Of a stretch of DNA of 64,000 nt, positions 1 to 64,000 are shown in pieces; the stretch's first letter is position 1; every line of letters starts with the position of its first letter. The notes beneath the pieces were generated by a model, which was not told the DNA's origin, ran no database searches, and worked only from the letters and a program-made list of their open reading frames with translations. A program made the translations under genes and the position numbers. Origin of the DNA: Alteromonas sp. M12. GTDB taxonomy: Bacteria > Pseudomonadota > Gammaproteobacteria > Enterobacterales > Alteromonadaceae. The stretch spans positions 1,054,001 through 1,118,000 of the forward strand of contig NZ_CP144164.1 of assembly GCF_037478005.1 (NCBI RefSeq), in the 5' to 3' direction.

Positions 1-71
1 AATCAATGTCATAGCCAATTTAGTTAGGCGTTGAGCATGCTTTTAGGCAATTATTTATAGCAGGAGACACC

Positions 72-2063
72 ATGCCTTCACGTCGAGAACTAGCCAATGC
101 CATTCGCGCTTTATCAATGGATGCGGTACAACAAGCTAATTCAGGTCACCCCGGAGCACCAATGGGAATGGCTGATATTGCACAAGTATTGTGGAGTGAT
201 TTTATGCACCACAATCCAGCTAACCCGAAATGGGCTAACCGTGACCGCTTCGTGTTGTCTAATGGTCATGGCTCGATGTTGATCTATTCTTTGTTGCATC
301 TAACCGGTTACGACTTGCCAATTGAAGAATTAAAAAACTTTCGTCAATTGCATTCAAGGACTCCAGGTCACCCAGAGTATGGCTACGCACCTGGAGTTGA
401 AACCACTACCGGTCCTTTAGGACAAGGTATTAGTAACGCTGTTGGTATGGCAATCGCTGAAAAAATGTTAGCAGCACAATTTAATCAACCTGAGTTTGAT
501 ATTGTTGATCATTTCACCTATTGCTTTTTAGGTGATGGTTGTTTGATGGAAGGGGTTTCTCATGAAACTTGTTCACTTGCTGGAACTTTAGGTTTAGGTA
601 AGTTGATCGCCTTTTGGGATGACAACGGTATTTCCATTGATGGTGAAGTAGAAGGTTGGTTTACTGACGATACTCCTGCTCGTTTTGAGTCTTATGGTTG
701 GCACGTTATTGCTGACGTGGATGGACACGATCCTGAAGCCATCAATGCTGCAATCAAAGCGGCTAAAGCAGAAACTTCTAAACCCACCATGATTTGTTGT
801 AAAACAGTCATCGGATTTGGTTCACCTAATAAATCAGGTAGCCACGATAGTCATGGTTCACCTTTAGGTCTTGATGAAGTTGAAGCAACCCGCAAAGAAC
901 TTAACTGGAACCATGCCCCTTTCGTTATTCCTGAAGATATCTACGCACAATGGGATGCGAAACAAACAGGTTTAGAGCTTGAGCAACAGTGGAATGGAAA
1001 GTTTGCTAAATACGCAGAAGCATATCCAGAGTTAGCCAGTGAGTTTACCCGTCGTTTAAATGGTGACTTACCTGCTGATTTCAGCGATAAAGCCGCCGCA
1101 TATATTAAACAAACCCAAGAAAAAGCTGAAAACGTTGCGAGTCGTAAGTCTTCGCAAAATGCAATTGAAGCCTTTGCCAGTTTACTACCTGAAGTGGTTG
1201 GTGGTTCAGCCGATTTAGCCGGATCTAACCTAACATTGTGGTCTGGTTCAAAAGGTATTACCGCCGATGATGCCAGTGGCAACTATATTTTCTACGGCGT
1301 ACGTGAATTTGGTATGAGCGCGATCATGAATGGTATTGGGCTGCATGGCGGCTTCAGAACTTATGGTGCAACCTTTTTAATGTTCATGGAATACGCTCGT
1401 AATGCTGTGCGTATGTCTGCGTTGATGGGAATTCCTAATATTTTCGTTTATACCCATGATTCCATTGGACAAGGGGAAGATGGTCCAACTCATCAACCTA
1501 TTGAGCAAGTAGCGAATTTACGTCTAACTCCAAATCTAACGACGTGGAGACCTTGTGATGGAGCTGAAACAGCTGTGGCTTGGAAAGCGGCAATTGAGCG
1601 CAAAGATGGACCATCAGCACTGGTATTCAGCCGTCAGGGTTTACCTGCACAATCTCGCAATGAGCAGCAACTTGCTGATATCGTCAAAGGTGGATATGTT
1701 TTGCTGGATTGTGACACGACACCTGAAATCATCTTGATTGCCACAGGCTCTGAAATCGCTATCACGGTTGAAGCTGCGCAAAAATTAACTGCGCAAGGTA
1801 AGGCTGTACGTGTAGTATCTATGCCTAGCACCAATGTCTTTGATGCCCAAGATGCTGATTATCGTGAGTCTGTATTACCTCGCAGCGTGACAAAACGTGT
1901 TGCTGTTGAAGCTGCTCATGTGGATTTTTGGCACAAATATGTTGGATTCGATGGCAAAATCGTTGGTATGACTACCTTTGGTGAGTCTGCCCCTGGTGGC
2001 GCGTTGCTGAAATACTTTGGTTTTACCGCAGATGCTATCGTAGAGGCGGCGAATTCATTATAA
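72..2063 (+). CDS. tkt: Transketolase
   Basis: Thiamine-diphosphate enzyme of the non-oxidative pentose phosphate pathway, moving two-carbon units between sugar phosphates in the cytoplasm. The 663 residues match the usual bacterial length of about 660-670. The N-terminal third carries the conserved histidine region ([13 protein letters not shown]), and the TPP/Mg site is GDGCLMEG followed about 30 residues later by [10 protein letters not shown]. The middle domain has the [11 protein letters not shown] motif. The ATG is preceded by AGGAG at 62-66, which supports this start. It is the first gene of a same-strand run tkt-epd-pgk-fba, whose 80-115 bp gaps allow either co-transcription or separate promoters. 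Nothing odd was seen. Only 71 bases upstream are visible, so the promoter may lie outside the window. Confidence 0.97.
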
Positions 2064-2177
2064 TCGAGCGCAAAATAAACTAGCGTTACTAACCTAAGGT
2101 TTTTAGTGTTGGTAACCTAATTACTAGAAAAGGGCACACTTGTAACAGAGCGTGCCCATTTATGTATTAAGAGTGAC

Positions 2178-3185
2178 ATGATACGAATTGCAATAAATGG
2201 CTTTGGTCGCATAGGTCGAAACGTATTGCGGGCTTTGTACGAAACAGCTCGACACGAACAAATCAAAATTGTTGCAATTAATGAGATTGCTAATCCTGAA
2301 GGCATTGCTCATTTATTAAAATACGACACAGCTCACGGTCGTTTTGGATTTCCGGTTTCCCTGAATGGGGATTGTTTGAATGTGGCCGGTGATACGATTC
2401 AATTGCTACAGTTCGCTACTTTAGACAAGCTACCCTGGGCCGAGCTCGATGTGGATTTAGTCTTAGAGTGCACAGGCGTTCACAACGATAGAGCGGATGC
2501 GGAAATTCATATTGCCCAAGGCGCTAAAAAAGTACTTTTTTCCCACCCATCGACACCAGACATGGATGCTACTGTTATTTACGGTATCAATGATGACTTG
2601 TTGCAAAGTGATGATCGCATTGTTTCCAATGGCTCTTGTACTACAAATTGCATCGTGCCGGTAATTCAAGTTCTTGATAAAGCATTTGATGTGTTAAGCG
2701 GCACAGTCACAACCATTCATTCTTCTATGCATGATCAACAAGTGATTGATGCGTATCATCCAGATTTGCGCCGAACACGAGCTGCTAGCCAATCGATTAT
2801 TCCCGTAGATACCCGATTAGCTGCTGGTATTGAACGGGTGTTGCCAAAATTTGCAGGAAAATTTGAAGCGATCGCTGTCAGAGTGCCTACAATTAATGTC
2901 ACAGCGATGGACTTGAGTGTGACAGTAGATAAAAAAGTGTCAATAAATGACATTAATCAGGTGTTGAAACAAGCAGGTCAGGGCAGATTAAATGGAATAT
3001 TGAGTTACACTGAAGAGCCTTTGGTATCAATAGACTTCAATCATGATCCACATTCTTGTATCGTGGATGGCACACAAACCAGAGTGAGTCACAAACAACT
3101 TGTGAAAACACTGGTATGGTGTGATAACGAGTGGGGTTTTGCGAATCGAATGTTAGACACTGCGCAAGCTATGTTTCGTATTTGA
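2178..3185 (+). CDS. epd: D-erythrose-4-phosphate dehydrogenase
   Basis: NAD-dependent GAPDH-family enzyme that oxidises erythrose 4-phosphate to 4-phosphoerythronate for pyridoxal phosphate synthesis. The Rossmann motif [10 protein letters not shown] is at residues 6-15, the catalytic cysteine lies in SCTTNC near residue 155, and the substrate-loop histidine is in [11 protein letters not shown]. Epd-type signatures such as the [16 protein letters not shown] block and the ending [15 protein letters not shown] separate it from glycolytic GapA. The 335 residues fit the family. The position between tkt and pgk is the classical gammaproteobacterial epd-pgk-fba order. Its erythrose-4-phosphate substrate is made by transketolase, encoded just upstream. 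The start lies 114 bp after the tkt stop and has only a weak ribosome-binding site. Confidence 0.95.
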
Positions 3186-3266
3186 ACTATAAATGTAATT
3201 AAAAATAAATATACTTAATGGTGTTATAGATTAACAATCAATAATAGCAAGATTAAAGGAACCTAT

Positions 3267-4445
3267 ATGTCGATACTCAGTATGGCAGATTTGACCCTCG
3301 CAGATAAACGAGTGTTAATACGCGAAGATCTCAACGTGCCAGTCAAAGATGGCAAAGTGACATCAGATGCGAGAATTAAAGCAGCCTTACCAACGATTAA
3401 ACTAGCGCTTGAAAAAGGTGCCAAGGTAATGGTGATGTCGCACCTAGGCAGACCCACCGAAGGCGAGTTTGACGCTCAGTACTCCATGCAACCTGTCGTC
3501 AACTATTTGAATGATCACCTCGATTGTCCGGTTAGTTTAGCCTCTGATTATCTTGATGGTGTGGAAGTGGCAACAGGTGAAGTTGTCGTTTTAGAAAACG
3601 TACGTTTCAATGTAGGTGAGAAAAAAGACGACGAAGGGCTTGCAAAGCAGTATGCTGGCTTATGTGATGTGTATGTAATGGATGCTTTTGGCACCGCGCA
3701 CAGAGCGCAGGCTTCCACCCATGGTGTGGGTAAGTTTGCTCCAATAGCTTGTGCGGGACCTTTGTTAGTCAATGAATTAGATGCACTTGGTAAAGCTTTA
3801 GACAATCCAGCCCGACCTTTGTTGGCTATTGTGGGTGGTTCTAAAGTTTCTACTAAATTAACCGTTTTAGAGTCACTTTCTAGTAAAGTTGATCAATTAA
3901 TCGTTGGTGGCGGGATTGCCAATACATTTATTGCTGCACAAGGGCATAATGTGGGCAAATCTTTATATGAAGCAGATTTGATTCCTGAAGCAAAACGATT
4001 AATGCAGACGGCAAGTGACAACGGTGGCAATATTCCAGTACCCGTGGATGTGGTGACTGGCACTGAGTTTTCAGAAACCGCATCAGCCAGTTTGAAGGCT
4101 GTTACACAAGTCGCAGACGAAGATATGATTTTTGATGTTGGACCACAAACATCAAATCAACTTGCCGCGTTAATTCGACAGGCGGGAACTATCGTATGGA
4201 ACGGGCCAGTAGGGGTTTTTGAATTCGATCAATTTGGTGAAGGAACCAAAGCAATTTCGTTGGCAATTGCACAAAGCAGTGCTTTTTCAATTGCTGGTGG
4301 TGGTGATACTTTGGCAGCAGTAGACAAATATGGTATATCTGACAAAGTTTCGTATATATCAACAGGTGGTGGTGCTTTCTTGGAGTTCTTAGAAGGCAAA
4401 ACGTTACCTGCTGTAGCAATGTTGGAAGCAAGGGCAAAAGAGTGA
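3267..4445 (+). CDS. pgk: Phosphoglycerate kinase
   Basis: Glycolytic and gluconeogenic enzyme transferring phosphate between 1,3-bisphosphoglycerate and ADP. Visible motifs are the N-terminal substrate-binding [15 protein letters not shown], the SHLGRP loop, LLENVRF-like VVLENVRFN, and the C-terminal nucleotide-binding GGGDTLAA and [13 protein letters not shown]. The 392 residues are close to the 387 of the E. coli enzyme. AAAGGAAC lies just before the ATG. An alternative in-frame ATG five codons downstream (MADLTL) gives the more usual N-terminus and cannot be excluded. It follows epd by 81 bp and precedes fba. Confidence 0.97.
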
Positions 4446-4538
4446 CAGTCGTCAGATTGATTACTCCAAGAAGAAGAAGTGTAGTGAAACACTCAAGTTA
4501 AGTTTTGTATTCTACTCAAATAAAAAGGAGTGTTGCGG

Positions 4539-5438
4539 ATGGCATCACAAGCACAACTAGACATGCTTAAAAAAATAGAGTCCGATAATGGATTTATCGC
4601 GGCCTTGGATCAAAGTGGTGGTAGTACCCCAAAAGCATTAAAACTGTATGGCGTGACCGAAGATGAATATAACGGTGACGAAGAGATGTTCGGTAAAGTG
4701 CACGAAATGCGCACTCGAATCATCACCAACAAAGCGTTTAATGGTAAGCGAGTACTAGGCGCTATTTTGTTTGAAAATACCTTAGATAGGGATATTGAAG
4801 GTAAAGCCAGTTCTCACTATTTGTGGCAAGAAAAGCAAGTTGTCCCATTTCTTAAAGTGGATAAAGGGTTAGAAGCAGAAGAGAATGGCGTTCAGCTAAT
4901 GAAAGCAATGCCTGGCTTAGATGACGTTCTTGATAAAGCCAATGCGAAAGATGTATTTGGTACCAAGATGCGCTCAGTGGTGAAATCTGCCAATCCGGCT
5001 GGCATTAAAGCCGTAATTGAACAGCAGTTTTTAGTAGGGCAACAAATATTGGCTAAGGGACTAGTTCCTATTATAGAACCAGAAGTTGATATTCATGCGC
5101 CTGATAAAGAAGCCGCTGAAGCAATTCTTAAAGCTGAAATTTTAGCTCAATTGGATGCATTACCAGACACCCAGCAAGTGATGTTAAAACTGACTTTGCC
5201 TGAAGTGAATGGTTTTTATTCTGAGCTAATTGAGCACCCTCGTGTACTCAAAGTGGTTGCTTTGTCTGGTGGTTATTCAAGAGAAGAAGCCAACAACCGT
5301 TTAAAGGCAAATAAAGGTATTATTGCAAGTTTCTCACGCGCTCTATCAGAAGGGTTATTTGCGCAACTTTCTGATAAAGAATTTGAAGAAACCCTAGATG
5401 CTTCTATTGAAAGTATCTATCAAGCTTCAATCACCTAG
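4539..5438 (+). CDS. fba: Fructose-bisphosphate aldolase, class I (Schiff-base type)
   Basis: Cleaves fructose 1,6-bisphosphate to the two triose phosphates. The sequence follows the short bacterial class I aldolase family (COG3588, as in Staphylococcus Fda), with ALDQSGGSTPKALK at residues 22-35, HEMRTRIIT, the FLKVDKGL and PIIEPEV blocks, and the LSGGYSR phosphate-binding stretch. Lys217 in VMLKLTLP is the expected Schiff-base lysine. It has none of the metal-binding histidines of class II FbaA, which usually follows pgk in gammaproteobacteria. The open frame begins at GTG 4530, but that codon overlaps the AAGGAG at 4525-4530. ATG 4539 sits 8 bases beyond it, so 299 residues are called. A strong terminator follows. 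Confidence 0.95.
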   Translation: MASQAQLDMLKKIESDNGFIAALDQSGGSTPKALKLYGVTEDEYNGDEEMFGKVHEMRTRIITNKAFNGKRVLGAILFENTLDRDIEGKASSHYLWQEKQVVPFLKVDKGLEAEENGVQLMKAMPGLDDVLDKANAKDVFGTKMRSVVKSANPAGIKAVIEQQFLVGQQILAKGLVPIIEPEVDIHAPDKEAAEAILKAEILAQLDALPDTQQVMLKLTLPEVNGFYSELIEHPRVLKVVALSGGYSREEANNRLKANKGIIASFSRALSEGLFAQLSDKEFEETLDASIESIYQASIT

Positions 5439-5460
5439 TAATAGTGTAAACGACTAAACA

Positions 5461-5484
5461 GCCGGACTTTTGTCCGGCTTTTTT
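5461..5484 (+). terminator. Rho-independent terminator after fba
   Basis: A perfect 7-bp GC-rich stem (GCCGGAC / GTCCGGC) with a TTTT loop is followed by six T residues, 22 bases after the fba stop. It closes the tkt-epd-pgk-fba group. Confidence 0.95.
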
Positions 5485-5583
5485 GTTTTCTGCTGTTAGG
5501 TTTAACATTTTTTGATTATCACGACTAAAATATAACGGCTGACTGAGCACTGAAAAATTCCGGTTACCGATATTAGGATAATT

Positions 5584-5922
5584 ATGAAATTCGAATTGCC
5601 ATTGCCGTTGTATAAAAAGCTTACGGTAACATTCCGAGTTGAGCCCGGATGTCTAGGGCCAGAGGGCGCAGCCCACATAAAGGGGTTTTGTAAACACGCA
5701 AAAAAAATGGTGGTGGGTTTAGATTCCGATTTTATTCGTTGGGTGATTATCCCAAGGTATGATAAATCTTTGCCAGAAACCGAATATAAAACGAATGGGA
5801 AGCGTTTAAATCAGCAGCAAGCGGCATTGTATCTTAGTGCCTTTAATAAAAAACTAGACGATTTTGAAGCTCATCTTGATGAGCAATTAACCCATTTGAT
5901 TGATAGTTATTTAGGCCGTTAA
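5584..5922 (+). CDS. Conserved hypothetical protein, 112 aa
   Basis: I do not recognise the family. The 112-residue protein has no signal peptide or membrane segment. The N-terminal half is mixed beta/alpha with two cysteines (C23 in EPGCLGPEG and C36 in GFCKHAKK) and a conserved-looking WVIIPRYDKSLPE stretch. The C-terminal third is helical and charged (AALYLSAFNKKLDDFEAHLDEQ). The reading frame is well formed and the ATG follows TTAGGATAATT, so it is probably a real gene. It stands alone between the fba terminator and the convergent ppx gene. Cytoplasmic location is inferred from the absence of targeting signals. Confidence 0.75.
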   Translation: MKFELPLPLYKKLTVTFRVEPGCLGPEGAAHIKGFCKHAKKMVVGLDSDFIRWVIIPRYDKSLPETEYKTNGKRLNQQQAALYLSAFNKKLDDFEAHLDEQLTHLIDSYLGR

Positions 5923-5973
5923 GTCAACTCGCAGTGGATCTCAATGAATGCTCTATTTGTTGTTTAACAACGG

Positions 5974-7500
5974 TTAAGCGTAAGACAGTTTATAATCTAA
6001 AACACCTAAGTATTCGGCTTCTCTAGCCAAATCTGCACTGATAATCGGCTTGTGCATTAACCACTGTTCAGGGAAGGTGATTTGTAATGATTTATCTTCT
6101 ATTACAATCTTAAACTCAGGCAAAAAGTCATCTTGCCGTTTGATATTAAGTAGTACACCTAAGCGTAAAATTATAATCAGTTTTTTTACCGCCTCTGAAT
6201 CAAATTGCCAAAATTCCGGAAGTTCGTCAGGACGTATTTTTTTGCGGTGAAATCGAGCTAAAATCGAAAGTAATATTTGTTGTTCTTGGTTAAAACCGTG
6301 CAAGTCCACATTATGCAAAATGTATCCTGAGTGGCGCTGCACGCCACGGGAGTTTATTTGCAGTCCAACCTCATGTAACAGCGCCGCCCAACTCAATAAG
6401 TTACGATATTCTTGACCGCCGATTTTCCACACTTTCTTACACTGGTTATATACCTCTAGAGTCGTCACATGAACGCGTTTTGCTTGGTCTACATCGACAT
6501 CATAGCGGGTAGCCAGACTTTGTGCTGTGCGTTCACGAATATCGTGATGCGCCAGGTGTTCTTCCATTTCGTATATCACACCTTCCCGTAAAGCTGCGGC
6601 AGAATATTCTACTGAATCTATTTTGAGGCTTTTAAAGATTCCAATTAAGATTGAAATACCAGCAGCTAAGACTGGAATTCGGTCTTCTGTGACGGCTAAC
6701 TTTAAGTCTTTGATATGGCCTGCGGATATACACTTGTCGCGCAACGTTTTTAGGTTGTCCAGTGATACAAAACCCTCTGGATTAGCATCATCTAATGATT
6801 GGGCTAACAGCACTATTGCCTTGATGGTGCCAGAGGTGCCGATACAGTGTCGCCAACCTAGTTTTAGGTATTTAGCGTCTATCAATTCAAGTTCTTGTTG
6901 GGCTGCGGTAATCGCCTTTTTAAAGGCGCCAGCCGTGAGAGCCCCCTCCGCAAAAAAACGCTTTGTATAACTCACACAGCCCATTTGTAAGCTGCGCATT
7001 ATTTTACTATCAAAACCTTCGCCAATGATAAATTCAGTTGAACCTCCACCAATATCGACTACTAGCCTTTGGCCATTATTTTGAACTGTGTGGGCGACCC
7101 CTGAGTAGATTAAACGAGCTTCTTCAATACCGGATATTACTTCGATAGGGTAAGGTAAAATTTGCTTAGCCGCTTGAATAAAATCTTTTGCGTTTTTGGC
7201 TTTACGCAGCGTGTAAGTAGCCACAATTCTTACCGTGTCAGGTTCAAAGCCTTTGAGACTCTCAGCAATTATTTGTAGGGTATCTAAGCCTCTTTGCATG
7301 GCTTCGTCGGATAAGCGATGATGTTTATCTAAACCATCAGCTAAACGAACCTTCTGCTTAACACGGTGCAGGATTTGCACACTACCGGCAACAATTCGCG
7401 CGATCACTAGATGAAAGCTATTCGAGCCGATATCAAGCGCCGCAACTTGAGTTGTGGGTCTAGCTTCAATATTACTGAAGGCTTCACTGAATTGTGACAT
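5974..7500 (-). CDS. ppx: Exopolyphosphatase (Ppx/GppA family)
   Basis: Hydrolyses terminal phosphates from inorganic polyphosphate. The N-terminal ASKHA fold is visible as ALDIGSNSFHLVIAR (phosphate-1 motif, residues about 22-36) and VVDIGGGSTEFIIG (phosphate-2, about 143-156), followed by a C-terminal HD-like domain with LLHEVGLQI and ILHNVDLHGF. The 508 residues match E. coli Ppx (513). It lies 45 bp downstream of ppk on the same strand, the standard ppk-ppx operon that couples synthesis and breakdown of polyphosphate. GppA (pppGpp phosphatase) activity is possible within this family, but the context favours Ppx. Confidence 0.92.
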   Translation of the reverse strand: MSQFSEAFSNIEARPTTQVAALDIGSNSFHLVIARIVAGSVQILHRVKQKVRLADGLDKHHRLSDEAMQRGLDTLQIIAESLKGFEPDTVRIVATYTLRKAKNAKDFIQAAKQILPYPIEVISGIEEARLIYSGVAHTVQNNGQRLVVDIGGGSTEFIIGEGFDSKIMRSLQMGCVSYTKRFFAEGALTAGAFKKAITAAQQELELIDAKYLKLGWRHCIGTSGTIKAIVLLAQSLDDANPEGFVSLDNLKTLRDKCISAGHIKDLKLAVTEDRIPVLAAGISILIGIFKSLKIDSVEYSAAALREGVIYEMEEHLAHHDIRERTAQSLATRYDVDVDQAKRVHVTTLEVYNQCKKVWKIGGQEYRNLLSWAALLHEVGLQINSRGVQRHSGYILHNVDLHGFNQEQQILLSILARFHRKKIRPDELPEFWQFDSEAVKKLIIILRLGVLLNIKRQDDFLPEFKIVIEDKSLQITFPEQWLMHKPIISADLAREAEYLGVLDYKLSYA

Positions 7501-7545
7501 TTATGACATCATTCCTTAAGGCGGCTTACATCTCGATATAGTGTA

Positions 7546-9609
7546 TTATTCTAGTGATTTTAGATAGTGATAAATTTCCACTTGAGAACGTAGTTTTTTA
7601 CGATTTCCACGCTTCACATATTTATTGGTTTGTTCCGCATCAATGATTCGTGCTTTGATGGTGTCTTTCAATTGCAGTTCCAGAATATGAATAATGCGTT
7701 TTTTTAAGTCTTCATCATAAATAGGACAACCCACTTCAATGCGATTATCCATATTTCTTCTCATCCAATCGGCCGAAGAAATAAACACTTTAGGATTTCC
7801 CGCATTTGTAAAAGACATCACTCTTGGGTGTTCTAAAAAGCGATCTACAATACTAATAATAGTGATGTTTTCACTTACTCCGGGAATATTCGGTATAAGT
7901 GAACACATGCCACGGACTATGGCTCTTACTTTGACACCAGCCTGACCGGCTCGATATAAATCGTCAATTAATTGTTGGTCAACTAGGTTATTCACTTTTA
8001 AAGTGATGCCTGATGGTAAGCCTTCATTGGCATTTTGGATTTCTTGGCGCACTAAAATCTGAATTTTGGTGCGCGCATTTAGTGGCGATACTTGCAGATG
8101 TTGAAATTTATTGCGACGGTAAGGCAATTGAATCAAATCAAATACCCAAATTGCTTCTTGAGCTAATTCTTGGTTACGGGTAAACAGGCTAAAGTCAGTA
8201 TAAATTTTAGCTGTTTTTTCATTGAAGTTACCCGTACCGAAATGAGAATAATGTACTAGCTCCCCTTTTTCTTCACGACTGACCACGCATAATTTACTAT
8301 GGATTTTGAATGAAGGAGAACCTAACACAACTCGGATCCCGGCATCGGTCATGGTTTTTGACCATTCAATGTTGGCTTCTTCATCAAAACGCGCACGCAG
8401 TTCGACCACTACGGTTACTGTTTTACCATTGTCTACGGCATCGATAAGTGAATTGACGATTCGCGATTTATTCGCTACGCGATAAATATTCAGACGGATA
8501 TGTTTGACGCTGGGGTCAAATGCCGCTTGGCGCACAAACTCGGTAAAATGTAAAAATCGATGATAGGGATAATAAAGTAAAATATCTTTATGTTTAATAG
8601 CATCAAATACCGTGTCGAAATCAGTAAATAAGTGCGTATTTATTGCTGGTAGAGGTGGATTTTCTAAATAACTTCTGCCGACATTTGGGAAACCAATAAA
8701 GTCTTTGAAGTTTCGATAGGCACCGCCCGCTATCAAACTATCAAAAGAACTGATTTTTAAACGTTTCTTGAGGTTTTTTAACATTTCTTCTGGCATATCA
8801 GCATCATAGATAACCCTTACAGGCTCAGCTATCAAACGTTGCTTCATGCTTTCAGACATTTTTTCTACGAAACTTTCATCAATCTCATCATTGATAGAAT
8901 ATTCTGAATCTCTGGTCACTTTAAATGAGTAAGCTTCCATTTCATCAAATTCAATAAAGCCTTTAAACACAATGCTTAAGCAAAGTTGAATAACGTCATC
9001 AATTAATATGATGTGTTTCTTTTTACGGCTTTTTTCAGGGGGAATTTGAATAAAACGCGACATGGCTTCGGTGGGCAACTCAATCGTTGCGTATTTAGTC
9101 GCTCGGTCTTTTTTATAAATAGCCACATATAAATAGGTGCCAAAGTCATTCAGGCGATCGACAAGGTTGACTTTTTTATGCAGTAATATAGGTGCAATAT
9201 GGCGTAATATTTTGTTTTTAAAATAGTTTGTTAACCATTCTTGTTGATACGGGGATAGTTGGTTTTTGTCTACTATGTAGATGTTGTAGCGCTTCAGTCC
9301 GGCGATAACATCATCGTAAACTTTTTCAAAGTTATCCGTTAGAACCACCACTTTGTGTTGAATTTTTTCCATCAACAACTTGGTGTTTTCTGCTGCTTGC
9401 TCGTTACCTTCTTCTAAGTGAATATAAATTAAGCGTTTTACTTCCGCCACTCTGACTCGGTAAAACTCATCCATATTGCTGGAAAAAATGCCTAAAAATC
9501 GAATTCTTTCAACGATTGGATTGTGTTTATCCGCTGCTTCTTGCAATACACGTTCATTAAAAGAAAGCCAGCTTAGTTCTTTTGGATAATAGATTTGTTC
9601 TGGATACAT
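7546..9609 (-). CDS. ppk1: Polyphosphate kinase 1
   Basis: Reversibly polymerises the gamma phosphate of ATP into polyphosphate. The 687 residues have the full PPK1 architecture: an N domain beginning YPKELSWLSFNERVLQEA, a head domain, and two PLD-like C domains. The autophosphorylated histidine is expected in FKIHSKLCVV, followed by YSHFGTGNFNEKTA. The C2 domain has FISSADWMRRNMDNRIEV. The start lies 96 bp downstream of the gcvR-like gene. A single perfect CTGTCAT half-site (9666-9672, minus strand) stands upstream, but I find no second repeat, so PhoB control is not shown. It forms an operon with ppx. Confidence 0.96.
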   Translation of the reverse strand: MYPEQIYYPKELSWLSFNERVLQEAADKHNPIVERIRFLGIFSSNMDEFYRVRVAEVKRLIYIHLEEGNEQAAENTKLLMEKIQHKVVVLTDNFEKVYDDVIAGLKRYNIYIVDKNQLSPYQQEWLTNYFKNKILRHIAPILLHKKVNLVDRLNDFGTYLYVAIYKKDRATKYATIELPTEAMSRFIQIPPEKSRKKKHIILIDDVIQLCLSIVFKGFIEFDEMEAYSFKVTRDSEYSINDEIDESFVEKMSESMKQRLIAEPVRVIYDADMPEEMLKNLKKRLKISSFDSLIAGGAYRNFKDFIGFPNVGRSYLENPPLPAINTHLFTDFDTVFDAIKHKDILLYYPYHRFLHFTEFVRQAAFDPSVKHIRLNIYRVANKSRIVNSLIDAVDNGKTVTVVVELRARFDEEANIEWSKTMTDAGIRVVLGSPSFKIHSKLCVVSREEKGELVHYSHFGTGNFNEKTAKIYTDFSLFTRNQELAQEAIWVFDLIQLPYRRNKFQHLQVSPLNARTKIQILVRQEIQNANEGLPSGITLKVNNLVDQQLIDDLYRAGQAGVKVRAIVRGMCSLIPNIPGVSENITIISIVDRFLEHPRVMSFTNAGNPKVFISSADWMRRNMDNRIEVGCPIYDEDLKKRIIHILELQLKDTIKARIIDAEQTNKYVKRGNRKKLRSQVEIYHYLKSLE

Positions 9610-9705
9610 TAGTTACCTGATTTTTCCCGAGCTTTTTCAATAGGATGGAATGTTCCATTGTTTGTATGACAGTTTTGTTAAATTCGATGATTTCAACCTA
9701 AATAA

Positions 9706-10209
9706 CTACCTTAAATCTACATCGACAATCAAATCGTTGGCAATATCTTCTAGTGCGTCGGAAAGTTCATCAAGTTGGAAACCTTCGGGGATAGCAACAA
9801 CCGCATGGGCTTTAAACAATAAACTGCCCCAATTCGGCGCGCTTTGGCAACTAGATTCAAATTTAATAATGTTTATATTAAAACGACTCAAGGTAGTTGT
9901 GAGTTCTTGCACAATACCTGGTTTGTCGTTGCCCGTAATATCAATTTCTACGATATCGGATTTGTTATTTGAGTCGTTATCAGCGCTCACCGAGTGGATA
10001 GTTAAGTTGGGATGCTTTTGCAAAAATTCGATTAGGGTGTCATGGTTTTCGACAGGAATATCAACTTCGACAAACCCAGCGAAATGACCCGCCATGTAGG
10101 AAAAGTTACTTGCTAACCAGTTACCCCCTAAGGAATAAACTTTTTGCGCAAGTGACTCTACGAGTCCAGGTTTATCTTTTCCGATTAAAGTTAATATTAT
10201 TGGTTTCAT
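9706..10209 (-). CDS. gcvR: GcvR-like protein with tandem ACT domains
   Basis: About 167 residues made of two ACT domains. The first opens MKPIILTLIGKDKPGLVESLA and the second VEIDITGNDKPGIVQELT near residue 90. Tandem ACT proteins of this size belong to the glycine cleavage repressor (GcvR) family, which in E. coli binds GcvA and mediates the glycine response. The open frame could begin at TTG 10224, but that codon lies against AGGGG, which sits 7 bases before ATG 10207-10209, so the ATG is preferred. It lies upstream of ppk on the same strand and divergent from pstC. A role in glycine regulation is family inference; no gcv genes are in the window. Confidence 0.8.
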   Translation of the reverse strand: MKPIILTLIGKDKPGLVESLAQKVYSLGGNWLASNFSYMAGHFAGFVEVDIPVENHDTLIEFLQKHPNLTIHSVSADNDSNNKSDIVEIDITGNDKPGIVQELTTTLSRFNINIIKFESSCQSAPNWGSLLFKAHAVVAIPEGFQLDELSDALEDIANDLIVDVDLR

Positions 10210-10398
10210 TGAAACACCCCTCAACTTAACTATTTTAAAGTTATACCTATCGAGTCGTGCTGGATAGATAAGATTGATTGACTAATTAGTATCATAGCCT
10301 AATCATATGATAATTCGTAAATTAATCATTGTTTTGATTTGCGTCATTATATATGCCGATTCATCAATATGAGATGAGGTGACCGAAAAGATTGTCAC

Positions 10399-10426
10399 TT
10401 GCCAGTTTGTCTATATCCATTACACT
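10399..10426 (+). promoter_or_regulatory. Candidate promoter of the pst operon
   Basis: TTGCCA (10399-10404) and TACACT (10421-10426) are separated by 16 bases, a plausible sigma70 pair. It lies inside the first codons of the longest pstC frame and so supports the internal GTG start at 10457. A TTGTCAC just upstream resembles half of a Pho box, but the second repeat is missing. Confidence 0.35.
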
Positions 10427-10456
10427 AGGCACAATTTCAAAATCAGGGTTAGTTTT

Positions 10457-12619
10457 GTGGGTCAGTCATCAATTGATGAATCATCGTCTAGCAATACCCA
10501 AACGGTGAAAGTCGCGCGTTTAAGGAAAGTAAAAAACCGTCTAGTTGCAGCAGCCATTGCAACATCAGGATGGTTAGTTTTGCTGACCCTGGGATTATTA
10601 CTCTGGCAATTGGTCATCCAAGTTTTGCCCTTGGCTCGTGATGTGAGTATTTCACCAAAATATCAGTTTGCTATCACCCCAAATGAATCAATTTTATATC
10701 TTGGCGATGTTATCAATTCGGTGCCACTTGTTACCATGGATAAAGATTGTCGGGTGAATTTTTACTCTCAATCGGCAGGTAAGTCCAATTCAAGTTTAGT
10801 AAAAAGTAAAATTATCCCTGCGCTTTGCACCGACCAAGTAAAAGTTAAAGCCTATGATGGTCAACTGTACTTGGCAATATTGAGTCATTCAGGGATATTG
10901 CGCATTGAAAAACTAAATCAAGTTGATAAACATTTATTTCCTGAGCTAGAAATGACACTGGCGGTAACCGACGTCGAACCTGTGATAAAAACGGATAAGT
11001 TTGACTTCCAACTGTCTGCAAACACGATCATGCTATCGGTGCAACAAGGTCAAATGTGGAAGGTATATAGCATTGACCGGCGCAGTAAAAATGAAATCGA
11101 TGTTGTTGAGGTGAACAACCCAGAACATCTGTTACTACTGCCGAGAATTGGACAATTTATTTATGTTGCTGATAGCAAACTTACTACACATGACATCACC
11201 TCTGGCAGGTTAAACCACATTGCTTTTGATCAAGCCATCAGCACATTGAATGTCTTTCCAAGTCAACGCTCCCTGTTCATAGGTTTGCAGGATAAAACGC
11301 TGCAAAAATGGAGTATCGTGAATGCCCAAGGGCAATTAGTCTTTCAACCCATGTATTCAATGGTTACCGAGTATCAACCGAAAAATATTCTTATTCACCA
11401 ATCTGAAAATGCAGCATTTATAACTGACCAAAAAAATCAGCTTAAGATCATTAATTATGTCACCGGAGAGCAAGTAAGCGACAGTTTCACTGAGCATATA
11501 AGTAATCAAATATTATTGAGCCAGAACCTTTTATACACAGTCACGAATAACACTTTGAATGTTTTCGAGGTGAACTCGATCTCCGCTGTGAACACGATTC
11601 AATCTTTGTGGGGAAAAAATAGTTATGAAGGTTACCCGCAAGCAGATTACGTTTGGCAAACTACGTCAGCTGCTGATTATCACGAAACCAAATTTAGTTT
11701 AGTTCCTCTGGTTATAGGTAGTTTAAAAGCGTCCTTTTTAGCGCTTTTAATTGCGGTTCCGCTAGCTGTGTGCGCTGCAATTTATACTGGATTTTTCGCG
11801 CCAGAGCGATTGCGCAATTGGATTAAACCAAGCATCGAAGTGCTCGAAGCAATACCCTCTGTGGTGTTAGGTTTCATTGCGGCTATTTGGTTAGCTCCGT
11901 TAGCCGAGCAATTTATCTTGTCATTATTATTATTTGTCTTGCTGCTGCCTCTGGTTTTATTTTTGTTTGCGCTTTTACATCATCCTTTGGTGCAACGCTT
12001 ACCCCAACGTTTTAAACAGGGATGGGAATTACCCCTTGCAAGCATTTTATTGATTGGCTTGGGCATTTTTGTGTATTCCATTACCGATGTTATGTCATTG
12101 GCAAGCGCCAATCTTCAAGGACACTGGTTGTTGCCCATAGATACACTGGAAAACATTAATAAAAATACCCTTGTAGTAGCCTTGGCGCTAGGAATAGCTA
12201 TTGTACCGAGTATTTATTCTCTGGCTGAAGATGCAATTTATGAAGTGCCAAATACCCTAAAGCAAGCTTCTTCGGCACTGGGCGCAACTCGTTTGCAAAC
12301 GCTGCGAAAAGTGGTGTTGATTTTAGCCTATCCAGGTATTTTAAGTGCCATTGCCTTAGGGCTAGGCAGAGCTTTTGGGGAAACAATGATTGTGCTAATG
12401 GTGACCGGCAATACACCAGTGGCGGATTGGAATTTATTGTCAGGCTTACGCACGCTAACTGCTAACTTAGCCATAGAAATGCCGGAAGCAGAAGTTGGTA
12501 GTAGCCATTATCAAATCCTGTTCTTAACGGGGCTTGTGCTATTTTTGTTTACGTTTGTGCTAAATACTTTTGCTGAGTTACTACGTCAGTGGCTAAGGAA
12601 AAACTATCAACATGGCTAA
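10457..12619 (+). CDS. pstC: Phosphate ABC transporter permease PstC, large form
   Basis: Inner-membrane permease of the high-affinity phosphate importer. After an N-terminal membrane segment (LVLLTLGLLLWQLVIQVL) comes a soluble region of about 370 residues with beta-propeller-like character, then the permease core with several membrane helices and the EAA-type loop ASSALGATRLQTLRKVVL. The domain insertion makes it more than twice the length of E. coli PstC; this large form is known in marine gammaproteobacteria. The frame is open from GTG 10379 (746 codons), but its first 26 codons look non-coding and overlap a possible promoter. GTG 10457, preceded by CAGGGTT, is my choice, giving about 720 residues. 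It overlaps pstA by 8 bases. No pstS is in the window. Confidence 0.88.
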   Translation: MGQSSIDESSSSNTQTVKVARLRKVKNRLVAAAIATSGWLVLLTLGLLLWQLVIQVLPLARDVSISPKYQFAITPNESILYLGDVINSVPLVTMDKDCRVNFYSQSAGKSNSSLVKSKIIPALCTDQVKVKAYDGQLYLAILSHSGILRIEKLNQVDKHLFPELEMTLAVTDVEPVIKTDKFDFQLSANTIMLSVQQGQMWKVYSIDRRSKNEIDVVEVNNPEHLLLLPRIGQFIYVADSKLTTHDITSGRLNHIAFDQAISTLNVFPSQRSLFIGLQDKTLQKWSIVNAQGQLVFQPMYSMVTEYQPKNILIHQSENAAFITDQKNQLKIINYVTGEQVSDSFTEHISNQILLSQNLLYTVTNNTLNVFEVNSISAVNTIQSLWGKNSYEGYPQADYVWQTTSAADYHETKFSLVPLVIGSLKASFLALLIAVPLAVCAAIYTGFFAPERLRNWIKPSIEVLEAIPSVVLGFIAAIWLAPLAEQFILSLLLFVLLLPLVLFLFALLHHPLVQRLPQRFKQGWELPLASILLIGLGIFVYSITDVMSLASANLQGHWLLPIDTLENINKNTLVVALALGIAIVPSIYSLAEDAIYEVPNTLKQASSALGATRLQTLRKVVLILAYPGILSAIALGLGRAFGETMIVLMVTGNTPVADWNLLSGLRTLTANLAIEMPEAEVGSSHYQILFLTGLVLFLFTFVLNTFAELLRQWLRKNYQHG

Positions 12620-14171
12620 TTGGAAGTTTAATCTCGAACAAAAGCAATCCATGGCGACCAGTTTGACCGCAGCAGTGGCGGGTTTTTTAGTGTTGGTATT
12701 GATTGCTCTTTCGTTATTTATTTTCGTTCGTGGTGGCACCTTTTTTTGGCCGCAAAGTATCCAGGCTATTGTGTATCAGGAACAAGACGGCACTTATCAG
12801 AGCCACTTTGTGAAGCTAGACGCAAAAACCATGCGTGTCGGTGAAGAAATCTTACATTACCGCTTTTCATCGGCAGAACAACTCTTTAGTGGTCAGATAA
12901 CACTCAGAAAATCCAGTTTAATCAGCTCTGAAACGATTCCTGATCTAGCTGTTATTGAATTGAAAAATGGCGGGATGGTAATCGCTAAAGTCGAGTCAAT
13001 ACGGGACTCCGATGGCAATACATTAGGTATGCAAGAGTTTGAATTAATTCAAGGCCGAATTAACCAGCTAGTAGCCTCCACTGAGTTTATTCGTAAAGGA
13101 GAGCTTGCTGAAATTCACCGTGCACTTGCTAGTTTGGATCGCAGAGGGGTTAAAGCAGATGCACCAGCTCGGGTTAAACTGTCAAAACGTTTTTATGAGT
13201 TACAGGATGTGCTGGCGGATGTCGAACAAACTCTGCAAGGCTTTGTATTGACGGTTGCATTTGCAAATGGCACAACCTATCCCATAAATATGCAAGAAAT
13301 TAGTAATGTTAGCTTTCCAAATTCAATGAATCTGGGTGACAAACTCATCTCTGCAATATCTTCTTTTGCGTCATTTATTAGCGACTCACCGAAATTAAAC
13401 AACACCTCGGGAGGGGTTTTTCCTGCGTTGTTTGGGACTATTGTGATGGTGTTATTAATGACCATTTTAGTCACCCCATTTGGCGTATTGGCAGCGGTTT
13501 ATTTGTATGAATATGCTCCGCAAAACAAGATGACTGCATTAATTCGAATTTCGGTGAATAACTTGGCTGGTGTTCCTTCGGTTGTATACGGTGTTTTTGG
13601 ACTTGGCTTTTTTGTGTATGTGGTAGGAGCAAGTATTGATGAAGTTCTATTCTCCGATGATCTTCCTGCTGCCACATTTGGTGCGCCCGGTATTTTTTGG
13701 GCTTCATTAACCATGGCAATTTTGACCCTGCCGGTTGTCATTGTCGCGACAGAAGAAGGCTTGCGACGAGTACCCCAATCTCTCCGCGATGGTAGTTACG
13801 CGCTAGGAGCTACACAAGCCGAAACTATCTTTAAAATGATTTTACCCATTGCTAGCCCAGGTATTATGACAGGTGTAATATTAGCTATTGCTAGGGGAGC
13901 AGGGGAAGTTGCGCCTTTAATGTTAGTGGGGGCAGTGAAATTTGCGCCAGCGTTGCCTGTAGACGGTGAATTCCCATTTGTTCATTTACAGCGTCAGTTT
14001 ATGCATCTTGGTGTACTAATTTATGATGGTGCATTCCATAGTCAAAATATTGGTAATGGCTCTTCATTTATCTTTGCTTGTTGTCTGTTGCTGCTGTTGA
14101 TTGTGTTGAGCTTAAACTTAATCGCCATTTTTATCCGTAATCGACTTCGCAAACAATATGCACAAAATTAG
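12612..14171 (+). CDS. pstA: Phosphate ABC transporter permease PstA, large form
   Basis: Second membrane subunit of the Pst importer. One N-terminal membrane helix (VAGFLVLVLIALSLFIFV) is followed by a soluble insert of roughly 220 residues and then a five- to six-helix permease core with the coupling motif GSYALGATQAETIFKMILP near residue 395. At 519 residues it is longer than E. coli PstA (296), matching the large PstC encoded just before. The ATG overlaps the pstC stop by 8 bases, which suggests translational coupling. The soluble insert probably lies in the periplasm and may dock the binding protein; that is inference. Confidence 0.92.
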   Translation: MANWKFNLEQKQSMATSLTAAVAGFLVLVLIALSLFIFVRGGTFFWPQSIQAIVYQEQDGTYQSHFVKLDAKTMRVGEEILHYRFSSAEQLFSGQITLRKSSLISSETIPDLAVIELKNGGMVIAKVESIRDSDGNTLGMQEFELIQGRINQLVASTEFIRKGELAEIHRALASLDRRGVKADAPARVKLSKRFYELQDVLADVEQTLQGFVLTVAFANGTTYPINMQEISNVSFPNSMNLGDKLISAISSFASFISDSPKLNNTSGGVFPALFGTIVMVLLMTILVTPFGVLAAVYLYEYAPQNKMTALIRISVNNLAGVPSVVYGVFGLGFFVYVVGASIDEVLFSDDLPAATFGAPGIFWASLTMAILTLPVVIVATEEGLRRVPQSLRDGSYALGATQAETIFKMILPIASPGIMTGVILAIARGAGEVAPLMLVGAVKFAPALPVDGEFPFVHLQRQFMHLGVLIYDGAFHSQNIGNGSSFIFACCLLLLLIVLSLNLIAIFIRNRLRKQYAQN

Positions 14172-14184
14172 GGTATGAGAATTC

Positions 14185-14991
14185 ATGTTAAAACTGTTTG
14201 AACATGACAAATTAGATGTCAATAATTTAAAACCAGAGCAAATTGCGGTTGAAGTGAAACAGCTTAATTTGCGCTTCGGTGAGAAAAAAGTACTTGAAGA
14301 CATCAATATGCAGATCCCTAAAAATCAGGTTACGGCATTGATCGGTCAAAGTGGTTGCGGTAAATCCAGTTTAATTAGCTGCTTTAATCGCATGAATGAT
14401 TTAATTCATGGATGTGAAGTTACAGGGCAGGTGATTATTTCTGCTAGTGATATCTATCATCGTAAACAAAACGTAGCGACTTTACGCACTCGTGTGGGGA
14501 TGGTTTTTCAAAAACCTAATCCATTCCCCATGTCAGTTTTCGAGAACGTGTCTTATGGATTGAAATTACAAGGTGTCCATGAGAGACGAAAGCTTGATGA
14601 TGCGGTAGAGCAGGCGTTACGTGAAACCGGACTTTGGAAAGAAGTCAGAGACCGTTTATTCGATTCAGCGTTAACCCTATCAGGGGGCCAGCAACAACGG
14701 ATGGTAATTGCTCGCGCTTTGGCGCTAAAACCAGAGATACTATTGCTTGACGAACCTACATCAGCATTAGACCCTTTGGCTACGTTGCATATCGAAGAAC
14801 TGCTGAATCAACTGAAAAAGCAGCACACTGTCATCATAGTTACTCATAATATGCAGCAAGCTGCTCGTGTATCAGATTACACTGCCTTTATTCATCAAGG
14901 TAAGCTTATAGAATATTCTGATAGTGATAGTGTGTTTACAATGCCTAAACAAAAGCAGACCGAAGCGTATATAACTGGACGGTACGGGTAG
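14185..14991 (+). CDS. pstB: Phosphate import ATP-binding protein PstB
   Basis: ATPase of the Pst phosphate importer. Walker A is GQSGCGKSS at residues 54-62, the ABC signature LSGGQQQR is at 165-172, Walker B is [13 protein letters not shown] at 184-196, and the switch histidine is in IIVTHNM. The [14 protein letters not shown] stretch is typical of PstB. The 268 residues fit the family, with a short N-terminal extension. It starts 13 bases after pstA and precedes phoU by 13 bases, so pstC-pstA-pstB-phoU is one transcription unit. Confidence 0.97.
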
Positions 14992-15004
14992 GAACAGAAA
15001 ATCT

Positions 15005-15682
15005 ATGGCTTACATTGAAATCAACACCCACATCTCCGTCGGTTTTAACAAAGAATTAGAAGATCTCAAAAATTCAGTGTTGACCATGGGAGGCTTGTTA
15101 GAGCAGCAGCTCAACGATACCTTGCAGGCATTGAAAACCAATAATGCGGGTTTAGCTGAAAAAGTGGTAATTAATGATAAAGAAATTAATTCCATGGAGA
15201 TTCAGATTGATGAAGAGTGCATGCGGATCATTGCTCGACGTCATCCAACTGCTAGTGATCTTCGTTTAATCATGACAATCGCCAAAGCGACAGCCGATAT
15301 CGAGCGCATGGGAGATGAAATAGAACGGGTAGCAAAACTCATTTCTCATTCCAATGTTCCAGATTCCGATTCCCTTAAGTCTAGTATGTTGGTAATAGGT
15401 GAACATGTTTTGGAGATGCTCAAAGATACTTTAGATGCATTTGCTAGACTTGATTTAGAGGCGGCTGAGAAAACCTATCAAAATGATGAATCAATCGATG
15501 CTCAATATAAGGATTTGTTGAGTATTACTATTTTAGAGATGCAGCAGCATTCTGATGAGTTAGAAAATTGGTTAGAAGTACTCTGGGCATTACGCTCATT
15601 CGAACGTATTGGTGACCGATGTAAGAATGTTTGTGAGTACGTCATATTTTTAGTTAACGGTTCTGACAACCGTGAAATTTAA
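15005..15682 (+). CDS. phoU: Phosphate signalling protein PhoU
   Basis: Two three-helix bundles, each with the metal-binding PhoU signature: EIDEECMRIIARRHPTASDLR in the first half and ALRSFERIGDRCKNVCEYV near the C-terminus. PhoU links the Pst transporter to the PhoR/PhoB two-component system and prevents its activation when phosphate is plentiful. The 225 residues are slightly shorter than E. coli PhoU (241). It is the last gene of the pst operon and is followed by a hairpin with a T-rich tail. phoB and phoR are not in the window. Confidence 0.95.
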   Translation: MAYIEINTHISVGFNKELEDLKNSVLTMGGLLEQQLNDTLQALKTNNAGLAEKVVINDKEINSMEIQIDEECMRIIARRHPTASDLRLIMTIAKATADIERMGDEIERVAKLISHSNVPDSDSLKSSMLVIGEHVLEMLKDTLDAFARLDLEAAEKTYQNDESIDAQYKDLLSITILEMQQHSDELENWLEVLWALRSFERIGDRCKNVCEYVIFLVNGSDNREI

Positions 15683-15718
15683 CCCAGCATTTGTTAGGCT
15701 GATTTTTTATTCTAATTT

Positions 15719-15755
15719 GTGCTTTTTTAAAGCACTTTGGGTTTTATGATTTTTC
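15719..15755 (+). terminator. Probable terminator after phoU
   Basis: A 7-bp stem (GTGCTTT / AAAGCAC) with a TTT loop is followed by a T-rich stretch. The stem is AT-rich, so strength is uncertain. A second short hairpin (15761-15780, ACCCC/GGGT type) lies between it and the Pho box. Confidence 0.55.
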
Positions 15756-15787
15756 GCTAGACCCCTTTTGTTTAAAGGGTTTCAGGT

Positions 15788-15805
15788 GTGTCATAAAAAT
15801 GTCAT
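15788..15805 (+). promoter_or_regulatory. Pho box upstream of the DUF47-pit operon
   Basis: Two 7-bp repeats, GTGTCAT (15788-15794) and ATGTCAT (15799-15805), are separated by AAAA. Each differs from the CTGTCAT consensus by only one or two bases, and the spacing is the standard four bases. A -10-like TAGTCT lies exactly 10 bases downstream (15816-15821), the geometry of PhoB-activated promoters in which the Pho box replaces the -35. The start codon of the DUF47 gene is 71 bases beyond the box. Confidence 0.82.
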
Positions 15806-15876
15806 ATAAACAGGCTAGTCTTTCGCGTATGATTCAGGCTTCTGGATTGGCTAATCGATTATTTTAGAGATATATA

Positions 15877-16554
15877 ATGTCAACAAATTCATTTCTTGGT
15901 GTATTTGCAAAATCACCGCTGAAGCCGATTGAAGATCATATTGATCTGGTCGATCAGTGTACTCAATTACTTGCTGTATTTTTCCAACATGTTTACCAAT
16001 GTGATTGGATTAGTGCAGAGGCTGTACAACAACAAATATCTCAACTGGAAAAACAGGCAGATAAGGTTAAACGTGAATTAAGGACTAACTTACCAACAGG
16101 TTTGTTTATGCCTATTCAACGTCAAGACATACTTGCCCTGATTACACAGCAAGATAAGTTGGCCAACAAAGCGAAAGATATTTCTGGTCGTATTATTGGT
16201 CGTCAGTTACAGATTCCCGAATCATTGCAGGAGTCATTCAATACCTATTTGCTTAGGTGTCTTGATGCCTCAACCCAAGCTAAAAACGTCATCAATGAAT
16301 TGGATGAATTGTTAGAAGCTGGTTTTAAAGGCAGAGAAGTTGATCTAGTTGAAAGAATGATAGCTCAACTTGATGAAATAGAAGATGAAACAGATAGCCT
16401 GCAAATAATTATGCGCAGCTCCTTAATGAAAATGGAATCTGGAATGAATCCTGTAGATGTTATGTTTTTATACAACATCATTGAATTAGTCGGCGGTTTA
16501 GCCGACACGGCAGAGCGAATAGGTGCTCGACTTGAATTGATGTTAGCGGGATAA
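15877..16554 (+). CDS. DUF47 (PhoU-related) protein, Pit accessory factor
   Basis: A 225-residue all-helical protein of the DUF47/TIGR00153 family, distantly related to PhoU. It begins MSTNSFLGVFAKSPLKPIEDHI and contains the family block LPTGLFMPIQRQDILALITQQDKLANKAKD in the middle. The C-terminal helix includes IIELVGGLADTAERIGARLELML. Members are nearly always encoded next to low-affinity phosphate transporters, and this one precedes pit by 13 bases. They are thought to modulate Pit activity, which is inference from context. The operon sits behind a clear Pho box. Confidence 0.93.
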   Translation: MSTNSFLGVFAKSPLKPIEDHIDLVDQCTQLLAVFFQHVYQCDWISAEAVQQQISQLEKQADKVKRELRTNLPTGLFMPIQRQDILALITQQDKLANKAKDISGRIIGRQLQIPESLQESFNTYLLRCLDASTQAKNVINELDELLEAGFKGREVDLVERMIAQLDEIEDETDSLQIIMRSSLMKMESGMNPVDVMFLYNIIELVGGLADTAERIGARLELMLAG

Positions 16555-16567
16555 AAGGCGTACCTCT

Positions 16568-17836
16568 ATGGAAATTATTAATGACTACGGGTTTATCCTG
16601 ATTGTTGTTGCAGCTGTTGTTGGGTTTTTAATGGCTTGGGGGGTTGGCGCTAATGATGTGGCTAATGCGATGGGTACATCCGTTGGGTCTAAAGCGTTAA
16701 CCATTAAACAAGCTGTATTTATTGCAATGGTGTTTGAATTTGCCGGTGCTTATCTGGCTGGTGGCGAGGTTACCTCAACAATAAGAAAAGGCATTATAGA
16801 TACAGCCTATTTTATTGATACTCCCGAGCTACTCGTGTTCGGAATGATAGCCGCGTTGTTCTCAGCTGGTATATGGCTAGCTGTTGCTTCCTATTTGGGG
16901 TGGCCAGTTTCCACCACTCACTCCATTATTGGTGCCATTGTTGGATTCGCCGCCGTAGGCATAGGCTCTGAAGCCGTCGAGTGGGCCAAAGTTGGTGGCA
17001 TTGTTGGTAGTTGGGTTGTGACACCCGCAATTTCAGGCTTTATTGCGTTTCTCATCTTTATGAGCGCTCAACGTCTCATCTTCGATACTGATAATCCGTT
17101 TAGAAATGCCAAACGTTATGTGCCTTTTTACATGGCGTTCGCTGGCTTTGTGATGTCTTTGGTGACCATCACTAAAGGTTTGAAGCACGTAGGGTTACAC
17201 TTTACGTATGTTGAAGCTTGTGTGTTTTCAGTCATTATCGCGATACTTGTTTCAATTGTCGGACGTTTATATATAAATCGAATCAAATTTGACGAGAGTC
17301 TAGACAGATCGATGCATTTTGCTAACGTTGAGAAAGTCTTTGCTATTTTAATGATTGTTACCGCTTGTTGTATGGCGTTTGCTCACGGTTCAAATGATGT
17401 GGCGAATGCGATTGGGCCATTGGCTGCAGTGGTGTCCGTGGTCAATAATCATGGTGAAATTACCGCAAAAGCAACTTTGGATTGGTGGATATTGCCACTT
17501 GGTGCTTTGGGTATTGTTTCTGGCCTAGCGTTATTCGGTCATCGCGTTATTCGAACTATTGGTAACGGTATTACCCATTTGACACCAAGTCGGGGTTTTG
17601 CCGCAGAACTCGCTGCCGCTTCTACAGTGGTGATTGCTTCTGGTACTGGGTTGCCAATATCTACAACACAAACTCTCGTGGGAGCTGTGTTAGGAGTAGG
17701 TATGGCCCGTGGTATCGCGGCATTAAATCTAGGTGTAGTACGTAATATTGTTATCTCTTGGGTTGTCACCTTGCCAGCTGGCGCAGCATTATCTATTGTT
17801 TTCTTCTTTATGCTTAAAGGTATTTTTGCACCTTAA
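16568..17836 (+). CDS. pit: Low-affinity inorganic phosphate transporter Pit
   Basis: PiT-family permease that imports phosphate (probably as metal-phosphate) with the ion gradient. Both halves carry the duplicated PiT signature: GANDVANAMGTSVGSKALT near residue 27 and GSNDVANAIGPLAAV near residue 276. Each is followed by a WPVSTTHSI- or LPISTTQTL-type motif. About ten to twelve membrane helices are evident. The 422 residues match gammaproteobacterial Pit of the DUF47-linked type, shorter than E. coli PitA (499). It is co-transcribed with the DUF47 gene and ended by a strong terminator. Confidence 0.95.
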   Translation: MEIINDYGFILIVVAAVVGFLMAWGVGANDVANAMGTSVGSKALTIKQAVFIAMVFEFAGAYLAGGEVTSTIRKGIIDTAYFIDTPELLVFGMIAALFSAGIWLAVASYLGWPVSTTHSIIGAIVGFAAVGIGSEAVEWAKVGGIVGSWVVTPAISGFIAFLIFMSAQRLIFDTDNPFRNAKRYVPFYMAFAGFVMSLVTITKGLKHVGLHFTYVEACVFSVIIAILVSIVGRLYINRIKFDESLDRSMHFANVEKVFAILMIVTACCMAFAHGSNDVANAIGPLAAVVSVVNNHGEITAKATLDWWILPLGALGIVSGLALFGHRVIRTIGNGITHLTPSRGFAAELAAASTVVIASGTGLPISTTQTLVGAVLGVGMARGIAALNLGVVRNIVISWVVTLPAGAALSIVFFFMLKGIFAP

Positions 17837-17874
17837 TCTAAATTCCCAAAAGCGATTTTTATTTTTTCTCAAAG

Positions 17875-17897
17875 CGGCACCTTTTGGTGCCGTTTTT
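17875..17897 (+). terminator. Rho-independent terminator after pit
   Basis: Stem CGGCACC / GGTGCCG with a TTTT loop and a five-T tail, 38 bases after the pit stop. Confidence 0.95.
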
Positions 17898-17965
17898 ATT
17901 TGATTTGAATATTTAAAAATCTGATTTAAACTAGCTTATGTAATCAGTTTTTTAGAAGATAAATA

Positions 17966-18877
17966 ATGAAATGGCCTAATTTAAAGCATCTGCATTACCT
18001 CGTTGTTCTCCATGAAGTACAGCATTTTAATAAAGCTGCTCAGCTATGTTGTGTGAGTCAATCTACCCTCAGTACCGCGATTCAAAATCTCGAAGAACAA
18101 TTTGCTTGTCAACTCTTGGAGCGGGATCATAAAACCTTTGTTTTTACGCCGTTTGGACTGGAGTTAGTTGAACGCAGTAAAAAATTGTTAAACGATGCGA
18201 CTGAATTGGTCGATTTTGCGCAGTCTGCGGGAAATTGGTTGGCGGGTAATTTAAAGCTAGGCGTCATTCCTACTATCGCTCCTTTTATCTTTGAAGGCGT
18301 GTTGGGAGTGGTCAAATCGAACTTCCCTGAGTTGCAGTTAAAACTGCAAGAAGACACCACGGAAAACCTTTTACGACAATTAAATGATGGTATTTTAGAT
18401 CTTCTGATTTTAGCTTTACCTATGGAAACCCCAGGTTGCAAACAATTGGTGATTGGCCATGATCCCTTCCATTTAATTGCCCATAGCGACTTAGTTAGTT
18501 CCCTACCTGAGCCAATGGATATGTCTGCACTGCCAAAAGAGAGCGTATTCTTGCTACAGCGAGAGCATTGCATGACAGGCCATGCAGTTAGCGCTTGTCG
18601 ACTTCAGCACTCCGAGCAAGTTAGTTCACTGGCTGCATCGAGCTTGCATACTCTAGTTGAACTGGCGAATAGCAAACTTGGCTTTACATTTATGCCTGAG
18701 CTCGCTATTGAACATCATATATTGAGTACCTCGCAATTAGTATCTATGCCTGCTGAAGATAATGCTTATCGAGAGATTGGTTTAGTCTGGCGTTCGGGGA
18801 CCACCCGAGTGCGGTTATTCCGATTATTAGCAGAACTTCTGTCACCATTGATGCCCATTCCTACATTGAAAAAATAA
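17966..18877 (+). CDS. oxyR: OxyR-type LysR peroxide sensor
   Basis: LysR-family regulator of 303 residues. The N-terminal winged helix spans about residues 5-65 (LHYLVVLHEVQHFNKAAQ and SQSTLSTAIQNLEEQ). The co-inducer domain contains Cys202 and Cys211 in REHCMTGHAVSAC. The C-x8-C spacing and surrounding residues match the redox pair C199/C208 of E. coli OxyR, so hydrogen-peroxide sensing by disulfide formation is likely. The gene stands alone, 129 bp after pit. No peroxidase or catalase gene is adjacent. Its own start ATG is preceded by AGAAGATAAATA. Confidence 0.88.
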   Translation: MKWPNLKHLHYLVVLHEVQHFNKAAQLCCVSQSTLSTAIQNLEEQFACQLLERDHKTFVFTPFGLELVERSKKLLNDATELVDFAQSAGNWLAGNLKLGVIPTIAPFIFEGVLGVVKSNFPELQLKLQEDTTENLLRQLNDGILDLLILALPMETPGCKQLVIGHDPFHLIAHSDLVSSLPEPMDMSALPKESVFLLQREHCMTGHAVSACRLQHSEQVSSLAASSLHTLVELANSKLGFTFMPELAIEHHILSTSQLVSMPAEDNAYREIGLVWRSGTTRVRLFRLLAELLSPLMPIPTLKK

Positions 18878-18885
18878 TTTTACAA

Positions 18886-18904
18886 GTTTCAAACTATTTG
18901 AAAC
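18886..18904. promoter_or_regulatory. Perfect inverted repeat upstream of the ECF sigma gene
   Basis: GTTTCAAA-CTA-TTTGAAAC, 8-bp arms with a 3-bp spacer, starting 8 bases after the oxyR stop and ending 44 bases before the sigma-factor start. There is no T-run after it, so an operator or part of an ECF promoter (the right arm supplies TTTGAAAC) is as likely as a terminator. Confidence 0.5.
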
Positions 18905-18948
18905 CTGGTCTCGACTATATTCACAAGCAGACTAATGGAACCATCTAA

Positions 18949-19491
18949 GTGTTTGAAAAAAGCGAAGAACAGTTAATAGCCAAAGCGTTGAATGGTAACA
19001 AACGAGCTTGGCTGAATCTGATAAAACGCTATGAAACTCAAGTGTATAACTATGGTATTCGGATGACAGGCACTCGCGAAGATGCCTTAGATCTGATGCA
19101 AGAAGTGTTTATTTCAGTCTTCCGTAATTTAAGTAATTACCGCGGAGATGGCAGCTTTAGGGGCTGGCTTTTTAAAATTGCTCACTATAGATGCATTGAG
19201 TTTTATCGGCGCAAAAAACCAAATCAAGCCCTTGATGATAGTCCTGAGATAGAAAGCGCTGAGCCATGCCTGGAAGCGTCAATGGTTTCTTCACAAGATG
19301 CTAATCAACTGGTTAGTGCAATGCAACAGTTACCGCTATCTCAAAAAGCCGTTATTGAACTGAAATTTTTCGGACAATTTACATTTGAAGAAATAGCTGA
19401 ACAACTGGGTATTTCAGCCAATACCGCGAAATCCCGAATGTACAGTGCGCTATCTAAGTTAAAAATTTTATTGGAGGTTGAATATGCCTGA
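18949..19491 (+). CDS. ECF RNA polymerase sigma factor
   Basis: Extracytoplasmic-function sigma-70 of 180 residues with a GTG start. Region 2 is visible as LMQEVFISVFRNLSNYRGDGSFRGWLFKIAHYRCIEFYRR, including the RpoD box and the -10-recognising aromatic residues. Region 4 is LPLSQKAVIELKFFGQFTFEEIAEQLGISANTAKSRMYSALSKL. It overlaps the next gene by 8 bases, and that gene encodes a membrane protein with anti-sigma features, so the two probably form a sigma/anti-sigma pair. The inverted repeat just upstream may be part of an autoregulated promoter. The specific ECF group cannot be assigned by eye. Confidence 0.92.
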   Translation: MFEKSEEQLIAKALNGNKRAWLNLIKRYETQVYNYGIRMTGTREDALDLMQEVFISVFRNLSNYRGDGSFRGWLFKIAHYRCIEFYRRKKPNQALDDSPEIESAEPCLEASMVSSQDANQLVSAMQQLPLSQKAVIELKFFGQFTFEEIAEQLGISANTAKSRMYSALSKLKILLEVEYA

Positions 19492-20116
19492 TTTAAATGA
19501 ATCTGAGTTACTCGCAGCTTGGATGCAAGGGGAGTTGAGCCCGCAACAACAAAAACAGTTTGAGAAATTGTGCACTGAAAATGAGCGATTTTCTGAGCAG
19601 GTTGAAATGGCAAACCAAGCTTCCTTGCTAGCGCAAGATTATCGCTCAGAAATAGTGCCTAAGTGGAACAAGGCGAATAGTTTTGACTATCAGCAACCAC
19701 CTAAATGGTGGCAATGGCAAGGTTTACCGGTATTTTCGAGCGCGCTTTCGATTGTTGCTATTGTTTTGGTTTTTAGTGGTTTTGAAGCAAGTGTCGAAAA
19801 TGGCAAGGTGACATTCGGGTTTGCTGATTCTAACCAGAGTATCGAGCAAAAAGTCGCCCAACAATTAAATGAATTTAAAGTACAACAAAATGAAGCTTTA
19901 AATAGTTATGTTATGTCGTTACGTGAACAGCAATTAGATGCAAGCACCCAATTGACTCAGTACTTACTAGCCTCTAGTAGGCAAGAACGTAAAGAGGATT
20001 TCGGAGAACTCATAAAGTTCATCAATGAACAGCGAAACGACGACCAATTGTTTTACGCTCGGCAGTTAAATCAGCTCGAAAAAGCGATTTACGACAGTCC
20101 AAGTGGTAATCCTTAG
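19484..20116 (+). CDS. Probable membrane anti-sigma factor
   Basis: A 210-residue single-pass membrane protein. The N-terminus (LNESELLAAWMQGELSPQQQKQFEKL, then ENERFSEQVEMANQ) is the short helical type seen in anti-sigma domains. A transmembrane helix lies near residues 74-92 (GLPVFSSALSIVAIVLVFSGF). The periplasmic part is helical and glutamine-rich. ATG 19484 is 6 bases after GGAGG at 19473-19477; the in-frame TTG at 19478 is too close to that site. The overlap with the sigma gene implies coupled translation. No zinc-binding ZAS cysteine motif is visible. The anti-sigma role is inferred from context and topology. Confidence 0.78.
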   Translation: MPDLNESELLAAWMQGELSPQQQKQFEKLCTENERFSEQVEMANQASLLAQDYRSEIVPKWNKANSFDYQQPPKWWQWQGLPVFSSALSIVAIVLVFSGFEASVENGKVTFGFADSNQSIEQKVAQQLNEFKVQQNEALNSYVMSLREQQLDASTQLTQYLLASSRQERKEDFGELIKFINEQRNDDQLFYARQLNQLEKAIYDSPSGNP

Positions 20117-20162
20117 AACCAGAAATATTGTGTATCTAATTTGCAAGAATAAAGAGGTAAAA

Positions 20163-21119
20163 ATGAAAACCTATCAAAAATTTAAGAAATTATCATTGGC
20201 AACTACCACAGTAGCAGTGATGTTTGGACTCGCTTCAAGTGCAGTTTGGGCAAAAACCAACCTGTCAGAATTGCGCAGTGAACTGCAGATAATGAGTGGT
20301 ATTATGAAAACTGCCATGGCGCAAGGGGAAAACAAAAACGGTATTCGCTTACGGGGATTGGAAGTTACATATTTATCGGCTCAAGGGGTGGTATTTGAAT
20401 TAAACAGCAGTGCTCAAAATAGACACTTTTCATTTTCTTTTGATACCAACAATGAGTTTGTACTAGCTCCAGAACTACCGCCTATTCCTCCATTGCCTGT
20501 TGTTGGAGACGAAGAGCATGAGGTATTCATCGAATTTGATGATGAACACTGGAGTGAAGAAGTTGAAGAGTCTTTACGATTGGCAAGCGGGGCGATGAAT
20601 AAAGCAAGAGAAAAACTACGGGAATTAAATCAACAAGAGCGTGAAATAGCTTGGGAGCAGCGCGAATATAAGCGTCGCTTGCGGGATATAGAGTTTGAAA
20701 TGCGCACTGCTGATAGCCAGCGCAAGGCCAATTTACAAGAGCAAAAAGCAGAGTTAGATGCTGAGTTAGCTGAGTTGAAAAAACGTCAATCCAGTGTTGA
20801 CAAATATGCCGAACAATTGGAAGCAGATCAAAAACAACAAGCTGAACAACGACTTATGCAAAGGAAGCAGCAATACTCGGCATTTTTAACCCGGTTTGAA
20901 GATAATGTCACCTCTACTTTGTGTAAATATGGAAACGGCTTTAAGGCATTGCCAAGCGATGAAAACGTAACTTTCGTTTTGTCGAATTTGGGTTCAGCTG
21001 AGAAGGGCGGATCTGAAGACCGTATCTATGTGTTTAAAAACAAAGATATTCAATCTTGTGTAAAAGATAAAATAACGCCTAAGCAGTTACTATCTAATGC
21101 TGATGCCTATCTGTTCTAA
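20163..21119 (+). CDS. Secreted coiled-coil protein of the ECF sigma operon
   Basis: A 318-residue protein with a Sec signal peptide (MKTYQKFKKLSLATTTVAVM..., likely cleavage after SSAVWA, residue 30). A short beta-rich segment and a proline-rich linker (PELPPIPPLPVVG) come next. A long charged coiled coil follows at about residues 140-240, with repeated Lys-Arg-Glu-Gln heptads (EQREYKRRLRDIEFEMR). Two cysteines near the C-terminus may form a disulfide. ATG 20163 follows AAGAGGT; the longer frame from 20103 would destroy the signal peptide. It follows the anti-sigma gene by 46 bp and is probably co-transcribed. A periplasmic stress or envelope role is inferred. I do not recognise the family. 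Confidence 0.8.
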   Translation: MKTYQKFKKLSLATTTVAVMFGLASSAVWAKTNLSELRSELQIMSGIMKTAMAQGENKNGIRLRGLEVTYLSAQGVVFELNSSAQNRHFSFSFDTNNEFVLAPELPPIPPLPVVGDEEHEVFIEFDDEHWSEEVEESLRLASGAMNKAREKLRELNQQEREIAWEQREYKRRLRDIEFEMRTADSQRKANLQEQKAELDAELAELKKRQSSVDKYAEQLEADQKQQAEQRLMQRKQQYSAFLTRFEDNVTSTLCKYGNGFKALPSDENVTFVLSNLGSAEKGGSEDRIYVFKNKDIQSCVKDKITPKQLLSNADAYLF

Positions 21120-21147
21120 TCTGCTATTAAACAATATTAACCCTTTG

Positions 21148-21175
21148 AAAATACCGTGCACCCCACGGTATTTTT
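21148..21175 (+). terminator. Terminator after the ECF sigma operon
   Basis: An 11-bp stem AAAATACCGTG / CACGGTATTTT with a 5-base loop and a T-rich 3' side ends the three-gene operon. Confidence 0.88.
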
Positions 21176-21290
21176 AGTTAACTTAGCAATACAATTAAAT
21201 TGCTTTTGCATGTTCCATGACTTTTGACTGTGAAAACGCTAAGCTTAGGCAGTTTAATTTTTGCAGTGACAAGTGATTGGATTTTAATAC

Positions 21291-22415
21291 ATGACTAAAC
21301 AGATTGTGATCAGTGGTTCGGGATTATGGACACCACCAAATAGTATTTCTAACAGTGAATTGGTTGATAGCTATAATGCTTATGCAGAAAAGTTTAACCA
21401 AGAAAACGCCGAAGCAATAGCGGCTGATGAAGTTAAAGCTAAGCCATTATCTAGTGCTGAATTTGTAGAAAAAGCGTCTGGTATTAAAAGTCGTTATGTG
21501 TACTGCAAAGACGGTATTTTAGACATCGACCGTATGCGCCCTGATATTCCAGAGCGAAGTGATGATGAAATATCTCATCAAGCTGAAGTTGCTCTAGATG
21601 CAGCGAAAAAGGCGCTAAAAGCGGCGAATAAAACAGCGGCAGATATTGATGCGGTAATTGTTTCTTGTGCATACACGCAACGCTCATACCCGGCAATAGC
21701 GATTGAAGTTCAAGGTGCGTTGGGAATTAAAGGTTTTGCATTTGACATGTTGGTTGCATGTTCAGCAGCTACATTTGGTGTGCATAGAGCCTACGAGATG
21801 GTTGCCGCTGAAACGGCTAAATGTGTACTAGTCATTAATCCTGAATTGGTTTCACCGCAAATTAATTATAAGGATCGCGATAGTCATTTTATTTTTGGCG
21901 ACGTGGCTACGGCGATGGTTATCGAACATCAAGATACTGCAACCAGTGAACACCAATTTGAGATTCTCAGTACCAAAGCGGTCACTGATTTTTCCAACAA
22001 TATTCGTTCTAACTTTGGCTACTTGAGTCGAGTATTTGATACCGAACCATATGGGCCTGATAAGTTATTTCATCAAGAAGGACGTAAAGTTTTCAAAGAA
22101 GTCTGTCCTATGGCTGCTGCTCATATTGTCGATCATTTGGCAAAGCACAGTTTGACTTCAGCTGATGTTAAGCGCTGGTGGTTGCATCAAGCGAATATTA
22201 ATATGAATACTTTAATTACCAAAAAATTACTTGGTCGAGTGGCGGAAGGTGACGAAGCACCTATTGTTTTAGACCGTTATGCAAATACTGCTTCGGCGGG
22301 CTCCATCATAGCGTTTCATTTACATCATCAAGATTTACAATCGGGAGATTTTGGTTTGATTTGTTCCTTTGGTGCTGGGTATTCTATTGGTAGCTTGGTG
22401 TTGAAAAAGAAGTAA
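21291..22415 (+). CDS. 3-oxoacyl-ACP synthase III (FabH-like ketosynthase)
   Basis: Thiolase-fold condensing enzyme of 374 residues. The catalytic triad of the FabH class is present: Cys157 in DMLVACSAATFG, His299 in WWLHQANINMN and Asn332 in YANTASAGSI. It is about 55 residues longer than housekeeping FabH, with an N-terminal insertion around residues 30-85, and resembles the second FabH-like enzymes of Pseudomonas and Alteromonadales (PA3286 type). Those condense acyl-CoA from outside or from beta-oxidation with malonyl-ACP. That function is family inference. It lies alone between the sigma operon and prsK, with no other fatty-acid genes nearby. Confidence 0.88.
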   Translation: MTKQIVISGSGLWTPPNSISNSELVDSYNAYAEKFNQENAEAIAADEVKAKPLSSAEFVEKASGIKSRYVYCKDGILDIDRMRPDIPERSDDEISHQAEVALDAAKKALKAANKTAADIDAVIVSCAYTQRSYPAIAIEVQGALGIKGFAFDMLVACSAATFGVHRAYEMVAAETAKCVLVINPELVSPQINYKDRDSHFIFGDVATAMVIEHQDTATSEHQFEILSTKAVTDFSNNIRSNFGYLSRVFDTEPYGPDKLFHQEGRKVFKEVCPMAAAHIVDHLAKHSLTSADVKRWWLHQANINMNTLITKKLLGRVAEGDEAPIVLDRYANTASAGSIIAFHLHHQDLQSGDFGLICSFGAGYSIGSLVLKKK

Positions 22416-22520
22416 AATTGAAGCTATGAATTACAACACGTAGAGTTAAGTCTTTACCGATAATTGAAGTGCTACAGGGTGCATACAAAAGTTAGTTTCG
22501 TTCAAGGAAGTCAATAAATC

Positions 22521-24545
22521 ATGGTAGCCGATCTTGGGTTTGGGTTAGGTGTAGTCAGTTACAGCCTATTGCTATTATTGCTGTTCACGGTTAGAAAGGC
22601 TGGACTAGTCAAGTACTTATTGATTTTGGCCACTGCAGGGACTGCTGTCTGGTGTTTGCTTCACATTAACTTTTTATTTGGTCCTGTAGAAATTGAAAAC
22701 CTGTTTCTATGGGATGCAGCTAAACAAAGTATCTGGCTGGTGTTTTTGCTGGCTTGCATTAAAGATGACTTTCGCAATTTAAAGGACGTATTAGTGCGTC
22801 CTTTTTCGATTGTGATGTTATCTGTACCTGTGGCTTCGATATTATTACCTTATTTTTTCAGCATCGACGTTAGTTGGCGTTTTCTCGCACAAACCATAAT
22901 ATCCTTAGAAGTTTTGGTCATTTTAGAACTGCTCTACAGGCAAGCAGGGGAAAATAAGTGGGCTTACAAACCATTAGTGTTATACCTGGGCGCTACTAAC
23001 TTATTTGAATTTGTTACCTTCGCCAATGCCACTATGGTTGGTGGTCTTGAAGTCCACTATATTGCTGCTAGAGGGTATGTATATACCGGATTATTGCCAT
23101 TTTTAGTGTTGGCGATTCGTCGTATCAAACATTGGGGAGTGGATATATTCATTTCCCGAGATATAGTGTTACACAGCTCGTTACTGATGGTTGCAGGTAT
23201 TTATCTGTTTATCATGGCGATGTTAGGCTATTTCGTGAAATACGTAGGCGGAGAGTGGGGAGGAACAATACAGATATTGCTCATCGTTTTGTCTACGGCA
23301 CTGTTGATGACATTGTTTCTGTCAAATAGCTTACGGGTTAAAATTCGCGTCTTTATCACAAAACACTTTTTTGTTAATCAATTTGACTATCGAATTGAAT
23401 GGTTAAAATTAACCGATGCGTTATCTTCCAATGAATCGAATATTTCCCAAGTGTATGAAAATGCCCTCAATAGCTGGATTCAAGCAATTGAATATGATTC
23501 CGGCGTTTTATTAAAAAAAGAAGGGCATAGCCTCAACCCAAAAGCACAGATAAACCATCCAGATCTAACTTCTCGAGAATGTCAGCTACTCAATGAATTG
23601 GCAATTTACTGTCAACAAAAAGATTGGGTCATCGACATCGAAGAGTTGCGTTACCAACCCTTTATTTACGAAGGTTTAAAAATAAATCATGCATTATTAA
23701 ACGAATGTTCATTTCAAATTGTGCTACCCATCTATAAAGCGGAAGCGTTGTGGGGCTTAGCCATTATGAATGGTGATCGTTCAGTGCGTAAGCTGAATTG
23801 GGAGTTACGGGATTACCTGACTGCGGTTACCGCACAAATATCGAGTTATGTGTTTCATCATGAAGCGGGTAAAGAAGTCGCGGAAAATGCGCAATTTGCG
23901 GCCTTCAATCGTATGTCAGCTTTTGTACTACATGATTTAAAGAATGTTTTGGCACAAATAGATTTGATTTTGGCAAATGCGGAGCAACATAAAGACAACC
24001 CCGAGTTTATTGACGATACTTTCGAAACACTGACGCATACAAAAGCTCGTATGGACAAAATGTTACGTCAGCTTACAGATAAAAAAGAAGCGCAAAGAAG
24101 CAGTGTAAAACTATGTAATGTTTCCGAAAGTATTCGCTCAGTGATCGCTAAAAAATGCGCAGGAAATTTACCCAATCCTAGTTTAATTGTAATAGATGAA
24201 AAACAACTGGTGATAGATGAAGAAAAATTCTGTAATGTTATGTATCACCTCATCAGTAATGCACAACAAGCTACTGATGATAATGGAACAGTGGAAATTA
24301 GCATTGATATGAGCGTTGACCAACGTTTTCTTGTGGTTACCATCAAAGATTCTGGTGAAGGGATGAGTCAAGATTTTATTGAAAATCGCCTATTTAAACC
24401 ATTCGATACCACAAAAGGTAACGCCGGAATGGGAATTGGCGCTTACGATGCCAAAAATTTCGTTGAAAGGTTGGGCGGCAGTATCAAAGTCCAAAGTGAA
24501 GAACAAAAAGGATCAGTGTTCACACTGAGTTTTCCTGCAGAATAA
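22521..24545 (+). CDS. prsK: PrsK-type sensor histidine kinase
   Basis: Membrane histidine kinase of 674 residues. The N-terminal ~280 residues hold about eight hydrophobic helices, beginning MVADLGFGLGVVSYSLLLLLLFTVR. A GAF-like region follows at about 310-440. The phosphorylated histidine is expected in NRMSAFVLHDLKNVLAQ, and the ATPase has MYHLISNAQQATDD (N box), KDSGEGM, and NAGMGIGAYDAKNFVERLGG. This architecture and order match PrsK of the PEP-CTERM/exosortase systems. The cognate regulator gene follows 27 bases later. No exosortase or PEP-CTERM protein is encoded in the window, so the partner locus must be elsewhere or absent. Confidence 0.9.
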   Translation: MVADLGFGLGVVSYSLLLLLLFTVRKAGLVKYLLILATAGTAVWCLLHINFLFGPVEIENLFLWDAAKQSIWLVFLLACIKDDFRNLKDVLVRPFSIVMLSVPVASILLPYFFSIDVSWRFLAQTIISLEVLVILELLYRQAGENKWAYKPLVLYLGATNLFEFVTFANATMVGGLEVHYIAARGYVYTGLLPFLVLAIRRIKHWGVDIFISRDIVLHSSLLMVAGIYLFIMAMLGYFVKYVGGEWGGTIQILLIVLSTALLMTLFLSNSLRVKIRVFITKHFFVNQFDYRIEWLKLTDALSSNESNISQVYENALNSWIQAIEYDSGVLLKKEGHSLNPKAQINHPDLTSRECQLLNELAIYCQQKDWVIDIEELRYQPFIYEGLKINHALLNECSFQIVLPIYKAEALWGLAIMNGDRSVRKLNWELRDYLTAVTAQISSYVFHHEAGKEVAENAQFAAFNRMSAFVLHDLKNVLAQIDLILANAEQHKDNPEFIDDTFETLTHTKARMDKMLRQLTDKKEAQRSSVKLCNVSESIRSVIAKKCAGNLPNPSLIVIDEKQLVIDEEKFCNVMYHLISNAQQATDDNGTVEISIDMSVDQRFLVVTIKDSGEGMSQDFIENRLFKPFDTTKGNAGMGIGAYDAKNFVERLGGSIKVQSEEQKGSVFTLSFPAE

Positions 24546-24572
24546 TAATCTTTATAGAGGGACCCGGAAGAA

Positions 24573-25934
24573 GTGGATAGAATATTAGTAGTTGATGATG
24601 ATCTAGGTATCCAAAAACAACTTAAATGGAGTTTGAGTGATTACGAAGTTGTTTTCGCAGAAGATCGTCAGTCTGCGATCAACCAATTACGTCGATATGA
24701 ACCTAAAGTTGTTACACTAGATTTAGGTTTACCTCCTGACCCTGCTAATGCTTCTGAGGGACTGGCTGCATTAGAGGAAATTTTGGCTTTATCACCACAA
24801 ACAAAAGTTATTGTGGTAACGGGTAACAATGATAAAGAAAATGCGCTTAAAGCCGTTGCCTTAGGTGCCTACGATTTTTATCAAAAGCCCATAGATTCTG
24901 ACACGATTCAGATTTTGATTAATCGCGCAGCCAACCTATATAACCTCGAACTTGAAAATCGACAACTAGCCAAAACTTCACCATCAATGAGCAAAATTAT
25001 TGGTAATAGTGAATGTATTCAGATGGTTAGTCGTAAAGCTGAAAAAATTGCTCAGACTGATATTAGCACCTTGTTGTTAGGGGAAAGTGGTACTGGTAAA
25101 GAGGTGTTTGCCCGCAGTATTCACGACCACAGTCTGCGTAAAGACAATCCTTTTGTCGCGATTAACTGTGCATCCATACCTGAAAACCTGTTAGAAAGTG
25201 AACTTTTTGGTTACGAAAAAGGCGCATTTACTGGCGCGAATAAAACCACTTTAGGAAAAATTGAAACCGCCCAAGGTGGAACCGTATTTTTAGATGAAAT
25301 TGGTGACATGCCGTTAGGTTTACAAGCCAAAATGCTGCGCTTCTTACAAGAACGAGTGATTGAGCGAGTAGGTGGCCGAAGTGAAATCCCTGTGGATATT
25401 CGAGTTATCTGTGCAACCCACAGAAATTTGCAAGACATGGTCGCTGAACAGACGTTCCGTGAAGATCTGTTCTACCGTGTTGGCGAAATTATTATCAGCA
25501 TTCCGCCGCTAAGAGAGCGTGAGAATGACGTTATTTTATTAGCTAAGACCTTCTTGAACCAATACAACGAAGAATTTGGAACAAAGGTTAAAGGTCTCAG
25601 CGATGGTGCCGTGAAAGCGATGCTACAACACAAGTGGAACGGTAATATTCGGGAATTACAAAATAAACTAAAATCAGCAGTTATTTTGGCCGAAGGCAGT
25701 ACCATTCAAGCCGATGATCTTGGGTTAGTTGTGCGTGAAGATGGTGACGATGCCGTTGATAGTCTTAATCTGCGAGAAGTCAGAGAATTAGCCGAGAGTC
25801 GGGCAATACGTCGAGCTTATCACCAGTCTGAGAAAAATATGTCGAGAACTGCTGAATTGCTAGGTGTGACACGACCAACATTATACTCATTAATTGATAA
25901 GTACCATTTGGATGATATAAAGACCGGTGCATAA
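24573..25934 (+). CDS. prsR: PrsR-type sigma54-interacting response regulator
   Basis: NtrC-class regulator of 453 residues with a GTG start. The receiver domain has DD at residues 8-10 and the phospho-acceptor Asp in VVTLDLGLPPD near residue 51. The AAA+ domain has Walker A GESGTGKE near 170, the GAFTGA loop that contacts sigma54 near 220, and Walker B GGTVFLDEIGDMP. The Fis-type HTH is at the C-terminus (NMSRTAELLGVTRPTLYSLIDKY). It follows prsK closely and is ended by a strong terminator. In PEP-CTERM organisms PrsR activates sigma54 promoters of exopolysaccharide and PEP-CTERM genes; no target is evident here. Confidence 0.92.
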   Translation: MDRILVVDDDLGIQKQLKWSLSDYEVVFAEDRQSAINQLRRYEPKVVTLDLGLPPDPANASEGLAALEEILALSPQTKVIVVTGNNDKENALKAVALGAYDFYQKPIDSDTIQILINRAANLYNLELENRQLAKTSPSMSKIIGNSECIQMVSRKAEKIAQTDISTLLLGESGTGKEVFARSIHDHSLRKDNPFVAINCASIPENLLESELFGYEKGAFTGANKTTLGKIETAQGGTVFLDEIGDMPLGLQAKMLRFLQERVIERVGGRSEIPVDIRVICATHRNLQDMVAEQTFREDLFYRVGEIIISIPPLRERENDVILLAKTFLNQYNEEFGTKVKGLSDGAVKAMLQHKWNGNIRELQNKLKSAVILAEGSTIQADDLGLVVREDGDDAVDSLNLREVRELAESRAIRRAYHQSEKNMSRTAELLGVTRPTLYSLIDKYHLDDIKTGA

Positions 25935-25956
25935 TAGGTTTAATTGGCTGTGAATT

Positions 25957-25996
25957 AAAAAATCCCTCAGGATGTAAATTCTGAGGGATTTTTTTT
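25957..25996. terminator. Bidirectional terminator between prsR and tdk
   Basis: A stem AAAAAATCCCTCAG / CTGAGGGATTTTTT with a 10-base loop, A-rich on one side and T-rich on the other. It can serve both prsR (+) and the convergent tdk (-). Confidence 0.92.
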
Positions 25997-26031
25997 AGTG
26001 AATTGGTTTTAGCATTTCAATTCACTTTTTA

Positions 26032-26607
26032 TTACCAAACCAACTGCGTAAAATGCTTGCGACACATTGATTCGTATGTGTCGTTACCCCCTACTTGCAC
26101 CTGAGCTCCATGTTTTACTGGGTTACCATTCTCATCCCAGCGCACCACGAAGTTGGCTTTTTTACCACAATGACAGACTGTTTTTAATTCAATCATTTTA
26201 TCGGCCCATGCCAACAGATAGTGACTTCCCTCAAAGGTCTCACCGAGGAAATCAGTTCGCAATCCGTAGGCCAATACGGGAATTTTTAGTTGATCGACAA
26301 TCCCGGTTAACTGTTTCACTTGCTGTTTACTTAAAAATTGCGCTTCATCGATAAATATACAGTCAATTTTTCCTTTTTCATGTAAGCCTTGGATACTTTC
26401 AAATAAATCACTTTCTCGATTAAAAAGGTGTGCATCCGCTTTTAAGCCAATTCGCGATGCGACTTTGCCAATGCCGTAACGATCATCTAGCGCAGCGGTA
26501 AAAATTTCCGCTCGCATTCCACGTTCTTGATAATTGTATGCTGATTGTAGTAGTGAAGTGGATTTACCTGCATTCATTGCAGAATAATAAAAATATAGTT
26601 GGGCCAT
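26032..26607 (-). CDS. tdk: Thymidine kinase
   Basis: Phosphorylates thymidine in the salvage pathway. Walker A lies in [14 protein letters not shown] at residues 8-21, Walker B and the metal site in [11 protein letters not shown], and the lasso region in [14 protein letters not shown]. Zinc-binding cysteines are visible as CHCGKKA and the late MCRKHF. The 191 residues fit bacterial Tdk. It is monocistronic, convergent with prsR, and ends at the shared terminator. Confidence 0.96.
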
Positions 26608-26699
26608 AAAGCTGCTCTAATGACTATGCAATGAAACACAGTGGTTTTTAAAAGTTAAAATAGTGATCTAGTTTAAGTTCGAATTAATGGTTCTATAAA

Positions 26700-28676
26700 C
26701 TAGGTTTCGATATTCTCCACCCATCGGCGTAAATCATCGTTTACCATAGGTTTAGCAAATAAGAAACCTTGTAAATAATCGACGCCCATTTCTGAAAGTG
26801 TGAGAGCTTCTTGTTCTGTCTCTATGCCTTCAGCGACGGTTTTACAACCAAATTGTTTGGCTATAAATAGAGTTGCTCTGATTATTGCTTCTCCGCCTTG
26901 ATGCATGTTTAGCACAAAAGAACGATCAATTTTTATGGTGTCAAAATTGAGTGTTTGTAATTGACTCAAGGAAGAATAGCCAGTGCCAAAATCGTCAATT
27001 GAAACCTGTACATTTCTTGCCTTAATTGCATTGAGTTTGGCTTTCACTTTGACTTTGTTATCGGCGAACATAGACTCAGTTATTTCCAAGTGAAGTCGCT
27101 CTGGTTGTAATTTACTGGTTTTCAGTGCTCTGTCTAATATATCGATAAAATCAGAGTCTAATAATTGAATTATTGATACATTTACTGAAACAGAGGCGTT
27201 TGGACTATGCTGCCATTGGCTTGCATCAATACAGGCTCTATTGAGTACCCAAGCTCCAATTTCATGGATTAGACCTGATTGTTCTGCAAGGGGGATAAAG
27301 GTGTCTGGTCCAACTAAGTTGCCATTAAAATTCCAGCGTAATAATGCCTCAAACGACCATGGTTGTTTGGTTTTACATTTCACTATAGGTTGGTAACAAA
27401 GGTACATCTGTTTATTGTTAATGGCTTCTTGCAGTCCATCTCGCAGGTTTTCAATTTGCTTAAGATTCTCAAATAAATCTTGTGAAAACATTCTTGGTGC
27501 AGACAAATGCAATTTCTTTTGTTCGAACATGGCAAAATCAGCCAATTGTATTAATTCTGTCTCACTAGAGGTATGTTCAGGCAACATCGCAATACCTATG
27601 GTGGCACTTAAGTACAATTGATTAGACATAACATCTAAAGGCTGTGAAATACGGGCTAACAACGCATTAGCTACAGAAATAGCCGTTTCATGGTCGGCAT
27701 ACGGCAGTAGCATCAAGAATTCGTCACCGCCCCAACGTCCAGCTTGGTAATCGTTAGCAAACGCGCCTATTCGACCGGCAACTTCGACTAAAACAGCATC
27801 ACCAACCTTGTGACCCAAGGTGTCATTAATCTTTTTAAAACCGTTTAAATCGATGAATAACAAGGCTACCGAATGCCCACTTTTTATGCTTTTAGCTGCT
27901 GTTTCAGATAATTGCTGGATGAAGGCTGAGCGGTTATAAAGTTGGGTTAACGGATCCAAACTAGATAGCACTCTAATTTCGTAGGTACGTCGCTCCACTT
28001 CTTTTTCTAACGACTCGTTGGTAACGTTGAGTTGCTTATATGCTTCAGAAAGCTTGCCATTGACTTCATCTACTTGGGCTGCTTCTTTATGCATTTTTTC
28101 TAAGATATACGCATTTTCATTGCGAATTTTAACCGATTCTTCGGTTAAATCTGCCGCTCGTGCTGCGGAAAAGGCGACCGAAAGGTTGTACAAAATGCCC
28201 AAGCATCCTAAATAGAAATGAATACTGATACCGGAAAATAATGCCATGCAAGAAACTGGCGTTAGAAGTAAGACGGTGTAAAGTATCGCGGCTCTTTTAT
28301 GTCCAGAAAGTGCTGAATTAGCGCCACTTGAAAGTGTACAAAGCATGGCAAACGTCAATGCTAATTCGGTTAGGTCCATACTGTCATAAAACACCACAGC
28401 ATAGATACACCACATCAAAGCCAATGATATAACACCAAGCACTACTCGATTTCTTGCGCGGGATGGCTCGTATTTCTTGCGTCGTAATTTGATAAACCAA
28501 TACAGCCAATCGGCGAACCTTAGACTTGTAATGATAGCTACAATAACGAGCCAAATAACTTTTAGACTGTGGGTGTTAGGGGTGTCTAGAGCAAAAACCA
28601 GAAAAAAAGCAGCAACTAAACTGCCGATCAAACCGAAAAGAACGTTTTCGTATATACCGTTAGTTTTGTCCCGCAA
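26700..28676 (-). CDS. GGDEF-EAL membrane protein
   Basis: Bifunctional-type c-di-GMP protein of at least 658 residues. The N-terminal ~175 residues form about six membrane helices, and a coiled coil follows (residues 176-235). The GGDEF domain has an intact active site (WGGDEF, residues 315-320), and the EAL domain begins FEALLRW with EAL at 443-445 and later DDFGTGYSS. Both diguanylate cyclase and phosphodiesterase activity are therefore possible. The longest standard start is TTG 28676, which has no good ribosome-binding site. An in-frame ATT at 28709-28707 stands 7 bases after AAGGGG and may be the true start. The gene stands alone on the minus strand between tdk and srmB. Confidence 0.9.
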   Translation of the reverse strand: MRDKTNGIYENVLFGLIGSLVAAFFLVFALDTPNTHSLKVIWLVIVAIITSLRFADWLYWFIKLRRKKYEPSRARNRVVLGVISLALMWCIYAVVFYDSMDLTELALTFAMLCTLSSGANSALSGHKRAAILYTVLLLTPVSCMALFSGISIHFYLGCLGILYNLSVAFSAARAADLTEESVKIRNENAYILEKMHKEAAQVDEVNGKLSEAYKQLNVTNESLEKEVERRTYEIRVLSSLDPLTQLYNRSAFIQQLSETAAKSIKSGHSVALLFIDLNGFKKINDTLGHKVGDAVLVEVAGRIGAFANDYQAGRWGGDEFLMLLPYADHETAISVANALLARISQPLDVMSNQLYLSATIGIAMLPEHTSSETELIQLADFAMFEQKKLHLSAPRMFSQDLFENLKQIENLRDGLQEAINNKQMYLCYQPIVKCKTKQPWSFEALLRWNFNGNLVGPDTFIPLAEQSGLIHEIGAWVLNRACIDASQWQHSPNASVSVNVSIIQLLDSDFIDILDRALKTSKLQPERLHLEITESMFADNKVKVKAKLNAIKARNVQVSIDDFGTGYSSLSQLQTLNFDTIKIDRSFVLNMHQGGEAIIRATLFIAKQFGCKTVAEGIETEQEALTLSEMGVDYLQGFLFAKPMVNDDLRRWVENIET

Positions 28677-28899
28677 ATTTGCCCGAGCAATTTCAAAAAC
28701 GTTGTTAATGGCAGAACCCCTTATAAAAACCAGCCAAATTGCTCAAACAGCGCACATTATATATTTCGACATCATACAACTTTTAGGTTAGTTAAAAAAC
28801 AAACAACTACGATGGTCCTGAGTACCTAGCGTACAGATTGATTCAGGTTAAGAGCTAAATTATTATTTTAAAACAATTTATGTCTCTCATTATCGTATT

Positions 28900-30114
28900 T
28901 TATTTCTTTTTCTTAGGCCGCTTAATTTTCTTTTTCTCAGATTTAGGTTTCTTCTTTTTGACTGGCGCTTTGGCTTCTTTATTTTTAGGTCGCAATTCTT
29001 CAATAACACGACGTTTAAAACGTTGTTGAGTATAGCGTTCGATTTTTGCAATGATTCCCATTTCGTGGGCTTCAGCAATCGATATCGCAGTCCCTTTTTT
29101 GCCAGCTCTGCCTGTCCTACCAATTCGATGTACATAAATATCAGCGGTTCTGGGTAAATCGTAATTAATCACATGGCTTATGTTATCTACATCAATACCT
29201 CGTGAAGCAACGTCGGTGGCCAGCAATATGTTTATCTCACCGTCTTTGAAACGTTTTAATGCGCTATTGCGTTTGTCCTGTGGCATCTCACCTTGTAACC
29301 AAGAGATTGTAAATCCATCTCTTTCGAGCATTTGTTTAAGCTGGTTGAGTCTATCTCGAGTTTTTACAAATACCACCGCAGACTGAATTTGGTTAGCAAG
29401 AATACTTTTAAGCAGATTATATTTATGCGCGGGATCGTCTGCTAAATGAATCCATTGCAGGATCTTTGCGTGTTCCTTGCGACTTGGCGTGGCTTCTAGC
29501 GATACTGGGTTGGTTAACAGATCTTTGGCGAATCGTTCAATTCCAGCGCCTTCAAGGGTTGCCGAAAACAACATTGATTGCTTGCGCCAGCGGGCCTCAG
29601 ATGCAATCTGATTCACTATCGCAGAAAAGCCCATATCTAACATGCGATCTGCTTCATCTAACACTAAGCTTTCAATATCTCGACAATCGAAGCTTTCTTT
29701 TTCAATATGTTCGAACAATCGACCTGGTGTCGCCACTAAAATGTCTAGGTTTTTCTCTAGGGTTTCACGATCTGTTCCATAATTAATACCACCTGTAATC
29801 ACCCCACACTCTAAATCCGTATATTTTGTGATTTGCAGCGCTTGCTCATAAACTTGCAACGCCAGCTCACGGGTAGGAGTCAATATTAGAATTCGGCATG
29901 AGCCTGGTTGTTGGCGCGGAAAGTCCAGTAGGAACTGACATGCGGGCAACAAAAATGCTGCTGTCTTACCTGTACCTGTTGGTGCATTGGCTAAAATGTC
30001 TTGTCCTTCCATGGCGGGAGGTATCACCAAAGATTGAATACTGGTTGGGGATGTGTACCCCATATCGGCAACTGCTTGACATAATTTTTCGTCAAGATCT
30101 AATTCTTCAAACAT
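28900..30114 (-). CDS. srmB: DEAD-box RNA helicase SrmB
   Basis: ATP-dependent RNA helicase of 404 residues. Motif I is APTGTGKTAA, Ia is PTRELA, II is LDEADRMLDMGF, III is SAT, and the C-terminal RecA lobe has ATDVASRGID and HRIGRTGRAG. Runs that match E. coli SrmB include FDCRDIESLVLDEAD, RWRKQSMLFSATLEG and RVIEELRPK, so this is SrmB rather than RhlE or DeaD. SrmB assists large ribosomal subunit assembly. The tail is a very basic lysine-rich extension (KKKKPKSEKKKIKRPKKKK). It lies 113 bp downstream of cca on the same strand. Confidence 0.92.
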   Translation of the reverse strand: MFEELDLDEKLCQAVADMGYTSPTSIQSLVIPPAMEGQDILANAPTGTGKTAAFLLPACQFLLDFPRQQPGSCRILILTPTRELALQVYEQALQITKYTDLECGVITGGINYGTDRETLEKNLDILVATPGRLFEHIEKESFDCRDIESLVLDEADRMLDMGFSAIVNQIASEARWRKQSMLFSATLEGAGIERFAKDLLTNPVSLEATPSRKEHAKILQWIHLADDPAHKYNLLKSILANQIQSAVVFVKTRDRLNQLKQMLERDGFTISWLQGEMPQDKRNSALKRFKDGEINILLATDVASRGIDVDNISHVINYDLPRTADIYVHRIGRTGRAGKKGTAISIAEAHEMGIIAKIERYTQQRFKRRVIEELRPKNKEAKAPVKKKKPKSEKKKIKRPKKKK

Positions 30115-30227
30115 ATTTTTCCGTGGAGGTTAGTACCATTTACATAATTGTCGCAATTATAGAGGACTTATCCAGTTTAGGGCAGCCTTAATTAGATTCT
30201 GTCGTTTTCATCAGGAATAATTCGACC

Positions 30228-31460
30228 CTAATCCGGCTGATATGCTTGTTTAAACTCGCGAATTGCGTTTATTCGCTTCTCATCTAGCCGTAATTTAATG
30301 TTTTTACCGGTTGCGCCGGCCTCTATAATCGATTTTACTTCAACTTTCATCGCCGCTTGATAAGCATTCCAGATGAATTCAGCCTGTGGGTAATCTCTGT
30401 TTTCAAGCCCGGTACGTCCCTTTGCATCGGCAATACATGTTGTCAGTAAATTGTTGAAACGCTCCGGCTTACGCCAAGCATCACAATGGTTTAATACTTT
30501 TAATATAGTGGCAGGTCGAAGCTCCAATGCACGATGAATGTGAGTGTGATACTCACTGGTCATAATCGCTAATTCTTTACATTCATTTGGTACTTTCAAA
30601 CGTTCACTTAATGCGCGTATTGGTGCGACACCTAACTCTTCATGTTCTCGGTGCGAGGGCCACTGAGCCGGATCGGTGAGACCTTTACCAAGGTCATGAA
30701 CTAAAGCCGCGTAGCGGATCGCCAAATTATCACTAAGTTTAGCCGCTTGTTGAATCACCATCATCGTATGAATACCGGTATCTACTTCTGGGTGCCATTG
30801 CACTGGGTTTGGAATTCCCCACAAAACATCCAATTCAGAAAACCATACTTTAAGGGCACCGCATGCTCTGAGAACTTCAAAAAAAATGTCAGGGTCTTTT
30901 TCCAATAAAGCTCGAGAAGTTTCTTTCCAGACCCGTTCAGGTACCAAATGATCTAACTCACCTTGATCCACCATTTGCTTCATCAAGGATGCCGTTTCAG
31001 GCGCAATTTCAAAGCCGTATTGATGATAACGTGCGGCGAATCTAGCAACGCGTAGTACGCGTAACGGATCTTCAACAAAAGCAGGTGACACATGTCGTAA
31101 CAGGCGGTTATGCAAATCATTTTGACCATTAAAGGGGTCGATCAATTGCTGATTTTTATCTAACGCCATGGCATTGATGGTTAAGTCTCTGCGTTTTAGA
31201 TCTTCTTCAAGGGTAACGCTACTTTCACTGTTTACTTCAAAGCCTGTATAGCCTTTCCCGCTTTTTCGTTCAGTACGCGCTAAGGCATATTCTTCTTTGG
31301 TTTTGGGATGCAAAAATACTGGGAAATCACTGCCGACCTGCTCATATCCAGCCGCTAACATTGAATCTACTGTTTCTCCCACTACTACCCAATCTCGGTC
31401 GCTTACTTTGCGGTCGAGTAATTTATCGCGTACAGCGCCACCTACTAAAAAACAATTCAT
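30228..31460 (-). CDS. cca: CCA-adding tRNA nucleotidyltransferase
   Basis: Adds or repairs the 3' CCA of tRNAs. The 410 residues match E. coli Cca (412). The nucleotidyltransferase core has FLVGGAVRD at residues 4-12 and the catalytic DRD (SDRDWVVVG) at 20-28. RRDLTINAMA and the RVARFAARY helix follow. The C-terminal HD domain (YAALVHDLGKG) is characteristic of the gammaproteobacterial bifunctional form with phosphatase and phosphodiesterase activity. It is divergent from the exeA-like gene. Confidence 0.96.
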   Translation of the reverse strand: MNCFLVGGAVRDKLLDRKVSDRDWVVVGETVDSMLAAGYEQVGSDFPVFLHPKTKEEYALARTERKSGKGYTGFEVNSESSVTLEEDLKRRDLTINAMALDKNQQLIDPFNGQNDLHNRLLRHVSPAFVEDPLRVLRVARFAARYHQYGFEIAPETASLMKQMVDQGELDHLVPERVWKETSRALLEKDPDIFFEVLRACGALKVWFSELDVLWGIPNPVQWHPEVDTGIHTMMVIQQAAKLSDNLAIRYAALVHDLGKGLTDPAQWPSHREHEELGVAPIRALSERLKVPNECKELAIMTSEYHTHIHRALELRPATILKVLNHCDAWRKPERFNNLLTTCIADAKGRTGLENRDYPQAEFIWNAYQAAMKVEVKSIIEAGATGKNIKLRLDEKRINAIREFKQAYQPD

Positions 31461-31577
31461 CAGTTAACAACTCACTTTATCGTCGGACTATAAATCCTAT
31501 AGTAAGCAGTCTTTGAGTTAACCTCAAATAGTGTTACCTTATTCGTCGCAAATTTGGATTGGTTTTTATAAGCACAT

Positions 31578-32480
31578 ATGTACCTGAATTATTTTGGATT
31601 ATCCGATAACCCTTTTTCAATAGCGCCTAACCCTGATTATCTTTATATGAGTCCTCGCCATAAAGAAGCGCTCGCTCATTTAATTTTTGGTTTACGTGAA
31701 AGTGGCGGCTTTGTGATGCTCACCGGTGAGGTAGGTACGGGGAAAACCACTGTCTCGCGAAAATTATTGCAACAATTACCCGACAATACCCAAGTGGCAA
31801 TGATTCTCAATCCAACGCTCTCTGCAATCGAGTTATTGGCAAGTATTTGTGATGAATTAAAAATTCGTTACCTTAAAAAGCAAGCAAGCCTTAAATACTT
31901 CACCGATAAAATACTAACTAAACTCACAACAAATCATTCACACGGCATTAATACAGTGCTTATTGTTGATGAGGCGCAACATCTTTTACCTGAAGTATTA
32001 GAGCAACTGCGGCTGTTAACCAATTTAGAAACAAATCGGGAAAAACTTTTAAAAGTGGTATTGATAGGTCAACCTGAATTACAGCAATTATTAAAACGTA
32101 ATGAACTGAGACAGTTAGCACAACGTATAACGGCCAGATACCATTTACTGCCTTTATCCTCAATAGAAGTCAAAAATTACATTTCCCATCGTCTGTCTGT
32201 GGCTGGCGGACACGAACGTATTTTCAGCAAACCCACTTTGCAAGCCATTTATCAGATAACCGGCGGCATTCCACGGGTGATTAACTTGCTTTGCGACCGC
32301 GCTTTAACGTTGTCTTTTACTAAACAACATGCAATTGTTCGTCGCCATATTTTTATTGCAGCAGCGAGACAAATACTTGGCGATGATGTGGTAAAACAGC
32401 GGCAAGGAAAACAATGGACCTTGATATTGGCCGCATGCTTCCTCGCCGCTGCGTCTGTCGGCTATATGGTAGGAGGCTAA
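31578..32480 (+). CDS. ExeA/GspA-like AAA ATPase, short form
   Basis: A 300-residue ATPase of the ExeA/MshM family. The opening MYLNYFGLSDNPFSIAPNP is typical. Walker A GEVGTGKTT lies at about residues 50-58 and Walker B VLIVDEAQHL near 131. The C-terminus is a single hydrophobic helix (LILAACFLAAASVGYMVGG). Full-length ExeA (about 550 aa) continues into the periplasm with a peptidoglycan-binding domain; that part is missing here. ExeA with ExeB helps insert the type II secretion secretin into the outer membrane. Only one base separates this gene from the GspB-like gene, supporting an ExeA/ExeB-like pair. Confidence 0.88.
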   Translation: MYLNYFGLSDNPFSIAPNPDYLYMSPRHKEALAHLIFGLRESGGFVMLTGEVGTGKTTVSRKLLQQLPDNTQVAMILNPTLSAIELLASICDELKIRYLKKQASLKYFTDKILTKLTTNHSHGINTVLIVDEAQHLLPEVLEQLRLLTNLETNREKLLKVVLIGQPELQQLLKRNELRQLAQRITARYHLLPLSSIEVKNYISHRLSVAGGHERIFSKPTLQAIYQITGGIPRVINLLCDRALTLSFTKQHAIVRRHIFIAAARQILGDDVVKQRQGKQWTLILAACFLAAASVGYMVGG

Positions 32481-32481
32481 C

Positions 32482-33537
32482 ATGACCCAAAAGATCAGTG
32501 TAGACCAACTCAAAGCCGGTATGGTAATCATCAAAGTTACCGCCCAAAACGGACCAGTTAAGATAAAAAAATCAGGGCTTGTGAGCAGCTCTGATATGGT
32601 AAAGGCGCTAGCTGAAATGGGCGTGCAGGAAGTTGAAATTGATCCTGACATGACAGTGGAGGTTAAAAAGCCGAAAATTGCCAAATCAAAAACCCAGCAA
32701 TTGGTTGAAGATACCAGCACGGTTACCCAGAATATTGACCAAGGCATATCAGAGCAGTTTAATCGCAGTTTATTTTTGCCTTCAGTGCAAGAGTTACCAG
32801 AAGCATGGCAATACTATGGTAAAAAATCGTTAATCGCATCAGTGGTAGTAGCAGGCGGATTTTGTGTTGGTTTAGTGTTAGCAAATTTGACGACAGTTAC
32901 GCAGTTAATTCATCAGTCGACTGACACCGTGCAAACGGCAGCACCGCTTCCTAACGGTAGCATCACCGAAGACGAACTTGAAGAGCAACAAGACTCACAA
33001 GTTACTGAAAAACAAACCAATATTGAACCAAGTGATATGGTTGACGTTAAACCGGAACAGCCTATTATCGAGCAGCCTAAAACACCACCGTCAAATCAAA
33101 AGCAAGATAGCAATGAAAATGTCTCGGTTGACGAAACGGCGCAATTATTAGCAGAGCAACAAGCTGAACAAGAACAAACAAACGCAGACGAACAAAATAA
33201 TATTCCACCAGAATTATTACAGCGCTTCCGAAATGCGTTGGCTTCCATTGGCGATGAAACACCGGTTGATCCAACGGATGATGCACAACCGATAAGAGAT
33301 GTTCCGGCAGTCAATGAACTTCCTGCGTGGGTACTAACAGAACTGCCCAGTATGGCATTCTCTGCTCACATGTATGTTTCTGCCCCAGAAGAACGATGGG
33401 TTAGGGTGAACGGCAAAAGGGTAGTAGAAGGGCAGGAAATTGAGGATGGGCTGGTTTTAATAGGAATCGAGCCACAACACGTGATTATGACGTTTAAAGG
33501 ACAAGAGTTTAGTATGGATGCGCTGTCTGACTGGTAA
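32482..33537 (+). CDS. GspB-like protein with an N-terminal DUF3391-like domain
   Basis: A 351-residue membrane protein with three parts. Residues 1-60 form a small domain (SVDQLKAGMVIIKV, GLVSSSDMVKAL, VQEVEID) that matches the N-terminus of the HD-GYP protein encoded next door: 22 of 51 residues are identical without gaps. One membrane helix lies near 113-135. A glutamine/glutamate-rich periplasmic linker follows, and the last ~65 residues are a GspB/T2SSB domain (MYVSAPEERWVRVNGKRVVEGQEIEDGL...). The ATG follows GGAGG. It is coupled to the exeA-like gene. A role in type II secretin assembly is family inference; the N-terminal domain is unusual. Confidence 0.87.
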   Translation: MTQKISVDQLKAGMVIIKVTAQNGPVKIKKSGLVSSSDMVKALAEMGVQEVEIDPDMTVEVKKPKIAKSKTQQLVEDTSTVTQNIDQGISEQFNRSLFLPSVQELPEAWQYYGKKSLIASVVVAGGFCVGLVLANLTTVTQLIHQSTDTVQTAAPLPNGSITEDELEEQQDSQVTEKQTNIEPSDMVDVKPEQPIIEQPKTPPSNQKQDSNENVSVDETAQLLAEQQAEQEQTNADEQNNIPPELLQRFRNALASIGDETPVDPTDDAQPIRDVPAVNELPAWVLTELPSMAFSAHMYVSAPEERWVRVNGKRVVEGQEIEDGLVLIGIEPQHVIMTFKGQEFSMDALSDW

Positions 33538-33594
33538 TCATTGTTGCTTTGCAATGGGCATTCAAATTTAAGCTTAAATGCCCTATATGTCTTT

Positions 33595-34797
33595 CTAAAG
33601 TGCGGTGATTAAAATTTCTTTTAAAAACTTGGTCAAATTTAGTCCAAACTCTTCGGGGCGAACGGCACTGATAATTTTTACATTCACTTGACTTAAATCG
33701 AGTTTTTTTACTTCTGAATAGCTAGCTGTTTTTAAGTTATAAAAAGCCGCGACTATAGGCTTCATTGGGGTTTCTTTATTGCCCCGCATTATTATTGCCA
33801 ATCTATCATTGTCGAGTTTTACAAGTGAGCCTACTGGGTGGACGCCCAAACACTTAATGAATTGAGCAACCAATACTTGATCGTAGCTTTCATCGCTTAG
33901 CAGTTTAACCAGTGCTCTGGAAGGGGTTACCGCTTTTCTGAACGGCCGATCATTAATCATTGCGTCGTAGCTATCAACAATCCCCGCCATTCTGGCATAT
34001 TCGCTGACATCATGATCAGTTTGTGCATCGGGATAGCCGGAACCATCAATTCGTTCGTGATGGTTAAAGATAATATCTTGTACTGATGCTGCAACATCAC
34101 CACAGCGGTCCACTAAGTCGAGACCAATGTCTACATGAGTCGTAATAATTTCTTTTTGTTGCGGTGTGAGCTTTCCAGCAGATTGGGTAATGTCTTTTGG
34201 CATATTTGTCATACCAACGTCCATTAACAAACCGGCTAAACTTAACTCTTCAATTGCTTGCCGACCCATATCTCTGTACTTTGCGAACATTGTCAACAAA
34301 ATCGAACAATTCAAAGAATGTTCCAGCAAGTATTTTCCTGACTTATTCAGCAAAGTTAAACAACTCAGGCCGTTTGGCATGTTGAATACTGACTCGATTA
34401 TATTTGCACTTAAATCCTTTACATCAGAAAGTGAGGGAGTATCGTTGGCGGCTAAACGTTTAAAGAAACGGCTTTGGATCGTCAACGCTTCGTCATATAG
34501 TTTAGTCGCAGCTTCAAGTTGTTCACTATCGCTAAAAGATGTCTTCTTAGGACTTACAGGGGCAGTATTTTCTTGTGTTGTGCTTTCTTTGGGTTCCGGA
34601 TTTACCGGTGGAGGAGGAAGGTTGCTGCGCGAAATATCAATTTCGACTTTGGTTACACCTTTGGACTTTAAGATATCAATTGATTTGACTGATTTAACAA
34701 GGCCTTTGGTTTTTATTCTAAGTTTGCCGTTTTGTTCGATAACATCATTAACAAACATGCCTGGCTTTAAATCTTCGATTTTGATCGCTTCAAGCAT
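33595..34797 (-). CDS. Degenerate HD-GYP protein with DUF3391 domain
   Basis: A 400-residue protein with an N-terminal DUF3391 domain (residues about 1-60), a proline-rich linker, and an HD-GYP domain (about 120-330). The GYP loop HHERIDGSGYP is intact, as are EHSLNC and TTHVDIG. The HD motif itself reads GLLMDVGMTNMP, with Met192 replacing the metal-ligand histidine and Thr replacing the usual lysine. Loss of one ligand may weaken or abolish c-di-GMP phosphodiesterase activity. ATG 34797 (MLEAIKIEDLKPGM) is preferred over the upstream frame beginning MCWECW. It converges with the GspB-like gene, with which it shares its N-terminal domain. Confidence 0.9.
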   Translation of the reverse strand: MLEAIKIEDLKPGMFVNDVIEQNGKLRIKTKGLVKSVKSIDILKSKGVTKVEIDISRSNLPPPPVNPEPKESTTQENTAPVSPKKTSFSDSEQLEAATKLYDEALTIQSRFFKRLAANDTPSLSDVKDLSANIIESVFNMPNGLSCLTLLNKSGKYLLEHSLNCSILLTMFAKYRDMGRQAIEELSLAGLLMDVGMTNMPKDITQSAGKLTPQQKEIITTHVDIGLDLVDRCGDVAASVQDIIFNHHERIDGSGYPDAQTDHDVSEYARMAGIVDSYDAMINDRPFRKAVTPSRALVKLLSDESYDQVLVAQFIKCLGVHPVGSLVKLDNDRLAIIMRGNKETPMKPIVAAFYNLKTASYSEVKKLDLSQVNVKIISAVRPEEFGLNLTKFLKEILITAL

Positions 34798-34908
34798 TAC
34801 TACCCAGCACTCCCAACACACTTTTTTAGTATTTAAAATTGACGGGCATTTTAGCCCAATAATAATTTCAAATCTCTATTTAAATGGAGGTTTACTGCTT
34901 AAAACATA

Positions 34909-34945
34909 CATCCAGGCAAGGATTTTACTCCATTGAACCTGGATG
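34909..34945. terminator. Possible hairpin downstream of leuD
   Basis: An 8-bp inverted repeat CATCCAGG / CCTGGATG with a 21-base loop, 18 bases beyond the leuD stop. The T-run is weak, so its role as a terminator is uncertain. Confidence 0.4.
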
Positions 34946-34962
34946 CTGTTTTGATTGGAGAA

Positions 34963-35565
34963 TTATCTTAACCAAGCAAATGCGTTGTTTTCGTAATCCA
35001 ATATTTTGTCATCTAATTCCAGCGTTTGACCAATCGCATCAAGCCCTTTAATCAAGTTGTTTTTATGATGCTCAGGTATATCAAAGTGATACTCCTGTTC
35101 AGCAACTTTTACAGTTTGATTGGGTAAATCAATGAAAATTTGTGTCTCAGGGTTATCTTTTACAATGCTGAACAAATTATCCATTTCTGAGCTGCTAAGG
35201 GTGATTGGTAATAGTTGATTATTAATACAGTTGCCATAAAAAATATCTGCAAAACTGGTGGCAATAATTACGCTATAACCAAAATCGGCAAGTGCCCAAG
35301 GTGCATGTTCGCGACTTGAACCGCAGCCAAAGTTTTCACGAGCTAAAAGAATGCTAGCACCCTGATACTCAGGTTTAGTGAGAGCAAAGTCAGGGTTAAC
35401 TTCTTGTTCGTGCAAATCTAAATAGCGCCAATCGTGGAATAGGTGTTTACCGTAACCTGTGCGAGTCACTCCGGTTAAGAATTGCTTTGGAATGATCTGG
35501 TCTGTATCCACATTGGCTTGGTCAAGTGGTGCTGCTGTACCCAAATGGGTTGTGAATCCTGTCAT
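34963..35565 (-). CDS. leuD: 3-isopropylmalate dehydratase small subunit
   Basis: Small subunit of isopropylmalate isomerase in leucine biosynthesis, pairing with Leu[17 protein letters not shown], the [26 protein letters not shown] swivel motif and [11 protein letters not shown] are typical. The total of 200 residues fits. Two adjacent ATGs exist; the second (35565) lies 6 bases after AGGAG and is preferred to 35568. It is the last gene of leuABCD, starting 9 bases after the leuC stop. Confidence 0.96.
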
Positions 35566-35574
35566 CATCTGCTC

Positions 35575-36969
35575 CTACAAATCTCGTACATCAATGAAGT
35601 GGCCAGTGATCGCAGCCGCTGCTGCCATTGCTGGAGAAACTAGGTGGGTTCTGGCACCTCGGCCTTGGCGACCTTCGAAATTTCGATTACTCGTTGATGC
35701 ACATCTATCACCGGCTTTCAGAATATCGTCATTCATACCCAAACACATTGAACAACCTGGTAACCGCCATTCAAAACCAGCATCAATGAAAATCTGATCG
35801 AGGTTTTCTTCTTCAGCTTGCTGTTTTACGGTCACTGAACCAGGCACCACAATGGCTGTAACACCGTCTACTACCTTACCTTTTTGAGCAATTGCCGCCG
35901 CAGCTCTTAAATCTTCGATTCGGCTATTAGTACAAGAGCCAATAAAGACATTATTAACCGAAACATCAGTTAGTTTTGTACCTGCTTTTAAGTCCATATA
36001 AGCAAGTGCTTTAATGGCTGATTCACGCTCAATAGGATCGCTGAAATCTTGCGGTGTTGGAATCGTGTTGGTTACACCCGTTACTTGGCCAGGGTTCGTT
36101 CCCCAAGTAATTTGTGGTGCAATGTCTTTGGCTTGCAATTCAACTACTTTGTCAAAATGCGCACCATCATCAGAATGCAGGGTTTTCCAATATGCGACTG
36201 CATTATCCCAAGCTTCGCCAGATGGCGCATATTCGCGACCTTTAATATATTCAAAGGTGGTTTCATCAGGCGCGATAAAGCCTGCTTTTGCACCCGCTTC
36301 AATGGTCATGTTACATACTGTCATGCGCTCTTCCATGGTCAAACCACGAATTGCTTCACCTGCATATTCAATAACGTAACCGGTTGCGCCTGCATGACTA
36401 ATAGTACCAATAATCGCTAAGATGATATCTTTTGCTGTGATGCCAAGGGGAAGTTTGCCATCAACATTAATTAACATACTTTTAGCTTTGGTTTGTTTTA
36501 ATGTTTGGGTTGCAAATACGTGTTCAACTTGCGAGGTACCAATACCAAAAGCAAGGGCCCCGAAAGCGCCATGAGTTGCAGTATGTGAATCACCACAAAC
36601 CACCGTCATTCCGGGTAGAATTAAGCCAAGCTCAGGTCCAATAACATGGACTATACCTTGTTTTTGATGGCCTACAGGGAATAATTCAATGCCATGTTCT
36701 TTACAGTTATTGGCTAAGGTTTGTAGCTGTAATTGATTTTCTGGTCCACAAGCATCAATGGCTAATGAGCGAGTAGAAATACTGTGATCCATAGTCGCGA
36801 AGGTTTTATGGGGACATCTAACTTTACGTCCCTTGTCATTTAATCCTGCAAATGCCTGAGGAGAGGTCACCTCATGGATTAAGTGACGATCGATATAAAT
36901 AAGAGTATCGTCACCCAATTGGTCGACAACATGGGATTCCCAGATTTTGTCGTATAATGATTTTGCCAT
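35575..36969 (-). CDS. leuC: 3-isopropylmalate dehydratase large subunit
   Basis: Aconitase-family large subunit with a [4Fe-4S] cluster. Cluster cysteines are visible in [14 protein letters not shown] and in [11 protein letters not shown]. The N-terminus [37 protein letters not shown] and the [14 protein letters not shown] block are typical of LeuC. The 464 residues match E. coli (466). It lies between leuB and leuD in a single operon. Confidence 0.97.
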
Positions 36970-37009
36970 TTTTAATTCCTAAATTTAAATCGGAGCCTAC
37001 TGGCTAATT

Positions 37010-39683
<2,674 letters not shown>

Positions 39684-39715
39684 ATTTTTTCTCCTGTTAA
39701 GTATATTGCCCATAT

Positions 39716-39742
39716 AAAAAAACCCGTGCGTTGCACGGGTTT
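39716..39742 (-). terminator. leu operon attenuator terminator
   Basis: On the minus strand, AAACCCGTGC and GCACGGGTTT form a 10-bp stem with a 3-base loop (AAC), followed by a T-run, 33 bases before leuA. The 5' arm can instead pair over 9 bases with TGCACGGGT at the end of the leader peptide gene (39778-39770), making a competing antiterminator. Confidence 0.92.
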
Positions 39743-39767
39743 TAAAATCAGTTGTGACATTTACAAC

Positions 39768-39833
39768 CTACCCGTGCAGTCTCGCTGCCAGAAGTAGTAG
39801 GATGTTGAGTAAAGTTGCTTTACGTAATGTCAC
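39768..39833 (-). CDS. leuL: leu operon leader peptide
   Basis: A 21-residue open frame, GTG start, reading (M)TLRKATLLNILLLLAARLHG. It has eight leucine codons, four of them consecutive (CTA CTA CTT CTG). GAGAG lies about four bases before the GTG; the overlapping ATG reads straight into a stop. Its last codons and stop contain the sequence that pairs with the attenuator 5' arm. Ribosome stalling at leucine codons when charged tRNA-Leu is scarce would therefore favour antitermination and expression of leuABCD. It is too short for ordinary gene finders. Confidence 0.88.
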   Translation of the reverse strand: MTLRKATLLNILLLLAARLHG

Positions 39834-40067
39834 ATTGCTCTCAATTAATCAAATTTTGAGTAAATTCTCTAGTGGTGTATTTGTATCCTTTATCGGCCTA
39901 TGCGTCAACCTTAGATAATAAATCCTTATATATCGCTTTGGAATAACTAACCTGTTCTCGGGATAAGCAGTGCTTTATTGGTCTCATTTTGCAGCCACTT
40001 TGCTTAACAAAAAGGTATATCCTTGAACTATCTTTGAGGATTCATTTATTTGCTGTTCGGTTATTAA

Positions 40068-40730
40068 CTACTTGTAGGTTTTCCAGTTAATTGTGGTGGA
40101 TAAAAGTAATTCTCTAAGGCTGAGTGTTCTGGGAATGGTTTTGCCTTTGTGGTTCCAACTATGGCCGCAACAAGCAGCTGTAATATTGCCTTTATTTGGA
40201 ATCAATAAGGTTTTACTTTGCAATGAATGGTCATACTCACCAAGAAATGTTCCGTTGAAATCAAACCAGCCGTGTTTGTTGAAATGTAATTTATGGTTTT
40301 CTTTGTCTATTCTATCAACAGAGTCTAATTCTACTGTTTCTATGCCCATATCACTGATGCAAATAGGCGATGGCAAACCCATACGAACATGGCTTTGAAA
40401 CCATGCCAATGATTTTTGCGGATCGTATTTGGCGCTCACACATTTAGCCGCTTGTTTAGCTTGCCAACTGCCGTTGTGGACGTCTACTTTGATGGGGTAA
40501 CTTTGAGCTAGTAAGTATTCAGCTGCATTTTTAATATGATAAGGCAATCCTGACAACCTACGCTGTAATAACCGTATATTGTTGACAGTGCTCTTGCTTA
40601 ATGACAGCAATTCTCTTTCATACAGGGCATTGCACAGCTCGGCAAAATGGCGCTGTCTTTGATCGGAGGCGAATATATCAACTTGTTGTTGATGATTGGT
40701 ATCGGACATTATCTGACTTATATCAGACAA
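40068..40730 (-). CDS. Conserved hypothetical protein, ~213-220 aa
   Basis: I do not recognise the family. The protein has no signal peptide or membrane segment. The first ~80 residues are helical (QRQRHFAELCNALYERELLSLSKSTVNNIRLLQRRL). The second half contains HVRMGLPSPICISDMGIETVELDSV and ends with a segment rich in Gly, His and Trp (ITAACCGHSWNHKGKTIPRTLSL). The longest frame starts at TTG 40730; ATG 40709 (MSDTNHQQQ) is an equally good start. It is encoded 59 bp after eno on the same strand, where many gammaproteobacteria have ftsB. It bears no visible resemblance to FtsB. Confidence 0.72.
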   Translation of the reverse strand: MSDISQIMSDTNHQQQVDIFASDQRQRHFAELCNALYERELLSLSKSTVNNIRLLQRRLSGLPYHIKNAAEYLLAQSYPIKVDVHNGSWQAKQAAKCVSAKYDPQKSLAWFQSHVRMGLPSPICISDMGIETVELDSVDRIDKENHKLHFNKHGWFDFNGTFLGEYDHSLQSKTLLIPNKGNITAACCGHSWNHKGKTIPRTLSLRELLLSTTINWKTYK

Positions 40731-40789
40731 TTAGGGTAGTTGTAAGCATGTACCAGATAAAACTTAGGCTGGTACATGCTCATTAGGCT

Positions 40790-42109
<1,320 letters not shown>

Positions 42110-42189
42110 TTACGTTCTAAGCACACGCACAATATAACCCCTAATGGAACTATATTTTATGATTATGCGAATAGGCGCTTGATTTTTCT

Positions 42190-43896
<1,707 letters not shown>

Positions 43897-44008
43897 TCAA
43901 CAGTATACGGAAAGCTGCCTGTCCATACAACGAACTTTTTCAATTAAGCGCGACAAATTTTGATATGAAATAATCTAAATCTATATGCCGCGAATAACTA
44001 TCAAATAC

Positions 44009-46588
44009 TTAGGATTGGTTACTGATTTCTTTCAATGAATAAAGTAGTGCCAATGCTTCTTTAGGCGTCAATTCATCGGGGTCAATTTGCCTTAATTTAA
44101 TCCGTAACTCATCTACAGAATCCAATAAGTCTAATTGCTGTGAGTGATTACTTACTGTTAGTTCATCAACTTCTATATTTGGTTGTTTCTCCAAAATTGC
44201 GAGTTTCGCTTTGGCTGAGCGAATAACACTTTTGGGCACACCTGCTAATTGCGCTACTTGCAAACCGTAACTGCGGTTGGCAGGTCCTTCTTGTACAGCA
44301 TGCATAAAACGAATTTCGTCATTGTGCTCAACAGCATCAAGATGCACATTGGCCAAGGATTCAAGTTCTGCAGCTAACTTTGTTAACTCAAAGTAATGGG
44401 TGGCAAAAAGTGTGTAGGCGTTAATTTGTGAGGCGAGATATTCGGCGCATGCCCAAGCTAACGACAGGCCATCATAAGTACTGGTACCGCGACCAATTTC
44501 GTCCATCAACACTAAACTGTTAGCCGTTGCATTGTTTAAAATATTAGCGGTTTCGGTCATCTCAACCATGAAAGTCGAACGGCCGGAAGCGAGATCATCT
44601 GAAGCACCAATACGGGTGAAAATTCTATCTATCGGGCCGATTACTGCTTGCTGTGCCGGTACAAATGAGCCTATATATGCCATAAGCACTATTAAAGCTG
44701 TTTGCCTCATATAGGTTGATTTACCACCCATATTAGGCCCCGTAATAATTAACATCCGTCTTGTTGGTGTCATGGCTAACGGGTTGGCGATAAAAGGGGT
44801 TTTCATAACATTTTCTACTACAGGGTGGCGACCTTGTTCGTAAAATATTCCCGTCTCTTCACTCATTTCAGGACAATGTAAGTCTAAGGCATCAGCTCTT
44901 TGAGCTAAATTACAAATTACGTCGAGTTCAGCTAATCCCATAGCGCATGCCATGAGTTCATTGAGTTGCGGTAACAATAAATCAAACAACTGTTCATACA
45001 ATTGTTTTTCTAAGGCTAATGCGCGTCCTTGACTGGTAAGGACTTTATCTTCGTGTTCCTTGAGCTCAGGAATGATATAACGCTCATTATTCTTGAGGGT
45101 TTGGCGGCGCACATAATCTGCAGGTACTTGATCCGCGTAACTGCGACTGACTTCAATATAGTATCCATGAACCTTGTTATAATTGACTTTTAGCGAGTGA
45201 ATGCCGGTGCGTTCTTTTTCTCTGATTTCCAATTGCTCAAGGTAGTCTGTTGCTCCTTTTGCTAAGTTTCGTAAATCATCTAACTCTTCATTGTAACCAG
45301 GAGCGATTACACCTCCATCACGGATTAATACCGGAGGATTAGCAATAATGGCTTTATTCAATAAGTCACTAAATTCAGGAAAGTTGTTGATATTTGTACT
45401 CAACGTCTGAAAATTTGAACCTAAATCGGCTAACTTGTTTTGAATTTCTGGCAGCATGTCAAATGCGTTGCTCAACCGAGAGAAATCTCTTGGTCGCGCT
45501 GAACGTAACGCCAACCTTGCTAAGCAGCGTTCCATATCGCCAACCGACTTCAGCATGTCGCGTAAGTCTTCGTATTCGCTTTGGTGTAAGGCTTGTATTT
45601 GTTGTTGACGGCTATTTATTACCTGCAAGTCGCGAATCGGGGTTTGAATCCAACGTTTCAACAAGCGACTGCCCATTGGCGTGACAGTAAAATCTAAGAT
45701 GCTTGCTAAAGTATGCTCAACGCCGCCAGACAAATTCAAGGTTAATTCTAAATTGCGACGAGTGGCAGCATCCATCAACACGGTATCGTTATGGTTTTGT
45801 AATTGTATTTTGCGTATGTGGGGCAGGGCAGAACGTTGCGTATCTTTAACATATTGAACAATACAACCTGCAGCGCATATGGCAATTTTTGCGTCTTGAA
45901 TTCCAAAGCCATTTAGTTCAGTGGTACCAAATTGCTGATTCAGTTGATTGCTGGCGGTTTGAAAATCAAATTCCCAAACTGGACGGCGACGCAGTCCAGC
46001 TCGGTTGTCAATTAAGTGCAGGTGACTAAACCCTTCAGGGTAAAGTAATTCTGCCGGGTTACAGCGCTGTAATTCGGCTAAAAGCGCTTCTTCTCCAGAC
46101 AATTCAGAAATACTAAAACGGCCACTTGTTATATCTAGAATCGCCACACCAAACACCTCTTTACGGGCAAAAACGGCGGCTAGTAAATTGTCTTGTTTAT
46201 CTTCTAACAAGGCTTCATCAGTCACGGTTCCAGGGGTCACAATACGCTGTACTTGTCTTTCCACTGGGCCTTTGCTGGTCGCCGGATCTCCAACTTGTTC
46301 AACAATGGCCACTGACTGTCCCATTTTTACTAAACGGGCTAGGTAATTTTCAACTGCATGATAAGGCACGCCAGCCATAGGAATAGCATTACCACCAGAT
46401 TTGCCTCTGGCAGTAAGAGAAATATCCAATAACTCGGATGCTTTTTTAGCGTCGTCAAAAAACAGCTCATAAAAATCCCCCATTCGATAAAACAAAAGAA
46501 TGTCTGGATGCTCCGCCTTTATTGTTAAATATTGACGCATCATAGGGGTGTGACTATCTAGATCAGACTGTTTAACGCTATTACTCAT
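44009..46588 (-). CDS. mutS: DNA mismatch repair protein MutS
   Basis: Recognises mismatches and recruits MutL. The N-terminal mismatch-binding domain has the Phe-X-Glu motif in [16 protein letters not shown]. The C-terminal ATPase has Walker [14 protein letters not shown], Walker [17 protein letters not shown], and ATHYFEL. The 859 residues match E. coli MutS (853). It is divergent from pncC and recA, as is common in gammaproteobacteria. Confidence 0.98.
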
Positions 46589-46753
46589 TGAGGTTGCGAT
46601 CTCTTTGCAGGTTGAGGTTATGTTCGGAATAAATAACTTAATCGAATTAAGGCAATTAAAAACAATTGGGCATTATAAGAAGTATGGGTTTTTTTTCTAG
46701 CAGTTGTTAGTACAATCTGCCAGATAAACATTGAAATGGAGCATATTTGCATT

Positions 46754-47239
46754 ATGTTAACCGAATCTATAGAGCGGGTTTCCCAACAACTTGGACAACA
46801 GCTAAAAAGCAAAGGTTGGACGATTAGTAGCGCAGAGTCTTGTACAGGGGGCGGTGTCGCCTTTGCAATCACCAGTGTTGCGGGAAGCTCTGAGTGGTTT
46901 AAACAGTCTTTTGTTACCTATTCTAATGAAGCTAAACAATCTTTATTAGGAGTGAGACAAGAAGTCTTGATGTCATTTGGCGCAGTGTCTCAACAAACGG
47001 TTGAGCAGATGGCCTCTGGATGCGCACTAAAATCGCAAGCAGAAATTGGGGTTTCTATTAGTGGAATTGCAGGACCGGATGGGGGAACTGAAGATAAACC
47101 CGTTGGTTTAGTTTGGTTTGGTTTTTTTATCAACGGTGATATTTCTACTGAAAAGCAGATTTTTTCTGGGGATCGGCATCAAGTAAGACTTCAGGCCATT
47201 GAATTTGCATTGCAACAGACTAGCCAACGAATTAGCTAA
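46754..47239 (+). CDS. pncC: Nicotinamide-nucleotide amidohydrolase (CinA C-terminal family)
   Basis: Deamidates NMN to nicotinic acid mononucleotide in NAD recycling. The 161-residue single CinA-C domain shows SSAESCTGGGVAFAITSVAGSS, the FVTYSNEAKQSLLGV block and SISGIAGPDGGTEDKPVGLVWF, all family signatures. ATG 46754 gives the family N-terminus; the frame is open from ATG 46736 (MEHICI), nearer GGAG, and cannot be ruled out. It lies between mutS and recA, the standard neighbourhood of ygaD/pncC. Confidence 0.93.
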   Translation: MLTESIERVSQQLGQQLKSKGWTISSAESCTGGGVAFAITSVAGSSEWFKQSFVTYSNEAKQSLLGVRQEVLMSFGAVSQQTVEQMASGCALKSQAEIGVSISGIAGPDGGTEDKPVGLVWFGFFINGDISTEKQIFSGDRHQVRLQAIEFALQQTSQRIS

Positions 47240-47333
47240 GTCTAAACATGTATTTAGATAGTTACGCTGAATAACTTTGGATAGTATTTTTAACTTTCAA
47301 AAGCAGAAATTCGTAAAAAAAGTAAAACTGTAC

Positions 47334-47361
47334 TTGTAACTGTATAATCATACAGTATACT
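47334..47361 (+). promoter_or_regulatory. recA promoter with LexA box
   Basis: TTGTAA (47334-47339) and TATACT (47356-47361) are spaced by 16 bases. The spacer is exactly filled by the SOS box CTGTATAATCATACAG (47340-47355), which fits CTGT-N8-ACAG perfectly. LexA binding here would block the promoter until DNA damage. Confidence 0.93.
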
Positions 47362-47450
47362 TCTGGGCATAAACTTAACGTCAAGTTACTAATAAGTAAG
47401 TTCGTTGAACCCTTGTTTAATTTATCACGCTATTTTCGAAGGACATTCCG

Positions 47451-48485
47451 ATGGACGATAATAAATCTCGCGCATTATCAGCTGCTCTAGGGCAGATTGA
47501 AAAACAATTTGGTAAAGGTGCAATTATGCGCCTCGGAGACAACCAAGCTTTAGATATTGAAGCTATTTCAACAGGTTCTTTGACGATTGATATCGCGTTG
47601 GGAATAGGCGGTCTTCCTTGTGGACGAGTCGTTGAGATATATGGTCCTGAATCATCAGGTAAAACAACGCTAACTTTGCAAGCTATTGCTGAAGCGCAAA
47701 AAATGGGTAAAACCTGTGCGTTTGTTGATGCAGAGCATGCCTTGGATCCTGTCTATGCAGGAAAGTTAGGGGTAAACATCGATGATCTTTTGGTTTCGCA
47801 GCCAGATACCGGTGAACAAGCATTGGAAATCTGCGATATGTTAGTTCGTTCTGGCGCAGTAGATGTTGTAGTCGTTGACTCAGTGGCAGCGTTAACGCCT
47901 AAAGCTGAGATCGAAGGTGATATGGGTGATTCTCATGTTGGTTTACAAGCACGTCTGATGTCACAAGCGCTACGTAAATTAACGGGTAACATTAAACGTT
48001 CAAATACTTTGGTAATCTTCATTAACCAAATTCGTATGAAAATTGGCGTTATGTTTGGTTCGCCTGAAACCACAACTGGTGGTAATGCACTTAAGTTCTA
48101 TGCCTCTGTAAGATTAGATATTAGACGTATCGGCGCGATTAAAGACGGTGATGAAGTGGTTGGTAATGAAACCCGTGTGAAAGTTGTTAAAAACAAAGTC
48201 GCACCTCCATTTAAACAGGCTGAATTCCAAATTCTATATGGCCAAGGTATTTGTAAAGAAGCCGAACTTATTGATTTGGGTGTTAAGCAAAAGTTTGTTG
48301 AGAAGGCTGGAGCTTGGTATAGCTACAATGGCGAACGTATCGGTCAAGGAAAAGCCAACGTGGTTAAGTATTTGAAAGAACATACTGATATGGCTGACGA
48401 TATCGAGAAGCGTCTGAGAGCAGAGTTGTTGCTGTCTAAAACAGTCAAACCAGAAGATCCTGTAGCTTCTGAGGATGTGTTGTAA
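47451..48485 (+). CDS. recA: Recombinase A
   Basis: Strand-exchange protein and LexA co-protease. Walker [10 protein letters not shown] lies near residue 66, followed by [27 protein letters not shown] and the L2 loop [26 protein letters not shown]. The 344 residues match the family (E. coli 353). An SOS promoter lies upstream and a strong terminator downstream. recX, which commonly follows recA, is not present. Confidence 0.98.
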
Positions 48486-48519
48486 CCCTAACCTTATACA
48501 CATCCCCTAAGCGTGAGTT

Positions 48520-48548
48520 CCCCGCTAATTTATTTAGCGGGGTTTTTT
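48520..48548 (+). terminator. Rho-independent terminator after recA
   Basis: A 9-bp stem CCCCGCTAA / TTAGCGGGG with a 5-base loop and a six-T tail. Confidence 0.95.
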
Positions 48549-48852
48549 AATTTTCCTCCCTTTCAATATCCCAACAATGTAATCTTTCCAATTTTCGAGT
48601 AAATTTTTTACATTAGCAAAATAAAGCCTACTTAATTTTTATATTTCTGGCTTCTTGTCTCAATCATTTTGTTTTTTATTATTTTTATATCTATTTGATA
48701 TTTATTAATAAAATTGATTTTTTATGGTGCTGTTTTAACTTCTACTAACTGTTTTTAAGAAATGGTGTGGTTTCTGCATTTACCTTAGTGCGTAACTCAA
48801 CAACCAATGATTAACTTTGGTTATTTCTTTAAGTCATTAATAGGAGATTTTT
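48549..48852. other. AT-rich intergenic region
   Basis: About 300 bases of very AT-rich sequence between the recA terminator and the DUF2383 gene. I find no open frame, repeat or clear regulatory element except the ribosome-binding site TAGGAG (48841-48846) of the next gene. Confidence 0.7.
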
Positions 48853-49299
48853 ATGAGTAATGAAGTAAAACAAGTGAACAAAGTAGCAGACGTGATTGAA
48901 GTGCTAAAAGCAGGCGCAGATTTTTATGAAGAAAGTATAGATACAGCAACCCATGAGTCTGTAAAGCAAGTGTTTGCGAGAATGATGTTTGAGAAAAAAG
49001 CCGCAATCGAAGCACTTCAGCCTTTTGCTATTGCAGAGCAAGGTGAGAAAGAAACTGGTGAGTCCATCGCCGTCAATGTACGCAACATGTACACAAAATT
49101 GGTAGGTTTTTTATCTTTTGATAAAGAGCATACCTACATTAGTCAACTTGAAGAGGTTGAGGACAAGACACTCGAAGTAATCGACGAGGCACTTGCAGAA
49201 AAGCAGCCTGATACATGTACGTTAGCCCTTAGAGAAATTCGAGGCACTATGCAAGCTTGTCATGACGAGATGAAAGCCCTGCAGGAACTCACTGCTTAA
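48853..49299 (+). CDS. PA2169/DUF2383 four-helix-bundle protein
   Basis: A 148-residue, all-helical, acidic protein. The pattern VIEVLKAGADFYEESIDTATHESVKQVFARMMFEKKAAI followed by a second helical pair (TYISQLEEVEDKTLEVIDEAL and REIRGTMQACHDEMKAL) matches the DUF2383 ferritin-like family typified by PA2169. The biochemical role is unknown; relatives are stress- or stationary-phase-associated. The ribosome-binding site TAGGAG is strong. It is followed 85 bases later by a Pmp3-like small membrane protein. Confidence 0.85.
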   Translation: MSNEVKQVNKVADVIEVLKAGADFYEESIDTATHESVKQVFARMMFEKKAAIEALQPFAIAEQGEKETGESIAVNVRNMYTKLVGFLSFDKEHTYISQLEEVEDKTLEVIDEALAEKQPDTCTLALREIRGTMQACHDEMKALQELTA

Positions 49300-49320
49300 C
49301 CGATAACTTAATGATAGCTA

Positions 49321-49337
49321 GCCGCTCATTGAGCGGC
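49321..49337 (+). terminator. Weak hairpin after the DUF2383 gene
   Basis: Stem GCCGCT / AGCGGC with a 5-base loop, followed by a T/A-rich stretch but no pure T-run. It may attenuate transcription into the next small gene. Confidence 0.5.
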
Positions 49338-49384
49338 TTCTAATATTATTATCAACTAACAACAAATGAATCAAGAGGTAAATT

Positions 49385-49543
49385 ATGGATATCATTAGGC
49401 TAATATTGGCTATTCTTTTACCCCCAGTTGGGGTGTTTTTACAAGTGGGCTTTAGTGGCGCATTTTTCTTAAATATATTGCTTACAATCCTCGGCTATTT
49501 GCCAGGCATAATTCACGCTGTTTGGATTATCGCTAAACGATAG
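49385..49543 (+). CDS. YqaE/Pmp3-family small membrane protein
   Basis: A 52-residue protein with two membrane helices. MDIIRLILAILLPPVGVFLQVG includes the signature LPPVGVFL, and LLTILGYLPGIIHAVWII is the second helix. Pmp3 proteins help maintain membrane potential under salt or cold stress in plants and yeast, and are stress-induced in bacteria. The start codon follows AAGAGGT at a good distance. It is too short for standard ORF listings but is clearly a gene. Confidence 0.9.
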   Translation: MDIIRLILAILLPPVGVFLQVGFSGAFFLNILLTILGYLPGIIHAVWIIAKR

Positions 49544-49634
49544 ATTGAATCTGCAATAGAGTTAAGTCCGTGTTGCAAAACCTAATCTTGCTAGCGGACT
49601 GCTCCTATTCCTCTCCCTGAATTCCCCCAATGTG

Positions 49635-50612
49635 TTAATCCCATTTATCTTTTATCACTAACTCTGTATAGAGAGGGAAATGATCAGAATCAATCGATGG
49701 CAGCCTTTTAATGTCAGCCAACATAAAATGTTGAGAATGAAAGAGGTGATCTAATGGCCATCTGATTATCGGGTAATCTGCATGAAAAGTGTTAAAGAAG
49801 CCGCGACCAATCCTTGGATCTTTTAATCCACTTAGTTTCCGAAAAGCTCTTGTGGTAGGTGACCAAGCTACGTCATTTAGATCTCCGGTGACTATTATTG
49901 GTTGTTTGGACGGCTCGACTTTATTGGCTATTAAAATGAGCTCTTTATCTCTGGGTTTTGCCGTGTCATTTTCAGTAGGTGAAGGCGGCGCTGGATGTAA
50001 AAAATGGAATTTAACTTTGACGCTTTCGGTAAATTTAATATGGCAATGAACAGAGGGAATATCTTTTTCAATTAATTCCAGTACCTCTAAATCCGATATT
50101 TCGTGTTTGCTGTAAACGTGCATTCCGTAGAGGTTATCTAATGGTTTATTTACTCTGAAGGGAAAGTCGGCATGAATGGGTTCCATTGCGTCTTGCCACC
50201 ATTTGTTGGTCTCTAACGTAACAACAATATCTGGCTCGTATTGACGGATTAAATCAATTAGTTTTTGTGCCGATCTGTTGGGCATTAAAACGTTTGCAGT
50301 AATGACTTTAATAGATACCTTGGATTCAGTTGATGAGCTATCAGCGTGCTCCACTTCTTTTGGATATAAAAATGTGTAAGGCAGAATCCAAATTGACTGA
50401 TAAATTAAGCTCGCTAAATTAACTATCAGCAGAGTGTACATTAGGTAGTCCTCGGTTAAGGATAAAACCATTAGTACGTTGAAGATTATCAAGCAAACGA
50501 TCTGAACCCTAGGAAATTCCCAGCTACGACATAACCAATGATTACTCGGCAACAAGGGTAGTAAGGTTATCGCTACTAAAAAGCAGCTTGAACAGATAAG
50601 ACCTATTTCCAA
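49635..50612 (-). CDS. Membrane-anchored endonuclease/exonuclease/phosphatase family protein
   Basis: A 325-residue protein. The first ~95 residues contain about three hydrophobic helices. The remainder is an EEP (DNase I-like) domain with VITANVLMPN, the metal Glu in DIVVTLETNKWW, the catalytic pair in VTGDLNDVAWSPTT, and the terminal SDHFPLYTEL. The domain acts on phosphodiester or phospho-ester bonds, but the substrate (nucleic acid, lipid head group or other) cannot be told. The active site probably faces the periplasm. It is convergent with the DUF2383/Pmp3 genes. Confidence 0.85.
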   Translation of the reverse strand: MEIGLICSSCFLVAITLLPLLPSNHWLCRSWEFPRVQIVCLIIFNVLMVLSLTEDYLMYTLLIVNLASLIYQSIWILPYTFLYPKEVEHADSSSTESKVSIKVITANVLMPNRSAQKLIDLIRQYEPDIVVTLETNKWWQDAMEPIHADFPFRVNKPLDNLYGMHVYSKHEISDLEVLELIEKDIPSVHCHIKFTESVKVKFHFLHPAPPSPTENDTAKPRDKELILIANKVEPSKQPIIVTGDLNDVAWSPTTRAFRKLSGLKDPRIGRGFFNTFHADYPIIRWPLDHLFHSQHFMLADIKRLPSIDSDHFPLYTELVIKDKWD

Positions 50613-50780
50613 GATAGTGCTCTCAAAGATGGATGTAATTGTTGCAAAGGATATCAGAACTATTTACAAGGTTAACCCTATTTTTCAATAGAGCATGTTA
50701 GATGCTTATTCTAACCATCTGTTTTTTAATGACTTAGTTCTTTAATTCTCGATGGCATAGTCGTTGCACTTTTAAAAGTA

Positions 50781-50786
50781 CTATAC
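50781..50786 (+). promoter_or_regulatory. Candidate sigmaS-type -10 element
   Basis: CTATAC, about 45 bases before the ElaB-like start, resembles the -10 favoured by stationary-phase sigma RpoS. A TTGCAC lies 16 bases upstream (50764-50769). It fits stress expression of the following membrane genes but is only a motif match. Confidence 0.3.
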
Positions 50787-50831
50787 GCCATTTATGGGGC
50801 GATAGCATTCTAACTTTAAAAGGAGAACAAG

Positions 50832-51149
50832 ATGACGAACCAAACGCAATCGGCAGCAAAGATGGCTAACGAAACAACTGCTAAGTCGGAGACTCCAATC
50901 GCAGATAAAATGACTGATGCGCTTCATCATTCAGTTGATTCCTTAGCAAAACAAGCTGCTAAAACTGAAGAAAAAGTGAGACACTCAGCAAACGCCTCAG
51001 CTGAAACTCTATCGGAAAAACAGCAACAAGCGCAGGATTACTGGAATTCATCTGCAGTGGGCAAATTCACTAAAGAAAATCCCCTTGCCACCGCCGGTAT
51101 TGCATTTGCCGCAGGTATGGCTCTCACTGCATTTCTGAAAAGAAAGTAA
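50832..51149 (+). CDS. ElaB/YqjD-like DUF883 protein
   Basis: A 105-residue protein with a long amphipathic N-terminal helix rich in Ala, Lys and Glu (residues about 20-80) and a C-terminal segment KENPLATAGIAFAAGMALTAFLKRK, the conserved membrane tail of the DUF883 family. E. coli members YqjD, ElaB and YgaM are tail-anchored inner-membrane proteins that bind stationary-phase ribosomes through the N-terminus. AAAGGAG precedes the ATG. It starts a three-gene group with the YqjE-like gene 7 bases downstream, comparable with E. coli yqjD-yqjE-yqjK. Confidence 0.88.
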   Translation: MTNQTQSAAKMANETTAKSETPIADKMTDALHHSVDSLAKQAAKTEEKVRHSANASAETLSEKQQQAQDYWNSSAVGKFTKENPLATAGIAFAAGMALTAFLKRK

Positions 51150-51156
51150 ACTGACG

Positions 51157-51591
51157 ATGGTTGATGGTAACGCTCACCATAATGAAGAGTCTACAGCGCC
51201 TAAAGATGACGCTGTAGATTTTTCGGACCTGCAGGCCCATTGGTCTAGAGTATGGGATGCGCAAAAAGAGCAAATTAGCAAAGCCAAGTCGTTGGCTGTT
51301 CAGGAGTTAACGCTATCAGGTAAAGCACTATTGCTTAGCGCAGTTTGTGTTTTGTTGCTGGTGGGGATCAGTTTAATCATTTGGACGACACTGCTACTGA
51401 CATTTGGATATGGAGCACATGCCTTTGGCGTGCATTGGCTGATAGTTGCCTTGTCGTTAATTGTCATCAATGTATTAATGTTCTGGGTCATACATCGAAT
51501 TTTCAAAAATGCGATTCGTTCGATTGGTTTATCAACCACTATCAAGACTTTATTTGAGCCTAGAAGTGAAAATTCATCCGCGCAAAACTAG
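51157..51591 (+). CDS. YqjE-like (phage holin superfamily III) membrane protein
   Basis: A 144-residue protein with two central membrane helices (ALLLSAVCVLLLVGISLIIWTTLLLTF and WLIVALSLIVINVLMFWVIHRIF), typical of YqjE. The N-terminal ~50 residues are polar and helical. Despite the holin superfamily name it is a chromosomal stress gene rather than a phage gene; there are no phage genes around. It lies between the DUF883 gene and a small basic protein gene. Confidence 0.83.
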   Translation: MVDGNAHHNEESTAPKDDAVDFSDLQAHWSRVWDAQKEQISKAKSLAVQELTLSGKALLLSAVCVLLLVGISLIIWTTLLLTFGYGAHAFGVHWLIVALSLIVINVLMFWVIHRIFKNAIRSIGLSTTIKTLFEPRSENSSAQN

Positions 51592-51622
51592 TCACTAAGA
51601 CGAGAAAAATAAGGCGATTAAC

Positions 51623-51862
51623 ATGTTAGATTTATTAGCTAATCAAAAAGCCATCGTTGAAAACAAAGCTGAGCTGTATAAAGTGTCGAAAGACATCAAA
51701 CGTCACGCTTTAGATAAGGCACAGGATCAATCTAAACAGTGGATTAGCTCACCTCGAGGTCTGTTGGCATCTTTTGTGGCTGGTTCTATTTATGAATTGC
51801 AATCCAGTTCAGACTCAAACTCCACTAGAACTATAATCAGTCTATTGTTACGAGCTATTTAG
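51623..51862 (+). CDS. Small hypothetical protein downstream of yqjE
   Basis: A 79-residue basic protein: a charged helix (QKAIVENKAELYKVSKDIKRHALDKAQDQ) followed by SPRGLLASFVAGSIYEL, a short hydrophobic segment too weak for a sure membrane helix. The position matches that of yqjK in E. coli, but I cannot show homology. It starts 31 bases after the YqjE-like gene and is probably in the same operon. Confidence 0.7.
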   Translation: MLDLLANQKAIVENKAELYKVSKDIKRHALDKAQDQSKQWISSPRGLLASFVAGSIYELQSSSDSNSTRTIISLLLRAI

Positions 51863-52123
51863 CCTTTCGCTTTTTTTACTATTAATTTAGCTCGTCAACC
51901 CCGCATTTAAAATCTAAGTATAAATTACAAGCCAATAAGCAATTTTTTCTTATCTACGCGAACGTAATTTTATCAGGTGCTGTTTAAATCTGTTTTAATT
52001 GACTTAAGTTATTGTTTATATAGATAATATCTGTTTTATGGAATCTATTAATTGTCCTTTCATTTTGGTATCAAAACTGCAAAACAGTCTATAAGTTAAA
52101 AGTGCAGAGAATAGGATATCGCA

Positions 52124-52486
52124 ATGAAAAAGTTAACGTTATTTTCGGTAATTATTGTGGCAATTTTAAGTTCGGCAGTGGTGATTGGGCAAACCGAACC
52201 TGTACCTGAAACTAAACCTGATCCTGTGATTCATTTATTGAAAAATTTTGAGCAAAGGTTACAGAGGGTGGATAAAACGAAACAAGACCGCAGTAGTCGA
52301 CTGCGTCTCCAGCGTGCTGAATATTATTATTACTCTTCAAAACGCTTTCATCAATCAAATTGGCAAGCCCAGGCTTTGGATCATGCGCAAAGAGGCCTAC
52401 GATTATTAGATTTAAGAGAAGGTAATATTCAAACTTCTTCAACTGGTTCAGCTTTGCTTAGCTCTGAATCATTCACACCGCAATAA
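52124..52486 (+). CDS. Secreted hypothetical protein, 120 aa
   Basis: A small exported protein with an N-terminal signal peptide (MKKLTLFSVIIVAILSSAVVIG, cleavage probably after residue 22). A basic helical region follows, with KTKQDRSSRLRLQRAEYYYYSSKRFHQ including four tyrosines in a row, then a serine-rich end. I do not recognise the family. It stands alone, preceded by an AT-rich 260-base gap and convergent with the LysR gene. Confidence 0.7.
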   Translation: MKKLTLFSVIIVAILSSAVVIGQTEPVPETKPDPVIHLLKNFEQRLQRVDKTKQDRSSRLRLQRAEYYYYSSKRFHQSNWQAQALDHAQRGLRLLDLREGNIQTSSTGSALLSSESFTPQ

Positions 52487-52526
52487 GAAGCTGCATCAGC
52501 CAAATATAGGTAAAAAGGTTACCAGG

Positions 52527-53528
52527 TTAGATAGCGGCGGCGCTTAGCGTTGATAGACTATTTGCGGGCGTTGCAGATGCCATTGCTAATCGACCTCGCC
52601 AATGAGCTAAGGATTGTTCGCTTGCTGTTACGGTTTTAATCACATTCAACATTTGTATCGAGGCATCAGAGATACGCATACTCTTATTGGTAGTTGCTAG
52701 TACCAGACGCGTCATCTCCGGTTGTTCAATTTTTAACGTTTTGACTACCTTGCTTTCTTCTAAATGGTACATTGCTGAGGAAGGTAAAATCATTAAACCT
52801 TCACCTTGAATTACTTGCCTTAAACCTGTCATCAGTTGCCCGGAATAGGCTTTATTATGTTTTAAGGCAACGCCTGTGGTGAGTTCATAAGTGTTTATTA
52901 ATTGTCCCAGTGCGTCTTTTAAACCAGGGGTTAATAGTTCAAATTGGCTCAACTCCCAAAAATTCACTGTATCTCGGTTAAGCAATTGTTGATAATTGGC
53001 AGCACTGTCATTACTGCCCACAACAAGATACATATATTCTTCAATAAGAGGATAGGTGGTCATGAAATTCTGATCAATTTCTTGCTCATAGGTTAAAGCA
53101 ATATCGAGTTGGTTGGTTTTCAGCCATTCTTTTACAGCGTATGAGGGCCCCGTGCTGATTTCTAATTTTATATGCGGATGGAAACGATTAATTTCAGCGA
53201 TCAGCGGCATGGACAAAACGTTACCGATAGAGGGTAGCATGCCCACCCGAACTGTACCTGAGCGATTACTTATTAACTGTTGTAGTTCAATTTTGGCGTC
53301 ATTGATTGTTTTTGTGATGGTTTGAGCATGATTAACAAATATTTGCCCGGCTTGCGTTAGGGTTACTCCTCGAAAGCTACGTTCAAGCAAAGCGGCGCTC
53401 ATTTCTCTTTCCAAGTTTGCTAATTGCTGACTGATAGCTGGTTGAGCAATGTCTAATTCTCTGGCTGCTGCGGCAATACTACCTTTTTGCACGGTTATTA
53501 AAAAATACTCCAACTGTTTAGTATTCAT
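52527..53528 (-). CDS. LysR-family transcriptional regulator
   Basis: A 333-residue regulator. The winged-helix DNA-binding domain is at residues 1-62 (LEYFLITVQKGSIAAAARELDIAQPAISQQLANLE), followed by a linker helix and a periplasmic-binding-like effector domain (VRVGMLPSIGNVLSMPLIAEI). The family resembles the Nac/Cbl-CynR branch. It is divergent from the TonB-receptor gene across a 531-base gap that contains a GTATC-N5-GATAC palindrome fitting T-N11-A. It is therefore the likely regulator of the receptor/TSUP/aminotransferase genes. The effector is unknown. Confidence 0.9.
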   Translation of the reverse strand: MNTKQLEYFLITVQKGSIAAAARELDIAQPAISQQLANLEREMSAALLERSFRGVTLTQAGQIFVNHAQTITKTINDAKIELQQLISNRSGTVRVGMLPSIGNVLSMPLIAEINRFHPHIKLEISTGPSYAVKEWLKTNQLDIALTYEQEIDQNFMTTYPLIEEYMYLVVGSNDSAANYQQLLNRDTVNFWELSQFELLTPGLKDALGQLINTYELTTGVALKHNKAYSGQLMTGLRQVIQGEGLMILPSSAMYHLEESKVVKTLKIEQPEMTRLVLATTNKSMRISDASIQMLNVIKTVTASEQSLAHWRGRLAMASATPANSLSTLSAAAI

Positions 53529-54059
53529 TCAGCACATTGCTCCTAACACTATTACTCAATTGATTGAATTTCTTATTCTCCATTGCACTAATTTAGTTAC
53601 ATTCCATTTCGAAACTCATCTTTTGCACTATCTACTGTAATTGCTTGTAAATTAAGCATTTTTCATACCATTCTTATAATTATTAAAGCTTGGAATTGTA
53701 AATAATATGTTTTTTTGAACTTTTTGGAATATTTTTTTACGCACAAATGAATTCGTATCTTATTGATACTTATATGTAAATGTAGAGGCTCAATATTTTC
53801 CCTATAACCCTCAATAATCTTTTTTCTTCCGCGTCGCCACTGCTTTTCTTAGTCTCTTGTGGGTTAGTTGATACGGCTAACAGGATAAACAAAATACTCT
53901 CTTGCCTGCAGTTGGTGCTTAGTTGATCACTTTAAGGGCAAACCCTTAGGTAATAACAAGTTTAGGTATTTTTTATCAAAACAAAAATAAAAACATAAGA
54001 ACACGGACAACAAGTCACGGACGTATTACTGAGAACACATAATAATTAGGGAACACTCA
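53529..54059. other. Long intergenic region between LysR and the TonB receptor
   Basis: About 530 AT-rich bases without a convincing open frame. It should contain two divergent promoters. I see one good palindrome (53755-53769) and a short AAGGG-CAAA-CCCTT hairpin near 53935. No cobalamin or thiamine riboswitch signature was recognised, although such switches often precede TonB receptors. Confidence 0.6.
53755..53769. promoter_or_regulatory. Candidate LysR-type operator
   Basis: GTATC-TTATT-GATAC is a perfect 5-bp inverted repeat with the LysR-class T-N11-A geometry. It lies 227 bases from the lysR start and 291 from the TonB receptor start, in the divergent gap. Confidence 0.4.
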
Positions 54060-56678
54060 ATGAAATTAACCAAAATCAATACTGCCATATTAGCTGGTTT
54101 ATCTGGTTGCGCTATTTCTCTGCTGAGTGCACCTTTAGCATTTGCGCAAGAAGCCGCAGCAGAAGACGATAATCTTGAGAAAATTGCGATAGTAGGTGCT
54201 CGAGGAGCGCCAAGAACTGTGACTAGCTCTCCAGTACCAGTGGATGTATTAAGTGCAGATGACTTAAATGCAGTAGCATTTTCGGATATGAATGATGTAC
54301 TAAAAACCTTAGTGCCATCCTATTCGGTCTCTCGCCAACCTATTTCTGATGGTGGAACCTTTATCCGCCCAGCTCAATTGCGTGGTTTGCCTACCGACAA
54401 AACCTTAGTACTGGTGAATTCTAAACGACGCCACCGTGCTTCTTTAGTCTCTATTGGTGGTTCAGGTACGCAAGGGCCGGATTTGGCTACTATTCCAACT
54501 GCTGCCATTGCCAGTGTAGAGGTACTCCGTGATGGTGCTGCTGCGCAATACGGTTCTGACGCCATCGCTGGTGTAATCAATTTTCAGCTAAAAAATAACA
54601 CCGAAGGTGGGATGTTTTCAGCCGAAATAGGACAATATTTTGAAGGTGATGGCGATCAATTAGTTATCGCTGGTAACAAAGGTTTTGCTCTTGGTGATGA
54701 CGGTTTTCTAAGTATCTCTGCTGAGTACTCCGATTCAGAAGCTACTTTTAGAGGAACACAATATTGCGAATCTTGGTTCTGTGTAGACGATCAATCTGCC
54801 GAGTATATTGCCGCTGCAGAATTGCAAGGTCAAACAGTCCATGGTTCATCTCAAGTTCAACCTTGGGGACAGCCTAATTCAAGTGGCACTCGTATATTTG
54901 TTAACACAGGTTATTCACTTTCAGATGACGTTGAACTCTACGGATTCGGAAATTATTCCGAAAGTGAGGGAGACGGTGCATTCTTTTATCGTTATCCAGG
55001 TAATGGCACCATCGAAGATCTTCGTTTGGAAGACGGCTCTATTTGGAATCCTATTGAGATATTTCCCGGTGGCTTCACTCCGCGTTTCTTTGGTGATGTA
55101 ACAGACTACTCATTACTTGGCGGAATAAAGGGAATGAGCGGTGCTTTTGGCTATGATTTAAGTGCTCGATACGGTTACAACGAGATCTCCTATACGTTAA
55201 GTAATACCATCAACCCATCGATGGGGAATTTATCGCCTACGTCATTCAAACCGGGTGATTTAAGTAACAAAGAAACCCAAATTCAAGCTGACTTTACCTA
55301 TGACATGGCCGAATACATTTTAGCATTTGGCTTGAGTTATATGGATGAGTCTTATGAAATTTCTGGTGGAGAGGAAGATTCGTACTTTGCTGGCCCTTAC
55401 GCTTCTGCAGATCCTTGGGATTTTTGTACCGATGCTTACATGCCTACCGAAGCGGGTGAAGCAGTTATTACCAACGGTTCAACTTTGGATTGCGCTAACT
55501 ATACGACCAATGATGTCGATGGTGATGGCTTCGAAGATGATGGAATTGAAGGGCTGGATCCGGTTTACCGAGTAGTTGGTGTGGGTTCCAATGGTTTCCC
55601 TGGTTATTCACCTGAATTCTCGGGTAAGTATTCACGTGATTCTTATGCCGCCTACGTAGATATTTCAGGTGATATCACCGATAAACTATTTGCTCAAGGT
55701 GCGTTGCGTTATGAAGACTATTCAGATTTTGATTCAGAGGTTGTCTATAAAGTAGCTGCAATTTATCAATTTACCGATGAATTTGCAGTACGAAGTTCAT
55801 ATGGAACTGGGTTCCGTGCGCCAACTCCTGGACAACAAGGTACGACCAATGTGTCCACTCGCTTACCTAATGGATTCCCTGTCGCTACAGGTCTGTTTCC
55901 TGCCGGAGGCTCTGTCGCACAAGCACTTGGTGCCGAAGAACTTCGTCCTGAATTATCGACTAACTTTACATTGGGTTTGACCGCAGCAATTGGTGATTTC
56001 AGCTTAACTGTAGATTATTACCATATTTTATTGGAAGACCGAGTGTATGCTGTTTCCACAATGGATGTATCTACCGATCCATCGACTGGTGATGATTATG
56101 CCAATTACTTGAATCTGGCCGAAGCCGGTGTGGTTGGTGCTGAATCGATAGGTGGGGTTTTCTTCTTCCAGAATGCCTTTGATACGGTAACTGAAGGCCT
56201 TGATATTGTCGGTACTTACGCTTTGAAATCAGATTATGGCGAAACTATGTTTACCGCTTCGATCAATTATAACTCTCAAGAGTTTGATTCAGATCCTAGT
56301 GAGTTCTTAAACGCAGAAGACCAGTTTGATTTTGAAAACGGTGTACCTGAAATGCGCGGTGTGTTCTCAATTAATCATAGCTATGAAGATTGGATGTTAA
56401 CGACTCGTTTTAGTTATTACGGTGAGTATGAAAACGCTAACGATAGCTCTGTAGATACTGACATTCAAACCTTCGGTTCAGAATTAATGGTTGATTTGGA
56501 AGGTACCTATCATATCAATGATATGTATACCGTTTCGGTAGGCGTTCGTAACATATTCGATAACTACCCGGATGTCGCGACTATGGGAGATTCGTGTTGT
56601 GGCCGAGTATACCGTTCAGATTCAGTTGTTGATTGGCAAGGTGGTTATTACTACGCCAAATTTATCGCTAATTTCTAA
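54060..56678 (+). CDS. TonB-dependent outer-membrane receptor
   Basis: An 872-residue receptor. A signal peptide (to about residue 29, ending PLAFAQ) is followed by a TonB-box-like EKIAIVGARG. The plug domain is at about 50-170, with VEVLRDGAAAQYGSDAIAGVINFQLK. A 22-strand barrel ends in the aromatic YYYAKFIANF. One extracellular-type loop holds DVDGDGFEDDG at residues 485-495, which resembles a calcium-binding loop, and there are several cysteines in loops. It takes up an unknown ligand using proton-motive energy. It lies upstream of the TSUP and aminotransferase genes, so the ligand may be an amino compound or a peptide; that is inference. Confidence 0.94.
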   Translation: MKLTKINTAILAGLSGCAISLLSAPLAFAQEAAAEDDNLEKIAIVGARGAPRTVTSSPVPVDVLSADDLNAVAFSDMNDVLKTLVPSYSVSRQPISDGGTFIRPAQLRGLPTDKTLVLVNSKRRHRASLVSIGGSGTQGPDLATIPTAAIASVEVLRDGAAAQYGSDAIAGVINFQLKNNTEGGMFSAEIGQYFEGDGDQLVIAGNKGFALGDDGFLSISAEYSDSEATFRGTQYCESWFCVDDQSAEYIAAAELQGQTVHGSSQVQPWGQPNSSGTRIFVNTGYSLSDDVELYGFGNYSESEGDGAFFYRYPGNGTIEDLRLEDGSIWNPIEIFPGGFTPRFFGDVTDYSLLGGIKGMSGAFGYDLSARYGYNEISYTLSNTINPSMGNLSPTSFKPGDLSNKETQIQADFTYDMAEYILAFGLSYMDESYEISGGEEDSYFAGPYASADPWDFCTDAYMPTEAGEAVITNGSTLDCANYTTNDVDGDGFEDDGIEGLDPVYRVVGVGSNGFPGYSPEFSGKYSRDSYAAYVDISGDITDKLFAQGALRYEDYSDFDSEVVYKVAAIYQFTDEFAVRSSYGTGFRAPTPGQQGTTNVSTRLPNGFPVATGLFPAGGSVAQALGAEELRPELSTNFTLGLTAAIGDFSLTVDYYHILLEDRVYAVSTMDVSTDPSTGDDYANYLNLAEAGVVGAESIGGVFFFQNAFDTVTEGLDIVGTYALKSDYGETMFTASINYNSQEFDSDPSEFLNAEDQFDFENGVPEMRGVFSINHSYEDWMLTTRFSYYGEYENANDSSVDTDIQTFGSELMVDLEGTYHINDMYTVSVGVRNIFDNYPDVATMGDSCCGRVYRSDSVVDWQGGYYYAKFIANF

Positions 56679-56809
56679 ATCGTCGAAGGTTTAGAGCATA
56701 TCAGAAATGTGGCAGATGGGGCGTAAGCCCCCTGCTTGTTTCAAGAGATTATTATTTTATTAAGTTGAGTACCTATTTTGATGAAAACTTTTAGTGGAGC
56801 GATGTGGTG

Positions 56810-57634
56810 ATGGAGATTGAATTACTCTGGTTCGTTCTAACATTGTGTTGTGCCGGCGCCGTCGCTGGAATTACCGCCGGTTTATTTGGAAATGGTGGCG
56901 GATTTGTAGTGGTCCCCGCTTTATTAGCGGTTTTCCCGTTTTTTACTCCCAATTCTGAAGAGTTAGTCAAGGTCGCTATCGGTACGTCGTTAGCTTCTAT
57001 TGTTGTCTCTAGCGCTCGTTCAGTGATGGCACACCGTCGAAGAGGCGCCGTTGATTTTGAAGTGCTTAAGTCATGGTCAATATGGATTGTATTGGGTGTG
57101 CTAGGAGGTTTAGCTATTGCTAACCACACAAGCAGCGTTGGATTAACCATCGTTTTCGCTGCGGGTGTTTTGTTGTATTCAATTTATTTTCTGTTCCCTG
57201 ATTTTGTAGTTCGTCCAGGTGTTTCGTTTTCCATGCCTTCAGGTATGGGCAAAGCCACTCTGGCATTCGTGTTGGGAGGATTTTCAGCGCTTTTAGGAAT
57301 TGGTGGTGGAACACCTACTGTTATCACTATGGTGATGTGTAAACGCACTATTCAACAAGCAGTGGCGACCGCTGCAGGTGTGGGATGTTTAATTGGGTTA
57401 CCTGGGGCCATCGGATTTTTATTTATGGAAAACACAAGCCCTGAAAGTATGCCAATTGGAACCGTAGGTTATATCAATTTACCTGCGCTTATTGCCATCA
57501 GTGTCGGTTCTATTCTAACCGCACCATTTGGCGCTTCAATGGCCCATAGTTTTAGTGAGAAAAAGCTTAAACGTCTGTTTGGTATTTATTTAGTGATTGT
57601 ATCAACAGCCATGTTTATCAAAGTTTTGTCGTAG
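56810..57634 (+). CDS. TauE/SafE (TSUP) family permease
   Basis: A 274-residue inner-membrane protein with about eight hydrophobic helices. Both halves carry the family's glycine-rich motif: GITAGLFGNGGGFVVVPAL near residue 20 and GFSALLGIGGGTPTVITMV near 160. TSUP proteins move sulfite, sulfoacetate, 2-oxo acids or other organic anions. GTG codons at 56804 and 56807 and ATG 56810 are all possible starts after GGAG (56796-56799). It lies between the receptor and the first Tat aminotransferase (29 bases downstream), so it may handle the substrate or product of that enzyme. This is inference. Confidence 0.88.
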   Translation: MEIELLWFVLTLCCAGAVAGITAGLFGNGGGFVVVPALLAVFPFFTPNSEELVKVAIGTSLASIVVSSARSVMAHRRRGAVDFEVLKSWSIWIVLGVLGGLAIANHTSSVGLTIVFAAGVLLYSIYFLFPDFVVRPGVSFSMPSGMGKATLAFVLGGFSALLGIGGGTPTVITMVMCKRTIQQAVATAAGVGCLIGLPGAIGFLFMENTSPESMPIGTVGYINLPALIAISVGSILTAPFGASMAHSFSEKKLKRLFGIYLVIVSTAMFIKVLS

Positions 57635-57663
57635 ACGCGTATTAAGAAAAAAGGAAAACAATA

Positions 57664-58839
57664 ATGACTTATAATCCATCTAGACGCTTATTTTTAGGAG
57701 GCAGTATTGCTGCTTCTGCCGCCGGAGCTTCTGGTTTAATTGTGCCTGCTGGTTTGGCATCTGCTGCCACAAGTCCTGCACCAAAAGTGAGTTACGGACC
57801 TGCCGCTGGTATTGCCAAGTTGAATGCTAACGAAAATCCCTATGGCCCTAGCCCTGAAGCTCTGAAAGCTATTTCTCAAGCGAGTAGTCAAGGGGGGGCA
57901 TATTACGCCTACAATGCCGGCATGTATTTACGTGACATGATTGCCGAAAATTACAATTTGAAACCAGGTAATATTTCGATTACTGCTGGGTCATCCTTGA
58001 TTCTGGCCTTCGCCGCTTTGGCAGCAACCACAAAAGGGGTTATTTTGGGGCCAGATTTATTTTGGGACACAACCTCTAAAGCGCCAATCAGCCAAGGTGG
58101 TCCTGATATTCGTCGCGTTGCAAATACAGCTGACTTGGAGATTGACCTAGATGCCCTTTACGATGCTATCGATGATAACGTCGCTATGGTACATGTATGT
58201 AATCCCAATAACCCCACTGGGCGAATTCTTGATCCTATGAAACTCAAAGAGTTTTGTATTAAAGCATCTAAGAAAACCTTGGTGTTAGTTGATGAAGCCT
58301 ATAATGAACTCATTGAAGATGGTCCTAAACATTCGATGATTCCACTTATTAACCAAGGCCACAATATTATTGTCGCCCGTACTTTTTCTAAAATTTACGG
58401 ACTTGCAGGTATGCGCGTTGGTTACATGTTAGGCTCAGAAGAGAACATTGAATTTATCAATAGATATGGATTGGGTGGCTACTCTATCAATCAGGCTGGT
58501 TTAGCCGCAGCCATTGCCAGTTATCATGATGAAGGCTTCAAAACATTTTCCAGAGATAAAGTGATGGAAGCTAAAGGTATTATCCAGTCAGCGGTAAAAG
58601 CCAATGGTCTAACAGCTTTACCCTCAAGTACAAACTTCGTATTTGTTAACTTGGGTGAAAATGGCGATGCGAATGCATTTCGCAAAGCGATGGAAAAACA
58701 GAACGTGTTAATTCGAGGTCAATACCGTACCTATAAGCCTTGGTCGCGAGTCAGCACTGGCATTATCAAAGACGTACAAATGTATGCTGATGCTATGCCT
58801 AAAGCATTAGATGAAATGTATAAAATGATGAAATCTTAA
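57664..58839 (+). CDS. Tat-exported HisC-like aminotransferase
   Basis: A 391-residue fold-type I PLP aminotransferase resembling histidinol-phosphate aminotransferase. Residues 6-13 are SRRLFLGG, a twin-arginine signal, followed by an Ala/Gly-rich hydrophobic stretch and a likely cleavage near ASAA (32-35). The catalytic core is intact: NPNNPTG at 180-186, Asp210 in VDEAYNE, the PLP lysine Lys243 in RTFSKIYG, and the substrate-carboxylate arginine Arg362 in PWSRVSTG. Export with folded PLP cofactor by the Tat pathway would put transamination in the periplasm. ATG follows AAAAGGAAAACAATA. Substrate unknown; no his genes are near. Confidence 0.9.
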   Translation: MTYNPSRRLFLGGSIAASAAGASGLIVPAGLASAATSPAPKVSYGPAAGIAKLNANENPYGPSPEALKAISQASSQGGAYYAYNAGMYLRDMIAENYNLKPGNISITAGSSLILAFAALAATTKGVILGPDLFWDTTSKAPISQGGPDIRRVANTADLEIDLDALYDAIDDNVAMVHVCNPNNPTGRILDPMKLKEFCIKASKKTLVLVDEAYNELIEDGPKHSMIPLINQGHNIIVARTFSKIYGLAGMRVGYMLGSEENIEFINRYGLGGYSINQAGLAAAIASYHDEGFKTFSRDKVMEAKGIIQSAVKANGLTALPSSTNFVFVNLGENGDANAFRKAMEKQNVLIRGQYRTYKPWSRVSTGIIKDVQMYADAMPKALDEMYKMMKS

Positions 58840-58887
58840 TCTCAGATAAACTGTTTTCAGTTAATCAAAAAGTTGCGGGTTTAAAGT

Positions 58888-58926
58888 AACCCCATTATTT
58901 GGATAACACCAATAATGGGGTTTTTT
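58888..58926. terminator. Terminator between the two aminotransferase genes
   Basis: A 12-bp stem AACCCCATTATT / AATAATGGGGTT with an 11-base loop and a T-run, 48 bases after the first aminotransferase. The A-rich opposite side could also serve the convergent gene. Confidence 0.93.
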
Positions 58927-59083
58927 AATGTGTTAATGCGGCTAAACATTATAGCTAGCGTTAGATGAGCATTGCTCTAGCCGACTGAAAACTCGTTGGG
59001 CTAGAGCTTGAAACGTCACCGAATTAATATGAGTTAAGACTCTTAATGTTTTACGGTGTTGAGTGTCTGTGTTCAAACTTTGA

Positions 59084-60268
59084 TTATGCTAAAACTAGTT
59101 TCAAGGCGTCAACACAAGCATCTGTCTCTGCAGGTGTTCCGATACTGATACGAGACCAAGTGTCATAACCAGGCCATGTTCTACCAACCACTTTTATACC
59201 GGCAGCCTTCATTTTTTCTGAAAACTGATCATGGGGCATACCTGTATCCATATAGATGAAATTCCCTTGGGGATTTTTAGCATATGGACGTCCTAGTTCT
59301 TGTGCGGCAGCTGTTAGCTTAGCGCGTTCTGTTTGAACACGTTTTCGCATGGTATTTAAATTTGTGTGGTCATCCATACTCGCCATACCGGCAACAAGTC
59401 CGAGATAGTTCACGCCGCCCATTCTTAACATGCGGCCAATTACTTTAGCTTGTTCCGCAGGCATGATGGCGTAACCTAAACGTTGACCGGCCATCGCATG
59501 TATTTTTGAGAATGTGCGACAAATAACCACGTTGTATCCGTCTGCTGCTAACTTTGATTGAACGTTTGCTGGATATGCATCTGACATTTCAATGTAGGCT
59601 TCATCGATGAAAACCTGAGCCTTTTGTGACACACGTTTTGCGAATTCGGTAAGCTTAACAGAATCTACGACACACCCAGTTGGGTTATTTGGGTTACAGA
59701 TATAAACCGCTGTGGTGTCATCAGTGACTGCTGCTTCAATTGCGTCTAAATCGAAATTCATATCAGAGTCTAACGGCACGTAAGTAACCTCTGCGCCCAT
59801 AAACTCTGCGCCACGAGGCACACCTTCATATGTCGCCATGGAAGTAACTAACTTGTTCCCGTTTTTGGTGATCCAGTCTGCGTATCCAAATAGGATAGGG
59901 GATGAGCCATTGGTAACAACGATCTGTTCTTCGGATACACCCTCTTGGGCTGCAATCTTCTTTTTCAGGACGTCGACTGTCGCATCAGCGTATCTGCCTA
60001 GATTGAACAACTCAGATTGCATGGCTTCCACTGCTTTAGCTGAAGGTCCAAATGCGTTTTCATTTGAGGATAATCTAATTAGGCCATCTCTCACATTAGG
60101 CGTTGCGGATGGAAAGTGATCCGTTTTCATGCCTGCTGCATTTAGTTCTTTTACGCTTGAATCTACACACGCAGAAAGTGCTACCGCTCCCGTACCTAAT
60201 CCAACGGATTTTAGCCATTTGCGGCGTGAAGAATCAATTATATTATTGTTTGTTATACCTTGTTTCAT
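59084..60268 (-). CDS. Tat-exported lipoprotein-type HisC-like aminotransferase
   Basis: A 394-residue paralogue of the first aminotransferase. SRRKWLKSVG at residues 14-23 is a twin-arginine motif, and ALSAC with Cys34 is a good lipobox, so the mature protein is probably a membrane-anchored lipoprotein. The catalytic set is complete: NPNNPTG at about 192-198, Asp222 in IDEAYIE, Lys255 in RTFSKIHA, and the arginine in WSRISIG. It is convergent with the first copy and has its own upstream region. Two differently anchored periplasmic transaminases side by side are unusual. The true substrate is unknown; the HisC likeness is fold-level only. Confidence 0.9.
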   Translation of the reverse strand: MKQGITNNNIIDSSRRKWLKSVGLGTGAVALSACVDSSVKELNAAGMKTDHFPSATPNVRDGLIRLSSNENAFGPSAKAVEAMQSELFNLGRYADATVDVLKKKIAAQEGVSEEQIVVTNGSSPILFGYADWITKNGNKLVTSMATYEGVPRGAEFMGAEVTYVPLDSDMNFDLDAIEAAVTDDTTAVYICNPNNPTGCVVDSVKLTEFAKRVSQKAQVFIDEAYIEMSDAYPANVQSKLAADGYNVVICRTFSKIHAMAGQRLGYAIMPAEQAKVIGRMLRMGGVNYLGLVAGMASMDDHTNLNTMRKRVQTERAKLTAAAQELGRPYAKNPQGNFIYMDTGMPHDQFSEKMKAAGIKVVGRTWPGYDTWSRISIGTPAETDACVDALKLVLA

Positions 60269-60686
60269 TTGCCACTCTGTCTAAAAGTTACTGGGATTTT
60301 AGATTAAATCCTACTGTTCTTTTTTGCAATGGTTAATGTTGGTTAAGTCGATGAAATTGATGAGGTTTTTTATCTTTTTAATGGTATGTTTTTTTGCTGT
60401 AAATTAAGTAAATTTAATGTTTCCTTCTTTACAAAATAACAACTTGGACAGGCATAAAAACAACTTGGACAGGCATATGTTAGTTTCAGAAACAGTTGTA
60501 GCTATATTTTTAATCAAGCAATGTGAGTTATACAACTATTCGGAGGTTCAATCGCGTTAAATATAAGTGGAGATTAAGTTTCAAGTTAAAAAGTAGATAC
60601 AGCGGAAAGTTGAAATAACCCATTACTATCGTGGGTTCTCATAACATGAATTTAGGTTTACTTAAGCCGGTTTTAAATTTAACAAC
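60269..60686. other. Intergenic region between aminotransferase and transposase
   Basis: About 420 AT-rich bases with no convincing gene. It holds the promoter region of the minus-strand aminotransferase and a tandem repeat at 60438-60477. Confidence 0.6.
60438..60477 (+). repeat. Tandem direct repeat near the transposase
   Basis: Two exact copies of a 19-bp unit (60438-60456 and 60459-60477, AACAACTTGGACAGGCATA) separated by AA. The core GACAGGCATAAA closely resembles, in inverted orientation, the GACAGCCATAAA core in the repeats on the other side of the transposase gene. Confidence 0.9.
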
Positions 60687-61637
60687 CTAACTAATACTTG
60701 CTTGTCGACGTCGGCGTTTATATTTGTTGAGGGTATTGATTTGACCTGCGGCCATACTAAACGATGTTTCAAAACTTGAGAATAAACATTGCCAGGATTT
60801 TTCATCCAAACCAAGTCGTTGTAAAATGGGGGATTCATCAATATCTATTGAGCCACTTTTGTTGGGATGCAGGCTACGTCCTGACAGGTCGACTAATTTT
60901 AGATAGTCGATGAGATTAAATGTCAGTCCAGGTGGTTGAGGTTGTGTAGGATTGCCCACAAAAGGCATTAAAGTTGTTGGCTGTTTTCCTTTTTTGAAAT
61001 CGCGTATGCGTCGTTTAATACTCGTGTGCTCTGAAGTTTCAGGAGTACTGGCTAACTTGGCACGGATAGGATTTAAGTCCACATAAACCATACACGCCGC
61101 TACTGCGTGCTCATCTAATAAAGCTTGAGATTTAAAGCGTCCTTCCCAGAAATGGCCAGTGCATTGGTCTTCGTGGTTGGCTTTTCGCGCAATGGGCTCG
61201 TTAAGCTCTCGCATAAACCAACTGATATCGGTCAAGCGCTGTCGATAGATGGATAACGTAGCGTGTAAAGTGGTCCGCTGCGCATCGGTGAGCAGCGGCG
61301 AATCGGTACTCATGAACTTTTGGGTTAACAATGTTCCCTTGTGGAGTTTATGCCATCTTGAACACACTTGTTTATCAGTCCAGTCATTGGCTTTTTCTAC
61401 ATTCACATGCAATACCACATGGGAATGGTTGCTCATAATCGCAAAGGCACAGACTTCAATAGCAAAGACAGTGGACAAAAACAGTAACCTATCTTCAACC
61501 CATTGACGGCGATGCTCGAAACTTTTTCCTGTGAATTTATCTTCCCCGCACAAATATGCTCGGCGTACACAGCGAGAAACGCAGTGGTAGTAGGGGGTAT
61601 CTGTCAAACAGATTTGACGCTTCCTTGCTAAGGGCAT
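60687..61637 (-). CDS. REP-associated tyrosine (Y1/HUH) transposase
   Basis: A 316-residue protein with an IS200/TnpA-REP-like Y1 domain in its first ~200 residues. YYHCVSRCVRRAYLCGE matches the family opening, the metal-binding HUH motif is in MSNHSHVVLH, and the helix with the catalytic tyrosine is probably DEHAVAACMVYVDLNPIRA. The C-terminal ~110 residues are an extension common in Alteromonadales copies. Such single-copy domesticated transposases usually act on short repeats. Direct repeats with a shared core lie on both sides of this gene. It appears full length. Confidence 0.9.
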   Translation of the reverse strand: MPLARKRQICLTDTPYYHCVSRCVRRAYLCGEDKFTGKSFEHRRQWVEDRLLFLSTVFAIEVCAFAIMSNHSHVVLHVNVEKANDWTDKQVCSRWHKLHKGTLLTQKFMSTDSPLLTDAQRTTLHATLSIYRQRLTDISWFMRELNEPIARKANHEDQCTGHFWEGRFKSQALLDEHAVAACMVYVDLNPIRAKLASTPETSEHTSIKRRIRDFKKGKQPTTLMPFVGNPTQPQPPGLTFNLIDYLKLVDLSGRSLHPNKSGSIDIDESPILQRLGLDEKSWQCLFSSFETSFSMAAGQINTLNKYKRRRRQASIS

Positions 61638-61680
61638 TGTTCTTCCTTATGAACCTTATACCTATAGTTTAGTTGATAGC

Positions 61681-61758
61681 GTCAAAGTGCTAGTCTAGTT
61701 TGTGGCTGTCTAAATTTTAGCTATAGTGTCAAAGTGCTAGTCTAGTTTGTGGCTGTCT
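61681..61758 (+). repeat. Direct repeat A upstream of the transposase
   Basis: Two identical 31-bp units (61681-61711 and 61728-61758), period 47, beginning GTCAAAGTGCTAGTC and ending TTGTGGCTGTCT. The last bases overlap the start of repeat B. Confidence 0.93.
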
Positions 61759-61803
61759 TAAAAAGAGGAATAAGTTTATGGCTGTCTTAAAAAGAGGAAT
61801 AAG
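61750..61803 (+). repeat. Direct repeat B upstream of the transposase
   Basis: Two identical 25-bp units (61750-61774 and 61779-61803), period 29, beginning TGGCTGTCTTAAAAAG and ending GGAATAAG. The second unit ends exactly where the aminotransferase remnant begins. Confidence 0.93.
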
Positions 61804-61805
61804 CT

Positions 61806-61901
61806 TTGTCGCGAGTCGGTACTAGCATCATCAAATATATACAGATTTATTCAAATGTAATGCCTAAACCGTTAGATGACATGTCTAAAATGGAGAAGTA
61901 G
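61806..61901 (+). pseudogene. C-terminal remnant of a third Tat-type aminotransferase gene
   Basis: A frame of 31 codons (LSRVGTSIIKYIQIYSNVMP..., stop at 61901) aligns without gaps to the C-terminus of the first aminotransferase (58744-58839). At the nucleotide level 73 of 96 positions are identical (61809-61904). The substrate-binding arginine block (SRV-T-IIK) and MPK-LD-M-K are conserved. There is no upstream part of the gene; its place is taken by repeats A and B and the transposase gene. It is therefore a truncated relic of a diverged paralogue rather than a functional gene. Confidence 0.85.
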
Positions 61902-61933
61902 TAAGCTTATGTTTTTTACGTAATTGCAGTTGT

Positions 61934-61965
61934 AAAAGGTCGCTTCTTGCGACCTTTTGTTTTTG
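61934..61965. terminator. Terminator beside the aminotransferase remnant
   Basis: A 10-bp stem AAAAGGTCGC / GCGACCTTTT with a 5-base loop and T-rich tail, probably bidirectional. It lies 51 bases beyond the GH32 stop on the opposite strand and may once have served the lost aminotransferase gene. Confidence 0.9.
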
Positions 61966-62016
61966 AGTGTTCTACCCGCGGCCAACCTCTTCAATCCCTT
62001 GAGGCTGCAAATTAAA

Positions 62017-63483
62017 TCAAACTGTATTTATAGCAAAAGTGCTTAACTTAACTTTTTCAATTTTATTTTCTTCACTATCGTGGGCAATACAAAGTTCGCT
62101 AAACGGTGCAGTAGGGAAGGTCAGCATAGTAATACATTGCCGAGCACCATTGAAAAATAGTTCGAACGAACAAGTGTCTGCGTAAATTTCAATTTCAACA
62201 AGTTGGTGCTGCAGAACATCAATAGGCATTTCAACGATTGAATCAAATCCTTTTTCAGCAAAGCCACTGTGAGTTCTATCCGCCAAAATTCGTTTGTTTG
62301 CAAAATCGAGTGTCAAAACAAAGGTTTCTTTATTCGCACTTTGCCATTGCAGAACGGTTTTACGGCTCTGTGAGCTAAGAGTAAAGGATAGCTTGTATGC
62401 TTCGGGTATGTTTAACGGCTGTTGCCTAAGCACTTCGATTGTACTCAATGAATTTTCAGCATTGAATTCAATCGCGGGCGGGGTCGCGAGTTGGTAACCG
62501 GATTGGTTTTTCACTAAGCTGATTTTTCGTGGCAAGGTCATCGCGCCTCGCCACGTATTATCGGGCGTGTCTCGCGCATAATCCCAGTTACTCATCCAAG
62601 CGATGTAAGTCCGACTTTTCAATATCTCTGGGGTATTGTCCCAAGTAATACCGGCATAACAGTCAGTGCCATAGTCTAACCAATGGGTTGGGCTATTTGT
62701 AGGTAGAGGGTCTTGAGGGGTAAATTCAACACCATCGAAGTCGCCAATGAAATATTGTGTGGCTGAGCCACCATTGGGGCCACCAGGATTAATGCTAATT
62801 AATAAAACCCAACGCTCGATTCCAGTTTCGCTACAAATTAATGGAAACAGATCCGGGCATTCCCATACGCCACCATGAGCTCCGTGGTTATGTCCAAATT
62901 CGGAGAGTTTGTGCCAACTTTTAAGATCGTTGGACTGATAAAAATAGACACATTGACCCGCAACCACGGCTTTTACCCAGTATTTTTTTTCTGCGTACCA
63001 GACAACTTTTGGATCTCTAAAATCTTTTAAGCCAGGGTTTGGAATAACCGGATTATGCGCATACTTAGTGAAACTTTTTCCGCCATCAACTGAATATGCA
63101 ATGCTTTGAACTTGCACTTCATTTTCTGAATGATGTGTAAATGTCGCGATTACCGCAGGATAATCCGAGCTGGCAAAACCTGCGGTATTATTTATATCCA
63201 CTACAGCGCCACCAGAAAAAATATAACCTAAGCCTTCTGGCTCGGCATGAAGCGCAATGGGTTGATGTTGCCAATGAATCAAATCCTCTGAAGTCGCGTA
63301 GCCCCAGTGCATATTCCCCCAAACCACGTCATCAGGATTGAGTTGGAAAAATAAATGGTATTTACCGTCCAAATAAAATAATCCGTTAGGATCGTTGATC
63401 CAAAAACCCTGTTTAAAAAAGTGATAATGAGGCGTCCAAGTACGATTCGTACTAGGACGGTTTTGGTTATCTAACTGCTGCAT
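62017..63483 (-). CDS. GH32 beta-fructosidase (sucrose/fructan hydrolase)
   Basis: A 488-residue glycoside hydrolase family 32 enzyme acting on sucrose, sucrose-6-phosphate or fructans. The three catalytic signatures are present: the nucleophile Asp31 in FWINDPNG, the transition-state Asp157 in FRDPKV, and the acid/base Glu208 in WECPDLF. A beta-sandwich C-terminal domain follows. There is no signal peptide with start ATG 63483, so the enzyme is probably cytoplasmic and works on imported sugar. The frame is open to 63540, but GAGGT before 63483 and the family N-terminus favour the shorter form. It is divergent from a LacI-type regulator. Confidence 0.93.
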   Translation of the reverse strand: MQQLDNQNRPSTNRTWTPHYHFFKQGFWINDPNGLFYLDGKYHLFFQLNPDDVVWGNMHWGYATSEDLIHWQHQPIALHAEPEGLGYIFSGGAVVDINNTAGFASSDYPAVIATFTHHSENEVQVQSIAYSVDGGKSFTKYAHNPVIPNPGLKDFRDPKVVWYAEKKYWVKAVVAGQCVYFYQSNDLKSWHKLSEFGHNHGAHGGVWECPDLFPLICSETGIERWVLLISINPGGPNGGSATQYFIGDFDGVEFTPQDPLPTNSPTHWLDYGTDCYAGITWDNTPEILKSRTYIAWMSNWDYARDTPDNTWRGAMTLPRKISLVKNQSGYQLATPPAIEFNAENSLSTIEVLRQQPLNIPEAYKLSFTLSSQSRKTVLQWQSANKETFVLTLDFANKRILADRTHSGFAEKGFDSIVEMPIDVLQHQLVEIEIYADTCSFELFFNGARQCITMLTFPTAPFSELCIAHDSEENKIEKVKLSTFAINTV

Positions 63484-63521
63484 ATGCACCTCTAGAAAAA
63501 TTAATAAAAAAGACTTGATAA

Positions 63522-63541
63522 AATGTCTATCGATGGTCATT
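63522..63541. promoter_or_regulatory. Candidate LacI-family operator
   Basis: AATGTCTATCGATGGTCATT is a 20-bp imperfect palindrome centred on ATCGAT, 39 bases upstream of the GH32 start in the gap shared with the lacI-type gene. A central CG is typical of LacI-family operators. Confidence 0.45.
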
Positions 63542-63629
63542 ATGATGGCAAGTTTTAAATAAATGTCAACTTAATGTTGGAATAGTGTCAAATTGGCCTT
63601 TTAGTAATCGGCTACTCAACAAGGTTTTT

Positions 63630-64000
63630 ATGTCTTCAATTAAAGATGTTGCAGCAAAAGCAAATGTGTCAATTAAAACCGTTTCTCGGGTATTAAGCGG
63701 TTTTGCAGGCGTGAGCTCAAAAACCAAAGAAAAAGTTGAATCTGCAATGCAAGAGCTGGAGTTCTACCCCTCTGCAGCAGCCCAATCTTTACGAGGCCGT
63801 GACAAAGGAATAGTGTGTTTAATTACTGAAAAACTCACCACTACTCCAGACTCTTTTGACATTATTGCGGGTATCCAAAGCGAATGTGAAAAGCAAGGGA
63901 AGTTGCTGATGATTGGTGAATCCGGCGGTAGCGACGAAAGTTTTTCCCGCTTGGTGGATGATTTTAGAAGGCAAAGGGCAGAAGCAATTATATTTGCAAC
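63630..64000 (+). CDS. LacI-family transcriptional regulator (partial, runs off the window)
   Basis: The first 123 codons of a LacI/GalR regulator. The HTH is SIKDVAAKANVSIKTVSRVLSG, followed by the hinge helix YPSAAAQSLRG. The sugar-binding domain begins IVCLITEKLTTTPDSFDIIAGI. The ATG follows AAGG. It is divergent from the GH32 gene and very probably represses it until a fructoside or its metabolite is present. The gene continues beyond base 64000. Confidence 0.92.
   Translation, partial: MSSIKDVAAKANVSIKTVSRVLSGFAGVSSKTKEKVESAMQELEFYPSAAAQSLRGRDKGIVCLITEKLTTTPDSFDIIAGIQSECEKQGKLLMIGESGGSDESFSRLVDDFRRQRAEAIIFA

Follow-up and report, generated by a model that had tools for sequence, protein, structure and literature searches.

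The window that we analyzed is a 64,000-nucleotide stretch (positions 1054001-1118000) of the 5.01-Mb single-contig genome of Alteromonas sp. M12 (G000). It contains five clustered genes that encode a LysR-type regulator, a TonB-dependent outer-membrane receptor (TBDT), an inner-membrane anion permease of the TSUP (TauE/SafE) family, and two aminotransferases, AT1 and AT2 (Table 1). These genes had been placed and named in a sequence-only reading, and open reading frames together with Pfam confirmed the position and identity of all five. The divergent lysR and TBDT genes are separated by a 531-bp gap. The TSUP and AT1 genes lie on the same strand, 29 bp apart, with AGGA 8 bp 5' of the AT1 start. 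TSUP matched PF01925 over the full domain (residues 15-270) with 144.3 bits, above the threshold of 32.6 bits, and AT1 is 100% identical in Aliiglaciecola lipolytica D2R05. By sequence, the PDB contained only partial relatives of the TBDT and none of TSUP. No Rfam RNA element was found in the window at the gathering score.

Table 1. Genes and features of the locus, with positions in the window and the basis of each assignment
Feature	Position	Strand	Basis
LysR-type regulator, divergent from TBDT	52527..53528	-	Pfam HTH_1 and LysR_substrate
Divergent LysR/TBDT region, predicted regulatory	53529..54059	.	Alignment of 12 intergenic regions; function inferred
TBDT, TonB-dependent outer-membrane receptor	54060..56678	+	Pfam Plug and TonB_dep_Rec_b-barrel
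TSUP (TauE/SafE) inner-membrane anion permease	56804..57634	+	PF01925, 144 bits
AT1, Tat-type PLP aminotransferase, HisC-like fold, predicted soluble periplasmic	57664..58839	+	PF00155
AT2, second Tat-type HisC-like aminotransferase, lipobox LSAC, convergent with AT1	59084..60268	-	PF00155

Transamination is usually regarded as cytoplasmic. Both AT1 and AT2 begin with a twin-arginine region, which in AT2 is joined by a lipobox (LSAC). The sequence-only reading had claimed twin-arginine signals and complete PLP sites, and the conservation of AT1 bears this out: in an alignment of 29 rows, the RR pair, the PLP lysine (K243), D210, Y213, R251, and R362 were all invariant. In a scan of genome contigs, RRx followed by a hydrophobic residue was found at the correct position in 80 of 80 AT1 loci. 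An AF2 model of AT1 had a mean pLDDT of 88.4, and its fold matches were HisC-like aminotransferases. The top match was PDB 3ly1, from Erwinia carotovora, which is named only as a putative histidinol-phosphate aminotransferase, is 32% identical to AT1, and is the nearest solved structure by sequence for both AT1 and AT2. AT1 and AT2, respectively, scored below the cut-offs for HisC (TIGR01141; 194.9 and 229.3 against 276.55 bits), PtaA (NF051461; 166.4 and 198.1 against 500 bits), and the PRK09105 subfamily (NF006580; 211.0 and 221.6 against 444 bits), the last being the best NCBIfam match for AT1. Because all three cut-offs were missed, both proteins are, as judged by these profiles, HisC-like and not HisC.

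It is possible, but in our estimate improbable, that AT1 uses its HisC-like fold for a different reaction, as an oxygen-using PLP oxidase, a lyase, a racemase, or a decarboxylase, in which case no periplasmic amino acceptor would be needed. A fold alone does not give the reaction, but the nearest matches to AT1 carry aminotransferase annotation. We also considered an ovothiol pathway, with the aminotransferase as OvoB, the PLP lyase partner of OvoA. We dropped this idea because OvoA is absent from the genome: TIGR04344 had no match in G000, and it matched 3 of 14 control genomes, one of them above the cut-off.

We compared the neighborhoods of AT1 in other genomes, using the best 80 of 479 related stretches as loci. 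There were 69 loci with an AT1 identity of at least 50% and 900 bases of upstream sequence, and in 65 of them the TSUP gene was immediately 5' of AT1. Three of the four others (L082, L087, and L088) are mutually alike, and the fourth (L090) has TSUP between two copies of AT1. AT1 relatives that are 37-43% identical (L100-L106) also had no adjacent TSUP. TSUP adjoined AT1 in all 14 AT1 loci of the family set, and among 60 related genomes a TSUP orthologue (identity at least 68%) was present only in the five that had AT1. One genome (G022) has a TSUP that is 48% identical and no AT1 orthologue, and this counts against the pairing.

The receptor and the regulator were linked to AT1 less broadly. 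Of 47 long loci, 32 had a TBDT relative close to AT1, arranged in at least three ways, and the other 15, some of them titled SAR86, had none nearby. In most Alteromonadaceae loci, lysR and TSUP flank the TBDT gene; in those of Microbulbifer and several others, it is downstream of AT1 and convergent. A lysR gene was near AT1 in 22 of the 47 long loci, chiefly those of Alteromonadaceae. As judged from these neighborhoods, the conserved set is four genes: LysR, TBDT, TSUP, and AT1.

AT2 is not part of that set, because among the 80 loci it was beside AT1 only in two (L027 and L028), and otherwise only in the genome G003. Among the 60 relatives, which include the Alteromonas genome itself, an AT2 orthologue (95%) was present in that genome and in G003 only, and AT2 was missing at the locus titled Aliiglaciecola lipolytica E3 (L029). 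By its distribution, AT2 is a lineage-local neighbor, an extra enzyme in a few close strains. Thus, the proposal that the two aminotransferases form one system was not upheld. Conservation of the five genes together, which that reading had asked to see checked, was found throughout for the TSUP-AT1 pair; the TBDT shared it widely, LysR shared it mainly in Alteromonadaceae, and AT2 did not.

Contigs carrying the TSUP-AT1 pair were titled Alteromonas, Marisediminitalea, Paraglaciecola, Microbulbifer, Halieaceae, and SAR86. Class-wide, at least 2 of 369 genomes, including the one studied here, had AT1 (E <= 1e-70), and at least 2 of 369, again including this one, had AT2 (E <= 1e-55), with up to five candidates scored per genome. 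Of seven SAR86-titled loci, six had a gene that clusters with tatC directly 5' of TSUP-AT1, as did L099; Pfam TatC was confirmed on one of these contigs (L086). MetJ-like and MetF-like genes were found 3' of AT1 (MetJ cluster in 5 loci, MetF cluster in 10), and we considered whether AT1 belongs to a methionine regulon. We rejected this, and the neighborhood is probably a matter of position only, since these genes are confined to some Alteromonas-type loci and are absent from other clades.

A locus from Algoriphagus (Bacteroidota; L106) has genes for a sigma factor, FecR, a SusC-like TBDT, SusD, and a Tat-type aminotransferase, and after the last of these comes a weak match to membrane transport. 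Its layout is similar to that of the AT1 locus and is built from other parts. On a Zymomonas plasmid, a TBDT gene is divergent from a Tat-type HisC-like gene.

We found that a different set of enzymes occurs beside the same receptor. At two loci, in Paraglaciecola marina (L098) and Parahaliea maris (L054), the genes described above are accompanied by genes for a Tat-type FAD amine oxidase, a cytochrome c, and a RidA-like protein that has a signal-like start and is predicted to be exported. The best solved match of the oxidase, a relative of L-amino acid oxidases (LAAO), was the L-amino acid oxidase of Rhodococcus opacus (2jae, 236 bits). A twin-arginine motif was present in 15 of 15 oxidases (L225-L239), and all 15 cytochromes had at least two CxxCH motifs. 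The motif G[PA]ARxP was also kept in all 15 oxidases; by analogy with snake-venom LAAO, we take its arginine to bind the alpha-carboxylate.

We next read gene order across 30 regions. Of these, 15 had the oxidase; the other 15 were AT-type, the fifteenth being a TBDT stretch without AT1 from the genome G493. Eleven of the 15 oxidase loci had lysR followed by oxidase, cytochrome c, RidA, and TBDT. In three, the order was TBDT, oxidase, cytochrome c, RidA, and two of these three had a TBDT that is just 35% identical. The remaining locus (L237) lacked the TBDT. None of the 15 had a match to TSUP. Among seven further oxidase stretches, two (L146 and L147) carried the LysR together with a TBDT of 59-60% identity, two (L148 and L149) carried a TBDT at 35-37% identity, and three (L150, L151, and L152) had no TBDT match; the oxidase cluster of L147 (genome G021) had no RidA match. 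The Alteromonas genome itself had no LAAO homologue at E <= 1e-30, and tblastn with the oxidase, cytochrome c, and RidA gave no match in the window at E <= 1e-6.

To count the combinations, we searched the same 196 genomes of the family three times, for TBDT (E <= 1e-150) and for AT1 and LAAO (each E <= 1e-90). TBDT was present in 27 genomes, AT1 in 16, and LAAO in 21. At these cut-offs, 13 genomes had TBDT and AT1, 14 had TBDT and LAAO, none had AT1 and LAAO, and none had TBDT with neither enzyme. That is, all 27 TBDT genomes were among the 37 with AT1 or LAAO (hypergeometric 3e-25, a value that assumes independence and ignores shared descent and is therefore too small). Ten of the 37 had no TBDT orthologue at E <= 1e-150, with up to four candidates per genome scored. 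Likewise, LAAO was found in six of the 60 relatives, none of which had an AT1 orthologue. By coordinates, LAAO was less than 1.5 kb from TBDT in 14 of 14 genomes and AT1 was less than 1.6 kb from it in 12 of 13. The exception was G493, in which TBDT and AT1 are on separate contigs.

These counts also bear on whether the genes are mere chromosomal neighbors, with TSUP-AT1 an operon that has its own role and the TBDT a chance companion. Both the 15 long loci in which AT1 has no nearby TBDT relative and the separate contigs of G493 would fit that explanation. However, AT1 or LAAO was present in every one of the 27 TBDT genomes and adjoined the TBDT in 26 of them, in several gene orders, and we consider a chance association very unlikely.

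Two genera, g3 and g5, contain both the AT1 and the LAAO kinds, in different genomes of each. In g5, the flanking genes on both sides are shared between the AT-type locus L247, whose proteins are the same as in L049 (Paraglaciecola arctica), and three LAAO-type loci, L225, L227, and L146. The TBDTs of these three are 72-73% identical to that of L247. In a TBDT tree (54 rows, made by a quick method without bootstrap), the AT-type TBDTs of g5 were within a branch of 12 LAAO-type rows, 4 AT-type rows, and 1 row with both (SH-aLRT 100), and an inner branch of 10 rows had an SH-aLRT of 99. At least three changes of the AT/oxidase label were required on this tree. Two of its rows were labeled "none": L241, which lacks an AT1 next to the receptor, and L072, which does carry AT1. 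The same AT-type g5 loci had LysRs that joined the oxidase side of a LysR tree (34 rows, quick method without bootstrap) with an SH-aLRT of 100, subject to a warning of long branches. By flanking genes and trees, then, two unrelated enzyme sets are exchanged in place beside one receptor. They are not strictly exclusive, since L098 and L054, both from outside the 196-genome sample, hold both. It is also possible that the exchange reflects two distinct uses of one cargo.

LysR homologues of this kind accompany both versions; the LysR tree contained 20 from AT-type loci, 13 from LAAO-type loci, and 1 from a locus with both cassettes. In the window, direct repeats of CTCAATA at 53789 and 53810, 21 bp apart, are largely kept in the aligned Alteromonad loci and are a possible LysR site. 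The conserved upstream repeats differ between the AT1 and LAAO versions, so shared control of the two by LysR is only suggested.

Based on this exchange, we think it fairly probable that the locus encodes one version of a system for deaminating amino acids outside the cytoplasm, and that this version is interchangeable with a second. The TBDT would bring into the periplasm an alpha-amino acid, or a molecule bearing one. There AT1, exported by Tat in a folded state with its PLP, would strip the alpha-amino group to give a 2-oxo acid. TSUP would pass a small organic anion over the inner membrane, the likeliest cargo being an oxo-acid that the transamination cycle consumes or produces, and the divergent LysR would govern the TBDT-TSUP-AT1 set. 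In the relatives, with the same receptor, TSUP and AT1 are replaced by the Tat-type FAD LAAO relative, cytochrome c, and the RidA-like protein with predicted export. If AT1 replaces the LAAO set beside the same receptor, the simplest notion is that AT1 deaminates the receptor's cargo by transamination. We infer the direction of this reaction and the equivalence of the two enzymes: most likely AT1 does the job of the oxidase, removing the alpha-amino group from that cargo outside the cytoplasm.

A transaminase requires an amino acceptor and an oxidase does not. TSUP accompanies the transaminase and, outside the two loci that carry both cassettes, does not accompany the oxidase, which points to TSUP as the carrier of an oxo-acid partner. 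Thus, TSUP probably moves the oxo-acid partner of the AT1 reaction. It could instead import the product of the reaction. In genus g5, a DASS-type permease is near both cassette versions, and it too could import the product. The sequence-only reading had proposed capture at the outer membrane, deamination outside the cytoplasm, and movement of an oxo-acid over the inner membrane. Our results support that proposal, the new evidence being the exchange with a Tat-type relative of amino-acid oxidases. It had also raised a sulfonated amino acid as one possible substrate. Nothing that we found points to a sulfonate; TSUP is a broad label, and no TSUP accompanies the LAAO version.

We found no published account of this gene set in the open-licence PMC papers searched. 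Its nearest precedents, from what the cited papers report in the passages drawn on here, are PtaA and the lao-cccA-ridA cluster. PtaA (periplasmic transaminase A) of Pseudomonas is a Tat-exported PLP transaminase that acts outside the cytoplasm, and a review notes that periplasmic PLP must be regenerated somehow (PMC6206403). Like PtaA, AT1 combines a twin-arginine motif and a complete PLP site in one protein, with its export predicted from sequence. In contrast to AT1, PtaA acts on a siderophore side chain and its gene is usually outside the pyoverdine cluster; the relevant passages of the review do not mention a TSUP partner (PMC6206403). No PtaA orthologue scored above the NF051461 cut-off in 143 genomes of the class.

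We consider it unlikely that AT1 is, like PtaA, a tailoring enzyme that acts on the amino-acid end of a siderophore or another carrier handled by the TBDT, with no role in feeding. PtaA acts on pyoverdine and is reported also from species without pyoverdine (PMC6206403), AT1 and AT2 have some score against its model (166 and 198 bits), and the PDB sequence matches of the TBDT, mostly to the plug, were receptors for siderophores, colicins, and vitamin B12. However, AT1 is far under the 500-bit cut-off for PtaA, no siderophore synthesis gene was seen among the listed neighbors (most of which have no profile annotation), and the swap partner of AT1, an amino-acid-oxidase relative with RidA, is a catabolic set.

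That set has the same three kinds of proteins as the lao-cccA-ridA cluster of Gluconacetobacter diazotrophicus. There, disruption of lao nearly abolished the conversion of tryptophan to indolic compounds, and the mutants formed no indole-3-acetic acid from this amino acid and little indole-3-pyruvate (PMC5053998). RidA hydrolyses the imines released by such oxidases (PMC5053998, citing Niehaus 2015). In contrast to that cluster, the window does not have an FAD oxidase, cytochrome c, and RidA together, and no such oxidase was found in the genome at the cut-offs used. The text of PMC5053998 gave no match for "tonb", and the passages drawn on here do not mention exchange with a transaminase. The LAO1 of Chlamydomonas is an extracellular L-amino acid oxidase that acts on L-tryptophan outside the cell (PMC10805672); unlike the oxidase of the cassette, it is eukaryotic.

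The gene set seems to point to a little-known kind of nutrient processing. Tentatively, and with some doubt, we suggest that marine gammaproteobacteria might run a full transamination cycle in the periplasm. TSUP would shuttle the 2-oxo-acid acceptor (or the product), and the Tat-exported transaminase would strip amino acids delivered by the TonB receptor. Transamination and respiratory oxidation by LAAO, cytochrome c, and RidA would then be exchangeable modules of one nutrient-capture locus. The transaminase is almost always paired with one inner-membrane carrier and can be swapped for an oxidase that has no carrier and needs no acceptor, which makes the question of how the acceptor is supplied directly testable. 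Because TSUP-AT1 extends to contigs titled Alteromonas, Microbulbifer, Halieaceae, and SAR86, it may bear on how ocean bacteria use dissolved amino compounds.

The open frame adjoining AT2, the second Tat-type HisC-like aminotransferase gene, had no match in a Pfam search. By its appearance this frame resembles a REP-associated transposase, and such a gene may explain the arrival of AT2. The glycoside hydrolase family 32 gene had no visible link to the locus containing the TonB-dependent receptor (TBDT), the TauE/SafE permease (TSUP) and the first aminotransferase (AT1).

Further features of the window
Feature	Window coordinates	Location	Basis
Open frame	60687-61637	adjoining AT2	
Glycoside hydrolase family 32 gene	62017-63540		Pfam
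G+C-rich, hairpin-like short stretch	56679-56803	between TBDT and TSUP	read from sequence

As read from its sequence, the hairpin-like stretch could possibly attenuate read-through. In several of the oxidase-type loci (L225-L235), an inverted repeat resembling CACAATAnTATTGTG precedes the oxidase gene in the gap between it and the LysR regulator gene. In the AT-type gap, direct repeats of CTCAATA are present instead.

Gene arrangements varied among the related loci. One locus (L090:7158-10610) has the Tat-type aminotransferase duplicated in tandem with a single permease between the copies (AT1-TSUP-AT1). Another (L047) has a DASS-type permease gene (2378-3805) and a partial second copy (6497-6883) just 5' of TSUP. 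In L104 and L105, relatives without TSUP, a RidA-like gene is immediately 3' of the aminotransferase related to AT1, and that of L105 has a signal-like start. A Bacteroidota locus (L106:547-10306) combines genes for a sigma factor, FecR, SusC, SusD, a Tat-type aminotransferase and a putative permease. A HisC-like aminotransferase of yet another type, which begins with an RR or KR region, is encoded among other neighbours in five fetched Alteromonadaceae-family loci (L174, L175, L176, L177 and L180).

Gene clustering (and Pfam on L086) placed a tatC-like gene directly 5' of TSUP-AT1 in SAR86-titled loci (L073, L078 and L083-L086) and in L099. Judged from gene order, it is as if one operon held the Tat translocon together with its client, AT1.
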